From NCBI RefSeq assembly GCF_902459525.1, contig NZ_LR699166.1:1500501-1564500 (forward strand): DNA of 64,000 nt. The letters run 5' to 3'. Position 1 is the stretch's first letter. Every line of letters starts with the position of its first letter. Origin of the DNA: Sideroxydans sp. CL21. Its GTDB lineage: Bacteria; Pseudomonadota; Gammaproteobacteria; Burkholderiales; Gallionellaceae. This document shows positions 1-64,000 of this stretch, in pieces. Made by a program: the position numbers and the translations under genes. Under the pieces are notes generated by a model, which made no database searches, was not told the origin of the DNA, and saw only the letters and a program-made list of their open reading frames with translations.

Positions 1-230
1 ACGGCGTCTCTGCCCAGGAAGCGGCATCCAGCCAGTATTCGCTTTATCAGCCCGCGGGATCGTTCAACGACTTTATCGGATTGATAGCCGATATCAAACT
101 GACCGACGACTACCATTTGAACGGGTATGTGCGCCGCAAGTGGCTGGGCAATGGGATCGAACAGAGTCCTATCGTCAATCAGCGTTACCTGGATACAGGC
201 TACCTTTCCCTGAGTTACCGCTTCAAATAA
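1..230 (+). CDS. MipA/OmpV family outer-membrane protein, C-terminal part
   Basis: The reading frame enters from the left edge and stops at 228-230, giving about 75 residues. It looks like the last strands of an outer-membrane beta-barrel: alternating polar and hydrophobic residues, a glycine-aromatic stretch, and an end in Ser-Tyr-Arg-Phe-Lys, close to the C-terminal aromatic signal of porins. The SPIV...GYLSLSYRF pattern near the end matches the MipA/OmpV (MltA-interacting) family from memory. The start, signal peptide and operon partners lie outside the window. The next gene converges on it from the other strand, 18 bases away. Family assignment is moderate because only the tail is visible. 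Confidence 0.6.
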   Translation, partial: GVSAQEAASSQYSLYQPAGSFNDFIGLIADIKLTDDYHLNGYVRRKWLGNGIEQSPIVNQRYLDTGYLSLSYRFK

Positions 231-248
231 GTGGCTTGTCGTTGGGCT

Positions 249-1544
249 TCAGCGTTGTCCCACTAACAGGTTGGCACAGCGTACGCCGCTCACTACCGCA
301 CCTTCCAGCGTGGCGGGGTAATCGCCCGCCGTGTAGTCGCCGGCCAGCAATATGCGGGGCAGAGCGGTCTGTTGTGCGGGCCGTTGCAGGTTGGGAGCAC
401 AACAGAATGTGGCGCGTTTCTCGGCGATCACCTTGAACCATTCCGGTTGTTCGGTGATGCCGAATTCTTCGCTTAACTCGGCGATGACTTTCTGTGCCAG
501 TTGTTCCTGGCTCAATTCCTGATGAATGCCTTCCGCGCTGATGACGGCGGCGAGCAGACCCGGCTGGCCCGCGATCTGTCCCTTGTCGAACAGCCATTGG
601 CTGAAACGCCGGTGCAGGCCGAGCATCGGGTGCGGCAGCGTGACGCGGGCGGGGTACTGCAGATAGACGGTATAGATAGGCTGATGATCCAGGGCTTCGA
701 TCTGAGCAACAGCGCCGGCAAGAGCCGCCATCGGACGCAGCAATTTTGCTGCGACAGTTGCCGGTGCGGCACAGATCACATGGGAAAAAAAGTGGGTTTC
801 ATTCGCTGCGACAAGTTCGATGCCTTCGTCTTTGGGGACGATGGCATCCACGCTGCAGGAGAGATACACCTTGCCCCCGTTTCGTTCGATGAATTCAGCC
901 GCGCGTTGCGGGAACAGCGCGGTGAAGTCGATGCGCGGCAACAGCATGTCGCTGTCGGCACGGGTTCGATTCAAAGCGTCGCGCAGCACGTTCAACAATA
1001 CTTGTGCGGAAGCCTTGTGAATAGGCGTATTCAGCGCGGCGATGCACAAGGGTTCCCACAGTTTGAATGTCAGGTCGGCATCCTGTTTGTGTGCGGCGAG
1101 CAGGTCGGTGACCGTCATGTCGCCGGCTAATCGGAAATTCATGCGGCGCAGGGTGAGCATGAAACCCGCAGCCTTTTTGCGCTCGGCCCAGGTGAGTCCT
1201 TGTGCTTTCAGCAGAGCGATCAGCAAGTGCAGCGGGGAAGGCAAGCGGGGCGCCCTGAGCGAAAACTCGCCATGCAGATCAAGCTGCAATGGCAGGCGCA
1301 GGAAATCCTGCTCAATACGACCGCCCACCAATTCGATGAGGCGCAGAGTCTCGTGGTAGCAGCCCAGCAACAGGTGTTGGCCGTTGTCGAGCTGCGTGTC
1401 ATTGTGCAGCACGCCGCGCGCGCGGCCACCGAGTTGTCTGGCGCTTTCGAACACGGTGACCGGGATACCTTGTGCTGCGAGTTCAACAGCCGCCGCCATG
1501 CCCGCGTAGCCGCCGCCGATGATTCCAATGTTTATAGATTGCAT
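249..1544 (-). CDS. hpnE: Hydroxysqualene dehydroxylase HpnE (FAD-dependent)
   Basis: An FAD-dependent amine-oxidase/phytoene-desaturase-type enzyme that in the HpnCDE pathway reduces hydroxysqualene to squalene, the hopanoid precursor. The N-terminus carries the dinucleotide-binding loop GIIGGGYAGMAAA followed by an acidic residue at the end of the second strand (VFES). A second glycine-rich FAD motif (LLAGDYTAGDYPATLEGAV) lies near the C-terminus. About 431 residues, normal for the family. The frame stays open 24 codons upstream, but that stretch is a palindromic repeat, so the ATG at 1544 with AGGGAG upstream is preferred. It is last in a prmB-hpnC-hpnD-hpnE series. No squalene-hopene cyclase is visible in the window. 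Confidence 0.9.
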   Translation of the reverse strand: MQSINIGIIGGGYAGMAAAVELAAQGIPVTVFESARQLGGRARGVLHNDTQLDNGQHLLLGCYHETLRLIELVGGRIEQDFLRLPLQLDLHGEFSLRAPRLPSPLHLLIALLKAQGLTWAERKKAAGFMLTLRRMNFRLAGDMTVTDLLAAHKQDADLTFKLWEPLCIAALNTPIHKASAQVLLNVLRDALNRTRADSDMLLPRIDFTALFPQRAAEFIERNGGKVYLSCSVDAIVPKDEGIELVAANETHFFSHVICAAPATVAAKLLRPMAALAGAVAQIEALDHQPIYTVYLQYPARVTLPHPMLGLHRRFSQWLFDKGQIAGQPGLLAAVISAEGIHQELSQEQLAQKVIAELSEEFGITEQPEWFKVIAEKRATFCCAPNLQRPAQQTALPRILLAGDYTAGDYPATLEGAVVSGVRCANLLVGQR

Positions 1545-1555
1545 TTCACGATTGC

Positions 1556-1592
1556 TCCCTCGCCCGCTTGCGGGAGAGGGCTGGGGAGAGGG
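1556..1592. repeat. GC-rich palindromic repeat between hpnD and hpnE
   Basis: A short palindrome built on CCCGCTTGCGGG, flanked by GAGAGGG-type runs, fills the gap between the hpnD stop and the hpnE start. A related copy (CCTCTCCCGCAAGCGGGAGAGG) occurs at 60651-60673 inside a ccm intergenic element, so it is a dispersed repeat and not a gene-specific signal. In RNA it would form a stable hairpin within the hpn transcript. Confidence 0.75.
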
Positions 1593-1600
1593 TAATCCGC

Positions 1601-2437
1601 TCAGTTCTTGAGCCATGCCTTGAACGCCAGCCAGAACTTGAAGTTGGGCGTCAGCGACACGCGTTCTTTCAGTACATGGCAGCCGCTGGTGACGATCTCC
1701 TGCAGTGTGGCCTGATACACGGTCGCCATAATGAGCCCGGTGCGCTGCGCTTTGCGGTCCACTGCGGGCAAATGATCCATCGCTTGCCGGTAGTAACGTT
1801 GCGCCCTCTCGATCTGGAACGCCATCAGCTTCTGGAAATTCTCGGTCTCGCGCGAATTCAGGATATCCGCAGCGGTGACGCCGAATTGCTGCATTTCATC
1901 CATCGGCAGGTAGATACGGTTGCGCCGCGCGTCCTCGCCCACGTCGCGGATGATGTTGGTAAGTTGCAGGGCGATGCCAAGGTCGTGGGCGTATTTCAGC
2001 GTCTGTCGGTCCGTGTAACCAAAGATCTCCACCGACAGCAGGCCCACCACCGAAGCGACGCGGTAGCAATACAACTGCAGCGACTTGAAATCCTCATAGC
2101 GCGACTGTTCGAGGTCCATCTCCATGCCGTCTATGATCTCCAGCAGGTGTTCCTGCGACAGGTTGAATTGCTTGACAACGGGAACCAGTGCCTGGGCCAC
2201 CGGGTGCTGCGGCTTGCCCACGCCATAAATGGCCGCGACTTCATTGCGCCACCAGTTGAGCGTGGTGCGCGCCACATTGGTGTCGGTGCATTCGTCCACG
2301 ACGTCATCCACTTCGCGGCAAAAGGCGTAGAGCGCGGTAATGGCGCGACGCTTGTCCTTGGGCAGGAAGCGGAAGCTGTTGTAGAAGCTGGAGCCGCTGG
2401 AGGAGGCCTTGTTTCGGCAATATTCGTCTGGAGTCAT
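1601..2437 (-). CDS. hpnD: Presqualene diphosphate synthase HpnD
   Basis: A trans-isoprenyl diphosphate synthase-type enzyme that joins two farnesyl diphosphates head-to-head to presqualene diphosphate, first step of the HpnCDE route to squalene. It has both aspartate-rich Mg-diphosphate motifs: DDVVDE near residue 43 and DVGED near residue 165. The HpnD-like N-terminus (SSFYNSFRFLPKDKRRAI) separates it from HpnC. 278 residues, usual length. Its start abuts an inverted-repeat element at 2436-2558, and no clear Shine-Dalgarno sequence is visible, so translation initiation may be weak or depend on that element. Confidence 0.92.
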   Translation of the reverse strand: MTPDEYCRNKASSSGSSFYNSFRFLPKDKRRAITALYAFCREVDDVVDECTDTNVARTTLNWWRNEVAAIYGVGKPQHPVAQALVPVVKQFNLSQEHLLEIIDGMEMDLEQSRYEDFKSLQLYCYRVASVVGLLSVEIFGYTDRQTLKYAHDLGIALQLTNIIRDVGEDARRNRIYLPMDEMQQFGVTAADILNSRETENFQKLMAFQIERAQRYYRQAMDHLPAVDRKAQRTGLIMATVYQATLQEIVTSGCHVLKERVSLTPNFKFWLAFKAWLKN

Positions 2438-2558
2438 TTCAATTCAAAATCAAACGATAACTGCGTTGGCTGCGTCTTCTGCTCCTTGCCGTACTACTTT
2501 GTACTGTCTGCGTCGCCTCATCCTTGCCGCCTTGTTCTCGTTTGTTGTGAATTGAAAT
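2436..2558. repeat. MITE-like element with imperfect terminal inverted repeats
   Basis: The 134-base gap between hpnC and hpnD is almost filled by an element whose ends are inverted copies. The left end reads ATTTCAATTCA then CAAACGA; the right end, reverse-complemented, shows the same two blocks with a one-base gap difference. The centre has a GTAC-TACTTT-GTAC core and CTTGCCG-type blocks. It has no coding capacity. It looks like a small non-autonomous mobile or intergenic repeat. A transposase relationship cannot be judged from this window. Confidence 0.6.
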
Positions 2559-2570
2559 CATATTTTAATT

Positions 2571-3386
2571 TCAGAACCGTAATGGCGCACTTTTCGCCAG
2601 CATGATAACCCAGTCGAAAGGGCGCAATACGGGGCGGCGATGGAACACGTCGTAATCGGCGGCTTCCAGTTTGTCGAGAATACGCAGTCCGCCGGCGATG
2701 ATCATGCGCATTTCCAACCCGATGCGGCCACCCAGGATGCTGCCGAGAGGAGCGCCTTGCAGCATCAGGGCGCGCGTCCGGTCCACTTCGAATTTCATCA
2801 GGGCACGCCAGCCTTCGTTGCCGATGCCTTGCTGGATCTGATCTTCGCTTACGCCGAAGCGGGCCATGTCATCTTGCGGCAAATAGATACGCCCGATGGC
2901 GAAGTCTTTCGCGACATCCTGCCAGAAGTTGATGAGCTGCAGCGCGGTGCAGATGGCATCGGAGTAGGCGATGTTGACGGGAGTCGCATCTTCGTACAGA
3001 TGCAATAACAGATCGCCAACCGGATTGGCGGAACGGCGGCAGTAGTCCAGCAATTCGTCGTAATCGGTGTAGCGCTTCTTCACCACGTCCTGCGAAAACG
3101 CATCGAGCAGATCGCGAAACGGCTGCATCGGCAGCTCATGTGCCTTGATCTCGGCTGCAAGGTTGATGAACAGGGGCAACAGCGGTATTTCGCCCGCCGC
3201 GATGCGCGTCAATTCGCCACGATACTCATCGAGTTGTCGCAGCCGTTCGCTGTCTGGCAGGTCGCCTTCGTCGGCGATGTCATCCGCTGCACGTGCGAAA
3301 TGGTAAATCGCCGCCACCGGCTTGCGCAGCCGTCTGGGCATGAGGATGGATGCAACGGGGAAGTTTTCGTAATGGTCGACCGACAT
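2571..3386 (-). CDS. hpnC: Hydroxysqualene synthase HpnC
   Basis: A squalene/phytoene synthase fold enzyme that converts presqualene diphosphate to hydroxysqualene. It shows DDIADE near residue 36 and the second motif region FWQDVAKDF near residue 158. The N-terminus (HYENFPVASILMPRRLRKPVAAIYHFARAADD, quoted in part: ENFPVAS...MPRRLR) is HpnC-like and unlike HpnD. I choose the ATG at 3386-3384, which overlaps the prmB stop by one base (TGATG), so translation is probably coupled to prmB. A TTG one codon upstream is a poorer choice. About 271 residues. Confidence 0.9.
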   Translation of the reverse strand: MSVDHYENFPVASILMPRRLRKPVAAIYHFARAADDIADEGDLPDSERLRQLDEYRGELTRIAAGEIPLLPLFINLAAEIKAHELPMQPFRDLLDAFSQDVVKKRYTDYDELLDYCRRSANPVGDLLLHLYEDATPVNIAYSDAICTALQLINFWQDVAKDFAIGRIYLPQDDMARFGVSEDQIQQGIGNEGWRALMKFEVDRTRALMLQGAPLGSILGGRIGLEMRMIIAGGLRILDKLEAADYDVFHRRPVLRPFDWVIMLAKSAPLRF

Positions 3387-4291
3387 CAACGCAGATCGTT
3401 CCGGTGCAGCATGAACACGTACTCGTCGCCCGCGCTCACTTCCAGCCAGATGAAAGGAAGTCCGGGGTAAGCGGATTCCAGCGCATCGCGGTTGTGTCCG
3501 ATCTCGACGACGAGTACGCCGTTGTCGTTGAGGTGTTCGCCTGCGTGTTCGAGGATGTTGCGGGTGGCATTCAGGCCATCCGCGCCGCTGCCCAGAGCCA
3601 GCTTGGGTTCGTATTTGTATTCCTGCGGCAGCGCGGCGACCGAGGATGCATCGACATAAGGCGGGTTGCTGATGATGAGATCGTATTTTTTGCCCCCGAG
3701 CTTGGCAAACATGTCGGACTCGATCAGGGAAATGCGATCTTCCATGTCATAGTCAGTCACGTTGTACTGGGCGACATCCAGAGCGTCGGCAGACAGGTCG
3801 ACCGCATCGATATGGGCATGGGGGAAGGCATGCGCCGCCAGGATGGCGAGACAGCCGCTGCCGGTGCACATGTCGAGTACATTGCCTATCCGGTCTGCAT
3901 CGCTGATCCAGGGCGCAAGCTGTTCGCGCAGCAATTCGGCAATGAACGAGCGCGGCACGATGACGCGTTCGTCCACATAGAAGGACAAGTCGCCCAGCCA
4001 TGCCTGATTGGTCAGATAGGCCGCGGGGATACGTTGCTCGGTTCGTCTCTCGACGATGTCGAGCACGTCGTACAGTTCGGATTGCGTCAGCCTGGCGTCC
4101 AGGAACGGATCTAGCCGGTCCAGCGGCAGATTCAGGGTATGCAGGATGAGGTATGCGGCTTCATCGTAGGCGTTGCCGCTGCCGTGGCCGAAGAACAGCT
4201 CGGCCTCGTTGAAACGGCTGACGGCGAAGCGCAGGCAGTCGCGTACTGTCTTGAGCGAAGCGCTCGCCTCCGAGAAATGATTGATGTCCAT
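3386..4291 (-). CDS. prmB: Ribosomal protein L3 glutamine N5-methyltransferase PrmB
   Basis: A SAM-dependent methyltransferase that methylates the GGQ-like glutamine of ribosomal protein uL3. Visible features are the SAM-binding loop DMCTGSGCLAI near residue 140 and the catalytic NPPYVD motif near residue 206, shared by HemK/PrmC and PrmB. The long helical N-terminal domain with PAAYLTNQAWLGDLSFYVDERVIVPRS (core: FYVDERVIVPRS) is PrmB-like, and the 301-residue length fits PrmB. A GGGAGA ribosome site precedes the ATG. It lies between dapE and hpnC on the same strand and overlaps hpnC by one base. Confidence 0.9.
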   Translation of the reverse strand: MDINHFSEASASLKTVRDCLRFAVSRFNEAELFFGHGSGNAYDEAAYLILHTLNLPLDRLDPFLDARLTQSELYDVLDIVERRTEQRIPAAYLTNQAWLGDLSFYVDERVIVPRSFIAELLREQLAPWISDADRIGNVLDMCTGSGCLAILAAHAFPHAHIDAVDLSADALDVAQYNVTDYDMEDRISLIESDMFAKLGGKKYDLIISNPPYVDASSVAALPQEYKYEPKLALGSGADGLNATRNILEHAGEHLNDNGVLVVEIGHNRDALESAYPGLPFIWLEVSAGDEYVFMLHRNDLR

Positions 4292-4322
4292 TTTTACTTT
4301 TCTCCCTGTACGCCGGTGAATG

Positions 4323-5810
<1,488 letters not shown>

Positions 5811-5814
<4 letters not shown>

Positions 5815-6983
5815 GTGCCAGAACCCGGCACTTCGATATTGAGCTTGATACCGTCGAATTTGACCGCGGACGGGGCTGTTTTTTCGGCGGAGTTTGCGCC
5901 CGGGTCGTATGCCTTCATCTTGCTGGTTTGCGAGTAGTCGATCAGCGAAGACAGGTTGCTGGCAGAATCGGCATTGCGCAACGCATCTTCCTTGCTGATG
6001 TGTCCGGATTTGTAAAGTTTGTACAGGGCCTGTTCGAAGGTTTGCGAACCCAGGGAGACGCTTTGCTCGATCGCGTCGCGGATCTGGTCGATCTGGTCGC
6101 TTTTGATCAGGTCGGCGACGAGGGCGGAGTTCAGCAACACCTCCACTGCCGGGATCAGCTTGCCCTGCGGGTTGCGGATCAGGCGCTGGGAAATGACGGC
6201 GCGCAGGCAAAGCGACAGGTCCGACAGGATGCTGTTGCGCGCATCGTAAGGGAAGAAATTCACCATGCGGTTGAGCGCGTGATAGCTATTGTTGGCGTGC
6301 AGGGTGGACAGGCACAAATGGCCGGTTTGCGCAAAGATCAGCGCATGCTTGAGCGTTTCGCGGTCGCGGATTTCACCCACCATCAGCACGTCCGGTGCTT
6401 CGCGCATGGCACTGACCAGTGCGGCGCCGTAGTCAATTGTGTCGGTTCCCACTTCGCGCTGGTTCACGATGGACTTGCCGTGGCGGAACATGTACTCAAG
6501 CGGGTCTTCGATGGTCAGGATATGGCCGCTCTGCGTCTCGTTGCGATGCTGGATCATCGCGGCCAGTGTTGTCGATTTCCCGGAACCGGTGGCCCCCACC
6601 ATCAATATCAGTCCCCGTTTTTCCATCACGAGCTCTTTCAGCACCAGCGGAAGGTTCAACTCTTCCACGTTGAGCACATCGCCGCGCACATAACGGATGA
6701 CCATGGCGACGCTGCTGCGCTGCCGGAATACGTTGACGCGGAAGTTGCCGATGTTGGGCACCCGGAAAGAGAAGTTCATCTCCATGTTCAGCTCGTATTC
6801 GGCGATCTGCCGCTCGGTCATCATCTCGTAAACGATGCGCTTGACCGTTTCTTCGTCGAGCTTCTGGGCATTCACCGGCATGACCACGCCGTCGATCTTG
6901 ATGTTGATCGGCGCACCGACCGACAGGAACAGGTCGGAGGCCTGCTTTTCGGCAGCCAGTTGCAGCAGTGGCGTAATGATCAT
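5811..6983 (-). CDS. pilU: Type IV pilus retraction ATPase, PilU family
   Basis: A cytoplasmic hexameric secretion-type ATPase of the PilT/PilU class that works with PilT in pilus retraction and twitching motility. It shows the N-terminal PAS-like region (AAEKQASDLFLSVGAPINI), Walker A GATGSGKST near residue 131, the Asp box with TIEDPLEY, Walker B region (VLMVGEIRD) and the His box (TGHLCLSTLHAN). The 390-residue length with a long, low-complexity tail after residue 350 fits PilU better than PilT (about 345). No pilT is in the window. Its position between dapD and dapE is odd; overlap with the ArsC-like gene suggests it is transcribed with the dap genes. Confidence 0.9.
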
Positions 6984-7000
6984 GTCTTCACCTCAGAAGC

Positions 7001-7060
7001 AGGATTGTGGATTTGGGAATTGGGATTTGGCCAAATCCAAAATCCCAGTTCCTGAATCCT
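7001..7060. repeat. 60-base near-perfect hairpin after dapD
   Basis: Positions 7001-7030 and 7031-7060 are inverted copies matching at 24 of 30 positions with no loop; the centre GGATTTGGCCAAATCC is a perfect 16-base palindrome. The arms are made of GGATT/GGAAT-like words. It begins two bases beyond the dapD stop, before pilU. A structurally similar element with the same word composition lies between guaB and guaA (43076-43136), so this is probably a dispersed repeat. It lacks the U-run of an intrinsic terminator but could attenuate or stabilise the transcript. Confidence 0.7.
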
Positions 7061-7062
7061 AA

Positions 7063-7884
7063 TTAGATTCCGCGTAGCAATTCGTTGATGCCGACTTTGC
7101 CCAATGTCTTTGCATCCACTTTTTTCACGATGACTGCGCAGTACAAGCTGTACTTGCCGTCGGCGGAAGGCAGACTGCCGCTAACAACGACGGAGCCTGC
7201 GGGAACGCGACCGTAGTGCACTTGACCGGTTTCGCGGTCGTAGATCTTGGTGCTTTGGCCGATGAATACGCCCATGGAGATCACGGCACCTTCTTCCACG
7301 ATCACACCTTCGACGATTTCCGAGCGGGCGCCGATGAAACAGTTGTCTTCGATGATGGTGGGATTGGCCTGCACCGGTTCCAGTACACCGCCGATGCCGA
7401 CGCCGCCGGACAGATGCACGTTCTTGCCGATCTGTGCGCAGGAGCCGACGGTGGCCCAGGTGTCGACCATGGTGCCTTCATCCACATAAGCGCCGATGTT
7501 GCAGTATGAAGGCATCAGCACCACGTTTTTGGCGATATAAGCACCGCGGCGGGCGGCGGCGGGCGGCACCACGCGGAAGCCGCCTTCGCGGAATTCCTTG
7601 GAGTTGTAGTCGGCGAACTTGGAGGGCACCTTGTCGAAATAATTGGTGAAGCCGCCCTTGATGAAGGCGTTGTCTTCGATGCGGAACGACAGCAGAACGG
7701 CCTTTTTGACCCATTGATGGGTGACCCACTGTCCGTCGATCTTTTCGGCCACGCGCAGCTTGCCTTTGTCGAGATATTCGATGACGGTGTCGATGGTCTC
7801 TTTCAACTGTGCGTCGACATTGCGCGGAGTAATGTCGGCACGGCGTTCAAAGGCTTCTTCGATGATGGCTTGTAATTGGGGCAT
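7063..7884 (-). CDS. dapD: Tetrahydrodipicolinate N-succinyltransferase DapD
   Basis: Transfers succinyl from succinyl-CoA to tetrahydrodipicolinate, committing it to the succinylase branch of diaminopimelate synthesis. 273 residues. The N-terminal helical domain ([14 protein letters not shown]) is followed by a left-handed beta-helix of hexapeptide repeats ([20 protein letters not shown] onward; core [33 protein letters not shown]), as in the trimeric acyltransferases. It starts 8 bases after dapC and is co-directional with it, so the two are one transcription unit. Confidence 0.96.
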
Positions 7885-7892
7885 GGCGGTTC

Positions 7893-9086
7893 CTAGTTAA
7901 GTTTTTGAGTGAATTCGGCGATGCGTCGTGCAGCTTCCAGTGTTTCATCCAGGCCGGCGACCAGTGCCAGCCTGATGAAATTCCCTCCGGGATTGATTCC
8001 TTGCGCTTCACGGGCCAGAAAGCTGCCGGGTAGAACGGACACATTATAGTCGCGGTGCAACTGTTGCGCGAAGGCGGTATCCGAGATGGGCGTCCTGACC
8101 CAGAAGTAGAAGCCGGCATCGGGTTTGGACACGGGCAGTACGGGCGCAAGCAGGGTGGTGGTCTTGGCAAACTTTTCGGCGTAAAGGTGGCGGTTGGCGA
8201 CAACATGCGCTTCATCGTTCCATGCGGCGATGCTTGCGCTCTGGATCGCCGGATTCATCGCGCAGCCGTGATAGGTGCGATACAGCGCGAATTTTTCCAG
8301 CACTTTGGCATCTCCCGCGACGAAGCCGGAGCGCATGCCGGGTACATTCGAGCGTTTGGACAGGCTGGAGAATACGACCAGGTTTTTATAGTCTTCGCGC
8401 CCAAGTTGCCGGGCGGCCTGCAGCGCACCGAGCGGCTTGCTCTCGCCAAAGTAGATCTCGGAATAGCACTCGTCCGCGGCGATGACGAATCCATAGCGGT
8501 CGCTCATCTCGAACAGATGCTTCCATTCTGACAGGGGCATCACATGCCCGTTCGGGTTACCCGGCGAGCAGACATAAATGAGCTGCGTGCGTTGCCAAAC
8601 CGATTCCGGCAACTGGGCGGGGTTCATCGCGAAATTGTCTTCCGGCAATGTGTTGAGGAAGTGGGGCGTGGCGCCCGCAAGGAAAGCAGCGCCTTCGTAT
8701 ATTTGATAGAACGGGTTCGGACAGACCACGGCTGGTTCTGGCTTCGAGCGGTCTATCACTGCCTGGGCGAACGAGAACAGCGCTTCGCGACTGCCGTTCA
8801 CGGGCAGGATTTGCGTCTTCGGATCCGGTGCCGGAATGCTGTAACGCTGCGCCAGCCAGTTGGCGATAGCGGTGCGCAACGCGTCGCTGCCGATGGTTGT
8901 GGGATAATTCGCCAGTCCGTCCATTCCCGCAACAAGTGCATCCTTGATGAACTGGGGCGTAGCGTGTTTGGGTTCGCCGATATGCAGACTGATCGGTTTG
9001 AAAGCGTTGCTTGGCGTCACTTCGCCCAACAATTTGGCCAGCTTCTGGAACGGGTAAGGTTGGAGGCGCTGTAAATCGGGATTCAT
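7893..9086 (-). CDS. dapC: Succinyldiaminopimelate transaminase DapC
   Basis: A class I/II PLP aminotransferase, 397 residues, that makes N-succinyl-diaminopimelate. Typical features are the N-terminal [11 protein letters not shown], the substrate/PLP region [15 protein letters not shown], the PLP-phosphate region [11 protein letters not shown], and the Schiff-base lysine in [15 protein letters not shown]. Its position directly before dapD supports DapC over other aminotransferases of this family. It is the first gene of the minus-strand series; the 145-base gap to the divergent EamA gene must hold the promoter, though no clear sigma-70 site stands out. Confidence 0.92.
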
Positions 9087-9231
9087 GTTTTCCTTGCTTA
9101 TTATTTCGGTCCTTTGACCGACTCAGGGCAAACCGGTCTGAAGTCGGGTAGGGACGCGAGCTGCTGTTGGCGATTTTCGGGGAATCGCCCCAGGGCATTA
9201 TCAGGGTTGCCGGATTATAAAGGCGTAACGA

Positions 9232-10119
9232 GTGTCCACAAAACAAAATCTGATGCCGATAGCCGGGGTGCTGAGCGGTGCGATGGTTTGGGGCCTGATC
9301 TGGTTTCCCTACCGCGTGCTGCAGGAAACCGGCATATCGGGCGCAATGGCGACATTTCTCACCTATCTGTTGGCGATGCTGTTCGGTGCATTCATGCTGC
9401 CGCGCGTGTGGCGCGAGCGTTCTTCCTTCGGCTGGTGGGCGTTGCTGCTGGTATTGAGCGCGGGATGGGCGAATCTGGGTTACGTGTTGGGAATGTTGCA
9501 CGGCGAAGTGATGCGCGTGCTGCTGCTGTTTTACCTCGCGCCTTTGTGGACGATCCTGTTCTCGTTCTGGCTGCTGCGCGAGCGGCTCAATCGCTACGGC
9601 TATTTCGTGATCATGCTGTCGCTGGGCGGAGCCATGACCATGTTGTGGGACCCCGGTCTGGATCTGCCTGTGCCGCAGAATATTTCCGAGTGGCTGGGCC
9701 TTTCCGCCGGCATGGGCTTCGCGCTTTCCAACGTCACTTCGCGCCGTGCCGAGCATCTTTCAGTTGAAGCGAAATCATTCAGTCTGTGGTTGGGTACGAC
9801 CGGGCTGACCTTGCCTTTCCTGCTGTGGCAGGGAGAAGTTGCCTCTCAGGTATCAGCGATTTCCGCCCAGACCTGGATGTTGCTCGCGATGATGGGGCTG
9901 GTACTCAGCGCGACCAGCTTTGCAGTGCAATATGGCGTGACGCATCTTGCGGCAAATCAAGCCGTGATACTGTTTCAGTTCGAGTTGGTGATAGCAGCGA
10001 TTTCCTCCTATTTCCTCGCGAATGAAGCGATGGAGTTGCGTGAGTGGCTGGGCGCGGCACTCATCATTTCAGCCAGTCTGCTTTCCGGAAGGATTTGTTC
10101 GGACAATAGTCTGGTTTAG
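9232..10119 (+). CDS. EamA/DMT-family inner-membrane permease
   Basis: 295 residues dominated by about ten hydrophobic helices in the two-fold repeat of the drug/metabolite transporter superfamily (for example VLSGAMVWGLIWFPYRVL at the N-terminus and an aromatic WLGLSAGMGFALSNVTSRRAEHLS at the start of the second half; core ALSNVTSRR). The substrate cannot be told from sequence; relatives export amino acids or metabolites. I use the GTG at 9232, with AAGG about 10 bases upstream; ATG at 9253 is the alternative. It is divergent from dapC and is followed by 330 bases of non-coding DNA. Confidence 0.85.
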   Translation: MSTKQNLMPIAGVLSGAMVWGLIWFPYRVLQETGISGAMATFLTYLLAMLFGAFMLPRVWRERSSFGWWALLLVLSAGWANLGYVLGMLHGEVMRVLLLFYLAPLWTILFSFWLLRERLNRYGYFVIMLSLGGAMTMLWDPGLDLPVPQNISEWLGLSAGMGFALSNVTSRRAEHLSVEAKSFSLWLGTTGLTLPFLLWQGEVASQVSAISAQTWMLLAMMGLVLSATSFAVQYGVTHLAANQAVILFQFELVIAAISSYFLANEAMELREWLGAALIISASLLSGRICSDNSLV

Positions 10120-10333
10120 ACGGCGGTTGGTTTAGTAGCAGCGATTTTCGATTCGATGCACGGTGCGAGAAACTGGATATGAGCAATAAATCAGCGCGCA
10201 CCTGAAATCCACAAGTTGTTTAACCTATTGTATGAATGCAATTAAAAACATCTCCAAGGCAATGGGCAATGAAGGTCGTTTAAGGAATTGCACAAATACA
10301 TGACAAAATACTTTATGTATATTTTTTTATGTT

Positions 10334-10339
10334 TATAAT
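10334..10339 (+). promoter_or_regulatory. Candidate -10 box of the porin-cytochrome cluster
   Basis: A perfect TATAAT in an AT-rich stretch about 110 bases before the first start codon. No good TTGACA is found at 16-18 bases upstream (CTTTAT is there), so if real this promoter may need an activator. Its downstream transcript leader would contain both 20-base repeats. Confidence 0.4.
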
Positions 10340-10380
10340 GTTGACGTGATTTTGACAATGACTGAAGCTAGACGCTGTTT

Positions 10381-10435
10381 CGAAATTGGCGCAATTGATT
10401 AGCTGGTCGCTGCTCCGAAATTGGCGCAATTGATT
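10381..10435 (+). promoter_or_regulatory. Two identical 20-base direct repeats, operator-like
   Basis: CGAAATTGGCGCAATTGATT occurs at 10381-10400 and again, without mismatch, at 10416-10435. The start-to-start distance is 35 bases. Each copy contains the inverted repeat AATTG-GCG-CAATT, so each could be a dimeric regulator site in DNA or a small hairpin in the leader RNA. The second copy ends 15 bases before the ATG at 10451, close enough to affect ribosome binding. Confidence 0.6.
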
Positions 10436-10450
10436 GGTCAGAGAATTTCA

Positions 10451-11359
10451 ATGACAACATTAGCCACATCTCTTCAGCCCTTAGACAGGCGCAAACAACA
10501 AAGACAAAAGAACCAACCTAAAGACTATGGCTGGACACTATATATGATAGTGGTCACCTTGTTGATGTTTGCCGGTTTTTTTGTTTCCTATGACCATCTG
10601 TACAAGCCCGGCGACAATATCGGTTACAACATCGGGCTGGTGGGCGGGATCATGATGCTGACGCTCCTGATCTATCCGTTGCGCAAGCGGGTGGGATTCA
10701 TGAAAAACTGGAGCATCCTGCCCAAATGGTTCAGGTGGCATATGGTTTTCGGCATACTCGGACCTGCCCTCATCATTTTTCATTCTACCTTTCGTATCGC
10801 GTCGATCAACGCAGGCGTCGCCATGGTATGCATGCTGCTCGTATCGGGTAGCGGAATATTCGGGCGTTTCTTCTATACGAAGATCCATAACGGACTCTAT
10901 GGGCGACAGTCGTCGTTTCAGCAGTTGCAGGCCGACCTGGAAGGATCCGGGGACGTGAAATCCGTTCTCAGTTTCGCTCCCGAAATTGAAAAAAAGCTCG
11001 AAGATTTTCGCGATCGGGTCCTGTCGTCTTCGAAGGCGGGAAAACTCAACGGATGGAATTTCATATCGTTGGGTTTCAGGATCAAATGGTTTTCACGGAA
11101 CCTGACAAGAGAACTTGAAGATGCCATGTACGCTGACGCCAATGCGAAGCAATGGAACAGCGCGCAGATGAAACGTCTCGACGAGCTTTTCTACCAGAAC
11201 GAAAAATTCATCAGCACTTATCTTGTCACCGTGCGAGATGTTGCGCAATTCTCTACCTACGAAAAGCTGTTTTCCTTATGGCACATATTCCATGTGCCAC
11301 TGGTTTACATGTTGGTATTCAGCGCGATCTGGCACGTAATTTCGGTTCATAAATATTAG
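10451..11359 (+). CDS. Inner-membrane protein with paired H-X13-H helices, putative diheme cytochrome b
   Basis: 302 residues with about five hydrophobic segments (near 28-47, 60-77, 96-114, 121-141 and 276-298) and a soluble middle region (145-270). Histidines 97 and 111 lie 14 apart in the third segment, and 281 and 295 lie 14 apart in the last; this H-X13-H on two helices is how cytochrome b and ferric-reductase-type proteins bind two hemes b. It has no CXXCH. It is the first gene of the cluster and abuts the next cytochrome with no gap. Published PCC3-type clusters carry a conserved inner-membrane protein here; I infer it exchanges electrons between quinone and the periplasmic cytochrome. 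ATG at 10451 is chosen over TTG at 10421, which falls within a repeat. Confidence 0.65.
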   Translation: MTTLATSLQPLDRRKQQRQKNQPKDYGWTLYMIVVTLLMFAGFFVSYDHLYKPGDNIGYNIGLVGGIMMLTLLIYPLRKRVGFMKNWSILPKWFRWHMVFGILGPALIIFHSTFRIASINAGVAMVCMLLVSGSGIFGRFFYTKIHNGLYGRQSSFQQLQADLEGSGDVKSVLSFAPEIEKKLEDFRDRVLSSSKAGKLNGWNFISLGFRIKWFSRNLTRELEDAMYADANAKQWNSAQMKRLDELFYQNEKFISTYLVTVRDVAQFSTYEKLFSLWHIFHVPLVYMLVFSAIWHVISVHKY

Positions 11360-13150
11360 ATGGCCAGTCATTGCATGAAATGGGCAATCTTGAAGGCGTG
11401 CGTGCTGGCAACGCTTGCCTTTTCCGGTCAGGCACATGCCGATTCCGCCAATGATCTGTTGATGCCGGGCCAGGTAATACAGGGGCATGTCAAACTCGAA
11501 AGCGAGTGCAGCAACTGCCATAAGCCCTATGACAAATCAGCCCAGGCCGGATTGTGCAAAGACTGTCACAAGGAGATCGCGAAAGACATCGCCGACAAGC
11601 ATGGTTTCCACGGCCTGATGAAGGAAGAAAAGCCATGCAAAGAGTGCCACACGGAACACAAGGGACGGGACGCTCGCATTGCAAAACTCAATACCGTCGA
11701 TTTCGATCACATGACGACCGGATTCGAGCTGAAAGGAGCGCACTTAAGCAGCAAGGTTCTCTGCAAGGACTGCCACTCCCCGCAAAAAAAATACCGGCAA
11801 GCGCCCGTCAAATGCATCGGTTGTCACGAAAAGGCGGACAAACACAAAGGTTCTCTGGGACCTGAATGCCAGAACTGCCACGAAGAAAAGGATTGGAAGA
11901 CGACCCATTTCGACCACAGCAAAACCCATTTCCCCTTGCTGGGCAAGCATGTGGATGTGAAATGCAAGGACTGCCATCCAGACAACAAGTTCAAGGACAC
12001 TCCGTTGCAATGCGACGAGTGCCATAAGAAAGACGACAAGCACAAGGGGCATTTCGGACCCAAGTGTGAAACTTGCCATAACGAAAAGAGCTGGAAAGAA
12101 ATCCTGTTCGACCATGACAAGAAAACCAAATATCCGCTGCTTGGAAAACATCGTGAGACAAAGTGCGTCAGCTGTCACAAGGGAGATCTTTATAAGGAAA
12201 AGCTGAAGACCAACTGTGTTTCATGCCATCAAAAAGACGACAAGCACAAGGGCAAGTTTGGGCCGAAATGCGAGTCCTGCCATATTGAGCGCAGCTGGAA
12301 GGAAATCCCGTTCGATCATGACAGGAAGACCAAATTCCCGTTGCTTGGGAAACATCGCGATGTCAAGTGCAACGATTGCCACAAGGGCGATTTGTATAAG
12401 GACAAGCTCAAGATGGATTGCTACTCCTGTCACCAGAAAGACGACAAGCACAAGGGGAATTTCGGACCCAAGTGCGAAATTTGCCATAACGAAAAGAGCT
12501 GGAAGGAAATTATTTTCGACCACGACAAGAAGACCGATTACCCGCTGTTGGGCAAGCATCGCGATACGAAATGCGTCAGTTGCCACAAAGGTGATTTGTA
12601 CAAGGACAAGCTGAAGACATCCTGTTCTTCATGCCACGACAAGGACGACAAGCATAAAGGCGAGGAGGGGAAGAAATGCGAATCCTGCCATCATGAAGAT
12701 TCGTGGGAAAAAGCCGAATTTGATCACAGGGTTTCGCGCTTCCAGCTTACCGGCCAGCATATATTGACCCAATGCAAAAAATGTCATTTATCTGTGGTAT
12801 TCAAGGAGGCCAAGTCGGATTGCACGTCTTGCCATGCTAAACAAGACGTGCACAAACGCACCCTTGGCACTGCATGTGATACTTGCCACAACACTCGCGA
12901 CTGGAAAGACTGGGATTTCGATCACGATAAAACCAACTTCAAGCTTGACGGAAAGCACAAGGGACTCAAGTGTATCGATTGTCACAATACACCGGTAAGC
13001 AGCAAAGTGGTTCTGGCGGCAACCTGCGTCAGTTGTCATGATAAGGATGACAAGCACAATGGCGATTTCGGAAAGCAATGCGATCATTGCCATGTTGGAT
13101 TGAACTGGAAAACGATCAAGGTTGGAAGTCGACGCTGGATAAACTATTAA
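11360..13150 (+). CDS. 24-heme c-type cytochrome, periplasmic-type member of the cluster
   Basis: 596 residues. A signal peptide (hydrophobic stretch to about residue 26, ending QAHA before DSAND) precedes 24 CXXCH heme c sites. Residues 167 onward consist of three-heme modules of 66-68 residues: CXXCH, then SWKE..FDHD, then PLLGKHR..KC, CXXCHKGDLYK, CXXCH and KDDKHKG. The conserved His in FDHD, KH and DKHK are good distal heme ligands. It is lysine-rich and highly soluble, with no lipobox and no other membrane segment, so it is expected in the periplasm, bridging the inner-membrane protein and the outer-membrane conduit. Its ATG directly follows the preceding TAG. The exact periplasmic role is inferred from cluster layout. 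Confidence 0.85.
   Translation: MASHCMKWAILKACVLATLAFSGQAHADSANDLLMPGQVIQGHVKLESECSNCHKPYDKSAQAGLCKDCHKEIAKDIADKHGFHGLMKEEKPCKECHTEHKGRDARIAKLNTVDFDHMTTGFELKGAHLSSKVLCKDCHSPQKKYRQAPVKCIGCHEKADKHKGSLGPECQNCHEEKDWKTTHFDHSKTHFPLLGKHVDVKCKDCHPDNKFKDTPLQCDECHKKDDKHKGHFGPKCETCHNEKSWKEILFDHDKKTKYPLLGKHRETKCVSCHKGDLYKEKLKTNCVSCHQKDDKHKGKFGPKCESCHIERSWKEIPFDHDRKTKFPLLGKHRDVKCNDCHKGDLYKDKLKMDCYSCHQKDDKHKGNFGPKCEICHNEKSWKEIIFDHDKKTDYPLLGKHRDTKCVSCHKGDLYKDKLKTSCSSCHDKDDKHKGEEGKKCESCHHEDSWEKAEFDHRVSRFQLTGQHILTQCKKCHLSVVFKEAKSDCTSCHAKQDVHKRTLGTACDTCHNTRDWKDWDFDHDKTNFKLDGKHKGLKCIDCHNTPVSSKVVLAATCVSCHDKDDKHNGDFGKQCDHCHVGLNWKTIKVGSRRWINY
12056..12667 (+). repeat. Three tandem 204-base heme modules
   Basis: Units start at 12056, 12260 and 12464, each exactly 204 bases (68 codons, three CXXCH sites), with near-identical protein and strongly similar DNA. 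Shorter, more divergent units of the same type flank them on both sides. The array shows that the cytochrome grew by internal duplication, and that in-frame gain or loss of three hemes at a time is possible. Confidence 0.85.
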
Positions 13151-13159
13151 CGTTAATAG
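13144..13159. promoter_or_regulatory. Perfect 16-base palindrome at the end of the 24-heme cytochrome gene
   Basis: CTATTAACGTTAATAG is its own reverse complement and spans the stop codon of the first cytochrome gene, 172 bases before the next start. It could be a regulator site for the second cytochrome or a minor RNA hairpin. There is no U-run, so it is not a classical terminator. Confidence 0.4.
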
Positions 13160-13330
13160 CGGACCATTGCCGTTCATCAGTTGGTTGTGCCGTTTGTACT
13201 TTTGTCTCACACCCGATGAGCGGCTGCATGGAATTGCGGACACATATATACAATTCTGAATAGGTAAAAAGTGCTGACACTATTCACTTTTCGTCAATAT
13301 GGATCGAAATTTTGCAGCGAGGTATCGATT

Positions 13331-16189
13331 ATGAATACGCCAACAACACGTTACGGGATTGCCGGAATGCTGGTGGTCTTGATGTTCAGCCTTTCATTCT
13401 TTGCGACTGCAGTGCAGGCGGTTACGGTAGAAAATTCCTTCGATCACTCGAAAACAGGGTTTGTTCTCAGGGAAGTTCACGCGACACTAAAATGCGAACA
13501 GTGCCACGTCGACGGCATATTCAAGAACACGCCCAAAGACTGTGCCGGCTGTCACAACACCGGAACGAGAGTCGCTGCTCTGCCAAGACCGATAAATCAT
13601 ATTCCCACAACTTTTTCGTGTGACACCTGCCATATCAGTGCTGCCAGCTTCCTGATAAAGAGCTTCAGTCACGTCACAATTACCGGTCAATGCGAGACTT
13701 GCCACAATGGACAGTCACTCGGTGTCGTGAGCAAACCGGTAAATCACTTCCCGACCCAGTCGCCCTGCTCGTACTGCCACAAGAATACCAGCACTTTCCT
13801 GAGCTACCAGGTCGATCATGTGGCGAATGGTTATGTGGGAAACTGTTTCCAGTGTCATGGCGGTCCGGCGGGTGAGCCGGGACCGATAGGAACCTTCCCC
13901 AACGTTGTCAGTTACAACCCGATGACTCACATTCCGTTGGGGACGAACCCGCCGGATTGCAATACATGCCATATCGGCTTTTCTACGTTCTTGGGCGCTA
14001 CTTTCGCCCATACACCGGGTTCCACATGTTCTTCTTGCCATGAGGGACAATACGCAGGAGTTGTATCGATCAATAAATCAATTCACATTCCGGCACCAAC
14101 CGGATCCAATGTGGATACCTGCGTTAGCTGCCATTCCGATCCAACGTCCCAGCCTCTTCCGACATTTCTGGGGGTGGCATTCCATACAACTACTATAGGG
14201 AATCCCCCCGCAGGCACGTGCGCGACCTGCCATAACGGAGGTTTCGTGTCGCAAAACGCGCAAACAAAAGGCACGGTACATATACCGACCACTGCAGATT
14301 GCGGGACTTGTCACACCGGTCCAAGCGGAACGCCGGCCAATTCAACCCTGAACTACACAACCTTTCTTGATGCAAAATTCCACCAGACTTCATTGGGAAA
14401 TCCTCCAACCGTTGCATGCTCCACCTGTCATAACGGCAGTTATGTAGCTGTAGGCGCACAAGGAAAGAATGCGGGCCATGTAGTGACAACATCGGATTGT
14501 GTGGCATGCCACACCGTAACGAATACGGCAACTTACACTACGTTTTTGGGCGCCAGTTTTTCACATGTACCGGGGGTTTATACAACGACATTCCCTGCTG
14601 ACGGATCAATAGCAACACCTACATGTATGTCTTGTCACAACGGTGCTACCGCTACCGGCAAAGTTGCGGGTCATATATTGACATCGGCGGACTGCAATTC
14701 CAGCGGCTGTCACACCGTGGCTTCTGATGGTTGTCCTACTTGTGTGAATTTTTCCGGCGTGATTTTTAACCATATCAATTCTACCACGGGATATACCTCG
14801 TTCGGTACGACCGCACCGTCACCGTACACCAAGCGTTGCGATAGCTGTCATAACGGAACAACGTTGCTGGCGCAACCCGTTAGTGCAGGGCACATACCAA
14901 CTTCAGGAGCAGATTGCGTTACGTGCCACACCCCGGCCAGCACAGGTTGTGCAAATGGCGGAAATTGCGCAACGTTCCTGAACGCGACACTCAACCACAG
15001 CACAGTTGCAGCTGGATCTTGTGGAACCTGCCACCAGGGACAATATGCCGGTGTGGTCTCGATCAATCCCGCTATCCATATCCCGCAATCATCCGGGAAT
15101 GCATGCGATGTGTGCCATACAAATGCGATCACCAATCTGCTCACGGCATTTCCCGCCAACCCGACATTCCTTAATGTGGTGTTCCATAAGACTTCCTTGG
15201 GAAATCCGCCAACAGGTTTATGCTCGAACTGCCATTCCGGGACTTACATCTCTCAAAATGCTCAGTCCGAAAGCAGTGTGATCACAAACCATGTGGCTAC
15301 GACGGCCGATTGCGTGACCTGCCATACCGCAACGAACACCACCAATTACACTTCGTTCCTGGGGGCCGGCTTTACCCACTCGCCCGGAACCTATGCATCC
15401 TGGCCACCTGCGCAGCCGCCAACGCCGACCTGTGCGTCCTGCCACAATGGCGCGACAGCGACGGGTAAGAATGCCGGTCATCCGGTCACGGCTCTGGATT
15501 GCATGTCATGCCACACTACGACTGTTCTGCAGGGGTGTCCGACTTGTACACTTTTCGGAATACCGGCGGGCGTCATACATAACACCGCGCCCTACAATAC
15601 ACCCGGCACCTGCATAACATGCCATAACGGGGCGACTGCGATCGGGCTTTCCTCCGATACCGGCCACATACCGACCGGATCGATTGGATGCGACCAATGC
15701 CACTCTGTGTATGACGGAGTAGGTTCCATCAACTTCAGTACCGCTGCCGTGTCTACGATCTCCGTGAGCGGAGTGACGAAGTACGGTATGAACCATTCCG
15801 CTCCGGGACTCACAGGCCGTTGCGATAGTTGTCACAATGGCTCCTATACCGGTCAGGGATTGTTTGGTGCCGTAACCAAAGTATCCAACCACATACCGAC
15901 GACAATTATCAGCACCTCAGCCAACACGGATTGCACCAGTTGCCATTCCACGACCATTACTGTCTCGTCAGGGGCTGCTGATTGGGCAACCGGCGAGAAA
16001 ATGAATCACAATAATGCGCAGGGTGGCGCACCGAATTACTGTGTGACATGCCACCTGAAAGGCGTTACCTATTTGTCTAAAGCGCAATTGATCAGCCATA
16101 ACGGAGCCAGCACGTCCAAGGATTGTTCAAGTTCAGGTTGCCATAAGCCCCTGGGTAGCAAAGGATCCGCATATTCATCATGGGATTGA
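13331..16189 (+). CDS. 27-heme (29 with CX4CH) c-type cytochrome, probable outer-surface component
   Basis: 952 residues with a signal peptide (hydrophobic 10-28, ending AVQA) and no lipobox. I count 27 CXXCH sites plus two CX4CH sites (14693-14713 and 16124-16144). It is rich in Thr, Ser, Gly and Asn, unlike the lysine-rich preceding cytochrome, which fits an exposed protein. Repeated themes are NHIPT or GHIPT before a heme site, and F-x-H about 10 residues before CXXCHNG. A module of about 130 residues is duplicated (14361-14743 and 15167-15548). By analogy with PCC3-type clusters it should sit outside the cell on the porin and take electrons from Fe(II) or minerals. The ATG at 13331 has GCGAGG eight bases upstream. 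Confidence 0.8.
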   Translation: MNTPTTRYGIAGMLVVLMFSLSFFATAVQAVTVENSFDHSKTGFVLREVHATLKCEQCHVDGIFKNTPKDCAGCHNTGTRVAALPRPINHIPTTFSCDTCHISAASFLIKSFSHVTITGQCETCHNGQSLGVVSKPVNHFPTQSPCSYCHKNTSTFLSYQVDHVANGYVGNCFQCHGGPAGEPGPIGTFPNVVSYNPMTHIPLGTNPPDCNTCHIGFSTFLGATFAHTPGSTCSSCHEGQYAGVVSINKSIHIPAPTGSNVDTCVSCHSDPTSQPLPTFLGVAFHTTTIGNPPAGTCATCHNGGFVSQNAQTKGTVHIPTTADCGTCHTGPSGTPANSTLNYTTFLDAKFHQTSLGNPPTVACSTCHNGSYVAVGAQGKNAGHVVTTSDCVACHTVTNTATYTTFLGASFSHVPGVYTTTFPADGSIATPTCMSCHNGATATGKVAGHILTSADCNSSGCHTVASDGCPTCVNFSGVIFNHINSTTGYTSFGTTAPSPYTKRCDSCHNGTTLLAQPVSAGHIPTSGADCVTCHTPASTGCANGGNCATFLNATLNHSTVAAGSCGTCHQGQYAGVVSINPAIHIPQSSGNACDVCHTNAITNLLTAFPANPTFLNVVFHKTSLGNPPTGLCSNCHSGTYISQNAQSESSVITNHVATTADCVTCHTATNTTNYTSFLGAGFTHSPGTYASWPPAQPPTPTCASCHNGATATGKNAGHPVTALDCMSCHTTTVLQGCPTCTLFGIPAGVIHNTAPYNTPGTCITCHNGATAIGLSSDTGHIPTGSIGCDQCHSVYDGVGSINFSTAAVSTISVSGVTKYGMNHSAPGLTGRCDSCHNGSYTGQGLFGAVTKVSNHIPTTIISTSANTDCTSCHSTTITVSSGAADWATGEKMNHNNAQGGAPNYCVTCHLKGVTYLSKAQLISHNGASTSKDCSSSGCHKPLGSKGSAYSSWD

Positions 16190-16269
16190 TTTGTTGATTG
16201 GCAGACTTATGGTTCAAGCCGACTTTAGCGAAGCCGGCATGGTGGTTTTTAAATCGAGCGACACAAATT

Positions 16270-18783
16270 ATGTTCGGAATTAAATTGCATCGTTTGGTTT
16301 TGTCATTTCTTGCGGTGATACTGCTGGATATGGTGTCCTCTTATGCGTCCGCCGAGATCATCGATGACATCACTGTGCATCAGGACGCAAGCGGAGGGAC
16401 GGAAACGGTGATCAAATTTACTGTCCCGATCCAGTATCTGCGACACTTTCCCCAAGGCAAATCAAGTTCCACCACAGTATATTTCAATATCCTTAATACC
16501 GTTCCTGCCGATGAGTGGCAGGATTATGAATCGCACCGGACGCCTCCCTCCGACCTCGTTCAGGAGATTATGGTTACCACGCGAGATCGCGGCACCGGAC
16601 CCAAGATTCATATCACATTCTATCGCCCCGCAGAATTCACCGTCGGGATGGGAAGCGACAATCAGACTTTGGTGATTCATATCAAACCGGTCGCGACGCA
16701 GCGAAATAACGAGAACAAGCCGGCTGCAGGACAGTCCGGCATTACTTCGATTCCAGTTGCGGCGGCGCCGGCCGCTGTTATCGCGGCAATTCCGAAATCA
16801 CCGCCGGTAGCTCCCTCGTCAGGAACCCCAGCAGTTGCCGCTGCCAATCAGAAGTCAGCAGCCCCTCCGACACCAGTACCAGCTGCAACAACGGCAACAC
16901 CAGCAGCACCGGTTGCCCCCACTGGCAATATCACTGCACCCAAGGTCGCGCTGAAGCAGTCCTCGTCAAAGCCCATTCATATCCCATTGGGAGGAAAAGA
17001 CGGGCTGCCGCCGTTTCCTGAAATTGACCAGTTCGTCGTCCAGCAAGGAGCAACGCCCGCAAACGCGTCGCTGGCCGACAAGATCTCGATCGCGAACAAT
17101 CAGGCCGCCGCATTGATGGAAAATGGAGGCAATGCGCTTCTGACTGGCCAAACATTTGCAGCAATCGAATCATTCAATCAAGTACTCAACCTGCCTCCGA
17201 ATAAATATACGGAAGATGCCCAGTTGTGGATCGGGATCGCAAAAGAGAGATTGGGGCAGCTATCCAAAGCTGTACTGGAATTCAATGCCTACTTGAGACT
17301 TTACCCGGAAGGAAAATCCGCGAAATGGGTGAAGGATCGCCTCGCCAAGCTGAAGCTATCGCAACCGGCGATTTTCGCTGCCTTGGATAAACAGCCTACA
17401 GGCCCAGCCAGAGTGCAAAACACCGAATTTCAGTATTCGGAATTCGGCAGTTTGTCGATGTACTACTATCAGGGCGCAAGCCAGACAAATACCGTCGCGA
17501 GTGCAGGCCTGGTCCAGACGCCGACTACCTTTTCACTCATTGACCAGAAATCCCTGATAACCAATCTCAACATGACCGCGCGGTCGTACAACAACGAATA
17601 TGACAATCGTTTGGTATTTCAAGATTTCTACGCGGCGAACTTTCTTCCGGGACAGCAAAACATTGGGATGCTGGGTGCGGCCTACTATGAGATGAAAGAC
17701 CGGATTGTGGATTATTCATTCAGAGTCGGCCGACAGTCGGGACTGGGTGGCGGGGTGATGGGCAGGTTTGATGGCGTTTCGGCCGGTTACGGGTTTGCGT
17801 CGAATTGGAGAGTGAATGTAGTGACGGGCCAGTTGTCCGACTTCACCATTGACCGCAAACCCACTTTTTACGGCGCCAGCGTGGACTTCGGCACCAAGAG
17901 CCAGTTAGGGGGATCCGTTTACGGGATTACACAACAGGTCGACGGATTCACCGACCGGAGGGCGGTCGGCGGGAACCTGAGATATTTTGACCAGAAGTTC
18001 AACATCATGTCCATGGTGGACTACGACGTGCTGTTCAAGGCGTTGAATATTTTCACCGTGCAGGGAACTTTGAATGGCGGAGGGGTCGGCGGCACGGACT
18101 ACAACTTCCTGCTTGACCGCCGCAGAAGTCCGGTTCTGGATGTGAGAAATGCGATCAATGGCACCACTTCGACGATCGCAACCCTGATGCAAAACGGTTG
18201 GTCCATGAGCGATCTGATTTTATTGGCAGGTCAGCGCACGACAGTTTCGGAAATGGCGCAAGTCGGCATGACCAATCATTTGAGCGAAAAATGGTTCATC
18301 GGTACTGACTTCAGCATTGCAAAGACAGCAGGCATGAATTCCAGCGGAACGCTGCTGCCGGACGGTACAACCGGAGTGGAAGGGTTCGTACCTGCGATTC
18401 CTTCCACGGGCAATACCTGGACGATAACCGAAAGAGCGACCGGTCTCGGGGTTATCCGTCCGCAAGATACGACGAACTTCAGCGTGAGTTACTCCAAGGG
18501 CGCGCTGATTGCTGCCGAAGGATTTCAAGCCAGCAACCATGTCGATCTGCAAGAAAAATGGACACTGGATTCGACTTTCGTCCTGAATTTTCAAACCGAC
18601 AATACCGGCGGCAAAATGAACGATGTCCAGCCAACAATAAGGGTGGCTTACAAGCTGAGAAGGAATCTGTCTACAGACGCGCAATTGGGTCTTGACTGGA
18701 ACAAGACGACTTCCACCGTGTTGCAGTCCACTTCGACCGCATTGCGGGAATTCGTTGCGTTCGGCTTCCGCCTGGATTTTTGA
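16270..18783 (+). CDS. Outer-membrane beta-barrel with N-terminal AMIN-like and TPR domains, porin of the cluster
   Basis: 837 residues. Order: signal peptide (to about residue 31, YASA before EIID); a beta-rich domain of about 110 residues resembling AMIN domains; an Ala/Pro/Thr-rich linker (about 145-235); a TPR-like helical region near 270-375 (AALMENGGNALLTGQ, YLRLYPEGKSAKWVK); then about 450 residues of alternating beta-strands ending VAFGFRLDF with the terminal Phe of outer-membrane barrels. The barrel would house heme-to-heme contact between the two cytochromes, like MtrB/MtoB, but it shares no obvious sequence with mtoB here. ATG at 16270 is preferred over a TTG at 16198 because it places the signal peptide correctly. 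The AMIN call is tentative. Confidence 0.75.
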   Translation: MFGIKLHRLVLSFLAVILLDMVSSYASAEIIDDITVHQDASGGTETVIKFTVPIQYLRHFPQGKSSSTTVYFNILNTVPADEWQDYESHRTPPSDLVQEIMVTTRDRGTGPKIHITFYRPAEFTVGMGSDNQTLVIHIKPVATQRNNENKPAAGQSGITSIPVAAAPAAVIAAIPKSPPVAPSSGTPAVAAANQKSAAPPTPVPAATTATPAAPVAPTGNITAPKVALKQSSSKPIHIPLGGKDGLPPFPEIDQFVVQQGATPANASLADKISIANNQAAALMENGGNALLTGQTFAAIESFNQVLNLPPNKYTEDAQLWIGIAKERLGQLSKAVLEFNAYLRLYPEGKSAKWVKDRLAKLKLSQPAIFAALDKQPTGPARVQNTEFQYSEFGSLSMYYYQGASQTNTVASAGLVQTPTTFSLIDQKSLITNLNMTARSYNNEYDNRLVFQDFYAANFLPGQQNIGMLGAAYYEMKDRIVDYSFRVGRQSGLGGGVMGRFDGVSAGYGFASNWRVNVVTGQLSDFTIDRKPTFYGASVDFGTKSQLGGSVYGITQQVDGFTDRRAVGGNLRYFDQKFNIMSMVDYDVLFKALNIFTVQGTLNGGGVGGTDYNFLLDRRRSPVLDVRNAINGTTSTIATLMQNGWSMSDLILLAGQRTTVSEMAQVGMTNHLSEKWFIGTDFSIAKTAGMNSSGTLLPDGTTGVEGFVPAIPSTGNTWTITERATGLGVIRPQDTTNFSVSYSKGALIAAEGFQASNHVDLQEKWTLDSTFVLNFQTDNTGGKMNDVQPTIRVAYKLRRNLSTDAQLGLDWNKTTSTVLQSTSTALREFVAFGFRLDF

Positions 18784-18821
18784 CGGAAGCCTGGAAACAG
18801 TGCTGACCGGGCCAAGTCACC

Positions 18822-19871
18822 TCAGGCCACGGTCACCGTTTTATCAAGATACACATCCTGGATCGCATTCAGCAGCGCTACTCCGTCCTGCATCGGCTTC
18901 TGGAACGCCTTGCGACCAGAGATCAGTCCCATGCCGCCGGCACGCTTGTTGATGACTGCCGTGCGTACCGCCTGCTGCAGGTCGTTTTTTCCCGACTCGC
19001 CGCCGGAGTTGATCAAGCCTGCACGTCCCATATAGCAGTTTGCCACCTGGTAGCGCACCAAGTCGATCGGGTGGTCGGTGGTTAATTCACTGTAGACTTT
19101 GGGATGAGTCTTGCCAAACTTGATGGCGTTGTAGCCGCCATTGTTCTCGGCCATCTTCTGCTTCACGATGTCGGCATTGATGGTGACGGCAAGGTGGTTG
19201 GCCTGTCCGGTGAGGTCGGCGGCGACATGGAAATCCTTGTCCGCAGTCTTGAATGCCGGATTGCGCAGATAGGCCCACAGTATGGTCGCCATGCCAAGTT
19301 CGTGCGCATGCTCGAAGGCATCCGAGATTTCCTGTATCTGCCGGCGCGAATGTTCCGAGCCGAAGAATATCGTCGCACCGACTGCCACGGCGCCCATGTC
19401 GAATGCCTGATCTACGCTAGCGAAGATCGTCTGGTCATAAATGTTGGGATAGGTCAGCATCTCGTTGTGGTTGATCTTTACGACGAAGGGAATCTTGTGT
19501 GCATAGCGGCGTGCCACTGAACCCAGTACACCCAGCGTGGAAGCAACTCCGTTGCAACCGCCCTCAATGGCGAGTTTGACAATATTTTCCGGGTCGAAAT
19601 AGATCGGATTCGGCGCGAACGATGCGCCGCCGGAATGTTCCACGCCCTGGTCCACGGGCAACAGGGAGAGGTAGCCGGTATTGGCCAGCCGCCCTTGTCC
19701 ATACAGAGCCTGCAAACTGCGCAGCACGCCGGTCTTGCGGTCTTTCATGGCCACGACCCGATCCACATAATCCGGCCCCGGCAGGTGCAGCGATTCTTTC
19801 GGTATCCCGGCACAGAGATGCTTCAACAGATATTCCGCTTCTTCGCCCAACAATTGCACGATGTTCGTCAT
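18822..19871 (-). CDS. fbaB: Class I fructose-bisphosphate aldolase, FbaB/DhnA type
   Basis: Cleaves or forms fructose 1,6-bisphosphate in glycolysis, gluconeogenesis and the Calvin cycle. 349 residues from the ATG at 19871 ([16 protein letters not shown]), preceded by GGGAGC. The DhnA-type TIM barrel is recognisable from [26 protein letters not shown] and [15 protein letters not shown], and from the phosphate loop region [13 protein letters not shown] near the C-terminus. It converges on the electron-transfer island and is not part of it. In an autotrophic iron oxidiser it would serve carbon fixation and gluconeogenesis (inference). Confidence 0.92.
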
Positions 19872-20342
19872 GATTTGCTCCCGGGATGGTTGGAATGGCG
19901 CGGTCATCTTACTCCGATGTGAATGACTTTTGGAATTCAGGGATTTTCGAAATTGAGCCCATGAATTGGAACAACATTTGCACAGCGCAGGCAACTTCAT
20001 ACCAAGGCAAACACGGAGTTATTCCGTTCGTGGTGGGCACGTCGAACCGTGACTGGAATATTTCCTTAACATTCAATTATTACTACATATCCTTCAATAA
20101 TTGACATCGAAAATACAATCAATACCCTAAATGGATTTTCAACGCAGACGTCAAATATCGCGATATCCAGCTCATTCCTGCAACTTTTGCATGGTTTGAT
20201 TTTCGAAGAGTGACCTGCCTCCAAGTAACGTCCGGATTGGCTCTGATTATCAGGAAATTCCGGATTCCGACAGGCGGCTTATTGAAGCCAATGATGTGTG
20301 TATTAAACTGTAAATTGATCAGTCCGATACGAGGTCATCAAA
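19872..20342. other. Non-coding region between fbaB and the kelch lipoprotein gene
   Basis: About 470 AT-rich bases without a credible gene; short frames here lack ribosome sites and family resemblance. It should hold the divergent promoters of fbaB and the kelch gene. TTTTCGAAATTG at 19944-19955 shares TTTCGAAATTG with the first 20-base repeat before the electron-transfer island and its preceding bases; this may be chance. No terminator or RNA gene is evident. Confidence 0.5.
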
Positions 20343-21824
20343 ATTTTTCATTATCGTAATCTTCATGCCGGCAAATCGGGTTTAAGCCTTGTCATTTGCT
20401 TAGTATTGATCCTGACCGGCTGCGGGGGCGGAGGCACGTCAACTCCGCCAGTCACCTTGAGCAGCATCGCCATCAGTCCGGATCCTGTCTATATTGGAAT
20501 AGGCACGACTCTCCAGCTGGCGGCGACAGGAACATATTCGAACGGGACCACCACAGACCTGACTTCCAGCGTCACTTGGATGTCCGCCAACTCGTCGATC
20601 GCCAGTGTAGGAGCAACTGGTTTGGTTACATTGGGAACGGGTGCGGCAGTCACGTCTATCACGAGCATCACTGCAACATATAGCGGAGTAACTTCACCAC
20701 CAGTCATTCTTACAGTCACACTTGCTGGCTCCAGTTCGACGAATGGGCTGATTACGCCCCGTTACGATCACACAGCAACGCTGTTGCACGATGGAACGGT
20801 ATTGGTGGCGGGCGGGTACAACACGGTCGCTCTCGCCAGTGCCGAGTTGTACACCCCGGGTTCGACGACGAGCTCGGGAACGTGGACTGCAGCCAGCAAT
20901 ATGACCGTTGGGCGTCGTGACCATACCGCCACCCTGTTATCCACGGGCCAGGTGATGCTGATCGGAGGAGGGACGGCATCGGGTGACCTCACCAGTGCTG
21001 AAATGTACACGCCAGCTTCAGGAGTGACGCCGGCAAGTTGGACTCCGTACCCCAATGCTCTCACTACGACTCGCTCTTACCATACCGCTACCCTGCTCAA
21101 CAATACCGCCAACTTGACAGCTAACGGTGGCAAGGAATTGGTGCTGGTGGTTGGCGGAAGTCTGGCAAGTACGGCAGATCTGGTCGATCCATCCAGCTCC
21201 CCGGGGACTCTTGCAACGTCAGTACCCGACATTTGGCCACGGTACTCGCACACGGCCACTCTGTTGATTGACGGCACCGTGTTGGTCACCGGAGGATTTG
21301 ATACTGCTTCTGCCAGTGTGCTTGCTCAAGCCGAGTTGTTCGCGCCAACCGGTGCCTCGGTCGTTGCCACCAGCCCTCTTACAACGCCGCGTTATCTGCA
21401 CAGTGCCACACTACTGGCCAACGGAGGAAACGTACTAGTGGTGGGTGGTATAGATGCCATGGGTAATATTCTCGCCAGCGCAGAACTGTACGATCCGGTT
21501 GCCGGGACATGGACTCCAACCGGCAGTCTTGCAGTCCCGCGCTTTGGCCACATCGCCAAGCTGATGACCAGCGGTCCAAATATGGGCAAAGTCCTCGTGA
21601 TGGGAGGCAGGAATGCCAGCAATCCAACTCTGTCCAGCGCCGAGTTGTACGACCCAGGTACCGGGACATGGAGTGGAACGGCCAATCTGCAAAAGGGGCG
21701 CGCCGTGTTCAGTGCCACCTTGCTTAGCACAGGGCCTGATGCAGGCAGCGTACTTGTGGTTGGGGGGGAAGGGACTGTCAATGGCAACTATGTCGTGCTC
21801 CCGGATGTCGAGCTGCATAATTAA
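20343..21824 (+). CDS. Lipoprotein with Ig-like (BIG2) domain and seven kelch repeats; non-standard start likely
   Basis: The frame contains a lipobox (LILTGC) followed by GGGG, a BIG2-like domain of about 90 residues (TLSSIAISPDPVYIG to ILTVT), and seven kelch blades with the R-x-x-HTATLL...VLVVGG signature, predicting a beta-propeller exposed at the cell surface or periplasm. The first ATG/GTG/TTG in frame is a TTG at 20406, which would leave only four residues before the lipobox cysteine. Upstream the frame is open and encodes a proper signal peptide (HYRNLHAGKSGLSLVICLVL), preceded by GAGG and ATC/ATT codons; ATT at 20343 is my tentative start. A frameshift or sequencing error is the alternative. 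Ligand unknown. Confidence 0.6.
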   Translation: MFHYRNLHAGKSGLSLVICLVLILTGCGGGGTSTPPVTLSSIAISPDPVYIGIGTTLQLAATGTYSNGTTTDLTSSVTWMSANSSIASVGATGLVTLGTGAAVTSITSITATYSGVTSPPVILTVTLAGSSSTNGLITPRYDHTATLLHDGTVLVAGGYNTVALASAELYTPGSTTSSGTWTAASNMTVGRRDHTATLLSTGQVMLIGGGTASGDLTSAEMYTPASGVTPASWTPYPNALTTTRSYHTATLLNNTANLTANGGKELVLVVGGSLASTADLVDPSSSPGTLATSVPDIWPRYSHTATLLIDGTVLVTGGFDTASASVLAQAELFAPTGASVVATSPLTTPRYLHSATLLANGGNVLVVGGIDAMGNILASAELYDPVAGTWTPTGSLAVPRFGHIAKLMTSGPNMGKVLVMGGRNASNPTLSSAELYDPGTGTWSGTANLQKGRAVFSATLLSTGPDAGSVLVVGGEGTVNGNYVVLPDVELHN

Positions 21825-21922
21825 AGCCTTTCAGCGGGATAGCTGATGCGCGGTCTGGGCGGGCGCGACTGGCGTCAGGGTGAACCCGTCGACGAGCATC
21901 ATCGGCGTCATCCGACTACCTG

Positions 21923-21928
21923 TATAAT
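21923..21928 (+). promoter_or_regulatory. Candidate -10 box for purT
   Basis: A perfect TATAAT preceded by TG lies 33 bases before the purT ATG. No good -35 box is visible 16-18 bases upstream. No purine riboswitch or PurR-like palindrome was recognised in the 137-base gap. Confidence 0.4.
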
Positions 21929-21961
21929 TTCGGGTATTCCAACTTCACCGACTGATGTCCC

Positions 21962-23167
21962 ATGAAAAAGATCACCCTAGGCACGCCACTTTCACCCTCG
22001 GCCACCAAAGTCATGCTGCTCGGCAGCGGCGAGCTCGGCAAGGAAGTCATCATTGCGCTGCAACGCCTGGGCGTGGAAGTCATCGCCGTGGACCGTTACG
22101 AGAATGCGCCGGGACACCAGGTGGCGCATCGGGCGCATGTCATCAACATGGCGGACGGCGCGGCATTGCGCGCCCTGATCGAAAAAGAGAAACCCGATGT
22201 CATCGTGCCGGAGATCGAAGCCATCGCCACCGACATGCTGGTGCAGATCGAGAAGGAAGGTATGGCGCGCGTCATTCCGACTGCCCGTGCCGCACAGCTC
22301 ACCATGAACCGCGAAGGCATCCGTCGCCTGGCTGCCGAGACACTGTGGTTGCCTACTTCTCCTTACAAGTTCGCGGACAGCCTGGAAGAAATGATCGCTG
22401 CAACGTCGGTGATCGGCTTTCCGTGCATCGTCAAGCCTGTGATGTCGTCTTCCGGCAAAGGACAATCCAAAGTGGATAACCCCGACGAAGTGAAGGCCGC
22501 GTGGGATTACGCAGCCAGCGGTTCGCGCGTGAACCAGGGCCGGGTCATTGTCGAGGGTTTTATCGACTTCGATTATGAAATCACCCAGCTCACCGTGCGT
22601 GCGATCGGCGAAAACGGCGAAACCGAGACCCATTTCTGCGAGCCCATCGGGCATGTGCAGGTGCACGGCGATTACGTCGAAAGCTGGCAGCCGATGGCGA
22701 TGTCCGCGTTGGCGTTGCAACGTTCGCGCGATATCGCCAGGAAGGTCACCGACGAGTTGGGCGGCTTGGGCATCTTCGGTGTCGAGCTTTTCGTGAAAGG
22801 CGACCAGGTCTGGTTCAGCGAAGTCAGCCCGCGCCCGCACGACACCGGCATGGTGACCATGTGTACCCAGCGCTTCAACGAATTCGAGCTGCACGCCCGG
22901 GCCATCCTCGGCTTGCCGGTCGACACTACGTTGCGGGCACCGGGCGCGAGTGCGGTGATTTACGGCCAGATGGACGAGAAGGGCATCGCCTTCAACGGAG
23001 TCGCCGACGCGTTGCGCGTGCCCGAATCGGATATACGCCTGTTCGGCAAGCCGGAAGCATTCAAGAAGCGCCGCATGGGCGTGGCCCTGGCGAATGGCAA
23101 GGATACCGACGAGGCGAGGACGCGTGCCAAGCTGGCGGCGAGCAAAGTGATCCCAGTCAAAGCGTAA
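21962..23167 (+). CDS. purT: Formate-dependent phosphoribosylglycinamide formyltransferase PurT
   Basis: An ATP-grasp enzyme that makes formyl-GAR from formate, ATP and GAR, a folate-independent step of purine synthesis. The N-terminal Rossmann-like domain has [11 protein letters not shown]; the ATP-grasp part has [18 protein letters not shown] (core [13 protein letters not shown]) and the metal-binding [23 protein letters not shown] (core [12 protein letters not shown]). 401 residues, typical. It is followed by a VOC gene with a TAATG overlap, so the next two genes are probably translated from the same message. Confidence 0.95.
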
Positions 23168-23541
23168 TGATCACAGGTATCCAGCACGCCGCATTTCTGA
23201 CGAGCGATCTTGCCAGGTCGCGTGCGTTTTACGAGGGGGTGCTTGGTTTGCATGTTTCTCCCAGCCGTCCGCAGATGAGCTATGACGGCGTGTGGTACGA
23301 CATCGCGCCGAACCAGCAGATACACCTGATGCTGTTGCCCAACCCCGAGGCGGGATTGCAGCGCCCGGCGCATGGCGGACGCGACCGGCACGTCGCATTG
23401 GGTGTGCAAGACTTCGCACAATTGAAGAACAGGCTGGATGCGGCCGGTATAACTTATACGCAGAGCCAGTCCGGTCGCCGCGCCTTGTTCTGCCGCGACC
23501 CGGACCAGAATGCGCTGGAATTCAACGAGGTCTCAGCCTGA
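23167..23541 (+). CDS. VOC/glyoxalase-family metalloprotein
   Basis: 124 residues with one vicinal-oxygen-chelate repeat pair: HAAFLTSDLARSRAFYEGVLGL at the N-terminus (core TSDLARSRAFYEGVLGL), HVALGVQDFAQLKNRL in the middle, and RALFCRDPDQNALEFNE at the end with the metal-ligand Glu. Histidine 7, His in RHVAL and the final Glu are plausible metal ligands. Such proteins act as lyases, isomerases, dioxygenases or resistance proteins; the substrate cannot be told. The ATG overlaps the purT stop, and the stop overlaps the zapE start, so it is in a tight operon. Confidence 0.85.
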   Translation: MITGIQHAAFLTSDLARSRAFYEGVLGLHVSPSRPQMSYDGVWYDIAPNQQIHLMLLPNPEAGLQRPAHGGRDRHVALGVQDFAQLKNRLDAAGITYTQSQSGRRALFCRDPDQNALEFNEVSA

Positions 23542-24683
23542 TGCGTCAATCGGTAATTGAAACAGGCACCAGCCCCAAAGCCTGGTATCAGACGGCGTGC
23601 GAGCGCTCCGGCTTCGTCTGCGATGAACGGCAGATCGCCGCGATCGACCAGCTGGAAGCGCTGTGGCAGCAATTGGTCGAGTTCAAGAACAAGCGCAACC
23701 AATTCCTCGGGCGCAGCCTGCTCAGTCCGAACGTGCCCAAGGGTTTGTATATCTGGGGCGGTGTGGGACGCGGCAAGACCTTCCTGATGGACGGCTTTTA
23801 TCACTGCCTGCCGTACCGCCGCAAACGCCGCATCCATTTCCACAACTTCATGGTTGAAGTGCATCACGAGATGAAGCTGCTTGCGCATGAAAGCGATCCG
23901 CTGATGGCGCTGGCCGACAAGATCGAACGCTCCACGCGCCTGCTGTGTCTGGACGAGTTTCATGTGGACGATATCGCGGATGCGATGATCCTCGGGCGCC
24001 TGCTGGGGGCATTGCTGGAGCGCGGCGTGGTGTTGCTGACCACGTCCAACTATGCGCCGGACGACCTTTATCCGAACGGCCTGCAGCGCCAGAACTTCCT
24101 GCCTGCCATCGCCTTGCTTAAGAGCGAATTGAAAGTCCTGCATCTCGACAGCGATACCGATTACCGCATGTTGCAGATGGAGCGCGACCCGCTCTTTATG
24201 CTCTCTGCAGATGCGGCAACCGAAGGGAATATGAAGTCCTTGTTCCAACGCCTCACGGCCGGTGTGCACAGCGAAGCTCATACTGTTCGTGTGAGGGAAA
24301 TCAACATCCCCGTCAGGTGCGCGGCACGTGAAGTGGTCTGGTTCGATTTCAAGGAACTATGCGGCGGAATTCACGACCAGTCCGACTATCTCGAGATCGC
24401 CTATCGTTATCCGACGATCTTCCTGTCCGGTATTCCGAAAATGTCCGCCGAGCTGGGAGCAGAGGCGAGGCGTTTCACCTGGCTGATCGATGTCCTGTAC
24501 GACAATCATGTCAAACTGGTGGCTTCGTTCGACGCAGGGCTGGCTGAACTTTACAGAGATGACCGGCATGACAGCGAAGCACAGCGCATCGCCAGCCGCC
24601 TGACCGAGATGCAAACCCGGCATTATCTGGAATTGCCACATCGCACGCGCGGCGTGACATTGGGTGAATCCCATCCCGGCTAG
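23541..24683 (+). CDS. zapE: Cell-division ATPase ZapE (AFG1-like)
   Basis: A P-loop ATPase of the AFG1 family; in E. coli ZapE acts at the Z-ring under stress. 380 residues with Walker A GGVGRGKTFLMDGFY (core GGVGRGKT), Walker B LLCLDEFHVDDIADA and the sensor region TSNYAPDDLYPNGLQR, all family signatures. Its ATG overlaps the preceding stop (TGATG). It is the last gene of the purT-VOC-zapE group and converges on the next, minus-strand gene 14 bases away. Confidence 0.92.
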   Translation: MRQSVIETGTSPKAWYQTACERSGFVCDERQIAAIDQLEALWQQLVEFKNKRNQFLGRSLLSPNVPKGLYIWGGVGRGKTFLMDGFYHCLPYRRKRRIHFHNFMVEVHHEMKLLAHESDPLMALADKIERSTRLLCLDEFHVDDIADAMILGRLLGALLERGVVLLTTSNYAPDDLYPNGLQRQNFLPAIALLKSELKVLHLDSDTDYRMLQMERDPLFMLSADAATEGNMKSLFQRLTAGVHSEAHTVRVREINIPVRCAAREVVWFDFKELCGGIHDQSDYLEIAYRYPTIFLSGIPKMSAELGAEARRFTWLIDVLYDNHVKLVASFDAGLAELYRDDRHDSEAQRIASRLTEMQTRHYLELPHRTRGVTLGESHPG

Positions 24684-24697
24684 CCTTCCTCCGGTTT

Positions 24698-27600
24698 CTA
24701 TTCCTGTTTTTGAATATAGGATGTGAACTGGTCCGCGGGCAGCGGCTTGCTGAAATAATATCCCTGGACTTCGTCGCAGCCCTGCAGGCGCAGGAAAGCC
24801 AACTGGCCCGCGGTTTCCACACCTTCCGCGATGGTCTGCATGCCCAGGCTGCTGGCCATATTGATGATGGCGGCGACGATGGCCTTGTCGTCCGGATCGT
24901 CGGTGATGTCGTGCACAAATGATTGGTCTATTTTCAGCTTGTACACCTTGAAGCGTTTCAGGTAACTCAATGAAGAATAGCCCGTGCCGAAATCGTCGAT
25001 CGACATGCGGATGCCCAGCGCGTGGAGTTTATCCATCATTTCGACAGCCGCCTGCGGATCATCCATGGCGACTGCCTCGGTCAGTTCCAGTTCCAGATAT
25101 TTGTGCGGCAACCCAGCCTCGTCGAGGATGCCGGTGACCAGTTCCGGCAGGTTGGGCTGGCGGAACTGCGCGGCAGACAGGTTGACTGCCATCACCATCG
25201 GCGGATGCCCGTGATCCATCCAGTCTTTCAATTGCCGGATCGCGGTGCGCAGGACCCATTCCCCGATCTGGATGATCTGGCCGCTGTCCTCCGCGATCGG
25301 TATGAACTCGGCGGGCGAGATGGCGCCCAGCTCCGGATGCTGCCAGCGCAGCAGGGCTTCCGCACCGACAACGTGACCATCCTGTATCAATATTTGCGGT
25401 TGGTAGTGCAATTGCAACTGGCCGCGTGAGAGCGCTTGGCGCAAAGCATTGCCCAATTGCAGGGCGCGGGCCGAATGTGCCTGCATCTCCAGTGTGAAGA
25501 AACGGAAAGAATTCCGGCCATCCTGCTTGACGCGGTACATGGCGGTATCCGCATTTTTTGAGAGCGTCTCGAAATCCACCCCGTCATGGGGATAGATGGC
25601 GATGCCGATCGAGCATGTGGCGACGAGTTCGTGCTGTTCGATCTGGCAGGCTCTGGAGATTGCCTCCATCAACTTGGCCGCGACATGCGCCGCACCTTTT
25701 TCATCCGTGCCCGGCAAGATCAGGATGAACTCATCTCCGCCCTGGCGCGATATAGTGTCTTCCTCGCGCAATGTGGTTTTGAGTCGCGTTGCCACCTCCA
25801 TCAGCAGCTGGTCGCCGACGGAATGCCCGAGCGTATCGTTGATATCCTTGAAATGATCCAGGTCGAGAAACATGACCGTCAATTGTTCGCCGCTACGCTG
25901 CGCCAGGCTCAGGGCGAATTTGAAACGCTCATTGAGCTGGGTACGGTTGGGCAGGCCGGTGAGCTGGTCGAAATGCACCAGTTTTTCGATACGCTCCTCG
26001 GTTCGTCTTTTTTCAGTGATGTCTTCCTTGATCGCCAGATAGTGCGTCAGCCGCCCGTCGGCCTGGCGCACAGGCGAGATCAGGGCCGACTCAATGTATT
26101 CTGTGCCGTCTTTGCGGCGATTGTTCAATTCACCTTTCCAGGTTTCGCCGCGGGTCAGATGCGCCCACATGTCTTCATAAGTCGATTTTGGGGTATTACC
26201 GGATTGCATGATGCGCGGGTTCTTGCCGATCAACTCGGCCAGACTGTAGCCGGTCACCTTGATGAAATTCGAGTTGGCGTACTCGATTTTCGCATCCAGA
26301 TCGGTGATGACGATGCTGTTCGGACTTTGCTCGACAGCCAGTGACAGTTTGAGCAAATCTTCTTCCAGACGCTTGCGCTCGGTTTCGCCGGTAAAACGCT
26401 CCAGCGCAAAGCTCACGTCCATCGCCATCTCGAGCAACAAGTTGCGTGCTGCTTCGTCGAAAGCATTGGCCTCGCCGGCATATAAGGTCATCACGCCAAC
26501 GACTGCGTCGCGGCACAAGAGCGGAATCGATGCCGATGCTCCCCAGCCGAATTGGATACTGCGTTCATGCCAGGGTGCTGTGGACGGGTCATTAACGAAG
26601 TCCTGGCACCAAAGGGGCCGGTTTTCGCGCAGGGCAGTGCCGGTAGGTCCGCGCCCGGACGGATCGGCGGCATCCGTGGAAATTTGAAGGCTTTCAAGAT
26701 ATTCCGTGCCGGAACCGAAGGAGGCGACCGCTTTTACCTGTTTATTCTGCGCATTCACCATGCCGATCCACGCCATTTTCATTCCGCCGAAGTTCACTGC
26801 ATCGCGACAGATAATGGGGAAAAGCTCGTCAATATCGGCGCAACGGACGATGGCTTGATTGCACTGACTCAACGCGGCATAGAGTTTGGTGAGCCGCAGT
26901 ATTTGCGTTTCGTTGGTCTTGCGTTGCGTGATGTCACGCGCCAGGGCGATGAAATGCGGCGCTTCCGCTACAGGGGACTGCATTTTGGACACGGAAAGTT
27001 CGAACCAGAGTGTCCCGCCGGGCAGGGAGAGTTCGTACTCTTTGCCGTTTGACCTGCCGGTTTCATGCGCTTCGCGTATTGCAGACATGCAGATTTCTGC
27101 CACTTGATGAGGCATGACTTCGGCGACACTTTTTCCCAAAAAAACTTCGGCTGGCACGGCCAGCAGATCATTGCGCGAGGAGTGGTATTTGAAAAAATTA
27201 CCATCCAGGTCTACTTCGAAGAGCAAGTCGGGTATGGCATCCAGTGTCGATTGCAACTGGATATTGGAGGCTGAAAGCTGTTGTGTCCTGATTTTGATCT
27301 GTCTGCGCATAATCACTGCGCCCGGCAAAGACAGCAACAGCAACCCGCTGACGGCGAACAAGACTTGCCAAAATGCAGGCGGGATGGCGGGTGCTGGAAT
27401 GTGACTATCCCAGCGCTTGAGTGTCTCGAAATAGATGGAGTTCGGGTCGGCGGCCCAGACCGACAGGTTTTTTTCTATCCCGTTCAGCAGGTCTGGCCTG
27501 CGACCCTGGGCTGTTGCAAAGAACAAACGGGCAGGTTGAAAAATGATCGGGGTTTCGACGAGATGATAATCATGTTCATGAAAATCGCCAAAGTCATGGT

Positions 27601-28144
27601 TGGCGATTGCGGCGTCCGCCTGACCTGACTGTACCAGTCGAAAGGCCTCGCCCACGGTTTGGGTTCGGATCAATTGCGCTTTGATATTGAACCCGGCCAG
27701 CATATCCGAAATCGCTTTTTCCTGGATGCCGCCATCCAGTAAAGCAATTCGTTTGTTCTTGAGATCGAGCACGGAAGCTATGTTTCCGTCACTGCGGCTG
27801 TATATTTGCGACCAGCTGTAGAGGGCAGGGGTTTTGTGGAAATCGAAATGCAGGGCGCGTTCATCCGAGTAGGCGACATCGGGCATGAGGTCAATACTGC
27901 CTTCTTTGAGCTTCTTCAGGCAGTCTTCCCATTGGCAGGAGACGTAGCTCAGTTGCCAGTCTTCCTTGTTCGCGACATCTTTCAGGATATCGATCAGGAT
28001 GCCGGATGCGGCTCCTTTGGTATCGGTGAAAATCTTGGGTTCGTTCTCATAGATGCCGACACGTACTTCCGAAGCACCGGCATTTCCTGTCAGGCAAAGG
28101 AAACTCAGGCAGAGAAGCGCACGCAGTGTCGGCATCATGGTCAT
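24698..28144 (-). CDS. Periplasmic-sensor PAS-GAF-PAS-GGDEF-EAL protein
   Basis: 1148 residues. Order: signal peptide (1-24); a periplasmic solute-binding-protein type 3 domain (about 26-245); a membrane helix near 258-277; PAS (about 300-405); GAF (about 430-590); PAS (about 605-715); GGDEF (about 720-880); EAL (about 895-1140). GGDEF is intact (RQGGDEF) and is preceded by the RxxD inhibitory site REED five residues before. The EAL part keeps AEALLRW and DDFGTGYSSL. It should sense an amino acid-like ligand and make or degrade c-di-GMP; which activity prevails cannot be predicted. It is monocistronic, with its start 40 bases from the stop of the small gene behind it. Confidence 0.9.
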   Translation of the reverse strand: MTMMPTLRALLCLSFLCLTGNAGASEVRVGIYENEPKIFTDTKGAASGILIDILKDVANKEDWQLSYVSCQWEDCLKKLKEGSIDLMPDVAYSDERALHFDFHKTPALYSWSQIYSRSDGNIASVLDLKNKRIALLDGGIQEKAISDMLAGFNIKAQLIRTQTVGEAFRLVQSGQADAAIANHDFGDFHEHDYHLVETPIIFQPARLFFATAQGRRPDLLNGIEKNLSVWAADPNSIYFETLKRWDSHIPAPAIPPAFWQVLFAVSGLLLLSLPGAVIMRRQIKIRTQQLSASNIQLQSTLDAIPDLLFEVDLDGNFFKYHSSRNDLLAVPAEVFLGKSVAEVMPHQVAEICMSAIREAHETGRSNGKEYELSLPGGTLWFELSVSKMQSPVAEAPHFIALARDITQRKTNETQILRLTKLYAALSQCNQAIVRCADIDELFPIICRDAVNFGGMKMAWIGMVNAQNKQVKAVASFGSGTEYLESLQISTDAADPSGRGPTGTALRENRPLWCQDFVNDPSTAPWHERSIQFGWGASASIPLLCRDAVVGVMTLYAGEANAFDEAARNLLLEMAMDVSFALERFTGETERKRLEEDLLKLSLAVEQSPNSIVITDLDAKIEYANSNFIKVTGYSLAELIGKNPRIMQSGNTPKSTYEDMWAHLTRGETWKGELNNRRKDGTEYIESALISPVRQADGRLTHYLAIKEDITEKRRTEERIEKLVHFDQLTGLPNRTQLNERFKFALSLAQRSGEQLTVMFLDLDHFKDINDTLGHSVGDQLLMEVATRLKTTLREEDTISRQGGDEFILILPGTDEKGAAHVAAKLMEAISRACQIEQHELVATCSIGIAIYPHDGVDFETLSKNADTAMYRVKQDGRNSFRFFTLEMQAHSARALQLGNALRQALSRGQLQLHYQPQILIQDGHVVGAEALLRWQHPELGAISPAEFIPIAEDSGQIIQIGEWVLRTAIRQLKDWMDHGHPPMVMAVNLSAAQFRQPNLPELVTGILDEAGLPHKYLELELTEAVAMDDPQAAVEMMDKLHALGIRMSIDDFGTGYSSLSYLKRFKVYKLKIDQSFVHDITDDPDDKAIVAAIINMASSLGMQTIAEGVETAGQLAFLRLQGCDEVQGYYFSKPLPADQFTSYIQKQE

Positions 28145-28184
28145 AAGTTGCTACGGCAACTTGCCCGAGTCCGAGCGCGGCAGA

Positions 28185-28577
28185 TTACGAACCACTATGC
28201 AAACGGGCATCGTAAGTTGATTGGCATGCTGCATTGCTTGTTTCCAGTGTCTTTGCGGCTTCGTCCATGACGGCTGGAGGGATGGTGAACAGGCCCGGTT
28301 TGCGCTTTACGGGCTTCTGGTTTTTGGTCAGGAAATCTTCTTTGGCTTGTTCGGCAGTTGCTTTGCAAGTCGTGAGGTCGGCCATGATCATTGCTTCGAA
28401 TTTTGCCCTTGCTTCAGCTGCCGCTTTTGCCCTCGCCAACGCCTGGGCGCGTGCCTGTGCCATTGCTGCCCGCATTTCTTCAGAGGCTTTCAGTTCCTGT
28501 TTGTTCAGGTAATCCAGATAACCCCATGTTCCGGCCGCAAGCGCGATAAGCACAACAGCAATGATTTTTTTAAGCAT
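28185..28577 (-). CDS. Small membrane-anchored hypothetical protein
   Basis: 130 residues. An N-terminal hydrophobic segment (residues 4-22) acts as signal anchor or signal peptide, followed by an Ala/Glu/Arg-rich helix (about 28-66; AQARAQALARAKAAAEARA) probably forming a coiled coil, and a C-terminal part with two cysteines (TTCKAT and NAACQST) that could pair in the periplasm. No family recognised. A GGGGGAG ribosome site precedes the ATG. It is on the same strand just upstream of the large GGDEF-EAL gene and may be co-transcribed with it. Confidence 0.65.
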   Translation of the reverse strand: MLKKIIAVVLIALAAGTWGYLDYLNKQELKASEEMRAAMAQARAQALARAKAAAEARAKFEAMIMADLTTCKATAEQAKEDFLTKNQKPVKRKPGLFTIPPAVMDEAAKTLETSNAACQSTYDARLHSGS

Positions 28578-28738
28578 TTACTCCCCCAAGTGATTGATAT
28601 CAGCAGGCATCATGATAAACCAAATTAGGCCGCTTTTGCCCGGTTGAAGCGCAGTGGAACATGCAATAGATGTTTCCGGCGTGATTTCCGTTTTATTATT
28701 GTGAATGGAACGTTCTATTGTGGATGCAACGTTCGGTA

Positions 28739-29773
28739 TTACGGCGCCGGATTGGGGTACAGCCTATGCACTTCTTCTATTTTTTCCAGGATTTCCGCCG
28801 TTAGCGTCACTTCTGCACTGGCCAGATTCTCGCTGAGTTGCTGCTGCGTAGTGGCACCGAGAATGACGCTGCCGGTGAACCAGCGCGCTCTGGCAAAAGC
28901 GAGCGCCATCGTTGCCGGGGCAATTCCGGCTTCCTGAGCGATGCGTACATATTCCTTTGCGGCTGGGGGCACGTTGGGTTTGTCATAGCGTTGGCCGAAA
29001 CCGGGAAAAAGCGTGATGCGTCCCTTGGCTTTCGGGTCGGCTAAGTATTTGCCCGTGAGCCAGCCGAAGGCCAGGGGGCTGTAGCCGAGCAGGCTGACGT
29101 TGGTATGACGGCATGTTTCGGCGAGACCGCTCTCGAAAGTGCGGTTCAACAGGTGGTAGGCGTTCTGAATGCTGGCGATCTTCGGCAAACCGAGTTGCTC
29201 CGCGCAACGCACAAATTCGGAGACTCCCCACGGGGTTTCGTTGGAAAGGCCGATATGGCGGATTTTTCCCGCTTTGACAAATTCCGCGAGTACATGCAAT
29301 TGCTCGGCGATAGGGGTGCTGTCGCGTTCCTGTGTCACGTCGTAACCGGTTGCGCCAAACATCGGGACATAGCGATCCGGCCAGTGGAGTTGATACAAAT
29401 CAATGTAGTCGGTCTGCAAGCGGCGCAAGCTGCCGTCGATCGCGGCGGTGAGGTGTTCGCGGTTGATGCGCGGCGTTTCGCGTATCCATTTGAAGCCTCG
29501 CGCCGGACCGGCAATCTTGGTGGCGACGATGAGTTTGTCGCGTTGCTGCCGTCTGAGCCAGGTGCCGACATAACTCTCGGTGCGATGCGAGGTCTCGGCA
29601 CGCGGCGGAACGGGGTACATCTCGGCAGTATCGATAAAGTTGACCCCGTGCGATACGGCGAGATCGAGTTGCGCATGGGCCTCCGCCTCGCTGTTCTGTT
29701 CGCCGAAGGTCATCGTGCCGAGAGACAGCGCCGAGACGTTCAAGCCGCTGCTGCCCAATTTTCTGTATTCCAT
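28739..29773 (-). CDS. NADP-dependent aldo/keto reductase, Tas-like
   Basis: 344 residues of the aldo-keto reductase TIM barrel. Catalytic residues are recognisable: Asp in NFIDTAEMYPVP with Tyr, Lys in VATKIAGPA and His in YQLHWPDRYV. The NADP-binding C-terminal region (VILGATTQQQLSENL) is present. The long insert after QLHWPDR and the overall length match E. coli Tas. Physiological substrate unknown. GGGG lies six bases before the ATG. It stands alone, divergent from the c-di-GMP operon. Confidence 0.88.
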   Translation of the reverse strand: MEYRKLGSSGLNVSALSLGTMTFGEQNSEAEAHAQLDLAVSHGVNFIDTAEMYPVPPRAETSHRTESYVGTWLRRQQRDKLIVATKIAGPARGFKWIRETPRINREHLTAAIDGSLRRLQTDYIDLYQLHWPDRYVPMFGATGYDVTQERDSTPIAEQLHVLAEFVKAGKIRHIGLSNETPWGVSEFVRCAEQLGLPKIASIQNAYHLLNRTFESGLAETCRHTNVSLLGYSPLAFGWLTGKYLADPKAKGRITLFPGFGQRYDKPNVPPAAKEYVRIAQEAGIAPATMALAFARARWFTGSVILGATTQQQLSENLASAEVTLTAEILEKIEEVHRLYPNPAP

Positions 29774-29949
29774 GTTTGCCCCGTAAAGTTTGACGAGATT
29801 TTATTTTAATCGCTTCATCATGCTAGCATCCGGTCATCATGATGTCTGTCTTGTATTCCGCGACCATTCGGCTGTTAGGCTGAACCGGGTAAAGAATCGG
29901 CGGAGCGTGCCGCAAACATTTATTGGCATGGAGTTAGTAGAGGGGTGAT

Positions 29950-31104
29950 ATGAACAAGATAAGCATGATGCATTATCTGCCGGAGTTGGAAGAGGGTGCC
30001 ATCGAGCGCAAGCTGGCTGAATTGCAGGCCATACACCCCAAACTCGGAGTTTGTGTGTTGCTGCCGGAAGCGGAAATGGACAAAGTTGGAGTAGTGCAGT
30101 CGGCTTTTGCCAAGTGCAAGATCCCGCTGATGGGGGCGATCTTCCCGGCGCTGGTCAAGGAAGGCCATTTTGTAACCAGCGGCGCGTGGCTGCTCTGCTT
30201 CAAGGAGATGCCGTATTTCGAGTTGATCGGGAACTTGCCTGTGCAAGCGGCGGAAGCGGAACTGCTCATGGAGAAGATCGCCGGCGACATACGGGCGCAA
30301 ATCGACCACACGCCGGACATAACGCTGTTCATGCTGTTCGATGCCATGGTGCCGAATATCAGCACGTTGCTCGACAATCTGTATCTGCATCTGGCGAACC
30401 GCGTTCATTATGCCGGAGCAAATGCAGGCAGCGAAACCTTCCAGCCGTTGCCTTGCCTGTTCGACGGTGAACGCATCGTGCAGAACGGTGTGCTGCTGGT
30501 ATTGCTGAGCTGGCACAAAGGGGCGATCCTGGAACACGGCTATCAAACCAACCCGCATACCTCTTATGCGACTTCGACCAGCGGCAACTGCATTTCCCAG
30601 ATCGATTGGCGTCCCGCCTTCGAGGTGTATCGGGAACTGGTGCACGAACATTATGGCGAAGAAGTCACGGCGGAGAATTTCTACCAGTATGGCGTTCATT
30701 TTCCGTTCGGCATCGTGCGCGCCAATCATCATGTCCTGGTGCGCATTCCTGTCATGCTGGCCGAGGACGGTTCGCTGTTCTGTGTAGGGGAGGTGCCCGC
30801 CAATTCCGTCCTGACCCTGCTCAAGGCCCCGACCGTGCGCACGGTCGAGACACTGCATAATGTGGCAGAAGGTCTGAAAGCCCTGAACGGGGACATCGAC
30901 GGTGCCGAATTGCTGTTGTTCTATTGCGCGGGGCGGCGCTTGCATCTCGGGATACCGATGGCTACGACCGAACTGGAAGCCTTTGCCGGACTGACGCACG
31001 CGTCGCAGGTCGCCGGCGCGCTTTCGCTCGGCGAGATCGGCGGTTCGACGGTGAATGGCTATCCGCTTTTCCACAATGCGACTTTGGTCGCTTCGTGCTG
31101 GTAG
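29950..31104 (+). CDS. FIST-domain sensory protein
   Basis: 384 residues matching the FIST N/C sensory module from memory: the N-terminal part with repeated AGANAGSETF- and GNLPVQAAEAELL-like stretches and a C-terminal FIST_C part (HFPFGIVRANHHVLVRIPVML in part: RANHHVLVRIP; AELLLFYCAGRRLHLG). FIST domains are thought to bind small ligands such as amino acids and occur next to c-di-GMP and chemotaxis proteins. It has no membrane segment. GAGGGG precedes the ATG. The next GGDEF-EAL gene starts one base after its stop, so it probably delivers a signal to that enzyme (inference). Confidence 0.8.
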   Translation: MNKISMMHYLPELEEGAIERKLAELQAIHPKLGVCVLLPEAEMDKVGVVQSAFAKCKIPLMGAIFPALVKEGHFVTSGAWLLCFKEMPYFELIGNLPVQAAEAELLMEKIAGDIRAQIDHTPDITLFMLFDAMVPNISTLLDNLYLHLANRVHYAGANAGSETFQPLPCLFDGERIVQNGVLLVLLSWHKGAILEHGYQTNPHTSYATSTSGNCISQIDWRPAFEVYRELVHEHYGEEVTAENFYQYGVHFPFGIVRANHHVLVRIPVMLAEDGSLFCVGEVPANSVLTLLKAPTVRTVETLHNVAEGLKALNGDIDGAELLLFYCAGRRLHLGIPMATTELEAFAGLTHASQVAGALSLGEIGGSTVNGYPLFHNATLVASCW

Positions 31105-31105
31105 T

Positions 31106-33301
31106 ATGCAAAACGAAGACATCCTGCCGGTACTGTATGACCTTGTAGTCACCATCGGCAGCGAGATCAGCGTCAAACCCCTGCTCACGCGAACTTTGCA
31201 GCGCCTGCTGTATCACACTTCTTTCTCGGCGGGATTCATTTGTCTGGATGTTCCCCCGTGCAAGAAGGAAGAGGGGCTGGTCGAGGTGCATCTTGATGCG
31301 GTGGTGGGTGATTTCGACCTGATCGGGGTGATCGGCAAGTCCATTGCTCTGCCGTGTGCGCTCATTTGCGAAGAGGCGGGTCGCAAAACCGAACAGGCGG
31401 CGTTATTGTCTGCATTGCGTGCCACGCAGACGCAATACAAATCTTTTCTCAGATTACCCATCGACCATTGCGGTGTGATCGTGCTGCTGGCGGGCGAGAT
31501 GCCGGAAACAAAACTTCCCCTGACTACGATGTTGCAACCCGTACTGGCGCATCTGGCGAAGGCCATCGTGCTGTGCCGCAACAACGATGCCCATACCAGC
31601 GGATTGGTGAACCAGCGCGACTTGCTGGAAAAGGTATTCGAAAGCAGTTATTCCGGAGTGATGATCACCGATGCCGACGGGCACATTATCGAGATCAACC
31701 CCGCATTCACCCGCATCACGGGCTACGAATCGCAAGAGGTATATGGCAAGAATCCGCACCTGTTGGCTTCCGGGCGACATGACCACGAGTTTTACCGGGA
31801 AATGTGGGCCGACATTGAAAGCAACGGGCATTGGGAAGGTGAGATTTGGAATCGGCGCAAGAACGGCGAGGTTTATCCGGGTTGGCTGAACATCGACTCG
31901 GTGCGCGACAAGAACGGCGAACTGCTCTATTACTTCGGCATGTTTACCGACATCAGCACACGCAAGGAAGCCGAAGCGCAGATTCACCAACTGGCTTTCT
32001 ACGATCCCCTGACCAGGCTGCCAAACCGCCGTCTGCTGATCGAACGCCTGCAGCAGGCTTTTTCCGTCGGGGCGCGCAACGGGCAACACGGTGCGGTATT
32101 GTTCATCGACCTGGATAACTTCAAGACGCTCAACGATACCAAGGGGCATGACATCGGCGACCAATTGCTGTCCGAAGTGGCTGAGCGGCTTAATGCTTGC
32201 GTGCGCGATGGCGATACGGTGGCAAGGCTGGGCGGCGACGAATTCGTGGTGGTTCTGGAAGCGTTGAATACGGCTCAGGACGAAGCGGCAGCGCAGGCGG
32301 ATATGGTTGCCGAAAAGATACGCGAAGTCCTGGGCCGACCTTATCAGTTGGGCAGGCACACCCACTACTCTACGCCGAGTATCGGGGTAGTGTTGTTTCT
32401 TGGCCATCGGCAAAATCTGGATGATGTAATGAAATTCGCCGATACCGCGATGTACCAGGCCAAGACCGCCGGGCGCAACGCCATTCGTTTTTACGATCCG
32501 GTGATGCAGGCGGCTATCGAGGCACGTGCCGAACTCGAAGAAGACTTGAGGCATTCCCTCGAACTTCGGCAGCTGTGTCTCTACTACCAGATACAGATGG
32601 ATAACCGGAATCGTCCCGTGGGGGCAGAGGCGCTGTTGCGCTGGCAGCACCCCGAACGGGGGCTGATCTCCCCGGCACAATTCATTCCGATGGCTGAAGA
32701 GAGCGGGCTCATCATACCGATCGGGCTTTGGGTGTTACAGACTGCGTGCGCGCAACTCAAGGCCTGGCAAGGCGACGCGCGGACACAACGTTTGACAATG
32801 GCGGTGAATGTCAGTGCGAAACAGTTCCGCAGCCCGGATTTCGTTGCGCAAGTAGAAAATACGCTGGCGGAAACAAATGCGAAGCCGGCACTGTTGAAGC
32901 TCGAGTTGACTGAAAGTATCGTGCTGGAAGACGTGGAAGGGACCATTGCCAAAATGCGCGAGCTGAAGAGGGTGGGTGTGAGCTTCTCGATGGACGATTT
33001 CGGCACGGGCTACTCTTCGCTGCAATATCTTAAGCGCCTTCCGTTGGATCAGATCAAGATAGATCAGTCCTTTGTGCGCGATATCGTTACGGATACCAAT
33101 GATGCAGCCATCGTGCAAACCATCATCGCGATGAGCGAGGTACTGGGCTTGAATGTGATAGCCGAGGGCGTGGAAACGGAAGCGCAACGCGAGTTTCTGG
33201 ATTTGCGCGGATGCCATGCTTTTCAGGGTTTCCTGTATGGACGGCCGGTACCGCTGCAGGATTTCGAAGCACGGCTGAGAGAAATCAATGTCCACGTATA
33301 A
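31106..33301 (+). CDS. PAS-GGDEF-EAL c-di-GMP enzyme with GAF-like N-terminus
   Basis: 731 residues, cytoplasmic. An N-terminal GAF-like region (about 1-165, divergent) is followed by PAS (about 180-295, with the ITDADGHIIEINPAF signature), GGDEF (about 300-460) and EAL (about 475-728). ARLGGDEF is intact and RDGD forms the RxxD inhibitory site; EALLRW, DDFGTGYSSL and EGVETE are intact in the EAL part. Start at ATG 31106, one base after the FIST stop and without a clear ribosome site, so translation is probably coupled. The end overlaps the HD-GYP gene by 14 bases. Confidence 0.9.
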   Translation: MQNEDILPVLYDLVVTIGSEISVKPLLTRTLQRLLYHTSFSAGFICLDVPPCKKEEGLVEVHLDAVVGDFDLIGVIGKSIALPCALICEEAGRKTEQAALLSALRATQTQYKSFLRLPIDHCGVIVLLAGEMPETKLPLTTMLQPVLAHLAKAIVLCRNNDAHTSGLVNQRDLLEKVFESSYSGVMITDADGHIIEINPAFTRITGYESQEVYGKNPHLLASGRHDHEFYREMWADIESNGHWEGEIWNRRKNGEVYPGWLNIDSVRDKNGELLYYFGMFTDISTRKEAEAQIHQLAFYDPLTRLPNRRLLIERLQQAFSVGARNGQHGAVLFIDLDNFKTLNDTKGHDIGDQLLSEVAERLNACVRDGDTVARLGGDEFVVVLEALNTAQDEAAAQADMVAEKIREVLGRPYQLGRHTHYSTPSIGVVLFLGHRQNLDDVMKFADTAMYQAKTAGRNAIRFYDPVMQAAIEARAELEEDLRHSLELRQLCLYYQIQMDNRNRPVGAEALLRWQHPERGLISPAQFIPMAEESGLIIPIGLWVLQTACAQLKAWQGDARTQRLTMAVNVSAKQFRSPDFVAQVENTLAETNAKPALLKLELTESIVLEDVEGTIAKMRELKRVGVSFSMDDFGTGYSSLQYLKRLPLDQIKIDQSFVRDIVTDTNDAAIVQTIIAMSEVLGLNVIAEGVETEAQREFLDLRGCHAFQGFLYGRPVPLQDFEARLREINVHV

Positions 33302-34520
33302 CGTCAATCTGCACGAGGCCGTCTATTCCTTGTCGGACGCACTTGACCTGGTAGGCGTCACGCATATCCATCACGGCAAACGCGTTGCCTACATGGCGAC
33401 CGAATGCGGCAAGCAACTGGGCTGGAAGGGGTCTCGCCTGGATGAGCTTTTTCAGGCGGCTATTTTGCACGACAGCGGGGTATCCAGAACGAGGGTGCAT
33501 GCCAAACTGACTCAGCTGGCATGGGAGGACGAGGCGGACCATTGCAGGCTCGGCGCCGAATTGCTGGCCGGCAGCCCTTTATTGAAATACCTGTCGGATA
33601 CGGTGTTGCACCACCATACGCATTGGAACGTGCTCAAGGATCTGGAGCTGCCGCTGGACGTCAAGCTCCGTGCAAACTGCATCTATATGGTTGACCGGGT
33701 AGATGTGCTTGCGCTGGGCTACCAGATTGACGGGGAAGACATCCTGCTGGGCAAGGATGAGATCAGGCACAAGATTTTCGTGCGTCGTGACGACTGGTTT
33801 TGCCCGGAGCTGGTCGATGCTTTTATGGAGATATCGAATTCCGAAGCCTTCTGGTTCACTTTGGAGAGCGACCATGTCAACGGTTATTTGGCAACCTGGT
33901 TGTCGCATTTTCCGGAACAGAGCATGGAGTTCCATGAATTACGCGGTTTGGTGCATGTTTTTTCGTGCATCGTCGATGCAAAAAGTCCGTTTACCAAACA
34001 ACATTCCGATGGTGTCGCCAACCTGGCGCGATACATCGGCGGCCTGTTCCGGTTGCCGGAAGAAACATGCGAAATGCTTGAACTGGTCGGCCTGTTGCAC
34101 GATATCGGCAAGTTGCGGGTGCCGGATAATCTGCTGGAGAAGCCGGGTAGTCTGAACGAGGCTGAGATCGTCATCATGCGGCGTCACAGTTTTGATACTT
34201 ACAGCATCCTGAAGAACATCAGGGGATTGGAACGGATCAGTTTATGGGCTTTGCAGCATCATGAACGGATGGACGGCACGGGCTATCCATTTCAGTCGAA
34301 AGGCGCCGATCTCTCTTTTGAAGCGCGTATCGTTGCGGTTGCGGACGTCTTCCAGGCGCTTGCGCAGGATCGTCCCTATCGTAGTGCCTTGGCGCAGACG
34401 GTCATTCTGGATATCCTCAAGCAACAGGCAGATAGCGGCAAGCTGGACCGCAAGATAGTGGCCGCTGTCGAGGCGAATCTGCACGAGTGCTGGCGTGTCG
34501 CGACTCAGGCACATGCATAA
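33288..34520 (+). CDS. HD-GYP phosphodiesterase with degenerate upstream HD domain
   Basis: 410 residues with two HD domains. The C-terminal one is a full HD-GYP: LLHDIGK at 269-275, KPGSLNEAE, HHERMDGTGYP at 324-334 and the D-x-x-x-A-L-x-x-x-RPYR region, predicting hydrolysis of c-di-GMP to pGpG/GMP. The N-terminal copy keeps HD at 61-62 and an HHH cluster at 108-110 but lacks the GYP part. It is the third gene of the FIST group and overlaps the preceding GGDEF-EAL gene, so synthesis and both known types of degradation are encoded together. Confidence 0.9.
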   Translation: MSTYNVNLHEAVYSLSDALDLVGVTHIHHGKRVAYMATECGKQLGWKGSRLDELFQAAILHDSGVSRTRVHAKLTQLAWEDEADHCRLGAELLAGSPLLKYLSDTVLHHHTHWNVLKDLELPLDVKLRANCIYMVDRVDVLALGYQIDGEDILLGKDEIRHKIFVRRDDWFCPELVDAFMEISNSEAFWFTLESDHVNGYLATWLSHFPEQSMEFHELRGLVHVFSCIVDAKSPFTKQHSDGVANLARYIGGLFRLPEETCEMLELVGLLHDIGKLRVPDNLLEKPGSLNEAEIVIMRRHSFDTYSILKNIRGLERISLWALQHHERMDGTGYPFQSKGADLSFEARIVAVADVFQALAQDRPYRSALAQTVILDILKQQADSGKLDRKIVAAVEANLHECWRVATQAHA

Positions 34521-34540
34521 CTGACTCAGGTTGCGAGGGT

Positions 34541-36241
34541 ATGAAACTAAGCGTTAGATTCTATTTGCTGATGACGGCCATATTCTTGAGTTTCAGTCTG
34601 GTTTCATGGCTGGCGTTCAGCGATATGGTTAACGAGATCAACGTCCTGTGGGGGAAGCGATTCGCCGAGCGCCAGGTGTTGTTCGACAAGCATCGGACTC
34701 TCTCGCCGCTGATCCGGGAGATCAGGCTGGCACGCCAGATGGCGGCCGAACCGGCGTTGATAGAGATGGCGCTGCACGAAGACGATGCGGCAGTCAGGCG
34801 CCGGGCGACCAGGGTGATGGAGCGCTATCGTTTCGATTTTCGGGACCACAGTTATTTCGCTGCTTTTGCCCGCAGCGGCAACTATTACTTCAACGACTCG
34901 GCGGGGCAATATTCGGATAGACAGTACCGCTATACGCTTTCCCCTCGCGAAAAGCGTGACTATTGGTTCTATGCCACCATGAAAAATGGAGTCGATTATC
35001 AGGTCAATCTTGATCCGGATGTGCATCTGGGCGTGGTGAAAGTCTGGATCAATGTGCTGCTCAAGAACGGCAGCGAAGTATTGGGCGTGATCGGCACCGG
35101 CATAGACCTGACCGAGTTCCTGAAAGAGAGTGTGGATATCAATCAGCCTGGGGTGGATACGTTTTTCGTGGACAAGAGTCTGGCCATCCAGCTTTCTGCC
35201 GATCCCAGGCTGATCGATTATGCGAGCATTGCCAAAACGGTCGGCGAGCGCATCAAGATAGATGTGTTGTTCAAGAATCCGGCGGATATTGAACGGCTGC
35301 GTCAGATGGCGATCGACCTTGAGAAACATCAGGGGGGCGACGTATCCACCTTGTGGGTGGATTACCGCGGGGAGAAGCGCCTGCTCGGCATGGCCTATTT
35401 GCCCGAGGTCGGCTGGTATGACCTAACGCTGATGGATGAAAAAAGCCTGCAAGTGTTGCGCGGCTTCATCTGGCTGCCCCTGTTGCTGGGGGCGATATTC
35501 CTCATGGCGATGCTGATACTGGGGTTCTTGCTGTATCGCTGGGTATTGAATCCGATCGCGAGGCTGACCAAAGCCACCGAGCATATCCAGCATGGCAACT
35601 TTGACATCGAGCCACCGATTGTCGGAAAGGGAGAGATTTCGGTGCTGTCGCGTTCGTTCTGGCAGATGGTGGAATTTGTACGCAATTCCAACGTCGAACT
35701 GGAGCGCAAGGTCAATGAGCGCACGCAGGATCTGCTTCGGCTGACGGAGATCGACTACCTGACGGGGTTGCTGAACAGACGCGGCATGACGGACAAGCTG
35801 GAGAAGGAAGTTGCGCGGCAGGCCCGTCAAGGCGGGTCAATGGGGCTGCTATTGTTGGATCTGGATCATTTCAAGCTGGTCAACGACAACTACGGCCATG
35901 CGGCAGGCGATCTCGCGATATGCGCTACCGCCAACATATTGCGCTCCTTGAAGCGCAGTTATGACTATGCCGGGCGCTGGGGCGGCGAAGAGTTCATTGT
36001 ATTGTTGCCGGAATGCGATGAGGATGAAATGGTTACCATTGCCGAACGCATTCGCGAGGCAATCCGGAATTTGCATATCGAAACAGGGACCCGGACTTTT
36101 ACATTCACAGTCAGTATCGGTGCGCATTATCCAAGCAGTCCGCAGACACTGGACGCGATGCTGCAACAGGCAGACAAGGCGTTGTACGCGGCGAAAGAGG
36201 CCGGGCGTGACTGTGTGCGTACCTCCAGGCAGAAGTCCTGA
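34541..36241 (+). CDS. Membrane diguanylate cyclase with dCache-like sensor, HAMP and GGEEF
   Basis: 566 residues from ATG 34541, which has GCGAGGG just upstream. Order: membrane helix (about 6-28), large periplasmic sensor (about 35-305), second helix (about 310-332), HAMP (to about 385), coiled link and GGEEF domain (about 400-560). GGEEF lies at 481-485 and RSYD five residues before it is an intact inhibitory site, so an active, product-controlled cyclase is expected. The sensor contains VIGTGIDLTEF and LPEVGWYDLTLMD, found in very similar form in the histidine kinase at 50592-52604. Last gene of the four-gene c-di-GMP run. Confidence 0.9.
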   Translation: MKLSVRFYLLMTAIFLSFSLVSWLAFSDMVNEINVLWGKRFAERQVLFDKHRTLSPLIREIRLARQMAAEPALIEMALHEDDAAVRRRATRVMERYRFDFRDHSYFAAFARSGNYYFNDSAGQYSDRQYRYTLSPREKRDYWFYATMKNGVDYQVNLDPDVHLGVVKVWINVLLKNGSEVLGVIGTGIDLTEFLKESVDINQPGVDTFFVDKSLAIQLSADPRLIDYASIAKTVGERIKIDVLFKNPADIERLRQMAIDLEKHQGGDVSTLWVDYRGEKRLLGMAYLPEVGWYDLTLMDEKSLQVLRGFIWLPLLLGAIFLMAMLILGFLLYRWVLNPIARLTKATEHIQHGNFDIEPPIVGKGEISVLSRSFWQMVEFVRNSNVELERKVNERTQDLLRLTEIDYLTGLLNRRGMTDKLEKEVARQARQGGSMGLLLLDLDHFKLVNDNYGHAAGDLAICATANILRSLKRSYDYAGRWGGEEFIVLLPECDEDEMVTIAERIREAIRNLHIETGTRTFTFTVSIGAHYPSSPQTLDAMLQQADKALYAAKEAGRDCVRTSRQKS

Positions 36242-36276
36242 CTGTTGCGGCAGTGATCTGGCCGCAGTGAGAATAG

Positions 36277-36696
36277 CTATCCCCGGATGTTCGATTGCGC
36301 TTGAAACTGGGTCAGGTCGACCAGTGGTGCCGGCTGCCAGCCGGGCTTGCGATGTTCGGCCACGACATTGGTGAAGATTCCGCCGCGCACATAGAACTTG
36401 GCGGTCAGGCGCATGAAGCGGGGCTGGGTGGCGGCGACCAGATCGTCCAGTACGCGGTTGGTCACATCCTCGTGGAAATGCCCTTCGTCGCGGAACGACC
36501 AGATATAGAGCTTCAGGCTCTTCAATTCCACGCATTTTTCGTCGGCAATGTAATCCAGGATCAGGGTGGCGAAATCAGGCTGGCCGGTCTTGGGGCACAG
36601 GCAGGTGAATTCCGGGATCTCCATGTGGATATGGTAATCACGCCCGGGTTGCGGGTTGGGAAAAGTCTCTAATGCCTTAGTGGGTTGGGTGGTCAT
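36277..36696 (-). CDS. queF: NADPH-dependent 7-cyano-7-deazaguanine reductase QueF
   Basis: Reduces preQ0 to preQ1 in queuosine tRNA modification. 139 residues, the short single-domain (type I) form. The catalytic Cys-Asp region is visible as [14 protein letters not shown], and the QueF substrate motif as [16 protein letters not shown] with FHED following (EHDH-like partner positions). It converges with the cyclase gene and is divergent from smc, with 62 bases between the two start codons. Confidence 0.95.
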
Positions 36697-36758
36697 TTGG
36701 TGAGGTGCTTGGGTTCAGTTAGAATGCGGCGCATTATATCGTCAATGCCTGAATCAAA

Positions 36759-39700
36759 TTGCGTCTTGCTCATATCAAGTTAGCCGGTTTCAAGTCCTTC
36801 GTTGATCCCACCCACATCTCGCTGCCGGGGCAGCTGGTGGGCATCGTCGGCCCCAACGGCTGCGGCAAATCCAACGTGATCGACGCGTTGCGCTGGGTGC
36901 TGGGCGAGTCCCGCGCTTCGGCCTTGCGCGGCGAATCCATGCAGGACGTGATCTTCAATGGTTCCGGCAACCGCAAACCCGTGGCGCGCGCCAGCGTCGA
37001 ACTGGTATTCGACAACTCGCTGGGCAAAGTCGGCGGACAATGGGCGACTTACGCCGAGATCTCCATCAAACGCGTGTTGCAGCGCGACGGCGATTCCAGC
37101 TACTACATCAACAACCAGTCTGTGCGCCGCAAGGACATCACCGACATCTTCCTTGGCACCGGGGTCGGTGCACGCGCCTATGCCATCATCGAGCAGGGCA
37201 TGATCTCGCGCATCATCGAGGCCAAGCCGGAAGAGTTGCGTGTTTTCCTTGAGGAAGCGGCCGGCGTTTCCAAATACCGCGACCGTCGCCGCGAGACTGA
37301 ATTGCGCCTGGGCGATACGCGCGACAACCTGCTGCGCGTTTCAGACATTCTGCAGGAACTCGACAAGCAACTGGTGCATCTGGGCGAACAGGCCGAGGTG
37401 GCCAAGACTTACCGCGAGTTGGAATCGCGGCGCGAAACCACGCAACGCTTACTGTGGCTGGTGAACAAGCAGGAAGCCGAAGCGCGACGTGTGCGTTTCG
37501 CGCAACAGGTCGAAAAAACCAGGAACGATCTGGAAGCCGAAATCGCCAGGCTGCGCGAAGTGGAGAGCAAGCTGGAAAGCTCGCGCAGCGAGCATTTCGG
37601 CCTGTCCGATGCATTGCATGCCAAGCAGGGCGAGCTGTATGCGACCAATGCCGAAGTGGCGCGACTGGAGCAGCAGATCGCCTTCCTGGTCGAGCAGCGC
37701 AACCGGCTTTCGCAACAGATACAGAACGGCGAGCGCCAGATTGCGCAGCAGCAGACTCAGTTGCAAGGGCTGCGCACCCTGCGCACACACTGGCAGCAAC
37801 AACAGGAAGACGCCGCGGTGCGCGTGGCAGTGTGCGAGAACCGCAGCGAGAGCGAAGCGCAGAGCCTGCCGCAGGTCGAAGAAGCGGCGCGCGTGGCACA
37901 GGAACGCTTCAATTCGATGCAGCGCGAGCAAATGCTGATCCAGCAACAGCTGCAGATATTCGAGACCCAGCGCGGACATGTGCAGGGCAATGTGCAGCAA
38001 CTGGATAGCCGTCGTTCGCGCTTGATGCTGGAGCGCGACAATCTGCCGCAAGTGGATACCGAAGCGCTGGAGCAGTCGCAGCAGCAACTCGCCGAGATGC
38101 GGGCGGAATTCGAGATGCAGCAACAACAACTGGCGGAATTGCAGGAGCGTTTGCCGCTGGCCGATGGGGAGCGCCGCAAACAGCGCGATGCGGTACAGGA
38201 ACTGGAGCGACAGCTGGCACAGGCCGAGGCGCGTCTGAATGCGCTGCAGCAATTGCAAGCGCAGCTCGACAACGACAAAAATCTGAAGGCATGGCTCACG
38301 CGGCATCAACTGGATAATTCACCTCGCCTGTGGCAATCCATCCGTATCGAACAAGGCTGGGAAGATGCGCTGGAGGCGGTGTTGCGCGAACGCATCAATG
38401 CGCTGGCGCTGCCACGTCTGGAAGATGCGGCAAACTGGGGTGATGCGCCGCCGGCCAAGCTCGCCGTGTATGCGGCGGATGGCTTGCACCCGAACAATGA
38501 TGCCGCGCAAGCGGACCTGACGCCGCTGGCAAACTATGTGCGCTGCCAGGATACGCAAGCTGCGCCGGTAGTCGCGGATTGGCTGGCAGGCGTATATGCC
38601 GTGTCGAACCTGAACGAGGCGCTGAGCCAGCGCAACAACCTGCCAGCCGGTGCCTGGCTGGTGACGTCGCAGGGCCATCTGGTTGGCGCGCACAGCGTTC
38701 TGTTCCATGCGCCGGATAGCCAATTGCATGGGGTGCTGGCGCGCCAGCGCGAAATCGAACAGCTGCAGCAGGAAGCGCAGCTGCGCAGCGAAGCGCTGGA
38801 GAACGGAAAACAACAGTCCGCGCTGGCAGAAGAGGCCTATCGCTCCGTCGAGGGACGCATCGCGCCCTTGCGCAATTCCAGCAACGACCTGCAGCAGCGC
38901 CAGCACAACGTGCAGATGCAGATACTGAAACTGACCCAGGCCAACGAGCGCACGCAGGAACGCAACATGCAGATTGCGCAGGAGCAGGAAGAGCTGGCGG
39001 ATCGCATCGCCAACGAGCAGCGCCAGATGGAGGAAATCGCCGAACAGATGGCGATCCAGCGCGAGAAGCTGTCGTCGCAGCAGATGGAAAGCGATCAGGC
39101 GCGGCAGCAGGCCGGAACCCACGACAATCTGTTGCGCGAACAGCGCGACCGCGCGCAGAAGGCGCAGCATGAATTGCAGGAAGCGCGTTTCTTTGCCAAG
39201 ACCTGCGCGGAAAAGTTGACCGACCTGGAACAGAATCTGAAACAGCACGGCGAAACCCTGACACAACTGGAAGAGGCGTTGGCGCACAGCCGCAACGAGC
39301 AGGCCAATCTGAGTGAAGGCGAAGCGGATGTTCAGCTGCAGGGTGCTTTGCAACAACGCCAGGTGCATGAGCAGGCACTGGCCGAAGCGCGCAACACGCT
39401 GGAACATGCCACGCTGAACCTGAACCGCTTGGAACAGGAGCGCATGGCCTGCGAACAGAAGCTGCATCCGCTACGCGAGAAGGTCGGCGAGATCACGCTG
39501 AAGGAACAGGAAGCGCGTATCCAGTTCGAACAGTGGGCGGAACAACTGCAGGGTGTAGACGAAGAACCGTTGCTGCCGCTGATCGAGGGCGCCAAGGCGG
39601 GCGGGCTACAGAACGAATTGACACGTGTGGCCAACGAGATCACCGCGCTGGGCGCAGTGAATCTGGCGGCGCTGGAAGAGTTGCAGTCGGCACAGGAGCG

Positions 39701-40289
39701 CAAGACTTACCTGGATGCGCAGGCGAAAGATCTGAACGAGGCAATCGAGACGCTGGAAGACGCGATCCGCCGCATCGACAAAGAGTCACGCGATTTGCTG
39801 ATGGCGACGTATGAAGAAGTGAATCGGCATCTGTCCGAGCTGTTCCCTATCCTGTTCGGCGGCGGCGATGCGAAACTGGTGCTGACCGGAGAGGAGATCC
39901 TCGACAGTGGCGTGCAGGTGATGGCGCATCCGCCCGGCAAGAAGAATGCTTCCATCCATCTGCTGTCCGGCGGCGAGAAGGCGCTGACCGCGATCGCGCT
40001 GGTGTTTTCACTGTTTCAGCTTAACCCTGCGCCGTTCTGTGTGCTGGACGAGGTGGATGCTCCGCTGGACGACACGAACACCGAACGCCTGTGCAAGCTG
40101 ATCCAGAAGATGTCGGACAAGACGCAGTTCGTTTACATCAGCCACAACAAGATCACCATGGAGATGGCGCAACAGCTGATCGGGGTGACCATGCAGGAGC
40201 GCGGTGTTTCCAAGGTGGTGTCGGTGGATATTGAGGAAGCGTTGAAGTTGCGCGAAGACAGCGGCGGCAAGGCCGCTGTTGCAGCTTAG
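36759..40289 (+). CDS. smc: Chromosome segregation ATPase SMC
   Basis: 1176 residues, full-length SMC: N-terminal ATPase head with Walker A GPNGCGKSN near residue 32, long coiled coil (about 170-500), hinge (about 505-660, no clear zinc or DNA motif), second coiled coil (about 665-1000) and C-terminal head with LLSGGEKALTAIAL signature and Walker B FCVLDEVDAPLDD. It compacts and aligns sister chromosomes, with ScpA/ScpB not in the window. The family N-terminus MRLAHIKLAGFKSFVDPT requires the TTG at 36759 as start; there is an in-frame stop three codons upstream and no good ribosome site, so initiation looks weak. Confidence 0.96.
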   Translation: MRLAHIKLAGFKSFVDPTHISLPGQLVGIVGPNGCGKSNVIDALRWVLGESRASALRGESMQDVIFNGSGNRKPVARASVELVFDNSLGKVGGQWATYAEISIKRVLQRDGDSSYYINNQSVRRKDITDIFLGTGVGARAYAIIEQGMISRIIEAKPEELRVFLEEAAGVSKYRDRRRETELRLGDTRDNLLRVSDILQELDKQLVHLGEQAEVAKTYRELESRRETTQRLLWLVNKQEAEARRVRFAQQVEKTRNDLEAEIARLREVESKLESSRSEHFGLSDALHAKQGELYATNAEVARLEQQIAFLVEQRNRLSQQIQNGERQIAQQQTQLQGLRTLRTHWQQQQEDAAVRVAVCENRSESEAQSLPQVEEAARVAQERFNSMQREQMLIQQQLQIFETQRGHVQGNVQQLDSRRSRLMLERDNLPQVDTEALEQSQQQLAEMRAEFEMQQQQLAELQERLPLADGERRKQRDAVQELERQLAQAEARLNALQQLQAQLDNDKNLKAWLTRHQLDNSPRLWQSIRIEQGWEDALEAVLRERINALALPRLEDAANWGDAPPAKLAVYAADGLHPNNDAAQADLTPLANYVRCQDTQAAPVVADWLAGVYAVSNLNEALSQRNNLPAGAWLVTSQGHLVGAHSVLFHAPDSQLHGVLARQREIEQLQQEAQLRSEALENGKQQSALAEEAYRSVEGRIAPLRNSSNDLQQRQHNVQMQILKLTQANERTQERNMQIAQEQEELADRIANEQRQMEEIAEQMAIQREKLSSQQMESDQARQQAGTHDNLLREQRDRAQKAQHELQEARFFAKTCAEKLTDLEQNLKQHGETLTQLEEALAHSRNEQANLSEGEADVQLQGALQQRQVHEQALAEARNTLEHATLNLNRLEQERMACEQKLHPLREKVGEITLKEQEARIQFEQWAEQLQGVDEEPLLPLIEGAKAGGLQNELTRVANEITALGAVNLAALEELQSAQERKTYLDAQAKDLNEAIETLEDAIRRIDKESRDLLMATYEEVNRHLSELFPILFGGGDAKLVLTGEEILDSGVQVMAHPPGKKNASIHLLSGGEKALTAIALVFSLFQLNPAPFCVLDEVDAPLDDTNTERLCKLIQKMSDKTQFVYISHNKITMEMAQQLIGVTMQERGVSKVVSVDIEEALKLREDSGGKAAVAA

Positions 40290-40738
40290 TCGCAGCTGGA
40301 GCTGATTGTCTTGCGCGCTTCTTCCAGGCGCTGTGCTCGTGCAGCGTCATCCATAAAAGAGCGATCGCCGTTGGCATCGTAAGTAACGATACGCGGGCTT
40401 TGTTCAAGGGCCTGGGCGTTTTCGCGTGCGGCAGCACAGTTTTTCTTCTTTGCTTCGGCCTCCGCATCCTTTTGAGCCTGCTTCTGTGCGGCCTCATCTT
40501 TTGCCTGTTTGGCTTTCCTCATTTCAGCCTCGCGTTCGGCAACGCTCTTGGGAGCGTGGTCGGCAGGGGCGTCGGTTTTCGCTTTACCCGCGATGTTGCG
40601 CACGGTTTCAGTCGCCACATCGGGGGGCGGGGTGTCCGAGTAATGGACTTTGCCTTCGGCATCCACCCATTTGTTTAGTGCGGCGTGGGCATTCAGGGTC
40701 AGTATCGACAGTGCGATAATGGCAAAAGAGCGCTTCAT
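40286..40738 (-). CDS. DUF4124-domain secreted protein
   Basis: 150 residues from ATG 40738 with GGAGG seven bases upstream. A signal peptide (to about residue 20, NAHA) is followed by the DUF4124 signature KWVDAEGKVHYSDTPPPD and a Lys/Ala/Glu-rich helix, ending in a Cys-containing tail. DUF4124 proteins are common small periplasmic proteins of Proteobacteria without known function. It overlaps the end of smc by four bases on the opposite strand. Confidence 0.85.
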   Translation of the reverse strand: MKRSFAIIALSILTLNAHAALNKWVDAEGKVHYSDTPPPDVATETVRNIAGKAKTDAPADHAPKSVAEREAEMRKAKQAKDEAAQKQAQKDAEAEAKKKNCAAARENAQALEQSPRIVTYDANGDRSFMDDAARAQRLEEARKTISSSCD

Positions 40739-40876
40739 GAAGTTATCCTCCAATATTGATGGTTGCGAAACTAGCTGTTAATTTGCCCCGCGTCAATTTA
40801 TGATAGCGCCCGGGTTTTAACCTGGCTACTAATCTCAGAAGTCCAGGAACGACTACAAGCGGAGTTGCAAGCCGAA

Positions 40877-41548
40877 ATGTCCCGTACACAATCGCAGGCA
40901 GACTTTAATCAGGATTATTTCCAGATAGAAAAGAATCAGGAACTGGTTCTTCGATTGTTTCGCTCCTATTACCGGGCGCACCAGAACTCCGGGAAACTGT
41001 TTGATGACCTCCCGAACTTTTTCCTGGTCAAGCCGATTGATCTTAAAGATGCGGACTTGACGACGCGTGCTTCCGACAAACTGATTATCGACGACTGCGT
41101 CAATCGGGCACAGGAGCGCCGGGGTTATGTAGGTGTGAGCAAGCGAAAAAATCCCAAGCTGAATTATTATTGGCTGGAATTGGCTGTGCTTCCTTTCGTT
41201 TTGGGTGACCCGGTATCGGAGAACAACAAGAACGAATTTTTCTATGTACTAAGCAATTTCATCGAATATACAAAACGGCATCCCAGAGTCTACGGGGATA
41301 TCACCGCCGAGATCGATTCCGACAAAGATCTGGCCCTGATGTTGAAAGAAATCAATAAGCAAGGCGCCAGCCTTGGGGCATTGTTGCAGATTTATCCGCA
41401 GGAAATGCTGGTCCAGTTCAATGCGAACTGGCCGATCAGCGAAGTGAACAAGCTGTTGATGACACTGAAAGATAACGACCAGAGCTGGTGCGAAGTCTTT
41501 TTCGAGTATCTGATCTATGTCATGGGCAGGAAGGGCAAGGGCGGCTAA
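40877..41548 (+). CDS. Hypothetical soluble protein
   Basis: 223 residues from ATG 40877; not recognised. It is mixed helical, with no signal peptide or membrane segment. It has two cysteines (DDCVN and SWCEVF) and several aromatic-rich stretches (KLNYYWLELAVLPFVLG in part: NYYWLELAV). Codon use looks like that of its neighbours. A TTG at 40865 sits one base after GGAG, too close to be used well. It is 60 bases before guaB, which has its own promoter-like site, so co-transcription is uncertain. Confidence 0.6.
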   Translation: MSRTQSQADFNQDYFQIEKNQELVLRLFRSYYRAHQNSGKLFDDLPNFFLVKPIDLKDADLTTRASDKLIIDDCVNRAQERRGYVGVSKRKNPKLNYYWLELAVLPFVLGDPVSENNKNEFFYVLSNFIEYTKRHPRVYGDITAEIDSDKDLALMLKEINKQGASLGALLQIYPQEMLVQFNANWPISEVNKLLMTLKDNDQSWCEVFFEYLIYVMGRKGKGG

Positions 41549-41553
41549 TCGCT

Positions 41554-41583
41554 GTGAGACCGCTGCGCAAGTTTTGATATAAT
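41554..41583 (+). promoter_or_regulatory. Candidate sigma-70 promoter of guaB
   Basis: TATAAT at 41578-41583 is perfect; GTGAGA at 41554-41559 matches four of six -35 positions at an 18-base spacing. It lies 25 bases before the guaB ATG, giving a leader of about 20 bases that contains AGAGGAAGG as ribosome site. Confidence 0.5.
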
Positions 41584-41608
41584 GCGCTCTTTGCAGAGGA
41601 AGGTTCCC

Positions 41609-43069
41609 ATGCGTATTACCCAAAAAGCCCTCACCTTCGACGATGTACTGCTGCTTCCGGCACATTCCAACGTCTTGCCGCGCGACGTCAGCCTGCGTAC
41701 ACAGCTAACCCGCAATATCACCCTGAACATACCGTTGTTGTCTGCGGCGATGGACACCGTCACCGAGGCGCGCCTGGCAATCGCCCTGGCGCAGGAAGGC
41801 GGCATCGGCATCGTACACAAAAACATGACTGCCAAAGAGCAAGCGGCACAAGTCTCCAAGGTCAAGCGTTTCGAAAGCGGCGTGGTGAAGGATCCCATTA
41901 CCATCGCACCGAATATGACCGTGCGCGACGTGCTCAATCTGACCCGGCTGCACAAGATATCCGGCCTGCCGGTGCTGCAAGGCAAGCAAGTCGTGGGTAT
42001 CGTGACCAATCGCGACCTGCGTTTCGAGAGCAATCTTGACCAATCCATCACCAATATCATGACGCCGCGTGAAAGGCTCATCGTCGTCAAGGAAAACGCC
42101 AACCGTGACGAAGCGCGCAACCTGATGCACAAGCACCGCATTGAACGAGTGCTGGTCGTGAACGATGCGTTCGAACTGTGCGGGCTCATCACGGTGAAAG
42201 ACATTCTGAAATCCAGCGAACACCCTCTGGCTTGCAAGGATCATTTTGGCCGCTTGCGTGTTGGCGCAGCAGTCGGGGTGGGAGAAGGAACCGAAGAGCG
42301 CGTGGCGTTGCTGGTTGAGGCCGGCGTGGACGTGCTGGTGGTCGACACCGCCCACGGCCATTCGCAAGGCGTGCTTAGCCGCGTGCAATGGGTCAAGAAA
42401 AACTATCCCAAGGTCGATGTGATCGGCGGCAATATCGCCACTGCTGCAGCAGCCAAAGCGCTGGTGGACCACGGTGCGGACGGCGTCAAGGTCGGTATCG
42501 GCCCCGGATCGATCTGCACCACGCGCATGGTGGCCGGTGTCGGCGTACCACAAATATCAGCCATCCAGAATGTGGCTGATGCACTGGCCGATTCCGATGT
42601 GCCGCTCATCGCCGATGGCGGCGTGCGTTTTTCCGGCGACATATCCAAGGCGATCGCAGCCGGTGCGCATGCCGTCATGCTGGGCGGCCTGTTCGCGGGT
42701 ACTGAAGAAGCGCCGGGCGACATCGAGTTGTATCAGGGGCGTTCCTACAAATCCTATCGCGGCATGGGTAGCTTGGGTGCGATGCAACAAGGTTCCAGTG
42801 ACCGCTACTTCCAGGAAAACGAAGGCAATCAGGAGAAGCTGGTGCCCGAAGGCGTCGAAGGACGCGTGCCCTACAAAGGCAGCGTACTGGCAGTGATACA
42901 CCAATTGCTCGGCGGCTTGCGCGCGAGCATGGGTTATCTTGGCTGCCCGGATATCGCAACTGTTCATGCAAAAGCGGAGTTCGTCGAAATTACCTCCGCC
43001 GGTATTCGCGAATCGCATGTGCACGACGTGCAAATCACCAAAGAAGCGCCGAACTACCACATAGACTAG
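41609..43069 (+). CDS. guaB: Inosine-5'-monophosphate dehydrogenase GuaB
   Basis: Oxidises IMP to XMP, first step of GMP synthesis. 486 residues: TIM barrel interrupted by two CBS domains (about 90-205), the catalytic cysteine loop [17 protein letters not shown], phosphate-binding [12 protein letters not shown] and the flap region GMGSLGAM. The ATG at 41609 has AGAGGAAGG upstream; an earlier in-frame ATG at 41582 lies within the promoter and is rejected. guaA follows 85 bases later on the same strand after a hairpin repeat. Confidence 0.97.
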
Positions 43070-43075
43070 GAATCA

Positions 43076-43136
43076 GGATACGGGATTCAGGATTCAGGAG
43101 CGCAGTTTTGAGTCCTGTATCCTAAATCCCATATCC
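43076..43136. repeat. Inverted repeat between guaB and guaA
   Basis: Arms at 43076-43099 and 43113-43136 are reverse complements at 21 of 24 positions, with a 13-base loop. They are made of GGAT/GGATTC words, like the hairpin after dapD (7001-7060). Without a U-run it is unlikely to stop transcription fully; it probably shapes the relative expression of guaB and guaA or is a dispersed repeat with no role. Confidence 0.7.
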
Positions 43137-43154
43137 TGTATCCCACATAAAGAC

Positions 43155-44735
43155 ATGCACAAAAAAATCCTAATACTCGATTTCGGTTCCCAATACACCC
43201 AGCTCATCGCCCGTCGCGTGCGTGAGACGCATGTTTATTGCGAGTTGCATCCGTGGGACATGAGCGAGGCGGACATCAAAGCCTTCGATCCGGCTGGAAT
43301 CATTCTTTCCGGCGGCCCGAATTCGGTTTATGAGGATGAGACGCCCAAAGCGCCGCCTGTCGTGTTTGAGTTGGGTGTACCGGTGCTGGGTATTTGCTAC
43401 GGCATGCAGACCATGGCGGCACAACTGGGCGGCAAGGTCGAGAGCGGCAAAGTACGCGAGTTCGGTTATGCCGAGATTCGCGCTCACGGACATTCAAAAT
43501 TGTTCGACGGTGTCCAGGATAAAACCAATGCGGCAGGCCACGGCTTGCTCGACGTATGGATGAGCCACGGTGACAAGGTGACGGCGTTGCCGCCGGGTTT
43601 CTCGGCCATCGCTTCCAATGCTGCGACCCCCTATGCCGCGATGGCAGACGAAGCGCGCCGTTTCTATGCTGTGCAGTTCCATCCGGAAGTCACCCATACC
43701 TATCAGGGCAAAGCCATCCTGGCCCGTTTTGTACATGACATCTGCGGTTGCGGGCAGGACTGGAACATGCCGGACTACATTGTCGAGGCGGTGGAGAAAA
43801 TACGCGCGCAAGTGGGCGACGAAGAAGTCATTCTCGGTCTGTCCGGCGGCGTCGATTCTTCCGTGGCGGCGGCGCTGATCCATCGCGCCATCGGAGACAA
43901 ACTGACTTGTGTGTTCGTGGACAACGGCCTGCTGCGCCTGCACGAAGGCGAACAGGTGATGGAGACCTTCGGCAGGAACCTGAACATGAAAGTCATCCAT
44001 GTGGATGCCAGCGGCGAATTCATGAAGCACCTTGCCGGCGTGACCGACCCGGAACAGAAACGCAAGATCATCGGACGCGAATTCGTCGAAGTATTCCAGC
44101 GCGAATCGGCCAAACTCAAACAGGCAAAGTGGCTGGCCCAAGGCACCATCTACCCGGACGTGATCGAATCCGCCGGAGGGAAAACAAAAAAGGCCCACAC
44201 CATCAAGTCGCACCACAACGTCGGCGGTTTGCCGGAATCCATGCACCTCAAATTGCTGGAACCGTTGCGCGAACTGTTCAAGGATGAAGTACGCGAACTG
44301 GGGGTGGCGTTGGGCTTGCCGGCAGACATGGTGTACCGCCATCCTTTCCCGGGACCGGGTCTGGGTGTGCGTATCCTGGGCGAAGTAAAACGGGAATACG
44401 CCGAGCTGTTGCGCAGGGCAGACGCAATTTTCATCGAAGAGCTGCGCAATACTCGGGATGCCAGCGGCAAAAGCTGGTATGACCTCACCAGCCAGGCTTT
44501 CACGGTGTTCCTGCCGGTGAAATCGGTCGGCGTAATGGGTGACGGGCGCACCTACGAATGGGTGGTGTCGTTGCGTGCCGTGCAGACACAGGACTTCATG
44601 ACGGCGCACTGGGCGCATTTGCCTTACGAACTGCTGGGCAAGGTGTCGAACCGTATCATCAACGAAGTGCGCGGCATCAACCGTGTGGTCTACGACATCT
44701 CGGGCAAACCGCCTGCCACCATCGAGTGGGAGTAA
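43155..44735 (+). CDS. guaA: GMP synthase (glutamine-hydrolysing) GuaA
   Basis: Converts XMP to GMP with glutamine and ATP. 526 residues: N-terminal class I glutamine amidotransferase (nucleophile Cys in [10 protein letters not shown], His/Glu in FHPEVTHT), then the ATP-pyrophosphatase domain with P-loop [14 protein letters not shown], and the C-terminal dimerisation domain with [16 protein letters not shown], ending in TIEWE as is usual. It is co-directional with guaB. Confidence 0.97.
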
Positions 44736-44778
44736 TGCGTGGTATTGCAGCAGCGCAGATAAGCACTTAAGACCCGGC

Positions 44779-47754
44779 ATGCATCCTTCCGCAATCTATC
44801 GTTGGACAGATGTACCCTGGTTGCTTGGGTTAGGGTCGGTGTATGCGCTGCTCATCAAACTCAATCTCACCTATCTCACCACCGACGGAAATATTTCGCC
44901 GGTATGGCTCCCCAGCGGATTGGGGCTTGCCGCACTGTTGATAGGCGGAAAAAAATATTGGCCCGCCATTCTTGTTGGCGCAATTGCAACCTATCTGGCC
45001 GTCGGGCGTTCTCTTCCGGTCGCATTCTGCATCGCATCGAGCAATACCATCGAGCCTGTGCTCGCGGTGTGGCTGCTTTCCCGCATCAGGCGTTTCAATC
45101 CGAAACTGCAATTTTCTGGAGATTATCTCTGGCTGATTTTCGTCGGAGCCCTCGTTGCGGCGCTGGCCGCATTCATCGGTGCTGTTGGCTTGACGATGGC
45201 AGGCATTCTGCGCCATGAAGTCATTGTTCTGGAATGGACATCCTGGTGGCGCGGGAACCTGTTCGGTATCGCAATACTCACACCGGCCTTGCTGGTCTGG
45301 CGCAATTGGCCGGCAGGCTGGATAAGAGGTACCGGCAGGGGCTTTGAGGCGTTGATGTTCATCATGCTTGCATTCCTGACAAGCCTGGTAGCTTTCCATG
45401 GCTGGACGCCGCAATCCGTATCCGGCTTCCCTTTGGGGTATCTGATGTTCCTGTTTGTCAGCTGGGGAGCGCTACGTTTTGGACGGCATGGCGTTACGCT
45501 GATATTGTTGTTGTCGGCGATACAAGGAATTTTGGGATCTCTGGATGGTGTCGGGTTCTTTGCCACGGATATCAATACCGGGTTGGCGAATTTCTGGCTG
45601 TTCATGATGAGCATGACTGTCGTCGGTATCGTACTCTCAACCACGATACTGCAACACCGGCGCGATGCGGATGCCTTGCGTGAAAGCGAATCCAAGCTGC
45701 ACGCCATACTCGACCATGCGCCAGTCGGTGTCTGGCTGGTAGGTACGGACGGAAAGTACCGGTTCGTGAACAGGCGGTTTTGCGCTTCCATGGGCATTCC
45801 GGAAAGCGCATTTCTGGCGACCAAACACCTGCCTGATCTTCTGGGTGAAAAGGTTGCGGCGAATTGCCTGGCTTCCGATCATGCCTGCCTGTCCCGGGAT
45901 GGCCCCTGCATTACGATCGAAACGCTTACGCTGGTGGACGGGAAATTGCATCAATTGGAAATCACCAAATCCAAATTGCGCGATACCAAAGGCGAAGTGA
46001 TCGGAATCATCGGTATTTCCGTGGATGTCACCGAACGCAAGCAAACCGAAGAAGCACTCCGTGAAAGCGAGGCGCTCTGGAGTTTTGCGCTGGAGGGCGG
46101 TGGCGATTGCGTGTGGGACTGGAACTTGCATACCAACGAAGTCTTACTTTCCAAGGGGGGCAAGGGCATGTTCGGCTTCGCCGAGGATGAAATCGGCAAC
46201 ACCATGCCGGAATGGAATGCACGCGTACATCCGGAAGACATCGCCCGCTTGCTCGTCCATATCGGGGATTTCTTTCGCGAAAAGCAGGACAGGTTCGCTG
46301 CCGAATATCGCGTTCGCTGCAAGGATGGCAACTGGAAATGGATATTGACGCGCGGCATGGTGGCGCATCGCTCTGACGACGGTACGGTGGTGCGCATGAT
46401 CGGCACTCACACCGATCTGACCGAACGCAAGCAGGCGGAAGAGACCATCCAGCGCCAGGCAAACTACGATGCGCTCACGCAGTTGCCCAACCGGCGCCTG
46501 TTCCGGGATCGTCTGGAGCAGACCATCAGATCATCCAAGCGTGACCACTCCCCGTTTGTGCTCATGCTGATCGATCTCGATCATTTCAAGGAGGTCAACG
46601 ACACCATGGGGCATGATGCCGGTGACTTTTTGCTGGTGGATGCAGCACAGCGCATCCAGCACTGCATGCGCGATTCCGATACCGTGGCACGCATGGGCGG
46701 AGATGAGTTCGTCGTGATCCTGCCTGACATCGACGATACGGCCAGCATAGAACGCATCGCTCAGGCGATCATCGAAAAATTGGCAGCCCCTTTCCTGTTG
46801 GGCGAAGAGAAAGCGTTCATCTCGGCCAGCATCGGCATCACGCTCTATCCCAACGATGCGGGGAGCATGGAAACACTGCTTAAGAACGCAGACCAGGCGA
46901 TGTATGTCGCCAAGAATTTGGGGCGCAACCGTTTCAGCTATTTCACCCCGGTATTGCAGGAGAATGCGCAAAAGCGCATGCGCATGGTCAACGACCTGCG
47001 CGACGCCCTGACGTCCGGCCAGTTCCACGTGTATTACCAGCCTATCGTCGAACTGGCGACGGGTGACATCCACAAGGCCGAAGCGCTGATCCGTTGGGTG
47101 CATCCCAACCGCGGCATGGTGAGCCCGTCCGAATTCATTCCGCTGGCGGAAGAGATCGGCATGATCGTCGAGATCGGCGATTGGGTTTTGCGCCAAGCGA
47201 TGAACCAGGTGAAGCGTCTTCAGGCGAGCCACCATAAAGGATTTCAGATCAGCGTAAACAAATCTCCGGTGCAGTTCCACAACGACAATCCGCAGAAGGC
47301 CGCCGAATGGTTAAGCGAACTGGAACAGAACGGCTTGCACGCGAGCAGTCTGATCGTGGAAATCACCGAAGGTGTGTTGCTGGACGATGCCGGGCATATC
47401 AAGGACAGCCTGCTGGCCTCGCGCGATGCCGGTATCCAGATCGCGATAGACGACTTCGGCACAGGCTATTCTTCCCTGGCCTACCTCAAGAAATTCAACA
47501 TCGATTACCTGAAGATTGACCAATCCTTCGTGAAAAATCTGGCCAGCCAGACGGACGATATGGCGTTATGTGAGGCGATCATCGTCATGGCACACAAGCT
47601 CGGGTTGAAAGTCATTGCCGAGGGTGTGGAGACCGAACAGCAACGCGACATGCTGCAGCATGCCGGTTGCGATTATGCTCAAGGATTCCTGTTTTCAAAG
47701 GCAATTCCGGCACAAGAACTCGAAGTTTTATTGCTGAATAACAAAGTCTGGTGA
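44779..47754 (+). CDS. MASE1-PAS-PAS-GGDEF-EAL membrane protein
   Basis: 991 residues. An eight-helix MASE1-type membrane sensor (about 10-300; GNISPVWLPSGLGLAALL is the typical start) is followed by two PAS/PAC units (about 315-430 and 435-560), GGDEF (about 565-725) and EAL (about 740-985). ARMGGDEF is intact and RDSD supplies the inhibitory site; EALIRW and DDFGTGYSSL are intact. ATG at 44779 is used because the upstream extension overlaps guaA. The signal sensed by MASE1 proteins is generally unknown. It lies alone between guaA and the coiled-coil gene. Confidence 0.9.
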   Translation: MHPSAIYRWTDVPWLLGLGSVYALLIKLNLTYLTTDGNISPVWLPSGLGLAALLIGGKKYWPAILVGAIATYLAVGRSLPVAFCIASSNTIEPVLAVWLLSRIRRFNPKLQFSGDYLWLIFVGALVAALAAFIGAVGLTMAGILRHEVIVLEWTSWWRGNLFGIAILTPALLVWRNWPAGWIRGTGRGFEALMFIMLAFLTSLVAFHGWTPQSVSGFPLGYLMFLFVSWGALRFGRHGVTLILLLSAIQGILGSLDGVGFFATDINTGLANFWLFMMSMTVVGIVLSTTILQHRRDADALRESESKLHAILDHAPVGVWLVGTDGKYRFVNRRFCASMGIPESAFLATKHLPDLLGEKVAANCLASDHACLSRDGPCITIETLTLVDGKLHQLEITKSKLRDTKGEVIGIIGISVDVTERKQTEEALRESEALWSFALEGGGDCVWDWNLHTNEVLLSKGGKGMFGFAEDEIGNTMPEWNARVHPEDIARLLVHIGDFFREKQDRFAAEYRVRCKDGNWKWILTRGMVAHRSDDGTVVRMIGTHTDLTERKQAEETIQRQANYDALTQLPNRRLFRDRLEQTIRSSKRDHSPFVLMLIDLDHFKEVNDTMGHDAGDFLLVDAAQRIQHCMRDSDTVARMGGDEFVVILPDIDDTASIERIAQAIIEKLAAPFLLGEEKAFISASIGITLYPNDAGSMETLLKNADQAMYVAKNLGRNRFSYFTPVLQENAQKRMRMVNDLRDALTSGQFHVYYQPIVELATGDIHKAEALIRWVHPNRGMVSPSEFIPLAEEIGMIVEIGDWVLRQAMNQVKRLQASHHKGFQISVNKSPVQFHNDNPQKAAEWLSELEQNGLHASSLIVEITEGVLLDDAGHIKDSLLASRDAGIQIAIDDFGTGYSSLAYLKKFNIDYLKIDQSFVKNLASQTDDMALCEAIIVMAHKLGLKVIAEGVETEQQRDMLQHAGCDYAQGFLFSKAIPAQELEVLLLNNKVW

Positions 47755-47924
47755 TTCACATTCATCTTTAACTCCGGAATCCATGCGGATTTCCGTGCCG
47801 ACAATCCTTCGATTCATGAAATAGACTGTATTTCTGCTTTTATTCCACGCTTTAGTGCGAGACCGAACTGTTACTTTAGCGTCGAGCCGATGCCCTTGGT
47901 ATCCATAAGCGAAAGAGGTGGAAT

Positions 47925-50528
47925 ATGTCTGCACTGAAAAATATCCGGTTGGTTTCTTCCCGTGGCGAAGAAAGTCCCATCGAATCGGAAGCGATACTTG
48001 AATCGCGGGGACGCGTCGAAGCGGAGATAGAAGCGCAGCTGGCGGTACAGGCACGTACCCGCGCCGAAGCCCATGCACGAGCCGTTTTGCAGGGCAAGGT
48101 GCGGCAGGAGAGCGAGCTTACCGAGCAGATAGAAGCGCGTACACGCGTTGAATCCGAAGTGACCGGGGAAGTAACGGCGCGTCTCGAATTGGAACGCGAA
48201 CTGGCAGCTGCGGCCTACGCCAAGAAGAAAACCGAGGAACGCCTGACCGAGGCGGTGCGCGAGAAACTGGAAGCGGAAAGACAGGCGCAGGCTGAAATGG
48301 AACAGCGCATGGCCGCCGAACAGCGTGCGCGCAAGGAACTGGAACAACAGGCCGAAACGGATCGTGAAGCGGCATTGCTGGCGCAGGAAAAAGCCCACAC
48401 GGAACAATTGCTGACGCAGGCAGTGCAGAACAGGCTCAAATCCGAGAAAGAGGCAATGGCGATGGTCAACGCCAAGCTGGCTGCCGAAGAATCTGCACAG
48501 GAAGCAATGAATGCCCGCGTACGCGCCGAGATGCTGGCTCTGGCCGAAAAACAAGCACGCGTTGCTGCCGAGCTGAATGCCGAACGTGCCGCCATGGCGC
48601 GTGCGGACGAAGAGCATAAAGCTACCAAGGAAGTCGAACTGCGTATTCAGATCGAGCGGCAGGCGCAGGCAGAAGCATCTGCACGCGTGGCCGCTGAACT
48701 GAAAGCAACCGAGATCGCAAAAAGGGCTGCAGAAGCAGAGCAGGAAGAGCGTCTGGTCGCGGAGCGCAAGCTGCAAGCCGAACAAGAGATGTTGAAGCTG
48801 CTGGAATCGCGTGTGGAAGCAGAGCAACAGGCCATCAAGGAACGCGAAGCGGCAAATGCGCTCCTGCAACAGATCGAACTGGAAGCCCGCGATTTGCTGG
48901 CTGCCGAAGCGCAAGCCAAGCGCGCTGCCGAGGTCAAGTTGCAGGCGGAACGCGAATTGATCGCGATGGCACAGCTGCGGGCCGAAGCCGACATGCGCGC
49001 TTCGCATGCCATCGAATTGCAGGTACATGCCGAAGCGGAAGCGACGGAGCAGGCCAACCAGCGCTATGAGATGGCTGAATGCGCCAGAAGTATTGCCGAA
49101 GGCAAGGCTGAACTGGAAGCCGGACTCTTTATGCAGGCACAAGCGCAAGCCCAGGCAGATGAATTGACTGCTCGCGAGCTTCAAAAGAAATTGGAAGCCA
49201 TCAATGCAGCCTTGCCTTTGGCCGAACAACGCGCACATCTGATGGTCGAATCCTGCCAGGCAGAAGAAGAAAGGCTCGCTGCGGAAAAGGCTGGCGTAGA
49301 GGCTTTGCAGAAACGTGCCGACGCCGAGCGTCTCGCTGCCGAAGCGGTCAGGCAAAGGCAGGCATTGGACGAGGAAGCAGCGCGGATTGCCGAGGCCAAA
49401 TTGTCCGTCGAGAACGCTGCCATCGAACAGATCACCTTGCGCATGGATGCCGAGCTGCGCGCCATTGAAGCAGACAATGAGCGCATCGCCGCCGAAGTGC
49501 GCGCACAGGAAGCGGCTGTAGCCAAACAGGCAATGTCGGAAAAAATGATCGCAACAGCGAAAGAAAAGGAAGATCTGGAGATTCGTGCACTCAACATGGC
49601 AAAGTTGAAGGCTGAATCACTGGCGCTGGCTATCAAATCCGAAGAAGAGGCCATGCAAGCCGAGGCGCGCGCAGTGATGCAGGCACGCCAACGCACCGCT
49701 GTAGCAGAGGAGACCAGGCGTCGCATTGAAGAGCGCGAAAGCAAGGAGACTGCACAGCTGTTATTGGATCAGCAGAACAGGGATGCGGAAGAGCGGGCTG
49801 CGGCCGAGCGTGTGGCTGCACTGGTGCGCCAGCGCATCGCGGTTGCCGAAGAAAACAAGCGGCTCATTGCAGAACGCGAACGGGAGGAGACGACCAGGTT
49901 GGAGCTGGAGCAGCAGAACCAGGCCCTGGAACAACAGTATCTTCTATCGGTACAGCAGAATCGGGAAGCCGAAGAACGTCTGGTTGCCGCATGCAATGTG
50001 CGTATCGAAGCAGAACGTTTGGCAATTGAAGCGACAGAAGGCCGTATCGCCGCCGAACAACAGGCCGCCGAACTGACGCGCAGGCGCGATTTTGCGGAAT
50101 TGCTGGCGCACCAGGCCGTCAACGAAAGGATGGCAATGCAGGAGCAGGCCATCGCTGCGTTGCGCCAAAGTGAGGAGCTGGAACGTGGCCTGACCGAAAA
50201 AGTGAAAGAAGAATTGCATCAGGCCAAGATTCAGCTGGAAACTGGAAAGTTGCTGCAACGGCTGAGCAAGACGCACCGGATCAATCGTTTCTCTCAAGTC
50301 GCCTTGTCCGCCATGTTGTTGCTTGTGGCGGGTATGTGGTTCGGGGGTGTGGGTTCGAATGCAAGGACGGAGAACTCTGCAAACAACGGCAAAATAGTCG
50401 TTGCGCAATCCGCGCCTGAAAAGCAGGCGGGTGAACCGGCCGACCTGGGTAACCTGAAACTATCCGCCAATTTGGGCACCTCACCATCGGTGCAGGGAAT
50501 TCAGGGGGCAGTTGAAAAGGAATTTTAG
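47925..50528 (+). CDS. 867-residue Ala/Glu-rich coiled-coil protein with C-terminal membrane anchor
   Basis: No family recognised. After a short N-terminus, residues about 20-780 are an almost unbroken charged helix rich in Ala, Glu, Arg and Gln (AEAEATEQANQRYEMAE-like stretches), with only scattered Gly or Pro, so a very long coiled coil is expected. There is one hydrophobic segment at about 791-809 (VALSAMLLLVAGMWFGGV) and a 58-residue polar tail. If anchored in the inner membrane with the helix inside, it could reach about 100 nm. Its repeats make frames on the other strand open for long distances. It is preceded by GAAAGAGGTGG and has 170 bases of own upstream DNA. Confidence 0.8.
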   Translation: MSALKNIRLVSSRGEESPIESEAILESRGRVEAEIEAQLAVQARTRAEAHARAVLQGKVRQESELTEQIEARTRVESEVTGEVTARLELERELAAAAYAKKKTEERLTEAVREKLEAERQAQAEMEQRMAAEQRARKELEQQAETDREAALLAQEKAHTEQLLTQAVQNRLKSEKEAMAMVNAKLAAEESAQEAMNARVRAEMLALAEKQARVAAELNAERAAMARADEEHKATKEVELRIQIERQAQAEASARVAAELKATEIAKRAAEAEQEERLVAERKLQAEQEMLKLLESRVEAEQQAIKEREAANALLQQIELEARDLLAAEAQAKRAAEVKLQAERELIAMAQLRAEADMRASHAIELQVHAEAEATEQANQRYEMAECARSIAEGKAELEAGLFMQAQAQAQADELTARELQKKLEAINAALPLAEQRAHLMVESCQAEEERLAAEKAGVEALQKRADAERLAAEAVRQRQALDEEAARIAEAKLSVENAAIEQITLRMDAELRAIEADNERIAAEVRAQEAAVAKQAMSEKMIATAKEKEDLEIRALNMAKLKAESLALAIKSEEEAMQAEARAVMQARQRTAVAEETRRRIEERESKETAQLLLDQQNRDAEERAAAERVAALVRQRIAVAEENKRLIAEREREETTRLELEQQNQALEQQYLLSVQQNREAEERLVAACNVRIEAERLAIEATEGRIAAEQQAAELTRRRDFAELLAHQAVNERMAMQEQAIAALRQSEELERGLTEKVKEELHQAKIQLETGKLLQRLSKTHRINRFSQVALSAMLLLVAGMWFGGVGSNARTENSANNGKIVVAQSAPEKQAGEPADLGNLKLSANLGTSPSVQGIQGAVEKEF

Positions 50529-50591
50529 GGTTGGACCGGGGGGAATCGGGACAGAGTGCCCCGATTTCAATCCCGGTAGATTTTTGTGATA

Positions 50592-52604
50592 TCAGTCAGA
50601 ACGGGTTTTCTGATCATCTGCCGAATCAGGTTTGCACAGCGGCAAACACATGAGAAAAGTGCTGCCTTGCCCTTCGATCGACGAAACCTCGATTAGTCCA
50701 CCGTGAAATCTGGCGATCCAGTTGACCAGATAGAGTCCGAGACCACTTCCTATAATGTCGGCTTCATGCCGCCCGCGCGCATATTTCTCAAAAACGTGTT
50801 GTTGAAGGTCGGGAGATATACCCGCTCCGTGATCACTCACCTCGATACACAGCATACCCGGTTTTTCGGAATGAACATTCAGGCAAATCTCATCATTGCG
50901 GGATGAATACTTGTGGGCGTTATCCAATAAATTGAGCACAGCGATCTGAATCAGTTGCCAGTCTGCGCAAATGCGGGCATCGCCGTCCAATGGCCCAAAA
51001 TGAACGAAGCGCGCATAATTTTCAACAAAACGTTCAGTGACTTCAGCGCAGAGCTGATTGAGATCGCCCATCTCCCGGTTAAGCCCGCGTTTGTCCATAT
51101 CCAGCCATTTTTCGGTAAGGAAATTATCCATCAGCCCCGAGAGCTGCCTGACCGAACTCATGATCTTTTCTATGCGCGGCAGCAAGTCGGGGTGTTCGGA
51201 TCGGGCCAGCATGTTCAGCATCTGTGCGGTATTGCTGATGACCGCGACGGGGCTGCGCATTTCATGTGCCATCAAGGCCATGAGATTGGCTTGAGTTTCG
51301 CGCCCATCCCGTTCATGACGGAGCGAAATCTCAAGTACCTTTTGTGCATCGCTGAGCTGGCGGGTCCGCTTTTCGATCTCGTCTTCGAGCCACTGTTGTG
51401 TATTTTGAATTGCGCCAGCCATTTCGTGAAACTGCCGGATCAACTCATATACTTCACCGCGACTTTTCTTGATAGGTCTGGAACTGAAATCGCCGCGGCG
51501 GATGCGGGAAACCATATCGGTCAGCATTGCGATCGGTTTAAGAACGAGTTTATGCAGAGAAAGGGCCAGAATCAACAAGAGCCCCAAGGTGCCGGCGATA
51601 ATGGCCAGCAACATTTTGATAAATTCTGTTTGCGGTAACAGAACTGACAGGTCAAGCAAGGTAAGGTCGTACCAGCCGATTTCAGGCAGTGCATTCAAAC
51701 CCGCCAGATAGCGCTTTCCATTGATTTCCACAAATTCCGTTTCCACGCCGTGTTTGCCATCCTGGAGTTTATGGATGGTTTGATGCAGCCACTCCTTGCC
51801 CGCCGACTTTCCCAGTATCTGCAGGTGTACATGCTCGGGTTCGGAAAAATTGGGCACGCTCGGGAAGTCAAAGTGGGTGACATCGTTGTACACCTGCACG
51901 TTGGCGTTGCTATCGATGAACATGTTGGTTACGCCGGGCAGGTGAACAGTGGAGGCATTGCTGGTGAACTCGTACAGATTGATGCCCGTGCCGAGTATGC
52001 CGACTATTTTATTTTCTTTCCGTATGGAGGCCATGACCCATAACTTGATTACGCCAAGTTTGCGGTTGGACGAAACTTTGATTCCACGGTCTTCGCCGCT
52101 CTTGATAAATTCGAATATCCACGCGTCGTCCTGGGCTGCCGGGTCAAGGGTGTAGTGCATTTGCTTCCGCCTGCCTGACTTTGCCTCATCAATATAATAG
52201 AACCTGCCCGATTTCAAAATCGCAACAAAATAATTCTCGCTTTGAAAACGATTGTGTAGCGCGTCCATGGCTCTGCGCTGGAATTCGGGACTATCCTCGT
52301 TGGCTGCCCATTCCCTGATAGCCGGGTTGCCGGCCGATTGGATTGCCGCTGCCATTTCACTTCTCAGCGGCTTCAAGCTGCGCTCCTTGTCGAAGAGCGA
52401 TTGTTCGATGGCAAAGCGCGATCCGATACGTGCCAGCAAGCGTTCGGTAAAATTGTTGAACATCGCGAAGAAGAGCAGTGATATAAATACCGATGAGGCA
52501 CCCATGATCAGCAGAAATCGGCTTTGCAGGCTTAAGCCGACCAGATATTGCCGTGAGCGAGAAAATGCTTGCGCGGCGGCGCTGCGATTGTTTAAATTGG
52601 GCAT
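50592..52604 (-). CDS. Membrane sensor histidine kinase beside mtoAB
   Basis: 670 residues. Order: membrane helix (about 29-50), large extracytoplasmic dCache-like sensor (about 55-325), second helix (about 330-350), HAMP (to about 405), HisKA with phospho-His at 447 (MAHEMRSPVAVI) and HATPase_c with N box NLLDNAHKYS, G1 SDHGAGIS and G2 GSGLGLYLV. It should phosphorylate the regulator encoded back-to-back 32 bases away. Its sensor closely resembles that of the diguanylate cyclase at 34541-36241 (for example ILGTGINLYEF and LPEIGWYDLTLLD). Ligand unknown; redox, metal or organic acid are all possible. Confidence 0.92.
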   Translation of the reverse strand: MPNLNNRSAAAQAFSRSRQYLVGLSLQSRFLLIMGASSVFISLLFFAMFNNFTERLLARIGSRFAIEQSLFDKERSLKPLRSEMAAAIQSAGNPAIREWAANEDSPEFQRRAMDALHNRFQSENYFVAILKSGRFYYIDEAKSGRRKQMHYTLDPAAQDDAWIFEFIKSGEDRGIKVSSNRKLGVIKLWVMASIRKENKIVGILGTGINLYEFTSNASTVHLPGVTNMFIDSNANVQVYNDVTHFDFPSVPNFSEPEHVHLQILGKSAGKEWLHQTIHKLQDGKHGVETEFVEINGKRYLAGLNALPEIGWYDLTLLDLSVLLPQTEFIKMLLAIIAGTLGLLLILALSLHKLVLKPIAMLTDMVSRIRRGDFSSRPIKKSRGEVYELIRQFHEMAGAIQNTQQWLEDEIEKRTRQLSDAQKVLEISLRHERDGRETQANLMALMAHEMRSPVAVISNTAQMLNMLARSEHPDLLPRIEKIMSSVRQLSGLMDNFLTEKWLDMDKRGLNREMGDLNQLCAEVTERFVENYARFVHFGPLDGDARICADWQLIQIAVLNLLDNAHKYSSRNDEICLNVHSEKPGMLCIEVSDHGAGISPDLQQHVFEKYARGRHEADIIGSGLGLYLVNWIARFHGGLIEVSSIEGQGSTFLMCLPLCKPDSADDQKTRSD

Positions 52605-52636
52605 CGGTTGTTGGTCTCCGGATACGAAGTGAGAAT

Positions 52637-53323
52637 ATGGCGCGCATTATCATAGTTGAAGACGATATTGGACAGCAGGAAGAGCTGCATTCGTTTTTGA
52701 TGTACGCGGGACATGAGGTTCTAGCGGTCGGCAGCGGCGTAGAGCTCGATAAGCATCTGCAATTTGTTCCTGACATTGCACTGCTGGACTACAACCTCCC
52801 CGGTGAAACGGGCGTCGAGCTTGCCTTGCGCCTGCGCAAGAAGTTCGGGACCGGCATTGGCCTGGTCATGGTGACCGCGCGCAGCCTGGGCGTTGACCGG
52901 GTGGAATGCAGACGTGCCGGAGCGGACGATTACCTGATCAAGCCGATCAACTTCGCCGAATTGCTGGCGCTAATCGATAATCTGTCTCTTCGCCTTAAGC
53001 CAGCTGTGCCCAGCGCAGAAACGTGGCGCATCCAGGTGGCCCGTTCAGAGCTGGTGCCACCCGATGCTCCTGCCATTCCGCTATCCGGCCTGGAGCTGCT
53101 CCTGTTGCAGGCCCTGGCGAATACGCAGAACGGCCAGGCGGACCGTGATACTTTGATTCGTGCGCTGGGCAAGAACCCGATTGCTTACGACCCGCGCGCG
53201 CTCGAAGCGAACATCAGCCGACTGCGGCGCAAGCTTCCGCTGCTGGAAGACGGTCGCAACCCTTTGCAGGCGATGCGCGGCATGGGTTACCAATTCATTC
53301 GTCCGCTCACAGTCGTGAACTGA
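52637..53323 (+). CDS. OmpR-family response regulator upstream of mtoA
   Basis: 228 residues. Receiver domain with the acidic pair EDD near residue 8, phospho-acceptor Asp51 in LLDYNLPGETG and the conserved Lys in LIKPINF; then a winged-helix effector domain ending in NISRLRRKLPLLEDGRNP and AMRGMGYQF, typical of OmpR/PhoB. It is divergent from its kinase gene with 32 bases between starts. The mtoA gene follows after 336 bases that contain eight helically phased repeats, so direct control of mtoAB is the simplest reading. Start at ATG 52637; the frame upstream overlaps the kinase gene. Confidence 0.92.
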   Translation: MARIIIVEDDIGQQEELHSFLMYAGHEVLAVGSGVELDKHLQFVPDIALLDYNLPGETGVELALRLRKKFGTGIGLVMVTARSLGVDRVECRRAGADDYLIKPINFAELLALIDNLSLRLKPAVPSAETWRIQVARSELVPPDAPAIPLSGLELLLLQALANTQNGQADRDTLIRALGKNPIAYDPRALEANISRLRRKLPLLEDGRNPLQAMRGMGYQFIRPLTVVN

Positions 53324-53373
53324 TTCTTCGCAAGGGTTGCCCTTGCATCCCGCTGTAAATCTCCCGCTTCAAC

Positions 53374-53520
53374 GTCAGTCTGCGTCAGTTCCGGTCAATT
53401 TTTGTCAGCCTCTGAACAGGAAAAGTGCCTGATAATTTCCGTGTTGAGTTGTCTCTCCAGCGTTCCTTGTGTGCCTCGCGCACATGTCAGCATTTGTCAG
53501 TATTCGTCGGCATAAGTCAG
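53374..53520 (+). promoter_or_regulatory. Two arrays of four GTCAG repeats at 10-base spacing before mtoA
   Basis: Array A: GTCAG at 53374, 53384 and 53404, with GTCAA at 53394. Array B: GTCAG at 53486, 53496 and 53516, with GTCGG at 53506. Each array has four half-sites exactly 10 bases apart on one strand, so all lie on one face of the helix; the arrays are 112 bases apart. OmpR/PhoB-family regulators bind direct repeats spaced by 10-11 bases, and such a regulator gene ends 50 bases before array A. Array B reaches the expected -35 position of the promoter at 53542. Confidence 0.75.
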
Positions 53521-53547
53521 TTAAAAAACAGATGCGCTCTATAGAAT
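53519..53547 (+). promoter_or_regulatory. Candidate activator-dependent promoter of mtoAB
   Basis: TAGAAT at 53542-53547 matches five of six -10 bases. At 17-base spacing the -35 place (53519-53524, AGTTAA) does not fit the consensus and overlaps the last GTCAG repeat, as in promoters that need a bound OmpR/PhoB-type activator. The leader to the mtoA ATG would be about 105 bases and contains ATATTTCC...GGAAATAT, a possible hairpin (53570-53577 with 53607-53614). Confidence 0.5.
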
Positions 53548-53659
53548 TAATTCGAGTGCGGTCTTCCGATATTTCCACGTGATTGGGTTGTCATCACCGA
53601 GTTTCCGGAAATATTTGAGCCCGTGCTCAGAGTCATTAATTCAAATTAGGGGTAGCAAG

Positions 53660-54739
53660 ATGATCAGGGAGCGATTCATTTGCAATAACGCAATCGTGGC
53701 TGTGATAGCCGTATTGTGGCTGGTGGCGGGGGCAGCGATTGCCGCTGAGCCCGCTGCATCGGGAGTTACGATGGCCGAACCGGCAGCGATAGATGTGCCG
53801 GTACCGGTATTGGCTTCGACGACAAAGCAACCTGCAACTTATGTCGGTGAGAAGGTATGCACCGGTTGCCACGATGCAGAGAACAAAAGTTTCGGGCACA
53901 CGCTTCACGCTAAAACTTTCCGCGAAAATCCAAGCAACGAAACCGAAAAGACGGTCTGCGAGGCATGCCACGGTCCCGGTTCGCTTCATGCAAAAAATAC
54001 CAAAGATCGCAGCCTGCTGATCGGATTCTCCAAAGGGTGGGGGACTCCGGTCGATAAGATGAACAGGCAATGCCTGAACTGCCACAAGGGCGGGCAGCGC
54101 ATATTCTGGGAAGGATCCATCCACCAGACCAATAAGCTGGCCTGCAGCGACTGCCACAATCCGATGGCCAAATTCTCCTCCGGCGGCTTGCTGAAGAAGC
54201 CGAGCATTACCGAGACCTGCCAGACCTGTCACCAGCAGCAGCGCGCCGAATTCAAGAAGAAGTCGCATATGCCGGTGCCTGAAGGAAAGATGACCTGCGA
54301 GGACTGCCACAACCCGCATGGCACTTCCAATAAGCGCCTGCTCAAGGCGGATAGCGTCAATGAGCTCTGCTACACCTGCCATGCCGAGAAGCGCGGTCCC
54401 TACCTGTGGGAACACGCTCCCGTCCGGGAAAACTGCATGAATTGCCACGTTCCGCACGGCTCGAACAACGACAAATTGCTCGTCCAGACGCGTCCCTTCC
54501 TGTGTTCCGGTTGCCACAGCACGACTGGCTCAATGGGTCACCTGGTTTGGGGTAACAACACGACGGGCAACGTCGTGAATGGTGATCCAACTTCATTGGG
54601 CCAAACCAATGCAGGTCTGCAGGCCAACAGCGGAGCAACGATTCTTGCCTCCAAACGTATGACCGGCCGTTCCTGCCAGAACTGCCACAGCATGATCCAC
54701 GGTAGCAACGATCCGGGTGGCGCGCGATTCCAGCGCTGA
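53660..54739 (+). CDS. mtoA: Decaheme c-type cytochrome MtoA (MtrA/PioA family)
   Basis: 359 residues with signal peptide (hydrophobic 11-27, ending AIAA) and exactly ten CXXCH sites spaced as in MtrA/DmsE decahemes (for example CTGCHDAENKSFGHTLHAK, CEDCHNPHGTSNK, CYTCHAEKRGPYLWEHAPV, CMNCHVPHGS). Known members sit within the MtrB-type porin and carry electrons across the outer membrane; MtoA of Sideroxydans is linked to Fe(II) oxidation. The ATG at 53660 has GGGG eight bases upstream. The frame upstream of it is non-coding leader. It is followed by mtoB after 77 bases. No mtoD or cymA-like gene is in the window. Confidence 0.93.
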   Translation: MIRERFICNNAIVAVIAVLWLVAGAAIAAEPAASGVTMAEPAAIDVPVPVLASTTKQPATYVGEKVCTGCHDAENKSFGHTLHAKTFRENPSNETEKTVCEACHGPGSLHAKNTKDRSLLIGFSKGWGTPVDKMNRQCLNCHKGGQRIFWEGSIHQTNKLACSDCHNPMAKFSSGGLLKKPSITETCQTCHQQQRAEFKKKSHMPVPEGKMTCEDCHNPHGTSNKRLLKADSVNELCYTCHAEKRGPYLWEHAPVRENCMNCHVPHGSNNDKLLVQTRPFLCSGCHSTTGSMGHLVWGNNTTGNVVNGDPTSLGQTNAGLQANSGATILASKRMTGRSCQNCHSMIHGSNDPGGARFQR

Positions 54740-54816
54740 TCCGAAAAGGAAACGACGAGATGAAAGCAATCAAACATTTTGAAAAAGTCGAAACAAATTG
54801 CGACCGGAGGTTTTTA

Positions 54817-57720
54817 ATGAATAACAGCCCGCGTATGAAATTGATTACGCTTTGCATCGGTGCCGCACTCGCACAGATGGCAAGCCTGTCTGCATTGGCA
54901 GATACCGCAGTAGGTGTGGATACGGTTAACGGCAATGCTTCCAACCCGGGTTATCTTTCCGGCCCCACGCAGATGGATGAAGATATGTCGGCCGTCCAGC
55001 GTTCGCCTTCTGGCCAGATGTACAGCATTCCCATGGTAGACAAACCGGAGGCGCCCAAAGGCCAGCTTGCGGGTGGAATAGATATCGGCGTTATGCAACA
55101 AAGTGACTCCACGCCGTATGCGAAACGAACCGAATATTCGGATCAGCGGAACGGAATCTATTTCAATAACTTCAATTTGTCGGAGGATTCCGAAGGAGCG
55201 CGTTACTTCACCATCAACGGCGGCGGTGTGGGCCGCAAGGACCAGTTTTACGACTTTACGACCGGCAAATATGGCAGCTGGAAGGTGAAGACTTTTTACA
55301 ACGAAACGATGCACGTTTTTACCGACACATGGAAATCGCTCTACAGCGGCGAAGGTACGGGCAATCTGACTACCGGGCTACCCATGCCAACCATGGTCAC
55401 GACGGGTTCCCCTACCGTGGGTACCGCTGCTTGTACACCGACGGCACCGTGCTGGAGTTATGGTGGCAAAACGTATGCCAATGCTTCCGCTTTGGCCGGG
55501 ATTAACGGAACAACAGGAACGATGACTGCAGCCGGGGTCATTCCTGTTGCTACCGGTGCTGGCGCGACAGGCGCGGTGCAATCCAACATGGCTGCCGCCA
55601 TTGCAGCCAAATTGGCCGCAACTCCCTACAGCGAATTGAGTCTGGTGCGGAAAAAAGGCGGCACACGTGCCGATATCAAACTGACCGACAGCGTGAAAGC
55701 TTATGTCAGCTACACGCTGGAAAAACGCGTGGGTGCGCGGCCTTTTGCAATGAACGACGGCAATGTCTCGACCGAGATCGCGGAACCGATCGATTACAAG
55801 ACGCATGACATGCTGGCAGGCCTCACTTATTCGGATGAGCTGACTCAGGCCAATCTGCGCGCATCTGCTTCCATATTCCGCAATAACATCAACACGCTGA
55901 ATGTCCAGTATGCGCTGCTGGGCTCTGCGGCACCGCAAGGGGCCATACAGCACGCAACTTTCGACCTGCCCCCGGACAATGATGCGTTCAACCTCAAGGG
56001 CGAGTTTGCCCGCAGCTTGCCTGATCTCTGGAAGGGCCGGTTTACCGCAGCTGTTTCTTATGGATCGAATCGCCAGAACGATACCTTGTTAGCCCCTATT
56101 TCGGACGCCCAGAATGCCGATCTGGCAGCTGCCGGCGTGACGGGTTTCACCGGCGCAAATCCTGGTTATGCAGCCAATTCATTATTGGTCAGCAATTGGA
56201 ACACCACCAACGCATTGAGCCAGAAGACTGCGAATCAGCGCATCGACAACAAGATGATCAATCTTGGTTTGTCCCTGAACCCGATCGAGGATCTTAACGT
56301 GAAGGGAAGTTACCGTTTCTACGATACGGCCAACAAGGGCGGATATGTTGCTTATAACCCGCTCACCGGCCAGTTCGGTCGCGGCCCCAGCACCGGCAAC
56401 GGTACCGGCGCTGCTGATTTGGTGATAGCACCCGGGGCTGTGGCAGGCAGCTGCTATGCGCTACCCGGCTATCCGGTTGTTCCCGGATGTTCGTCGGCCA
56501 TCCTTGCCAACGGTTCCAACATTCCTGTCTTCGGTCAGGCGCGGTCTACCAGACAGGCAAATTACGGTCTCTCCGCCGATTACGATCTGACCCGGACAAG
56601 CAGCGTGAACGGGGCTCTTGAGCGTGAGGACTTCTATCGCAACTTCAGAGAGCGTGACAAGACCTGGGAAAACAAAATCAAGCTCGGATTCGTCAATCGC
56701 GATTTGTGGGACACGACCCTGCGCATCTCTTTCGAGAACGACACCAAGCGCGGAAGCGCATACAAATACCGGACATTCGCGGATTTGGGTACCGGCTTGC
56801 CCGGGTTGGATGTGGTGACCCAGCTTGCCAATATGAATCCAACGACAGGTGCAGGCTTGCTGGTCAACGGTTCGACATATCCAACGCTCAATGCAAACCT
56901 GTTCAGTCGTTATTCGTCCTTCTTCCGCAAATACGATCAGGCAGACCGCAACCAGAACATCCTGAACACTCGCGTTAACGTCATGGCAACGGAAGACATG
57001 GACGTGGGTGTGAATATGCAGGTCAAAAGAGCCAACTATACGGATTCTTTTTATGGCTTGAAAAAAGACAATCAGGATTCGATTGGGTTCGATCTCAACT
57101 TCCAGCCTTCGATCAGCAGCATCATTACCGCTTTCTACAATTATCAGCAGGGCAGCAAGTCAATGACGATGAACTCCGGAGTGGCAGGGGCCGCATCCTG
57201 CACGATGGCCAATCTGGCTGCTTACGGGTATTCCGCATGTTCCGATACGACGACCGGACTGAACGGAGCGCGCCCATACACCGATACATGGACTTCGAAT
57301 ACTACCGATCGCAACGATGTAATCGGGCTGGGTTTGCAGGAAGATTTGGGTTTCGCCAGACTCGGAATCGACTATACGTTTTCAAAGAGCAACACTCATA
57401 TTTCTTACGACTTCGGCTCCACCGCATTCAGCGCCATTGCCGCCAATAACTCGGCAATGGCCGCGCTTGCGGGCAGTGCTTTGCCTGACATGACTACGCT
57501 GCAAAACACCCTGGCTCTGAACCTGGTCAGGAATATCAATAAGAAAACCACTATTCGTGCGACGTATCGTTTCGAGAGTATGCGAATCGCGGATTGGCAC
57601 TATGACGGTGTAATGCACAACGTAATGGCCGCGTACGATGCCAATACATTGCTGCTGGATTCCGGTCCGATGAACTACCACGTCAGCACCTTTGGTGTGA
57701 TGCTGAACTACAAGTTGTAA
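54817..57720 (+). CDS. mtoB: MtrB/PioB-family outer-membrane porin MtoB
   Basis: 967 residues, longer than MtrB of Shewanella (about 700). Signal peptide ends near SALA before DTAVGV. The rest is mostly alternating beta-strands with long Gly/Asn/Thr loops, consistent with a large barrel ending in MLNYKL. The barrel sheaths MtoA, giving an insulated electron path. I choose the ATG at 54817 because GGAGG lies six bases upstream and the signal peptide then starts properly; an in-frame ATG at 54760 would add 19 residues. Two insertions rich in Thr/Ala/Gly (near residues 175-260 and 530-590) explain part of the extra length. A strong terminator follows. Confidence 0.9.
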   Translation: MNNSPRMKLITLCIGAALAQMASLSALADTAVGVDTVNGNASNPGYLSGPTQMDEDMSAVQRSPSGQMYSIPMVDKPEAPKGQLAGGIDIGVMQQSDSTPYAKRTEYSDQRNGIYFNNFNLSEDSEGARYFTINGGGVGRKDQFYDFTTGKYGSWKVKTFYNETMHVFTDTWKSLYSGEGTGNLTTGLPMPTMVTTGSPTVGTAACTPTAPCWSYGGKTYANASALAGINGTTGTMTAAGVIPVATGAGATGAVQSNMAAAIAAKLAATPYSELSLVRKKGGTRADIKLTDSVKAYVSYTLEKRVGARPFAMNDGNVSTEIAEPIDYKTHDMLAGLTYSDELTQANLRASASIFRNNINTLNVQYALLGSAAPQGAIQHATFDLPPDNDAFNLKGEFARSLPDLWKGRFTAAVSYGSNRQNDTLLAPISDAQNADLAAAGVTGFTGANPGYAANSLLVSNWNTTNALSQKTANQRIDNKMINLGLSLNPIEDLNVKGSYRFYDTANKGGYVAYNPLTGQFGRGPSTGNGTGAADLVIAPGAVAGSCYALPGYPVVPGCSSAILANGSNIPVFGQARSTRQANYGLSADYDLTRTSSVNGALEREDFYRNFRERDKTWENKIKLGFVNRDLWDTTLRISFENDTKRGSAYKYRTFADLGTGLPGLDVVTQLANMNPTTGAGLLVNGSTYPTLNANLFSRYSSFFRKYDQADRNQNILNTRVNVMATEDMDVGVNMQVKRANYTDSFYGLKKDNQDSIGFDLNFQPSISSIITAFYNYQQGSKSMTMNSGVAGAASCTMANLAAYGYSACSDTTTGLNGARPYTDTWTSNTTDRNDVIGLGLQEDLGFARLGIDYTFSKSNTHISYDFGSTAFSAIAANNSAMAALAGSALPDMTTLQNTLALNLVRNINKKTTIRATYRFESMRIADWHYDGVMHNVMAAYDANTLLLDSGPMNYHVSTFGVMLNYKL

Positions 57721-57741
57721 ATGTTTCTTGAGCGACTCATT

Positions 57742-57768
57742 GGGGCCATAGCTTGGCCCCATTTTTTT
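57742..57768 (+). terminator. Intrinsic terminator after mtoB
   Basis: GGGGCCA (57742-57748), loop TAGCT, TGGCCCC (57754-57760), then A and seven T. This is a textbook Rho-independent terminator 22 bases after the mtoB stop, closing the mtoAB unit. Confidence 0.93.
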
Positions 57769-57831
57769 GAATTCGACTCAGGGCAAGCTTCAAATTCGTA
57801 TGACTTGATTGATAGTTAAGGAGAATTTTCT

Positions 57832-58245
57832 TTGAGCAAATTACTTTTGTTGGCAGCTTTCGTTTCGATATCGGGCATTGCTGCCGCACAAACGGAGGGT
57901 AAGAATGCTATTCAGCCAAGTGAAGCCGTTTACTTGCCGCATGGTGGCATGTTGACCACGACTGGGACGGGTATGCCGCCCGGTCATACCAGGGAAATTC
58001 CTGCCGATACCCAACTGGTGAATAACGGCACGGTGCTGGAAGTGATCGACACGGACACGTATACCTACCTTCAGGTGACTACAGAAAAGGGCCCGCTGTG
58101 GCTTGCGGTTTATAAGACGAAAGTCGCCAAGGGGGTAACAGTCAAGTATTCCAACGGAGTGGCGATGTCCGGATTCTATAGCAAGTCGCTGAATCGTAAA
58201 TTTGATGTGATTGTTTTTGTGGATACTATTGAGCAAATGAAGTGA
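57832..58245 (+). CDS. Small periplasmic protein, NrfJ-like
   Basis: 137 residues. Signal peptide (about 1-19, GIAAA) followed by a beta-rich domain: GTVLEVIDTDTYTYLQVTT, GPLWLAVYKTKVAKGVTVKYSNGVAMSGFYSKSLNRKFDVIVFV (cores TYTYLQV, LWLAV, SKSLNRKFD). This pattern recalls NrfJ/OB-fold proteins found beside multiheme cytochrome genes, where they are thought to help cytochrome function or maturation. It has no cysteine, hence no heme site. The TTG start has AAGGAG eight bases upstream. It lies after the mtoB terminator, so it probably has its own promoter. Confidence 0.65.
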   Translation: MSKLLLLAAFVSISGIAAAQTEGKNAIQPSEAVYLPHGGMLTTTGTGMPPGHTREIPADTQLVNNGTVLEVIDTDTYTYLQVTTEKGPLWLAVYKTKVAKGVTVKYSNGVAMSGFYSKSLNRKFDVIVFVDTIEQMK

Positions 58246-58345
58246 TACGTCCGCAGTCAACCTCGCTCAAAAAGTCTGGTCTTGTGCAAGTTTGCAGAGT
58301 GGTTATTCCCTGTGAAGCTTTGGCCGCGCTGTTTCAGTTGGATGA

Positions 58346-58374
58346 GTGAAGCCCCCCGTTTAATCGTATATAAT
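58346..58374 (+). promoter_or_regulatory. Candidate promoter of the ccm operon
   Basis: TATAAT at 58369-58374 is perfect; the -35 place at 17 bases (58346-58351, GTGAAG) is poor. Just downstream, CCCCG (58376-58380) can pair with CGGGG (58390-58394) in the leader, close to the ccmA start at 58406. Confidence 0.45.
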
Positions 58375-58405
58375 TCCCCGCTGTTCATTTCGGGGTTTTC
58401 CCTAC

Positions 58406-59020
58406 ATGCTGGAAGTCGGCAATCTCGCGTGCAGTCGCGGCGACCATCGGTTGTTTTCCGGATTGAGTTTTACGCTGCATCCCGGACAAATCATGCAGGT
58501 GCAAGGGGCGAACGGTAGCGGCAAGACCAGTTTGCTGCGTACCTTGTGCGGTTTCATCCAGCCGGACGAGGGCCAGATTCTCTGGCGCGGCAAGCGTGTT
58601 CGAGAACTGGGCGAAGATTATTTCGCAGAGCTGTTGTACCTGGGGCACTTGAATGCCATTAAAGACGAGTTGAGCGCGCTGGAAAATCTTCAAATGAGCG
58701 CTGGGTTGGCGGGCTATACGGTGAGCGAGCAGCAGGCCATTGCCGTATTGCGCCGTATGGGCTTGCAGCGTCGTGAACATCTGCCGGTGCGGGTGTTGTC
58801 GCAAGGGCAGCGGCGCAGGGTGGCATTGGCGCGTTTGCTGACTAGCGATGCGCATTTGTGGATACTGGATGAACCATTGACCGCACTCGATGTGGGGGCT
58901 GTGGGGCTGATGCAGGAACTAATCGGCGAACATCTGTCGAACGGGGGCATGACGATTTTCACCACGCACCAGCCGTTGCAAGTGGCGGGCGTGCAGATGC
59001 GGCAGTTGGCACTGTCATGA
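58406..59020 (+). CDS. ccmA: Heme exporter ATPase CcmA
   Basis: ABC ATPase of the system I cytochrome c maturation machine; with CcmB it drives release of holo-CcmE from CcmC. 204 residues with Walker A GANGSGKTSL, signature LSQGQRRRVALARLL and Walker B LWILDEPLTALD. First gene of the ccm operon, encoded 160 bases after the NrfJ-like gene. Its TGA would normally overlap ccmB; here a 148-base repeat element separates them. Confidence 0.95.
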   Translation: MLEVGNLACSRGDHRLFSGLSFTLHPGQIMQVQGANGSGKTSLLRTLCGFIQPDEGQILWRGKRVRELGEDYFAELLYLGHLNAIKDELSALENLQMSAGLAGYTVSEQQAIAVLRRMGLQRREHLPVRVLSQGQRRRVALARLLTSDAHLWILDEPLTALDVGAVGLMQELIGEHLSNGGMTIFTTHQPLQVAGVQMRQLALS

Positions 59021-59168
59021 CACGGTGCGCGAATGCGATGGGTGCGGGAATGACAGTGCAGCACCTTCTCCCGCAAACGGCTGGCTTTACCATAACCAGC
59101 CACTTGCCAGCTTGCTGGCTTAGTGGATTGGCTAGTAGTTTCACCAGTAACGTGTCGAAGGTGCTGTC
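59021..59168. repeat. Intergenic element between ccmA and ccmB
   Basis: Non-coding. Begins CACGGTGCG right after the ccmA TGA and ends at the ccmB ATG. CTGTCATGA occurs at both ends (59012-59020 and 59164-59172). The part from 59078 to 59150 (GGCTGG...CATAACCAGCCACTTG, GGCTTAGTGGATTGGCTAG) recurs nearly unchanged in the ccmC-ccmD gap. It supplies no obvious promoter. Confidence 0.75.
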
Positions 59169-59852
59169 ATGAACAAGCTCTCGCTGTTCGGGTTGCTGGG
59201 ATTGGTAATCCGGCGCGATTTGTTGCTGGCGATGCGTCGCCGTGCCGATGTGCTGACTACACTGATCTTTTTTGTGATGGTGGTGAGTCTGTTCCCTCTG
59301 GGCGTCGGGCCGGAACCGGAGATGTTGCGCAAGATGGCCTCCGGCGTGGTGTGGGTTGCGGCACTGCTGTCTTCCATGTTGTCTCTGCCACGCATGTTTT
59401 CGGCGGACTATCTGGATGGAACGCTGGAGCAGATGCTGCTGGCTCCGCAATCGCTCACCGCCTTGGTGCTGGGCAAGATCGTAGCGCACTGGATGCTGTC
59501 CGGCCTCCCCTTGGTGCTGATTGCGCCGGTGCTGGGATTGCAGTTCGATATGTCGCCGCAGGCGTTGTGGATGCTGGTGGTCGCGCTGTTGCTGGGAACG
59601 CCCATACTGAGCATGATCGGGGCTATCGGTGCGGCGCTCACGCTGGGACTGCGCGGCGGCGGTGTGCTGGTGTCGTTGCTGGTGTTGCCGCTGTGCATTC
59701 CGGTGCTGATCTTCGGCGCGGGCGCAGTGGATGCGGTAAACAGCGGGATGAGTGCTGTTTCCAACTTGTCGTTGCTGGGGGCGTTCATGTTGTTCGCTCT
59801 GGTGTTTACACCGTTCGTGGCGGCGCAGGCGTTACGTATTTCTATGGAGTAG
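59169..59852 (+). CDS. ccmB: Heme exporter membrane protein CcmB
   Basis: 227 residues with six predicted membrane helices and the CcmB features FSADYLDGTLEQMLLAPQSL near residue 80 and a Gly/Leu-rich helix LRGGGVLVSLLVLPLCIPVLI in the second half. It forms the CcmAB transporter with CcmA, part of the complex that frees heme-loaded CcmE. Followed by ccmC after four bases. Confidence 0.94.
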   Translation: MNKLSLFGLLGLVIRRDLLLAMRRRADVLTTLIFFVMVVSLFPLGVGPEPEMLRKMASGVVWVAALLSSMLSLPRMFSADYLDGTLEQMLLAPQSLTALVLGKIVAHWMLSGLPLVLIAPVLGLQFDMSPQALWMLVVALLLGTPILSMIGAIGAALTLGLRGGGVLVSLLVLPLCIPVLIFGAGAVDAVNSGMSAVSNLSLLGAFMLFALVFTPFVAAQALRISME

Positions 59853-59856
59853 AGAT

Positions 59857-60594
59857 TTGGCAATCAACTGGTTTAAATACTCGGCACCCACCACCTTTTA
59901 CGGTCTGGCAGGCAAGCTGATTCCATTTTTTGCGTGGCCCTCTGCGATCTTGTTCGTCATCGGCCTCTATATCGGTTTCTTCGTTGCACCCACCGACGCA
60001 GTGCAGAGTGAAGCCTATCGCATCATGTTCATACATGTTCCGGCTTCCATCCTGTCCATGTTCATCTACCTCATCATGGCGGGTTATGCGGCACTGGGGC
60101 TGATCTTCAAGACACGGCTCTCTGCCATGATGGCGCAAGCCCTGGCGCCGACCGGCGCGCTGTTCGCCTTCATTTCGCTATGGACAGGTGCCCTGTGGGG
60201 CAAGCCGATGTGGGGCGCGTGGTGGGTGTGGGATGCGCGCCTGACTTCCGAATTGATTCTGCTGTTCTTGTATCTGGGCTTCATTTCCCTGCATGCCTCC
60301 ATCGACGATATTCGCCGTGCGGACAAAGCCAGTGCCTTGCTTGCCATCGTCGGCTCCGTGAACGTGCCGATCATCTATTTCTCGGTGAAGTGGTGGAACA
60401 CGTTGCACCAGGGCTCCACCATCAAGTTCAGCGGAACCAGCATGCACATTGCCATGCAAGAGGCCATATTTGCGTTATTGGCCGCATGCTGGCTGTATGT
60501 CATTGCCATGAGCCTGGCCAGGGTGAGAAGCATCATCTTGGAACGCGAAGCCAATACCACCTGGGTGAACAGCCTGCCGGAGGTGCGGTCATGA
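59857..60594 (+). CDS. ccmC: Heme-handling protein CcmC
   Basis: Inner-membrane protein that loads heme onto CcmE. 245 residues, six helices, with the tryptophan-rich WWD motif GKPMWGAWWVWDARLTSELI exposed to the periplasm and flanking heme-ligand histidines (FIHVPAS and SMHIAMQEA). TTG at 59857 is the start, with GGAG nine bases upstream; the longer frame upstream overlaps ccmB. The C-terminus ends at a TGA within GGTCATGA, one copy of a 17-base repeat that recurs at the ccmD start. Confidence 0.94.
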   Translation: MAINWFKYSAPTTFYGLAGKLIPFFAWPSAILFVIGLYIGFFVAPTDAVQSEAYRIMFIHVPASILSMFIYLIMAGYAALGLIFKTRLSAMMAQALAPTGALFAFISLWTGALWGKPMWGAWWVWDARLTSELILLFLYLGFISLHASIDDIRRADKASALLAIVGSVNVPIIYFSVKWWNTLHQGSTIKFSGTSMHIAMQEAIFALLAACWLYVIAMSLARVRSIILEREANTTWVNSLPEVRS

Positions 60595-60940
60595 CACGGT
60601 GCGCCAGCCCTCTATCCAACTTTCCCCCAAGGGGGGAAAGAGCAATCGCCTCCTCTCCCGCAAGCGGGAGAGGATTGAGGAGAGGGGGGGCGACGAGTGC
60701 GGGAATGACCGCATCGCACCTCCTGGATAAATCAACTAGCCATTCGACTAGGCTGCAAAGAGTCGCAGCCAAGTCGCTGGTTATCCCGCAATCTGCTGGC
60801 TTCGCCATAACCAGCCACTTGGCAGCTTGCTGGCTTAGTGGATTGGCTAGTAGTTTTACCAGTAAGGTACCCGCAAGGGGTAGGCCGATGGGATCCCCGC
60901 TGCTGCGCAGCGACCCATTCGCTCTGTCGGAGGTGCGGTC
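60595..60940. repeat. 346-base composite element between ccmC and ccmD
   Basis: Flanked by a 17-base direct repeat, CGGAGGTGCGGTCATGA, at 60578-60594 and 60928-60944. Contents: CACGGTGCG as in the ccmA-ccmB element; a copy of the palindrome CCTCTCCCGCAAGCGGGAGAGG; and a large imperfect hairpin at 60729-60857 whose arms (AACTAGCC...GCTGGTTAT and ATAACCAGC...GGCTAGT) are about 55 bases. The right half matches 59078-59150. No gene is present: frames through it have no ribosome site or family likeness. This is also the only gene-free stretch above 300 bases in the ccm operon. Confidence 0.8.
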
Positions 60941-61126
60941 ATGAATTGGTCTGAATTTTTTGCCATGAACGGTTATGCCTTCTACGTATGGGGATCATAC
61001 GGCGTGGCTTTGTTCGTGTTGGGTGTCGAGATCGTGTTGGTACGCAACCGCAGGAAAAATGCTCTGCGCGAGTTGCGGCTGATGCGCGATGAAATGGGTG
61101 ACGACAAGACAGGAGAAGCGGCATGA
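60941..61126 (+). CDS. ccmD: Heme exporter small protein CcmD
   Basis: 61 residues with one membrane helix (about 12-35) and a charged C-terminal tail ([12 protein letters not shown]), as in CcmD, which holds CcmC and CcmE together. The Tyr-rich N-terminus ([16 protein letters not shown]) is typical. The GGAGGTGCGG before the ATG is part of the direct repeat also present at the ccmC end. Its stop overlaps the ccmE start (ATGA). Confidence 0.92.
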
Positions 61127-61608
61127 CGCCCAGGAAGAAGAGATTGATGTTCATTGTGGCAGGCCTCGCGCTGGTTGGCGCGGCGGTAGGTTTGGTGCTG
61201 TTTGCGCTGAAGAATAACGTCAGCCTGTATTTCACGCCGACCCAGGTCTATAACAAGGAAGCGCCGCAGGGACGAAGCTTCCGTATCGGCGGACTGGTTG
61301 AAAAGGGCAGCCTGCAGAGAGAGAAGGACGGCTTGACTGTGCATTTCATGATCACGGACACGACCAAAACCATGCCCGTGGTCTACGTCGGCATCCTTCC
61401 CGACCTGTTCAAGGAAGGCAAAGGCGTTGTCGCCCAGGGCAAGCTGGAGGATGGCAACGTGTTCCGCGCCGAAGAAGTGCTGGCCAAACATGATGAAAAC
61501 TATATGCCGCCTGAAGCCGCCGATGCATTGAAGAAGGCGGAAGCAGCAAAAACCGCAGCAGCTCAGCCGGGCAACGCTCCGTCCGCCGCCTATCCCGTAA
61601 CCAAATAA
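61123..61608 (+). CDS. ccmE: Periplasmic heme chaperone CcmE
   Basis: 161 residues: N-terminal membrane anchor (about 9-29) and OB-fold domain with [12 protein letters not shown]. The heme-binding motif is [12 protein letters not shown], where the His binds heme covalently (H-x-x-x-Y form). The tail is Ala/Lys-rich. It receives heme from CcmC and passes it to CcmF. Start overlaps ccmD; ccmF follows after 17 bases. Confidence 0.95.
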
Positions 61609-61625
61609 TTTTTGAGAGCCTCAGT

Positions 61626-63611
61626 ATGATTCCAGAGATCGGTAATTTCGCACTCATCGTCGCCTTGTTTCTTTCCATCATTCAAGGTGTGATGCCCATC
61701 ATCGGAGCGGCACGCAACAATACGGTGATGATGGGCACGGCACGCACATTGGCGGTTGGCCAGTTTGTCATCGTCACGGTCGCCATCGGCTGTCTGGTGT
61801 ATTCCTTCGTGAACAACGATTTTTCCGTGCTGTACGTTGCCCAGCATTCCAACTCGCAATTGCCGATTCAGTACCGCGTGGCAGCGCTTTGGGGCGGCCA
61901 CGAGGGGTCGCTGTTGCTGTGGACGTTCATCCTGACCGTGTGGACGGTTTCTGTCGCCACATTCAGCCGCCATCTGCCGCAAGAAATGGTGGCGCGCGTG
62001 ATCGGTGTGATGGGGCTTATTTCCACCGGTTTCCTGCTGTTCATGCTGCTGACATCCAATCCGTTTGATCGCCTGTTGCCTGCGGCGATGGACGGAAACG
62101 ATCTGAATCCGTTGCTGCAAGATCCGGGATTGGTGATCCATCCGCCGATGCTGTACATGGGGTATGTCGGATTTTCGGTGGCATTTTCGTTTGCGCTGTC
62201 GGCCTTGTTAGGGGGGAAACTCGATTCAACCTGGGCGCGCTGGTCGCGTCCGTGGACTACCGTGGCGTGGGTGTTCCTCACCATCGGCATCATGTTGGGT
62301 AGCGTTTGGGCATATTACGAATTGGGCTGGGGTGGCTGGTGGTTCTGGGATCCGGTGGAGAATGCCTCGTTCATGCCCTGGCTGGCTGGCACGGCTCTGA
62401 TCCATTCCTTGGCGGTGACGGAAAAGCGCGGGGCGTTCAAGAGCTGGACGGTCTTGCTGGCCATTGCCGCATTCTCGCTCAGTCTGTTGGGGACGTTCCT
62501 CGTTCGGTCGGGCGTGCTGACTTCTGTGCACGCGTTCGCAACCGATCCCAAGCGCGGCATTTTCATTCTTACCTTCCTGGTGGTGGTCATCGGCGCATCC
62601 TTGCTGCTGTTCGCATGGCGGGCACCCAAGATCGGGTTGGGCGGCAAATTCGACCTCATCTCGCGCGAGTCGATGCTGCTCGCCAACAATGTGCTGTTGT
62701 CCGTGGCGTCCGCTTCCGTGTTCTTGGGGACGCTGTATCCGCTGTTCATGGATGCGCTGGGTTTCGGCAAGCTTTCCGTTGGTCCTCCGTACTTCAATGC
62801 CGTGTTCGTTCCCCTGATGGTTCCATTGGTGATGATGATGGGCATGGGTCCGATCGCACGCTGGAAACATGCGACTGTGCCGGATATCTGGCAGCGCGTG
62901 CGCTGGGCGCTGGGCGCCAGCATGGTCATCGCCTTGCTGTTGCCCTTGGTCATGGGTAAATGGACACCGCTAATCGCACTCGGATTGTTGCTGGCCGCCT
63001 GGGTCGTCACCACATCGCTGCTCGATCTGCGCAAGCGCATCGCCGGTTCCGGCGATTTGTTGCTACGTTTAAAAACACCTTCCCGCAGCTACTACGGCAT
63101 GTTGCTGGCTCACCTTGGCATTGCCGTGTTCATTATCGGCGTGACGATGGTCAAAGGTTACGAGACCGAACGCGACGTGCGCATGGATGTCGGCGACACG
63201 GTCGAGGCCGGTGGATATGAGTTCCGCTTCGACGGCGTGATCGACGTGCCCGGCCCCAATTATGTGGCATCGCAAGGCCGGGTGACCGTCAGCAAGGGTG
63301 GCAATCTGGTGACCGAGTTGCATCCTGAAAAGCGTGCGTACAACGTTTCCGGCATGCCGATGACCGAAGCATCCATTCAACCGGGACTCACGCGCGACCT
63401 GTATGTATCGCTGGGCGAGCCGATTCCCGGCACCACTGCCTGGGCCGTGCGTGTTTATATCAAGCCTTTCGTGGACTGGATCTGGTTCGGTTGCCTGATG
63501 ATGGCTATGGGTGGTGTATTGGCGATCAGCGACCGTCGCTATCGAATTCACGCTCGCAAAACGCAGGCCGCCAGCGTGGGCGGAGAGCAATTGAGGGAGA
63601 AGACAGCATGA
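61626..63611 (+). CDS. ccmF: Cytochrome c heme lyase component CcmF
   Basis: 661 residues, about 13-15 helices, with the WWD motif GWGGWWFWDPVENASFMPWL and conserved periplasmic histidines (LLVIHPPMLYMG-like region DPGLVIHPPMLYMGYVG, and TALIHSLAVTEKRG). It takes heme from CcmE and, with CcmH/I, attaches it to CXXCH apocytochromes, so it serves all multiheme proteins in this window. Its stop overlaps the ccmG start (ATGATG). Confidence 0.96.
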   Translation: MIPEIGNFALIVALFLSIIQGVMPIIGAARNNTVMMGTARTLAVGQFVIVTVAIGCLVYSFVNNDFSVLYVAQHSNSQLPIQYRVAALWGGHEGSLLLWTFILTVWTVSVATFSRHLPQEMVARVIGVMGLISTGFLLFMLLTSNPFDRLLPAAMDGNDLNPLLQDPGLVIHPPMLYMGYVGFSVAFSFALSALLGGKLDSTWARWSRPWTTVAWVFLTIGIMLGSVWAYYELGWGGWWFWDPVENASFMPWLAGTALIHSLAVTEKRGAFKSWTVLLAIAAFSLSLLGTFLVRSGVLTSVHAFATDPKRGIFILTFLVVVIGASLLLFAWRAPKIGLGGKFDLISRESMLLANNVLLSVASASVFLGTLYPLFMDALGFGKLSVGPPYFNAVFVPLMVPLVMMMGMGPIARWKHATVPDIWQRVRWALGASMVIALLLPLVMGKWTPLIALGLLLAAWVVTTSLLDLRKRIAGSGDLLLRLKTPSRSYYGMLLAHLGIAVFIIGVTMVKGYETERDVRMDVGDTVEAGGYEFRFDGVIDVPGPNYVASQGRVTVSKGGNLVTELHPEKRAYNVSGMPMTEASIQPGLTRDLYVSLGEPIPGTTAWAVRVYIKPFVDWIWFGCLMMAMGGVLAISDRRYRIHARKTQAASVGGEQLREKTA

Positions 63612-64000
63612 TGCGTTTCATTTTGCCGTTGGTGATTTTTTTGGTATTGGCGGGTTTTCTGTACGTCGGGTTGGGGCTTGATCCGCATGAAGTCCCGTCG
63701 CCGCTGATTGACAAGCCTGCGCCCGCATTCAACCTGCCTCAGTTGCACGACAACGCGAAGAATTTCGGTCCGGAAGAAATGAAGGGCAAGGTCTGGCTGC
63801 TTAATGTCTGGTCGTCCTGGTGCGTCTCGTGCAAGGAAGAGCATCCGCTGCTGTTGTCTTTGTCGCAGCAAAATGTCGTTCCGATCTATGGCCTGGATTA
63901 CAAGGACAAGAAGGAAGACGCTGAGATGTGGCTTAACCAGGCTGGCAATCCCTACACACTGAACGTGATGGACAGGGACGGGCGTGTCGGTATCAACTAT
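63608..64000 (+). CDS. ccmG: Thiol-disulfide reductase CcmG/DsbE, 5' part
   Basis: Membrane-anchored thioredoxin-like protein that reduces apocytochrome cysteines before heme attachment. The visible 131 residues show an N-terminal anchor (about 4-22), the DsbE-type stretch PSPLIDKPAPAFNLPQL (core DKPAPAFNLP), and the active site WCVSC followed by KEEHP. The residue before the first cysteine is W, as is usual for CcmG. The gene runs past the window edge. Confidence 0.93.
   Translation, partial: MMRFILPLVIFLVLAGFLYVGLGLDPHEVPSPLIDKPAPAFNLPQLHDNAKNFGPEEMKGKVWLLNVWSSWCVSCKEEHPLLLSLSQQNVVPIYGLDYKDKKEDAEMWLNQAGNPYTLNVMDRDGRVGINY

Follow-up and report, generated by a model that had tools for sequence, protein, structure and literature searches.

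A PCC3 gene cluster of Sideroxydans sp. CL21 and a putative fifth, NAD(P)H-type component encoded elsewhere in the genome

PCC3 clusters were described by He et al. in 2017 (PMC5566968) as encoding together an outer membrane barrel, one periplasmic and one extracellular multiheme cytochrome (MHC), both with many hemes, few residues per heme and repeats, and an inner-membrane protein (IMP) of about 300 amino acids with five transmembrane (TM) helices, WX3HX13H motifs on TM3 and TM5 and an SGXXG motif on TM4. Their putative function is extracellular electron transfer (PMC12442390). In PCC4, the WX3HX13H and SGXXG motifs recur in an IMP that accompanies a barrel and three periplasmic MHCs, an extracellular MHC being absent, and one subgroup has an Fe-S gene, given as pfam13247, upstream of the IMP gene (PMC5566968). 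The MtrCAB, MtoAB and PioAB systems work like PCC3, with a periplasmic cytochrome, a barrel and sometimes an outer cytochrome.

The stretch analyzed here (the window, 64,000 nucleotides of the Sideroxydans sp. CL21 genome) contains four consecutive genes on the plus strand, delimited from the ORF list and motif counts. The IMP gene (10451-11359; 302 aa, no CXXCH) is followed with zero gap by the gene for the predicted periplasmic cytochrome, MHCp (11360-13150; 596 aa, 24 CXXCH). The gene for the putative outer cytochrome, MHCe (13331-16189; 952 aa, 27 CXXCH plus two CX4CH), was taken from the ATG at 13331, its ORF opening earlier at the GTG at 13271, and the porin gene (16270-18783; 837 aa) from an internal ATG at 16270 in an ORF that opens at the TTG at 16198. 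Signal peptides of the products were judged by eye. The ORFs, motif counts and a model of the barrel confirmed the gene set, shared strand and heme-motif numbers given in the earlier note, and its PCC3-type assignment agrees with He et al. (PMC5566968): the cluster is a PCC3 as described there, with the barrel, two MHCs and IMP encoded together and the cellular places of the products predicted. It has two MHC genes and not the three of PCC4. Published passages on PCC3 (PMC5566968, PMC10734462, PMC12442390) give the same four genes, order, IMP motifs and high heme numbers. The cluster is probably the published CL21 "PCC3 copy 1," for which 24 and 14 hemes were reported (PMC12442390), compared with 24 and 29 from the DNA, and Slit_1446-1449 of S. 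lithotrophicus ES-1 (24/28 hemes) is a likely near ortholog. Immediately 5' of the IMP gene, a 20-nucleotide direct repeat (10381-10435, copies at 10381 and 10416, no strand) is a possible candidate operator; its core was absent from the five related loci inspected (L025, L026, L027, L031 and L032).

The complete quartet was found in 83 of 109 related loci; in 18 others one family ORF ran off the end of the fetched stretch, and the remaining 8 lacked some part of the quartet for other reasons. All four genes were co-stranded and in the window's order in 82 loci (79, plus 3 with an additional cytochrome after the porin), so that the conservation of order which the earlier note had proposed to check was borne out. 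Since the quartet is retained in relatives and both cytochromes match Pfam Cytochrome_C7 (1.3e-28 and 1.9e-34), it represents more than a chance arrangement. PCC3 is widespread, an IMP match at an E value of 1e-40 or better being present in 42 of 369 sampled genomes of the class.

The IMP exhibited the histidine pattern on which a diheme b protein had been postulated, namely, two HX13H motifs at residues 97 and 281 (pairs H97/H111 and H281/H295), preceded by WX3H at residues 93 and 277, with SGXXG at residue 134. In an alignment of relatives, three of the four motif histidines were invariant and H295 was absent from one incomplete row alone. Hydropathy windows were located at residues 27-45, 57-75, 96-114, 108-126, 119-137 and 273-291. 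The three between residues 96 and 137 were interpreted as two helices, suggesting that the IMP probably has five TM helices, the last preceded by a loop of about 130 residues; the helices of the predicted model agree with this reading. Length, topology and motif placement thus correspond to the described PCC3 IMP. No Pfam family, PF01794 included, matched the IMP at an E value of 0.1 and a fold search gave no match with an E value under 0.001, and the assignment of two b hemes therefore stays a prediction from sequence.

The 24 CXXCH motifs of MHCp form eight triheme modules, the core modules being about 68 aa long, and the protein carries conserved additional histidines. Among relatives, the number of CXXCH motifs was 18, 21, 24 or 27 in 100 of 103 MHCp ORFs, corresponding to whole triheme modules, and insertions and deletions comprised entire modules. 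Module number underwent 22 parsimony changes on the IMP tree, all within the range of six to nine modules, so it varies often yet stays within limits that would fit a part obliged to span a gap. The medians for the two cytochrome families were 25 and 29 aa per heme, in keeping with the compact, repetitive PCC3 cytochromes. MHCe, whose final heme motif is CX4CH, did not follow a whole-module rule in its heme counts, unlike MHCp; it has no lipobox, its first Cys occurring not before residue 55. The strict triheme steps of MHCp may offer a simple, testable example of a protein wire whose length is matched to periplasmic width, MHCe serving as an unconstrained control.

For the porin, the structure model (mean pLDDT of 69.7, pTM of 0.47) predicted a barrel of 22 strands (plus strand, 17431-18780; residues about 388-837), in agreement with the outer membrane barrel claimed beforehand. 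The MtrB barrel has 26 strands. From the N terminus, the model comprises a beta-domain (plus strand, 16360-16689; residues 31-140), a Pro/Ala linker, five TPR-like helices (plus strand, 17071-17358; residues 268-363) and the barrel. The beta-domain, delimited from the model and from relatives, also stands alone in relatives as an ORF of 148 to 197 aa. To the eye it resembles an AMIN domain; the Pfam families listed did not include AMIN, and the PDB gave one chance match. The TPR-like region gave YfiO/TPR matches below the Pfam cutoffs; among 33 porin pieces, TPR_6 matched in 13 and SPOR in 9, and a Pfam search found no SPOR match in the window porin. Papers listed in a literature search on SPOR and AMIN dealt with type 2 secretion and with type IV pili.

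Of 104 PCC3 loci with MHCp, 83 had a gene for a fifth protein, FS, within the stretch fetched, usually near the IMP gene and divergent from it. FS is a membrane-anchored ferredoxin plus FAD/NAD(P) oxidoreductase of about 431 aa, with a hydrophobic N terminus followed by R/K and with Fer4 and Pyr_redox_3 (2.4e-42) domains; the closest solved chains were YpdA/Bdr (2.6e-28) and then thioredoxin and ferredoxin-NADP reductases. The PCC4 Fe-S gene, unlike FS, is given with no FAD/NAD(P) fusion (PMC5566968). The 4Fe-4S ferredoxin cluster with one CX2-4CH in the table of Hoover et al. 2023 is probably not FS, as that motif occurs in only 2 of 82 FS sequences. Literature searches and the passages covered, those of He et al. 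2017 and Hoover et al. 2023 included, did not show FS as a PCC3 part; the descriptions there have four components, and their passages do not mention strict triheme steps or the SPOR/TPR regions of the porin.

In 158 genomes of the family, 63 encoded both IMP and FS, 1 IMP only, 4 FS only and 90 neither, so that both were present in 63 of the 68 genomes with either. The IMP-only genome (G146) is 92% complete; of the FS-only genomes, G010 is 99% complete and the remaining three are 69 to 82% complete. The 369 genomes of the class included 41 with both, 5 with IMP only (4 of them on weak IMP matches), 2 with FS only and 321 with neither, and the phylum sample of 398 genomes had 6 with both and 392 with neither. 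This nearly one-to-one co-occurrence does not support the earlier claim that the quartet is a set without extra parts. FS is missing from the neighborhood of the window copy and most of its clade. The sole FS of the CL21 genome adjoins the second PCC3 (G000:C1:3132973-3134268). In G123 (one contig, 99% complete), which has a single IMP, of the window type, FS lies 0.8 Mb from the cluster, at a site matching that of FS and the second quartet in CL21. Given its close co-occurrence with the IMP, FS may serve as a marker for PCC3.

We put the probability at about 0.55 that this PCC3 cluster encodes an electron conduit needing a fifth protein from elsewhere in the genome. By analogy, IMP plus FS would be a split counterpart of NADPH oxidases and ferric reductases, in which a two-heme b membrane protein is combined with a flavin module that handles NAD(P)H on the cytosolic side; a likeness of the IMP to FRD was proposed by He et al. 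(PMC5566968). The differences are the separate polypeptides, the extra Fe-S sites and the YpdA/thioredoxin-reductase-like flavoprotein. More tentatively, and as somewhat less likely than not, PCC3 would be no quinone-linked iron branch but an oxidoreductase of five proteins, linked to NAD(P)H, through which cytosolic NAD(P)(H) would exchange electrons directly with the outside, one FS in trans serving one or more quartets in the window clade. In our main reading, FS on the cytosolic face would move electrons, via FAD and Fe-S sites, between NAD(P)H and the two b hemes of the IMP; MHCp, as a rod of six to nine triheme modules (18 to 27 hemes), would bridge the periplasm; the porin would bring it to the better-conserved N-terminal part of MHCe, and the variable arm of MHCe would extend outside the cell. 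Electrons leaving the cytosol would move in the direction favored by the membrane potential, so that flow is probably outward, from NAD(P)H to an acceptor outside the cell; of all the steps, this one is the least certain. As an almost obligate partner, the NAD(P)H-type flavoprotein would name the cytosolic redox partner and make the direction testable. The co-occurrence of FS and IMP could instead reflect another process sharing a regulon or habitat.

The link to the quinone pool drawn in the earlier note was an inference, and the conserved partner FS points to NAD(P)H. Even so, the FS neighbor is mostly lost from the window-type clade, whose IMP may depend on a different partner, for instance quinone. 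He et al. drew a quinone-linked model and likened the IMP to b cytochromes that act on quinones (PMC5566968): MHCe would oxidize Fe(II) or an Fe(II) mineral and MHCp would pass electrons inward to the IMP, which would reduce quinone. FS would be a bystander in this reading. The IMP has the histidine pattern of that model, and the IMP of CL21 copy 2 was significantly upregulated at the onset of iron oxidation, when copy 1 fell nonsignificantly; both copies were expressed above the mean (PMC12442390). In the ES-1 proteome, three proteins of the 24/28-heme cluster (IMP, MHCp and porin) were detected at similar levels on Fe(II)-citrate and magnetite, and of that cluster only the outer cytochrome, Slit_1448, was at 0 in all eight columns (PMC12016527). 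Transcripts of both ES-1 clusters, the 24/28-heme one included, were down on Fe(II) (PMC8788666) and do not support a dedicated Fe(II) role. The earlier proposal of an Fe(II) route thus has mixed backing: the ES-1 transcripts argue against it, whereas ES-1 makes most of the cluster proteins on Fe(II) and magnetite, so a role in iron metabolism is possible. With FS tracking the IMP in the family, class and phylum samples, we consider the quinone-linked inward conduit unlikely.

The resemblance of FS to YpdA and thioredoxin-reductase flavoproteins would also suit a role in cytochrome assembly, in which FS and IMP, outside the electron path, would send NADPH reducing power to the periplasm to keep CXXCH thiols or hemes reduced. 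The 24 and 29 heme motifs to be filled and the presence of ccmF in the same window are consistent with such a role. However, the near-invariant cysteines of FS are just six, all at Fe-S sites, and FS therefore has no conserved redox disulfide, which makes this role improbable. It is equally improbable that the hemes act mainly as an electron store with outside exchange secondary, a possibility raised by Hoover et al. 2023 (PMC10734462) that fits the very high heme counts but not the confinement of an often-changing MHCp to six to nine modules or its usual company of a porin and second cytochrome (83 of 109 loci, not counting the 18 in which an ORF runs off the stretch).

A separate mtoAB-like pair lies in the window at 53579-57720. 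Whereas the PCC3 porin had no match to PF11854 (MtrB_PioB) at an E value of 0.1, the MtoB-like porin of this pair matched the family with 286.6 bits (5.8e-85).

The four-gene PCC3-type conduit that the earlier note had described in the window was confirmed from ORFs and motif counts, with every gene on the + strand. The inner-membrane protein (IMP, 10451-11359) has HX13H at 97/111 and 281/295, SGXXG and WX3H; the periplasmic multiheme cytochrome (MHCp, 11360-13150) has 24 CXXCH; the outer multiheme cytochrome (MHCe, 13331-16189) has 27 CXXCH and 2 CX4CH in one open frame; and the porin ORF lies at 16198-18783. By computed motif positions, the IMP carries the PCC3/PCC4 signature as given in the portion of He et al. 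2017 cited here (two HX13H, SGXXG and WX3H; PMC5566968). The genome (G000; 3,772,857 bases in a single contig) also holds a second PCC3 copy (L025; 24 and 10+2 motifs) and two decaheme genes above the MtoA-type cut-off, in agreement with CL21 as published (PMC6952672 and the part cited of PMC12442390), and the window cluster itself has very probably already been published. The heme counts reported for it are 24 and 14 (PMC12442390), but the DNA encodes 24 and 29, about double the MHCe figure. Since 14 CXXCH of the MHCe precede residue 454, a half-length count could possibly explain the published value. Directly upstream of the IMP gene is a 20-nt direct repeat (10381-10435, copies 35 bp apart), the core of which was absent from five related loci checked. 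Elsewhere on the + strand of the window, a predicted mtoAB-like pair at 53579-57720 consists of a gene for a decaheme cytochrome (10 CXXCH, scoring above the cut-off for the DmsE/MtoA type) and, after it, one for an MtrB/PioB porin (5.8e-85). Also on this strand, the window that contains both conduits has a gene for cytochrome c maturation, ccmF (61626-63611; CcmF_C 8.9e-136).

The IMP was searched for in a family sample (158 genomes) and a class sample (369 genomes), and 100 stretches were fetched around part of all the matches. Together with L025 (the second copy) and the eight named loci L007 and L018-L024, these make up the 109 loci compared; L001-L006 and L008-L017 were excluded because they either duplicated loci in the count or were other matches. 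Both members of a few near-identical pairs are included (e.g., L018/L024, L083/L084 and L092/L094). The expected conservation of the set in relatives held: all four families were found in 83 of the 109 loci, one was cut off by the stretch end in 18, and eight were incomplete for other reasons, comprising two loci whose fetched stretch had a lone IMP gene but neither a cytochrome nor a porin of PCC3 (L061, L065), loci where only IMP and MHCp were seen (L029, L089, L122), and partial or distant loci (L123, L124, L125). The one-strand order was exactly IMP, MHCp, MHCe, porin in 79 loci, allowing doubled pieces of one kind, and three more had this order plus an extra cytochrome downstream of the porin; the IMP was on the opposite strand in L023 and L121. 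The lone IMP L061 belongs to the window's own genome (G000:C1:3048910-3049809); its close relative L017 comes from a Sideroxydans MAG. G153 has a tandem PCC3, a second MHCp starting after the porin (L028:12666-13873) and running off the contig with 15 CXXCH seen. G124, with MHCp/MHCe CXXCH counts of 24/28 and 21/17, appears to fit S. lithotrophicus ES-1 as described in the part cited of PMC8788666.

A fifth gene, divergent from the second copy's IMP gene, encodes a 431-aa protein (FS) with a hydrophobic N-terminus, two ferredoxin-like sites and a FAD/NAD(P) domain (Pyr_redox_3, 2.4e-42). The nearest solved chains are YpdA/Bdr, thioredoxin reductases and ferredoxin-NADP reductases. The six cysteines of the sites (C58, C64, C68, C88, C94 and C98) are each kept in at least 97% of 82 sequences; the usual ferredoxin motif has a second cysteine, which is missing here. 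At that position one site, within residues 58-98 (gene L025:12973-14268), has a near-invariant His, CXXHXXC. FS was present in the fetched stretch at 83 of the 104 loci having an MHCp. Genome co-occurrence, tallied by hand from lists of positives, gave 63 genomes with both IMP and FS in the family sample, one with IMP only (G146, 92% complete), four with FS only (G010, G091, G144, G151) and 90 with neither; the class sample gave 41, five (G348, and G248, G312, G324 and G402 with weak E values of 8e-14 to 1e-17), two (G255, G335) and 321, and the phylum sample six with both and 392 with neither. These samples overlap (G000 in all; also G134 and G243). The association had Fisher p values of 5e-38 in the family sample and, when the four weak matches were set to no IMP, 7e-51 in the class sample; these values are inflated by shared descent, although the class positives are spread over many families. 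By this co-occurrence, FS is a near-obligate partner of PCC3.

The window copy had been proposed to be self-contained, which was not borne out, as FS co-occurs with IMP and, for most of the window's clade, lies elsewhere in the genome. The window IMP belongs to a clade of 13 IMP rows (support 100/94), 11 of which lack FS in the stretch fetched; 10 of those 11 genomes carry it elsewhere (L007 being assigned to G140 from coordinates), the exception being G146. G000 has one FS only. In G123, which has a single, window-type IMP, FS occurs without a quartet next to it, flanked by genes that we take by eye to be queC and sucC; the same place holds FS and the entire second quartet in G000 and FS alone in G124. 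In genomes with a window-type quartet, FS thus outlives the quartet beside it or came before it, the pattern to be expected if FS acts in trans for the window-type one. As far as the literature was searched, both the partnership and this trans location are new.

Charge counts (K/R, D/E) of 6, 2 for the IMP N-terminus, 5, 0 for the 77-94 loop and 20, 17 for the long loop would, by the positive-inside rule, place the first two in the cytosol and, weakly, the third. The FS domains would lie on the same side, and on this shared location we base a proposed chain in which electrons would pass between NAD(P)H, FS, the heme b pair, MHCp and MHCe, in that order and in either direction. The outward direction is favoured, the sole argument being the membrane potential. 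Both ES-1 PCC3 clusters were down on Fe(II) (PMC8788666); for the near-orthologous cluster, the ES-1 proteome showed IMP, MHCp and porin at similar levels on Fe(II)-citrate and magnetite, and its outer cytochrome Slit_1448 was 0 in all eight columns (PMC12016527). In CL21, both copies were expressed above the mean, and at the start of iron oxidation copy 1 fell, not significantly, and the copy 2 IMP rose significantly (PMC12442390). The published data, as far as cited from these sources, are mixed and decide neither for nor against a dedicated Fe(II) role of the window copy.

Among 103 MHCp ORFs without contact to a stretch end, 100 had 18 (n=3), 21 (n=50), 24 (n=38) or 27 (n=9) CXXCH; of the three exceptions, two are fragments of a single broken gene (L024) and the third is a distant ORF with 7 hemes (L124). 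The spacing from a motif to the third next was mostly 66-70 residues, and in the alignment modules were present or absent as wholes. These strict triheme steps, new as far as the literature was searched, were not followed by MHCe (28, 30 and 37 of 95 in the mod 3 classes). Module number, ranging from 6 to 9, took 22 parsimony changes on the IMP tree (108 rows, bootstrap not settled), with fewer forced when only strong branches were retained. The ten-heme MtrA is quoted by He et al. as ~100 A long (PMC5566968), giving ~1 nm per heme and an estimated 18-27 nm for 18-27 hemes. MHCp length may equal periplasm width; Hoover et al. 2023, in the part cited, had already suggested that MHCp could bridge the periplasm, giving 21, 24 and 27 hemes (PMC10734462).

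In an AlphaFold model of the porin (9 sequences; mean pLDDT 69.7, pTM 0.47), a disordered linker separates a beta-domain (31-140) from five helices (268-363), which are followed by 22 strands reaching the C-terminus. The Foldseek and VIA-align matches of the model were porins and TonB-dependent barrels. Separate ORFs of 148-197 aa matching the beta-domain occurred at ten class-level loci, with an eleventh (L119) having such an ORF inside a long porin frame; in some of these, e.g., L101, L102 and L117, the porin retained its own copy. Pfam searches of 33 porin pieces found SPOR in 9 and TPR_6 in 13, regions that are new for PCC3 porins in the literature searched; SPOR was absent from the window porin. 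The SPOR domain binds cell-wall glycan, and the porin may be anchored to the cell wall.

In the first 60 of the long MHCe sequences, mean identity outside C/H was 0.40 over the N-terminal 150 residues, 0.27 in the middle and 0.26 at the end. Of 95 sequences, 45 ended in a CX4CH heme motif, 26 in CX3CH and 24 in CXXCH, which makes an odd heme site at the C-terminus common in this family; among 106 MHCp ORFs there was one such odd motif. The G370 MHCe frame (L126:977-13234, G370:C17) has 4,086 codons and 144 motifs (133 CXXCH, 10 CX4CH and 1 CX3CH), more than the 113 stated in 2020, in the part cited, as the highest recorded number (PMC7082337), and its 3' end overlaps a stop-to-stop frame with a match to the porin model (E value of 8.7e-120).
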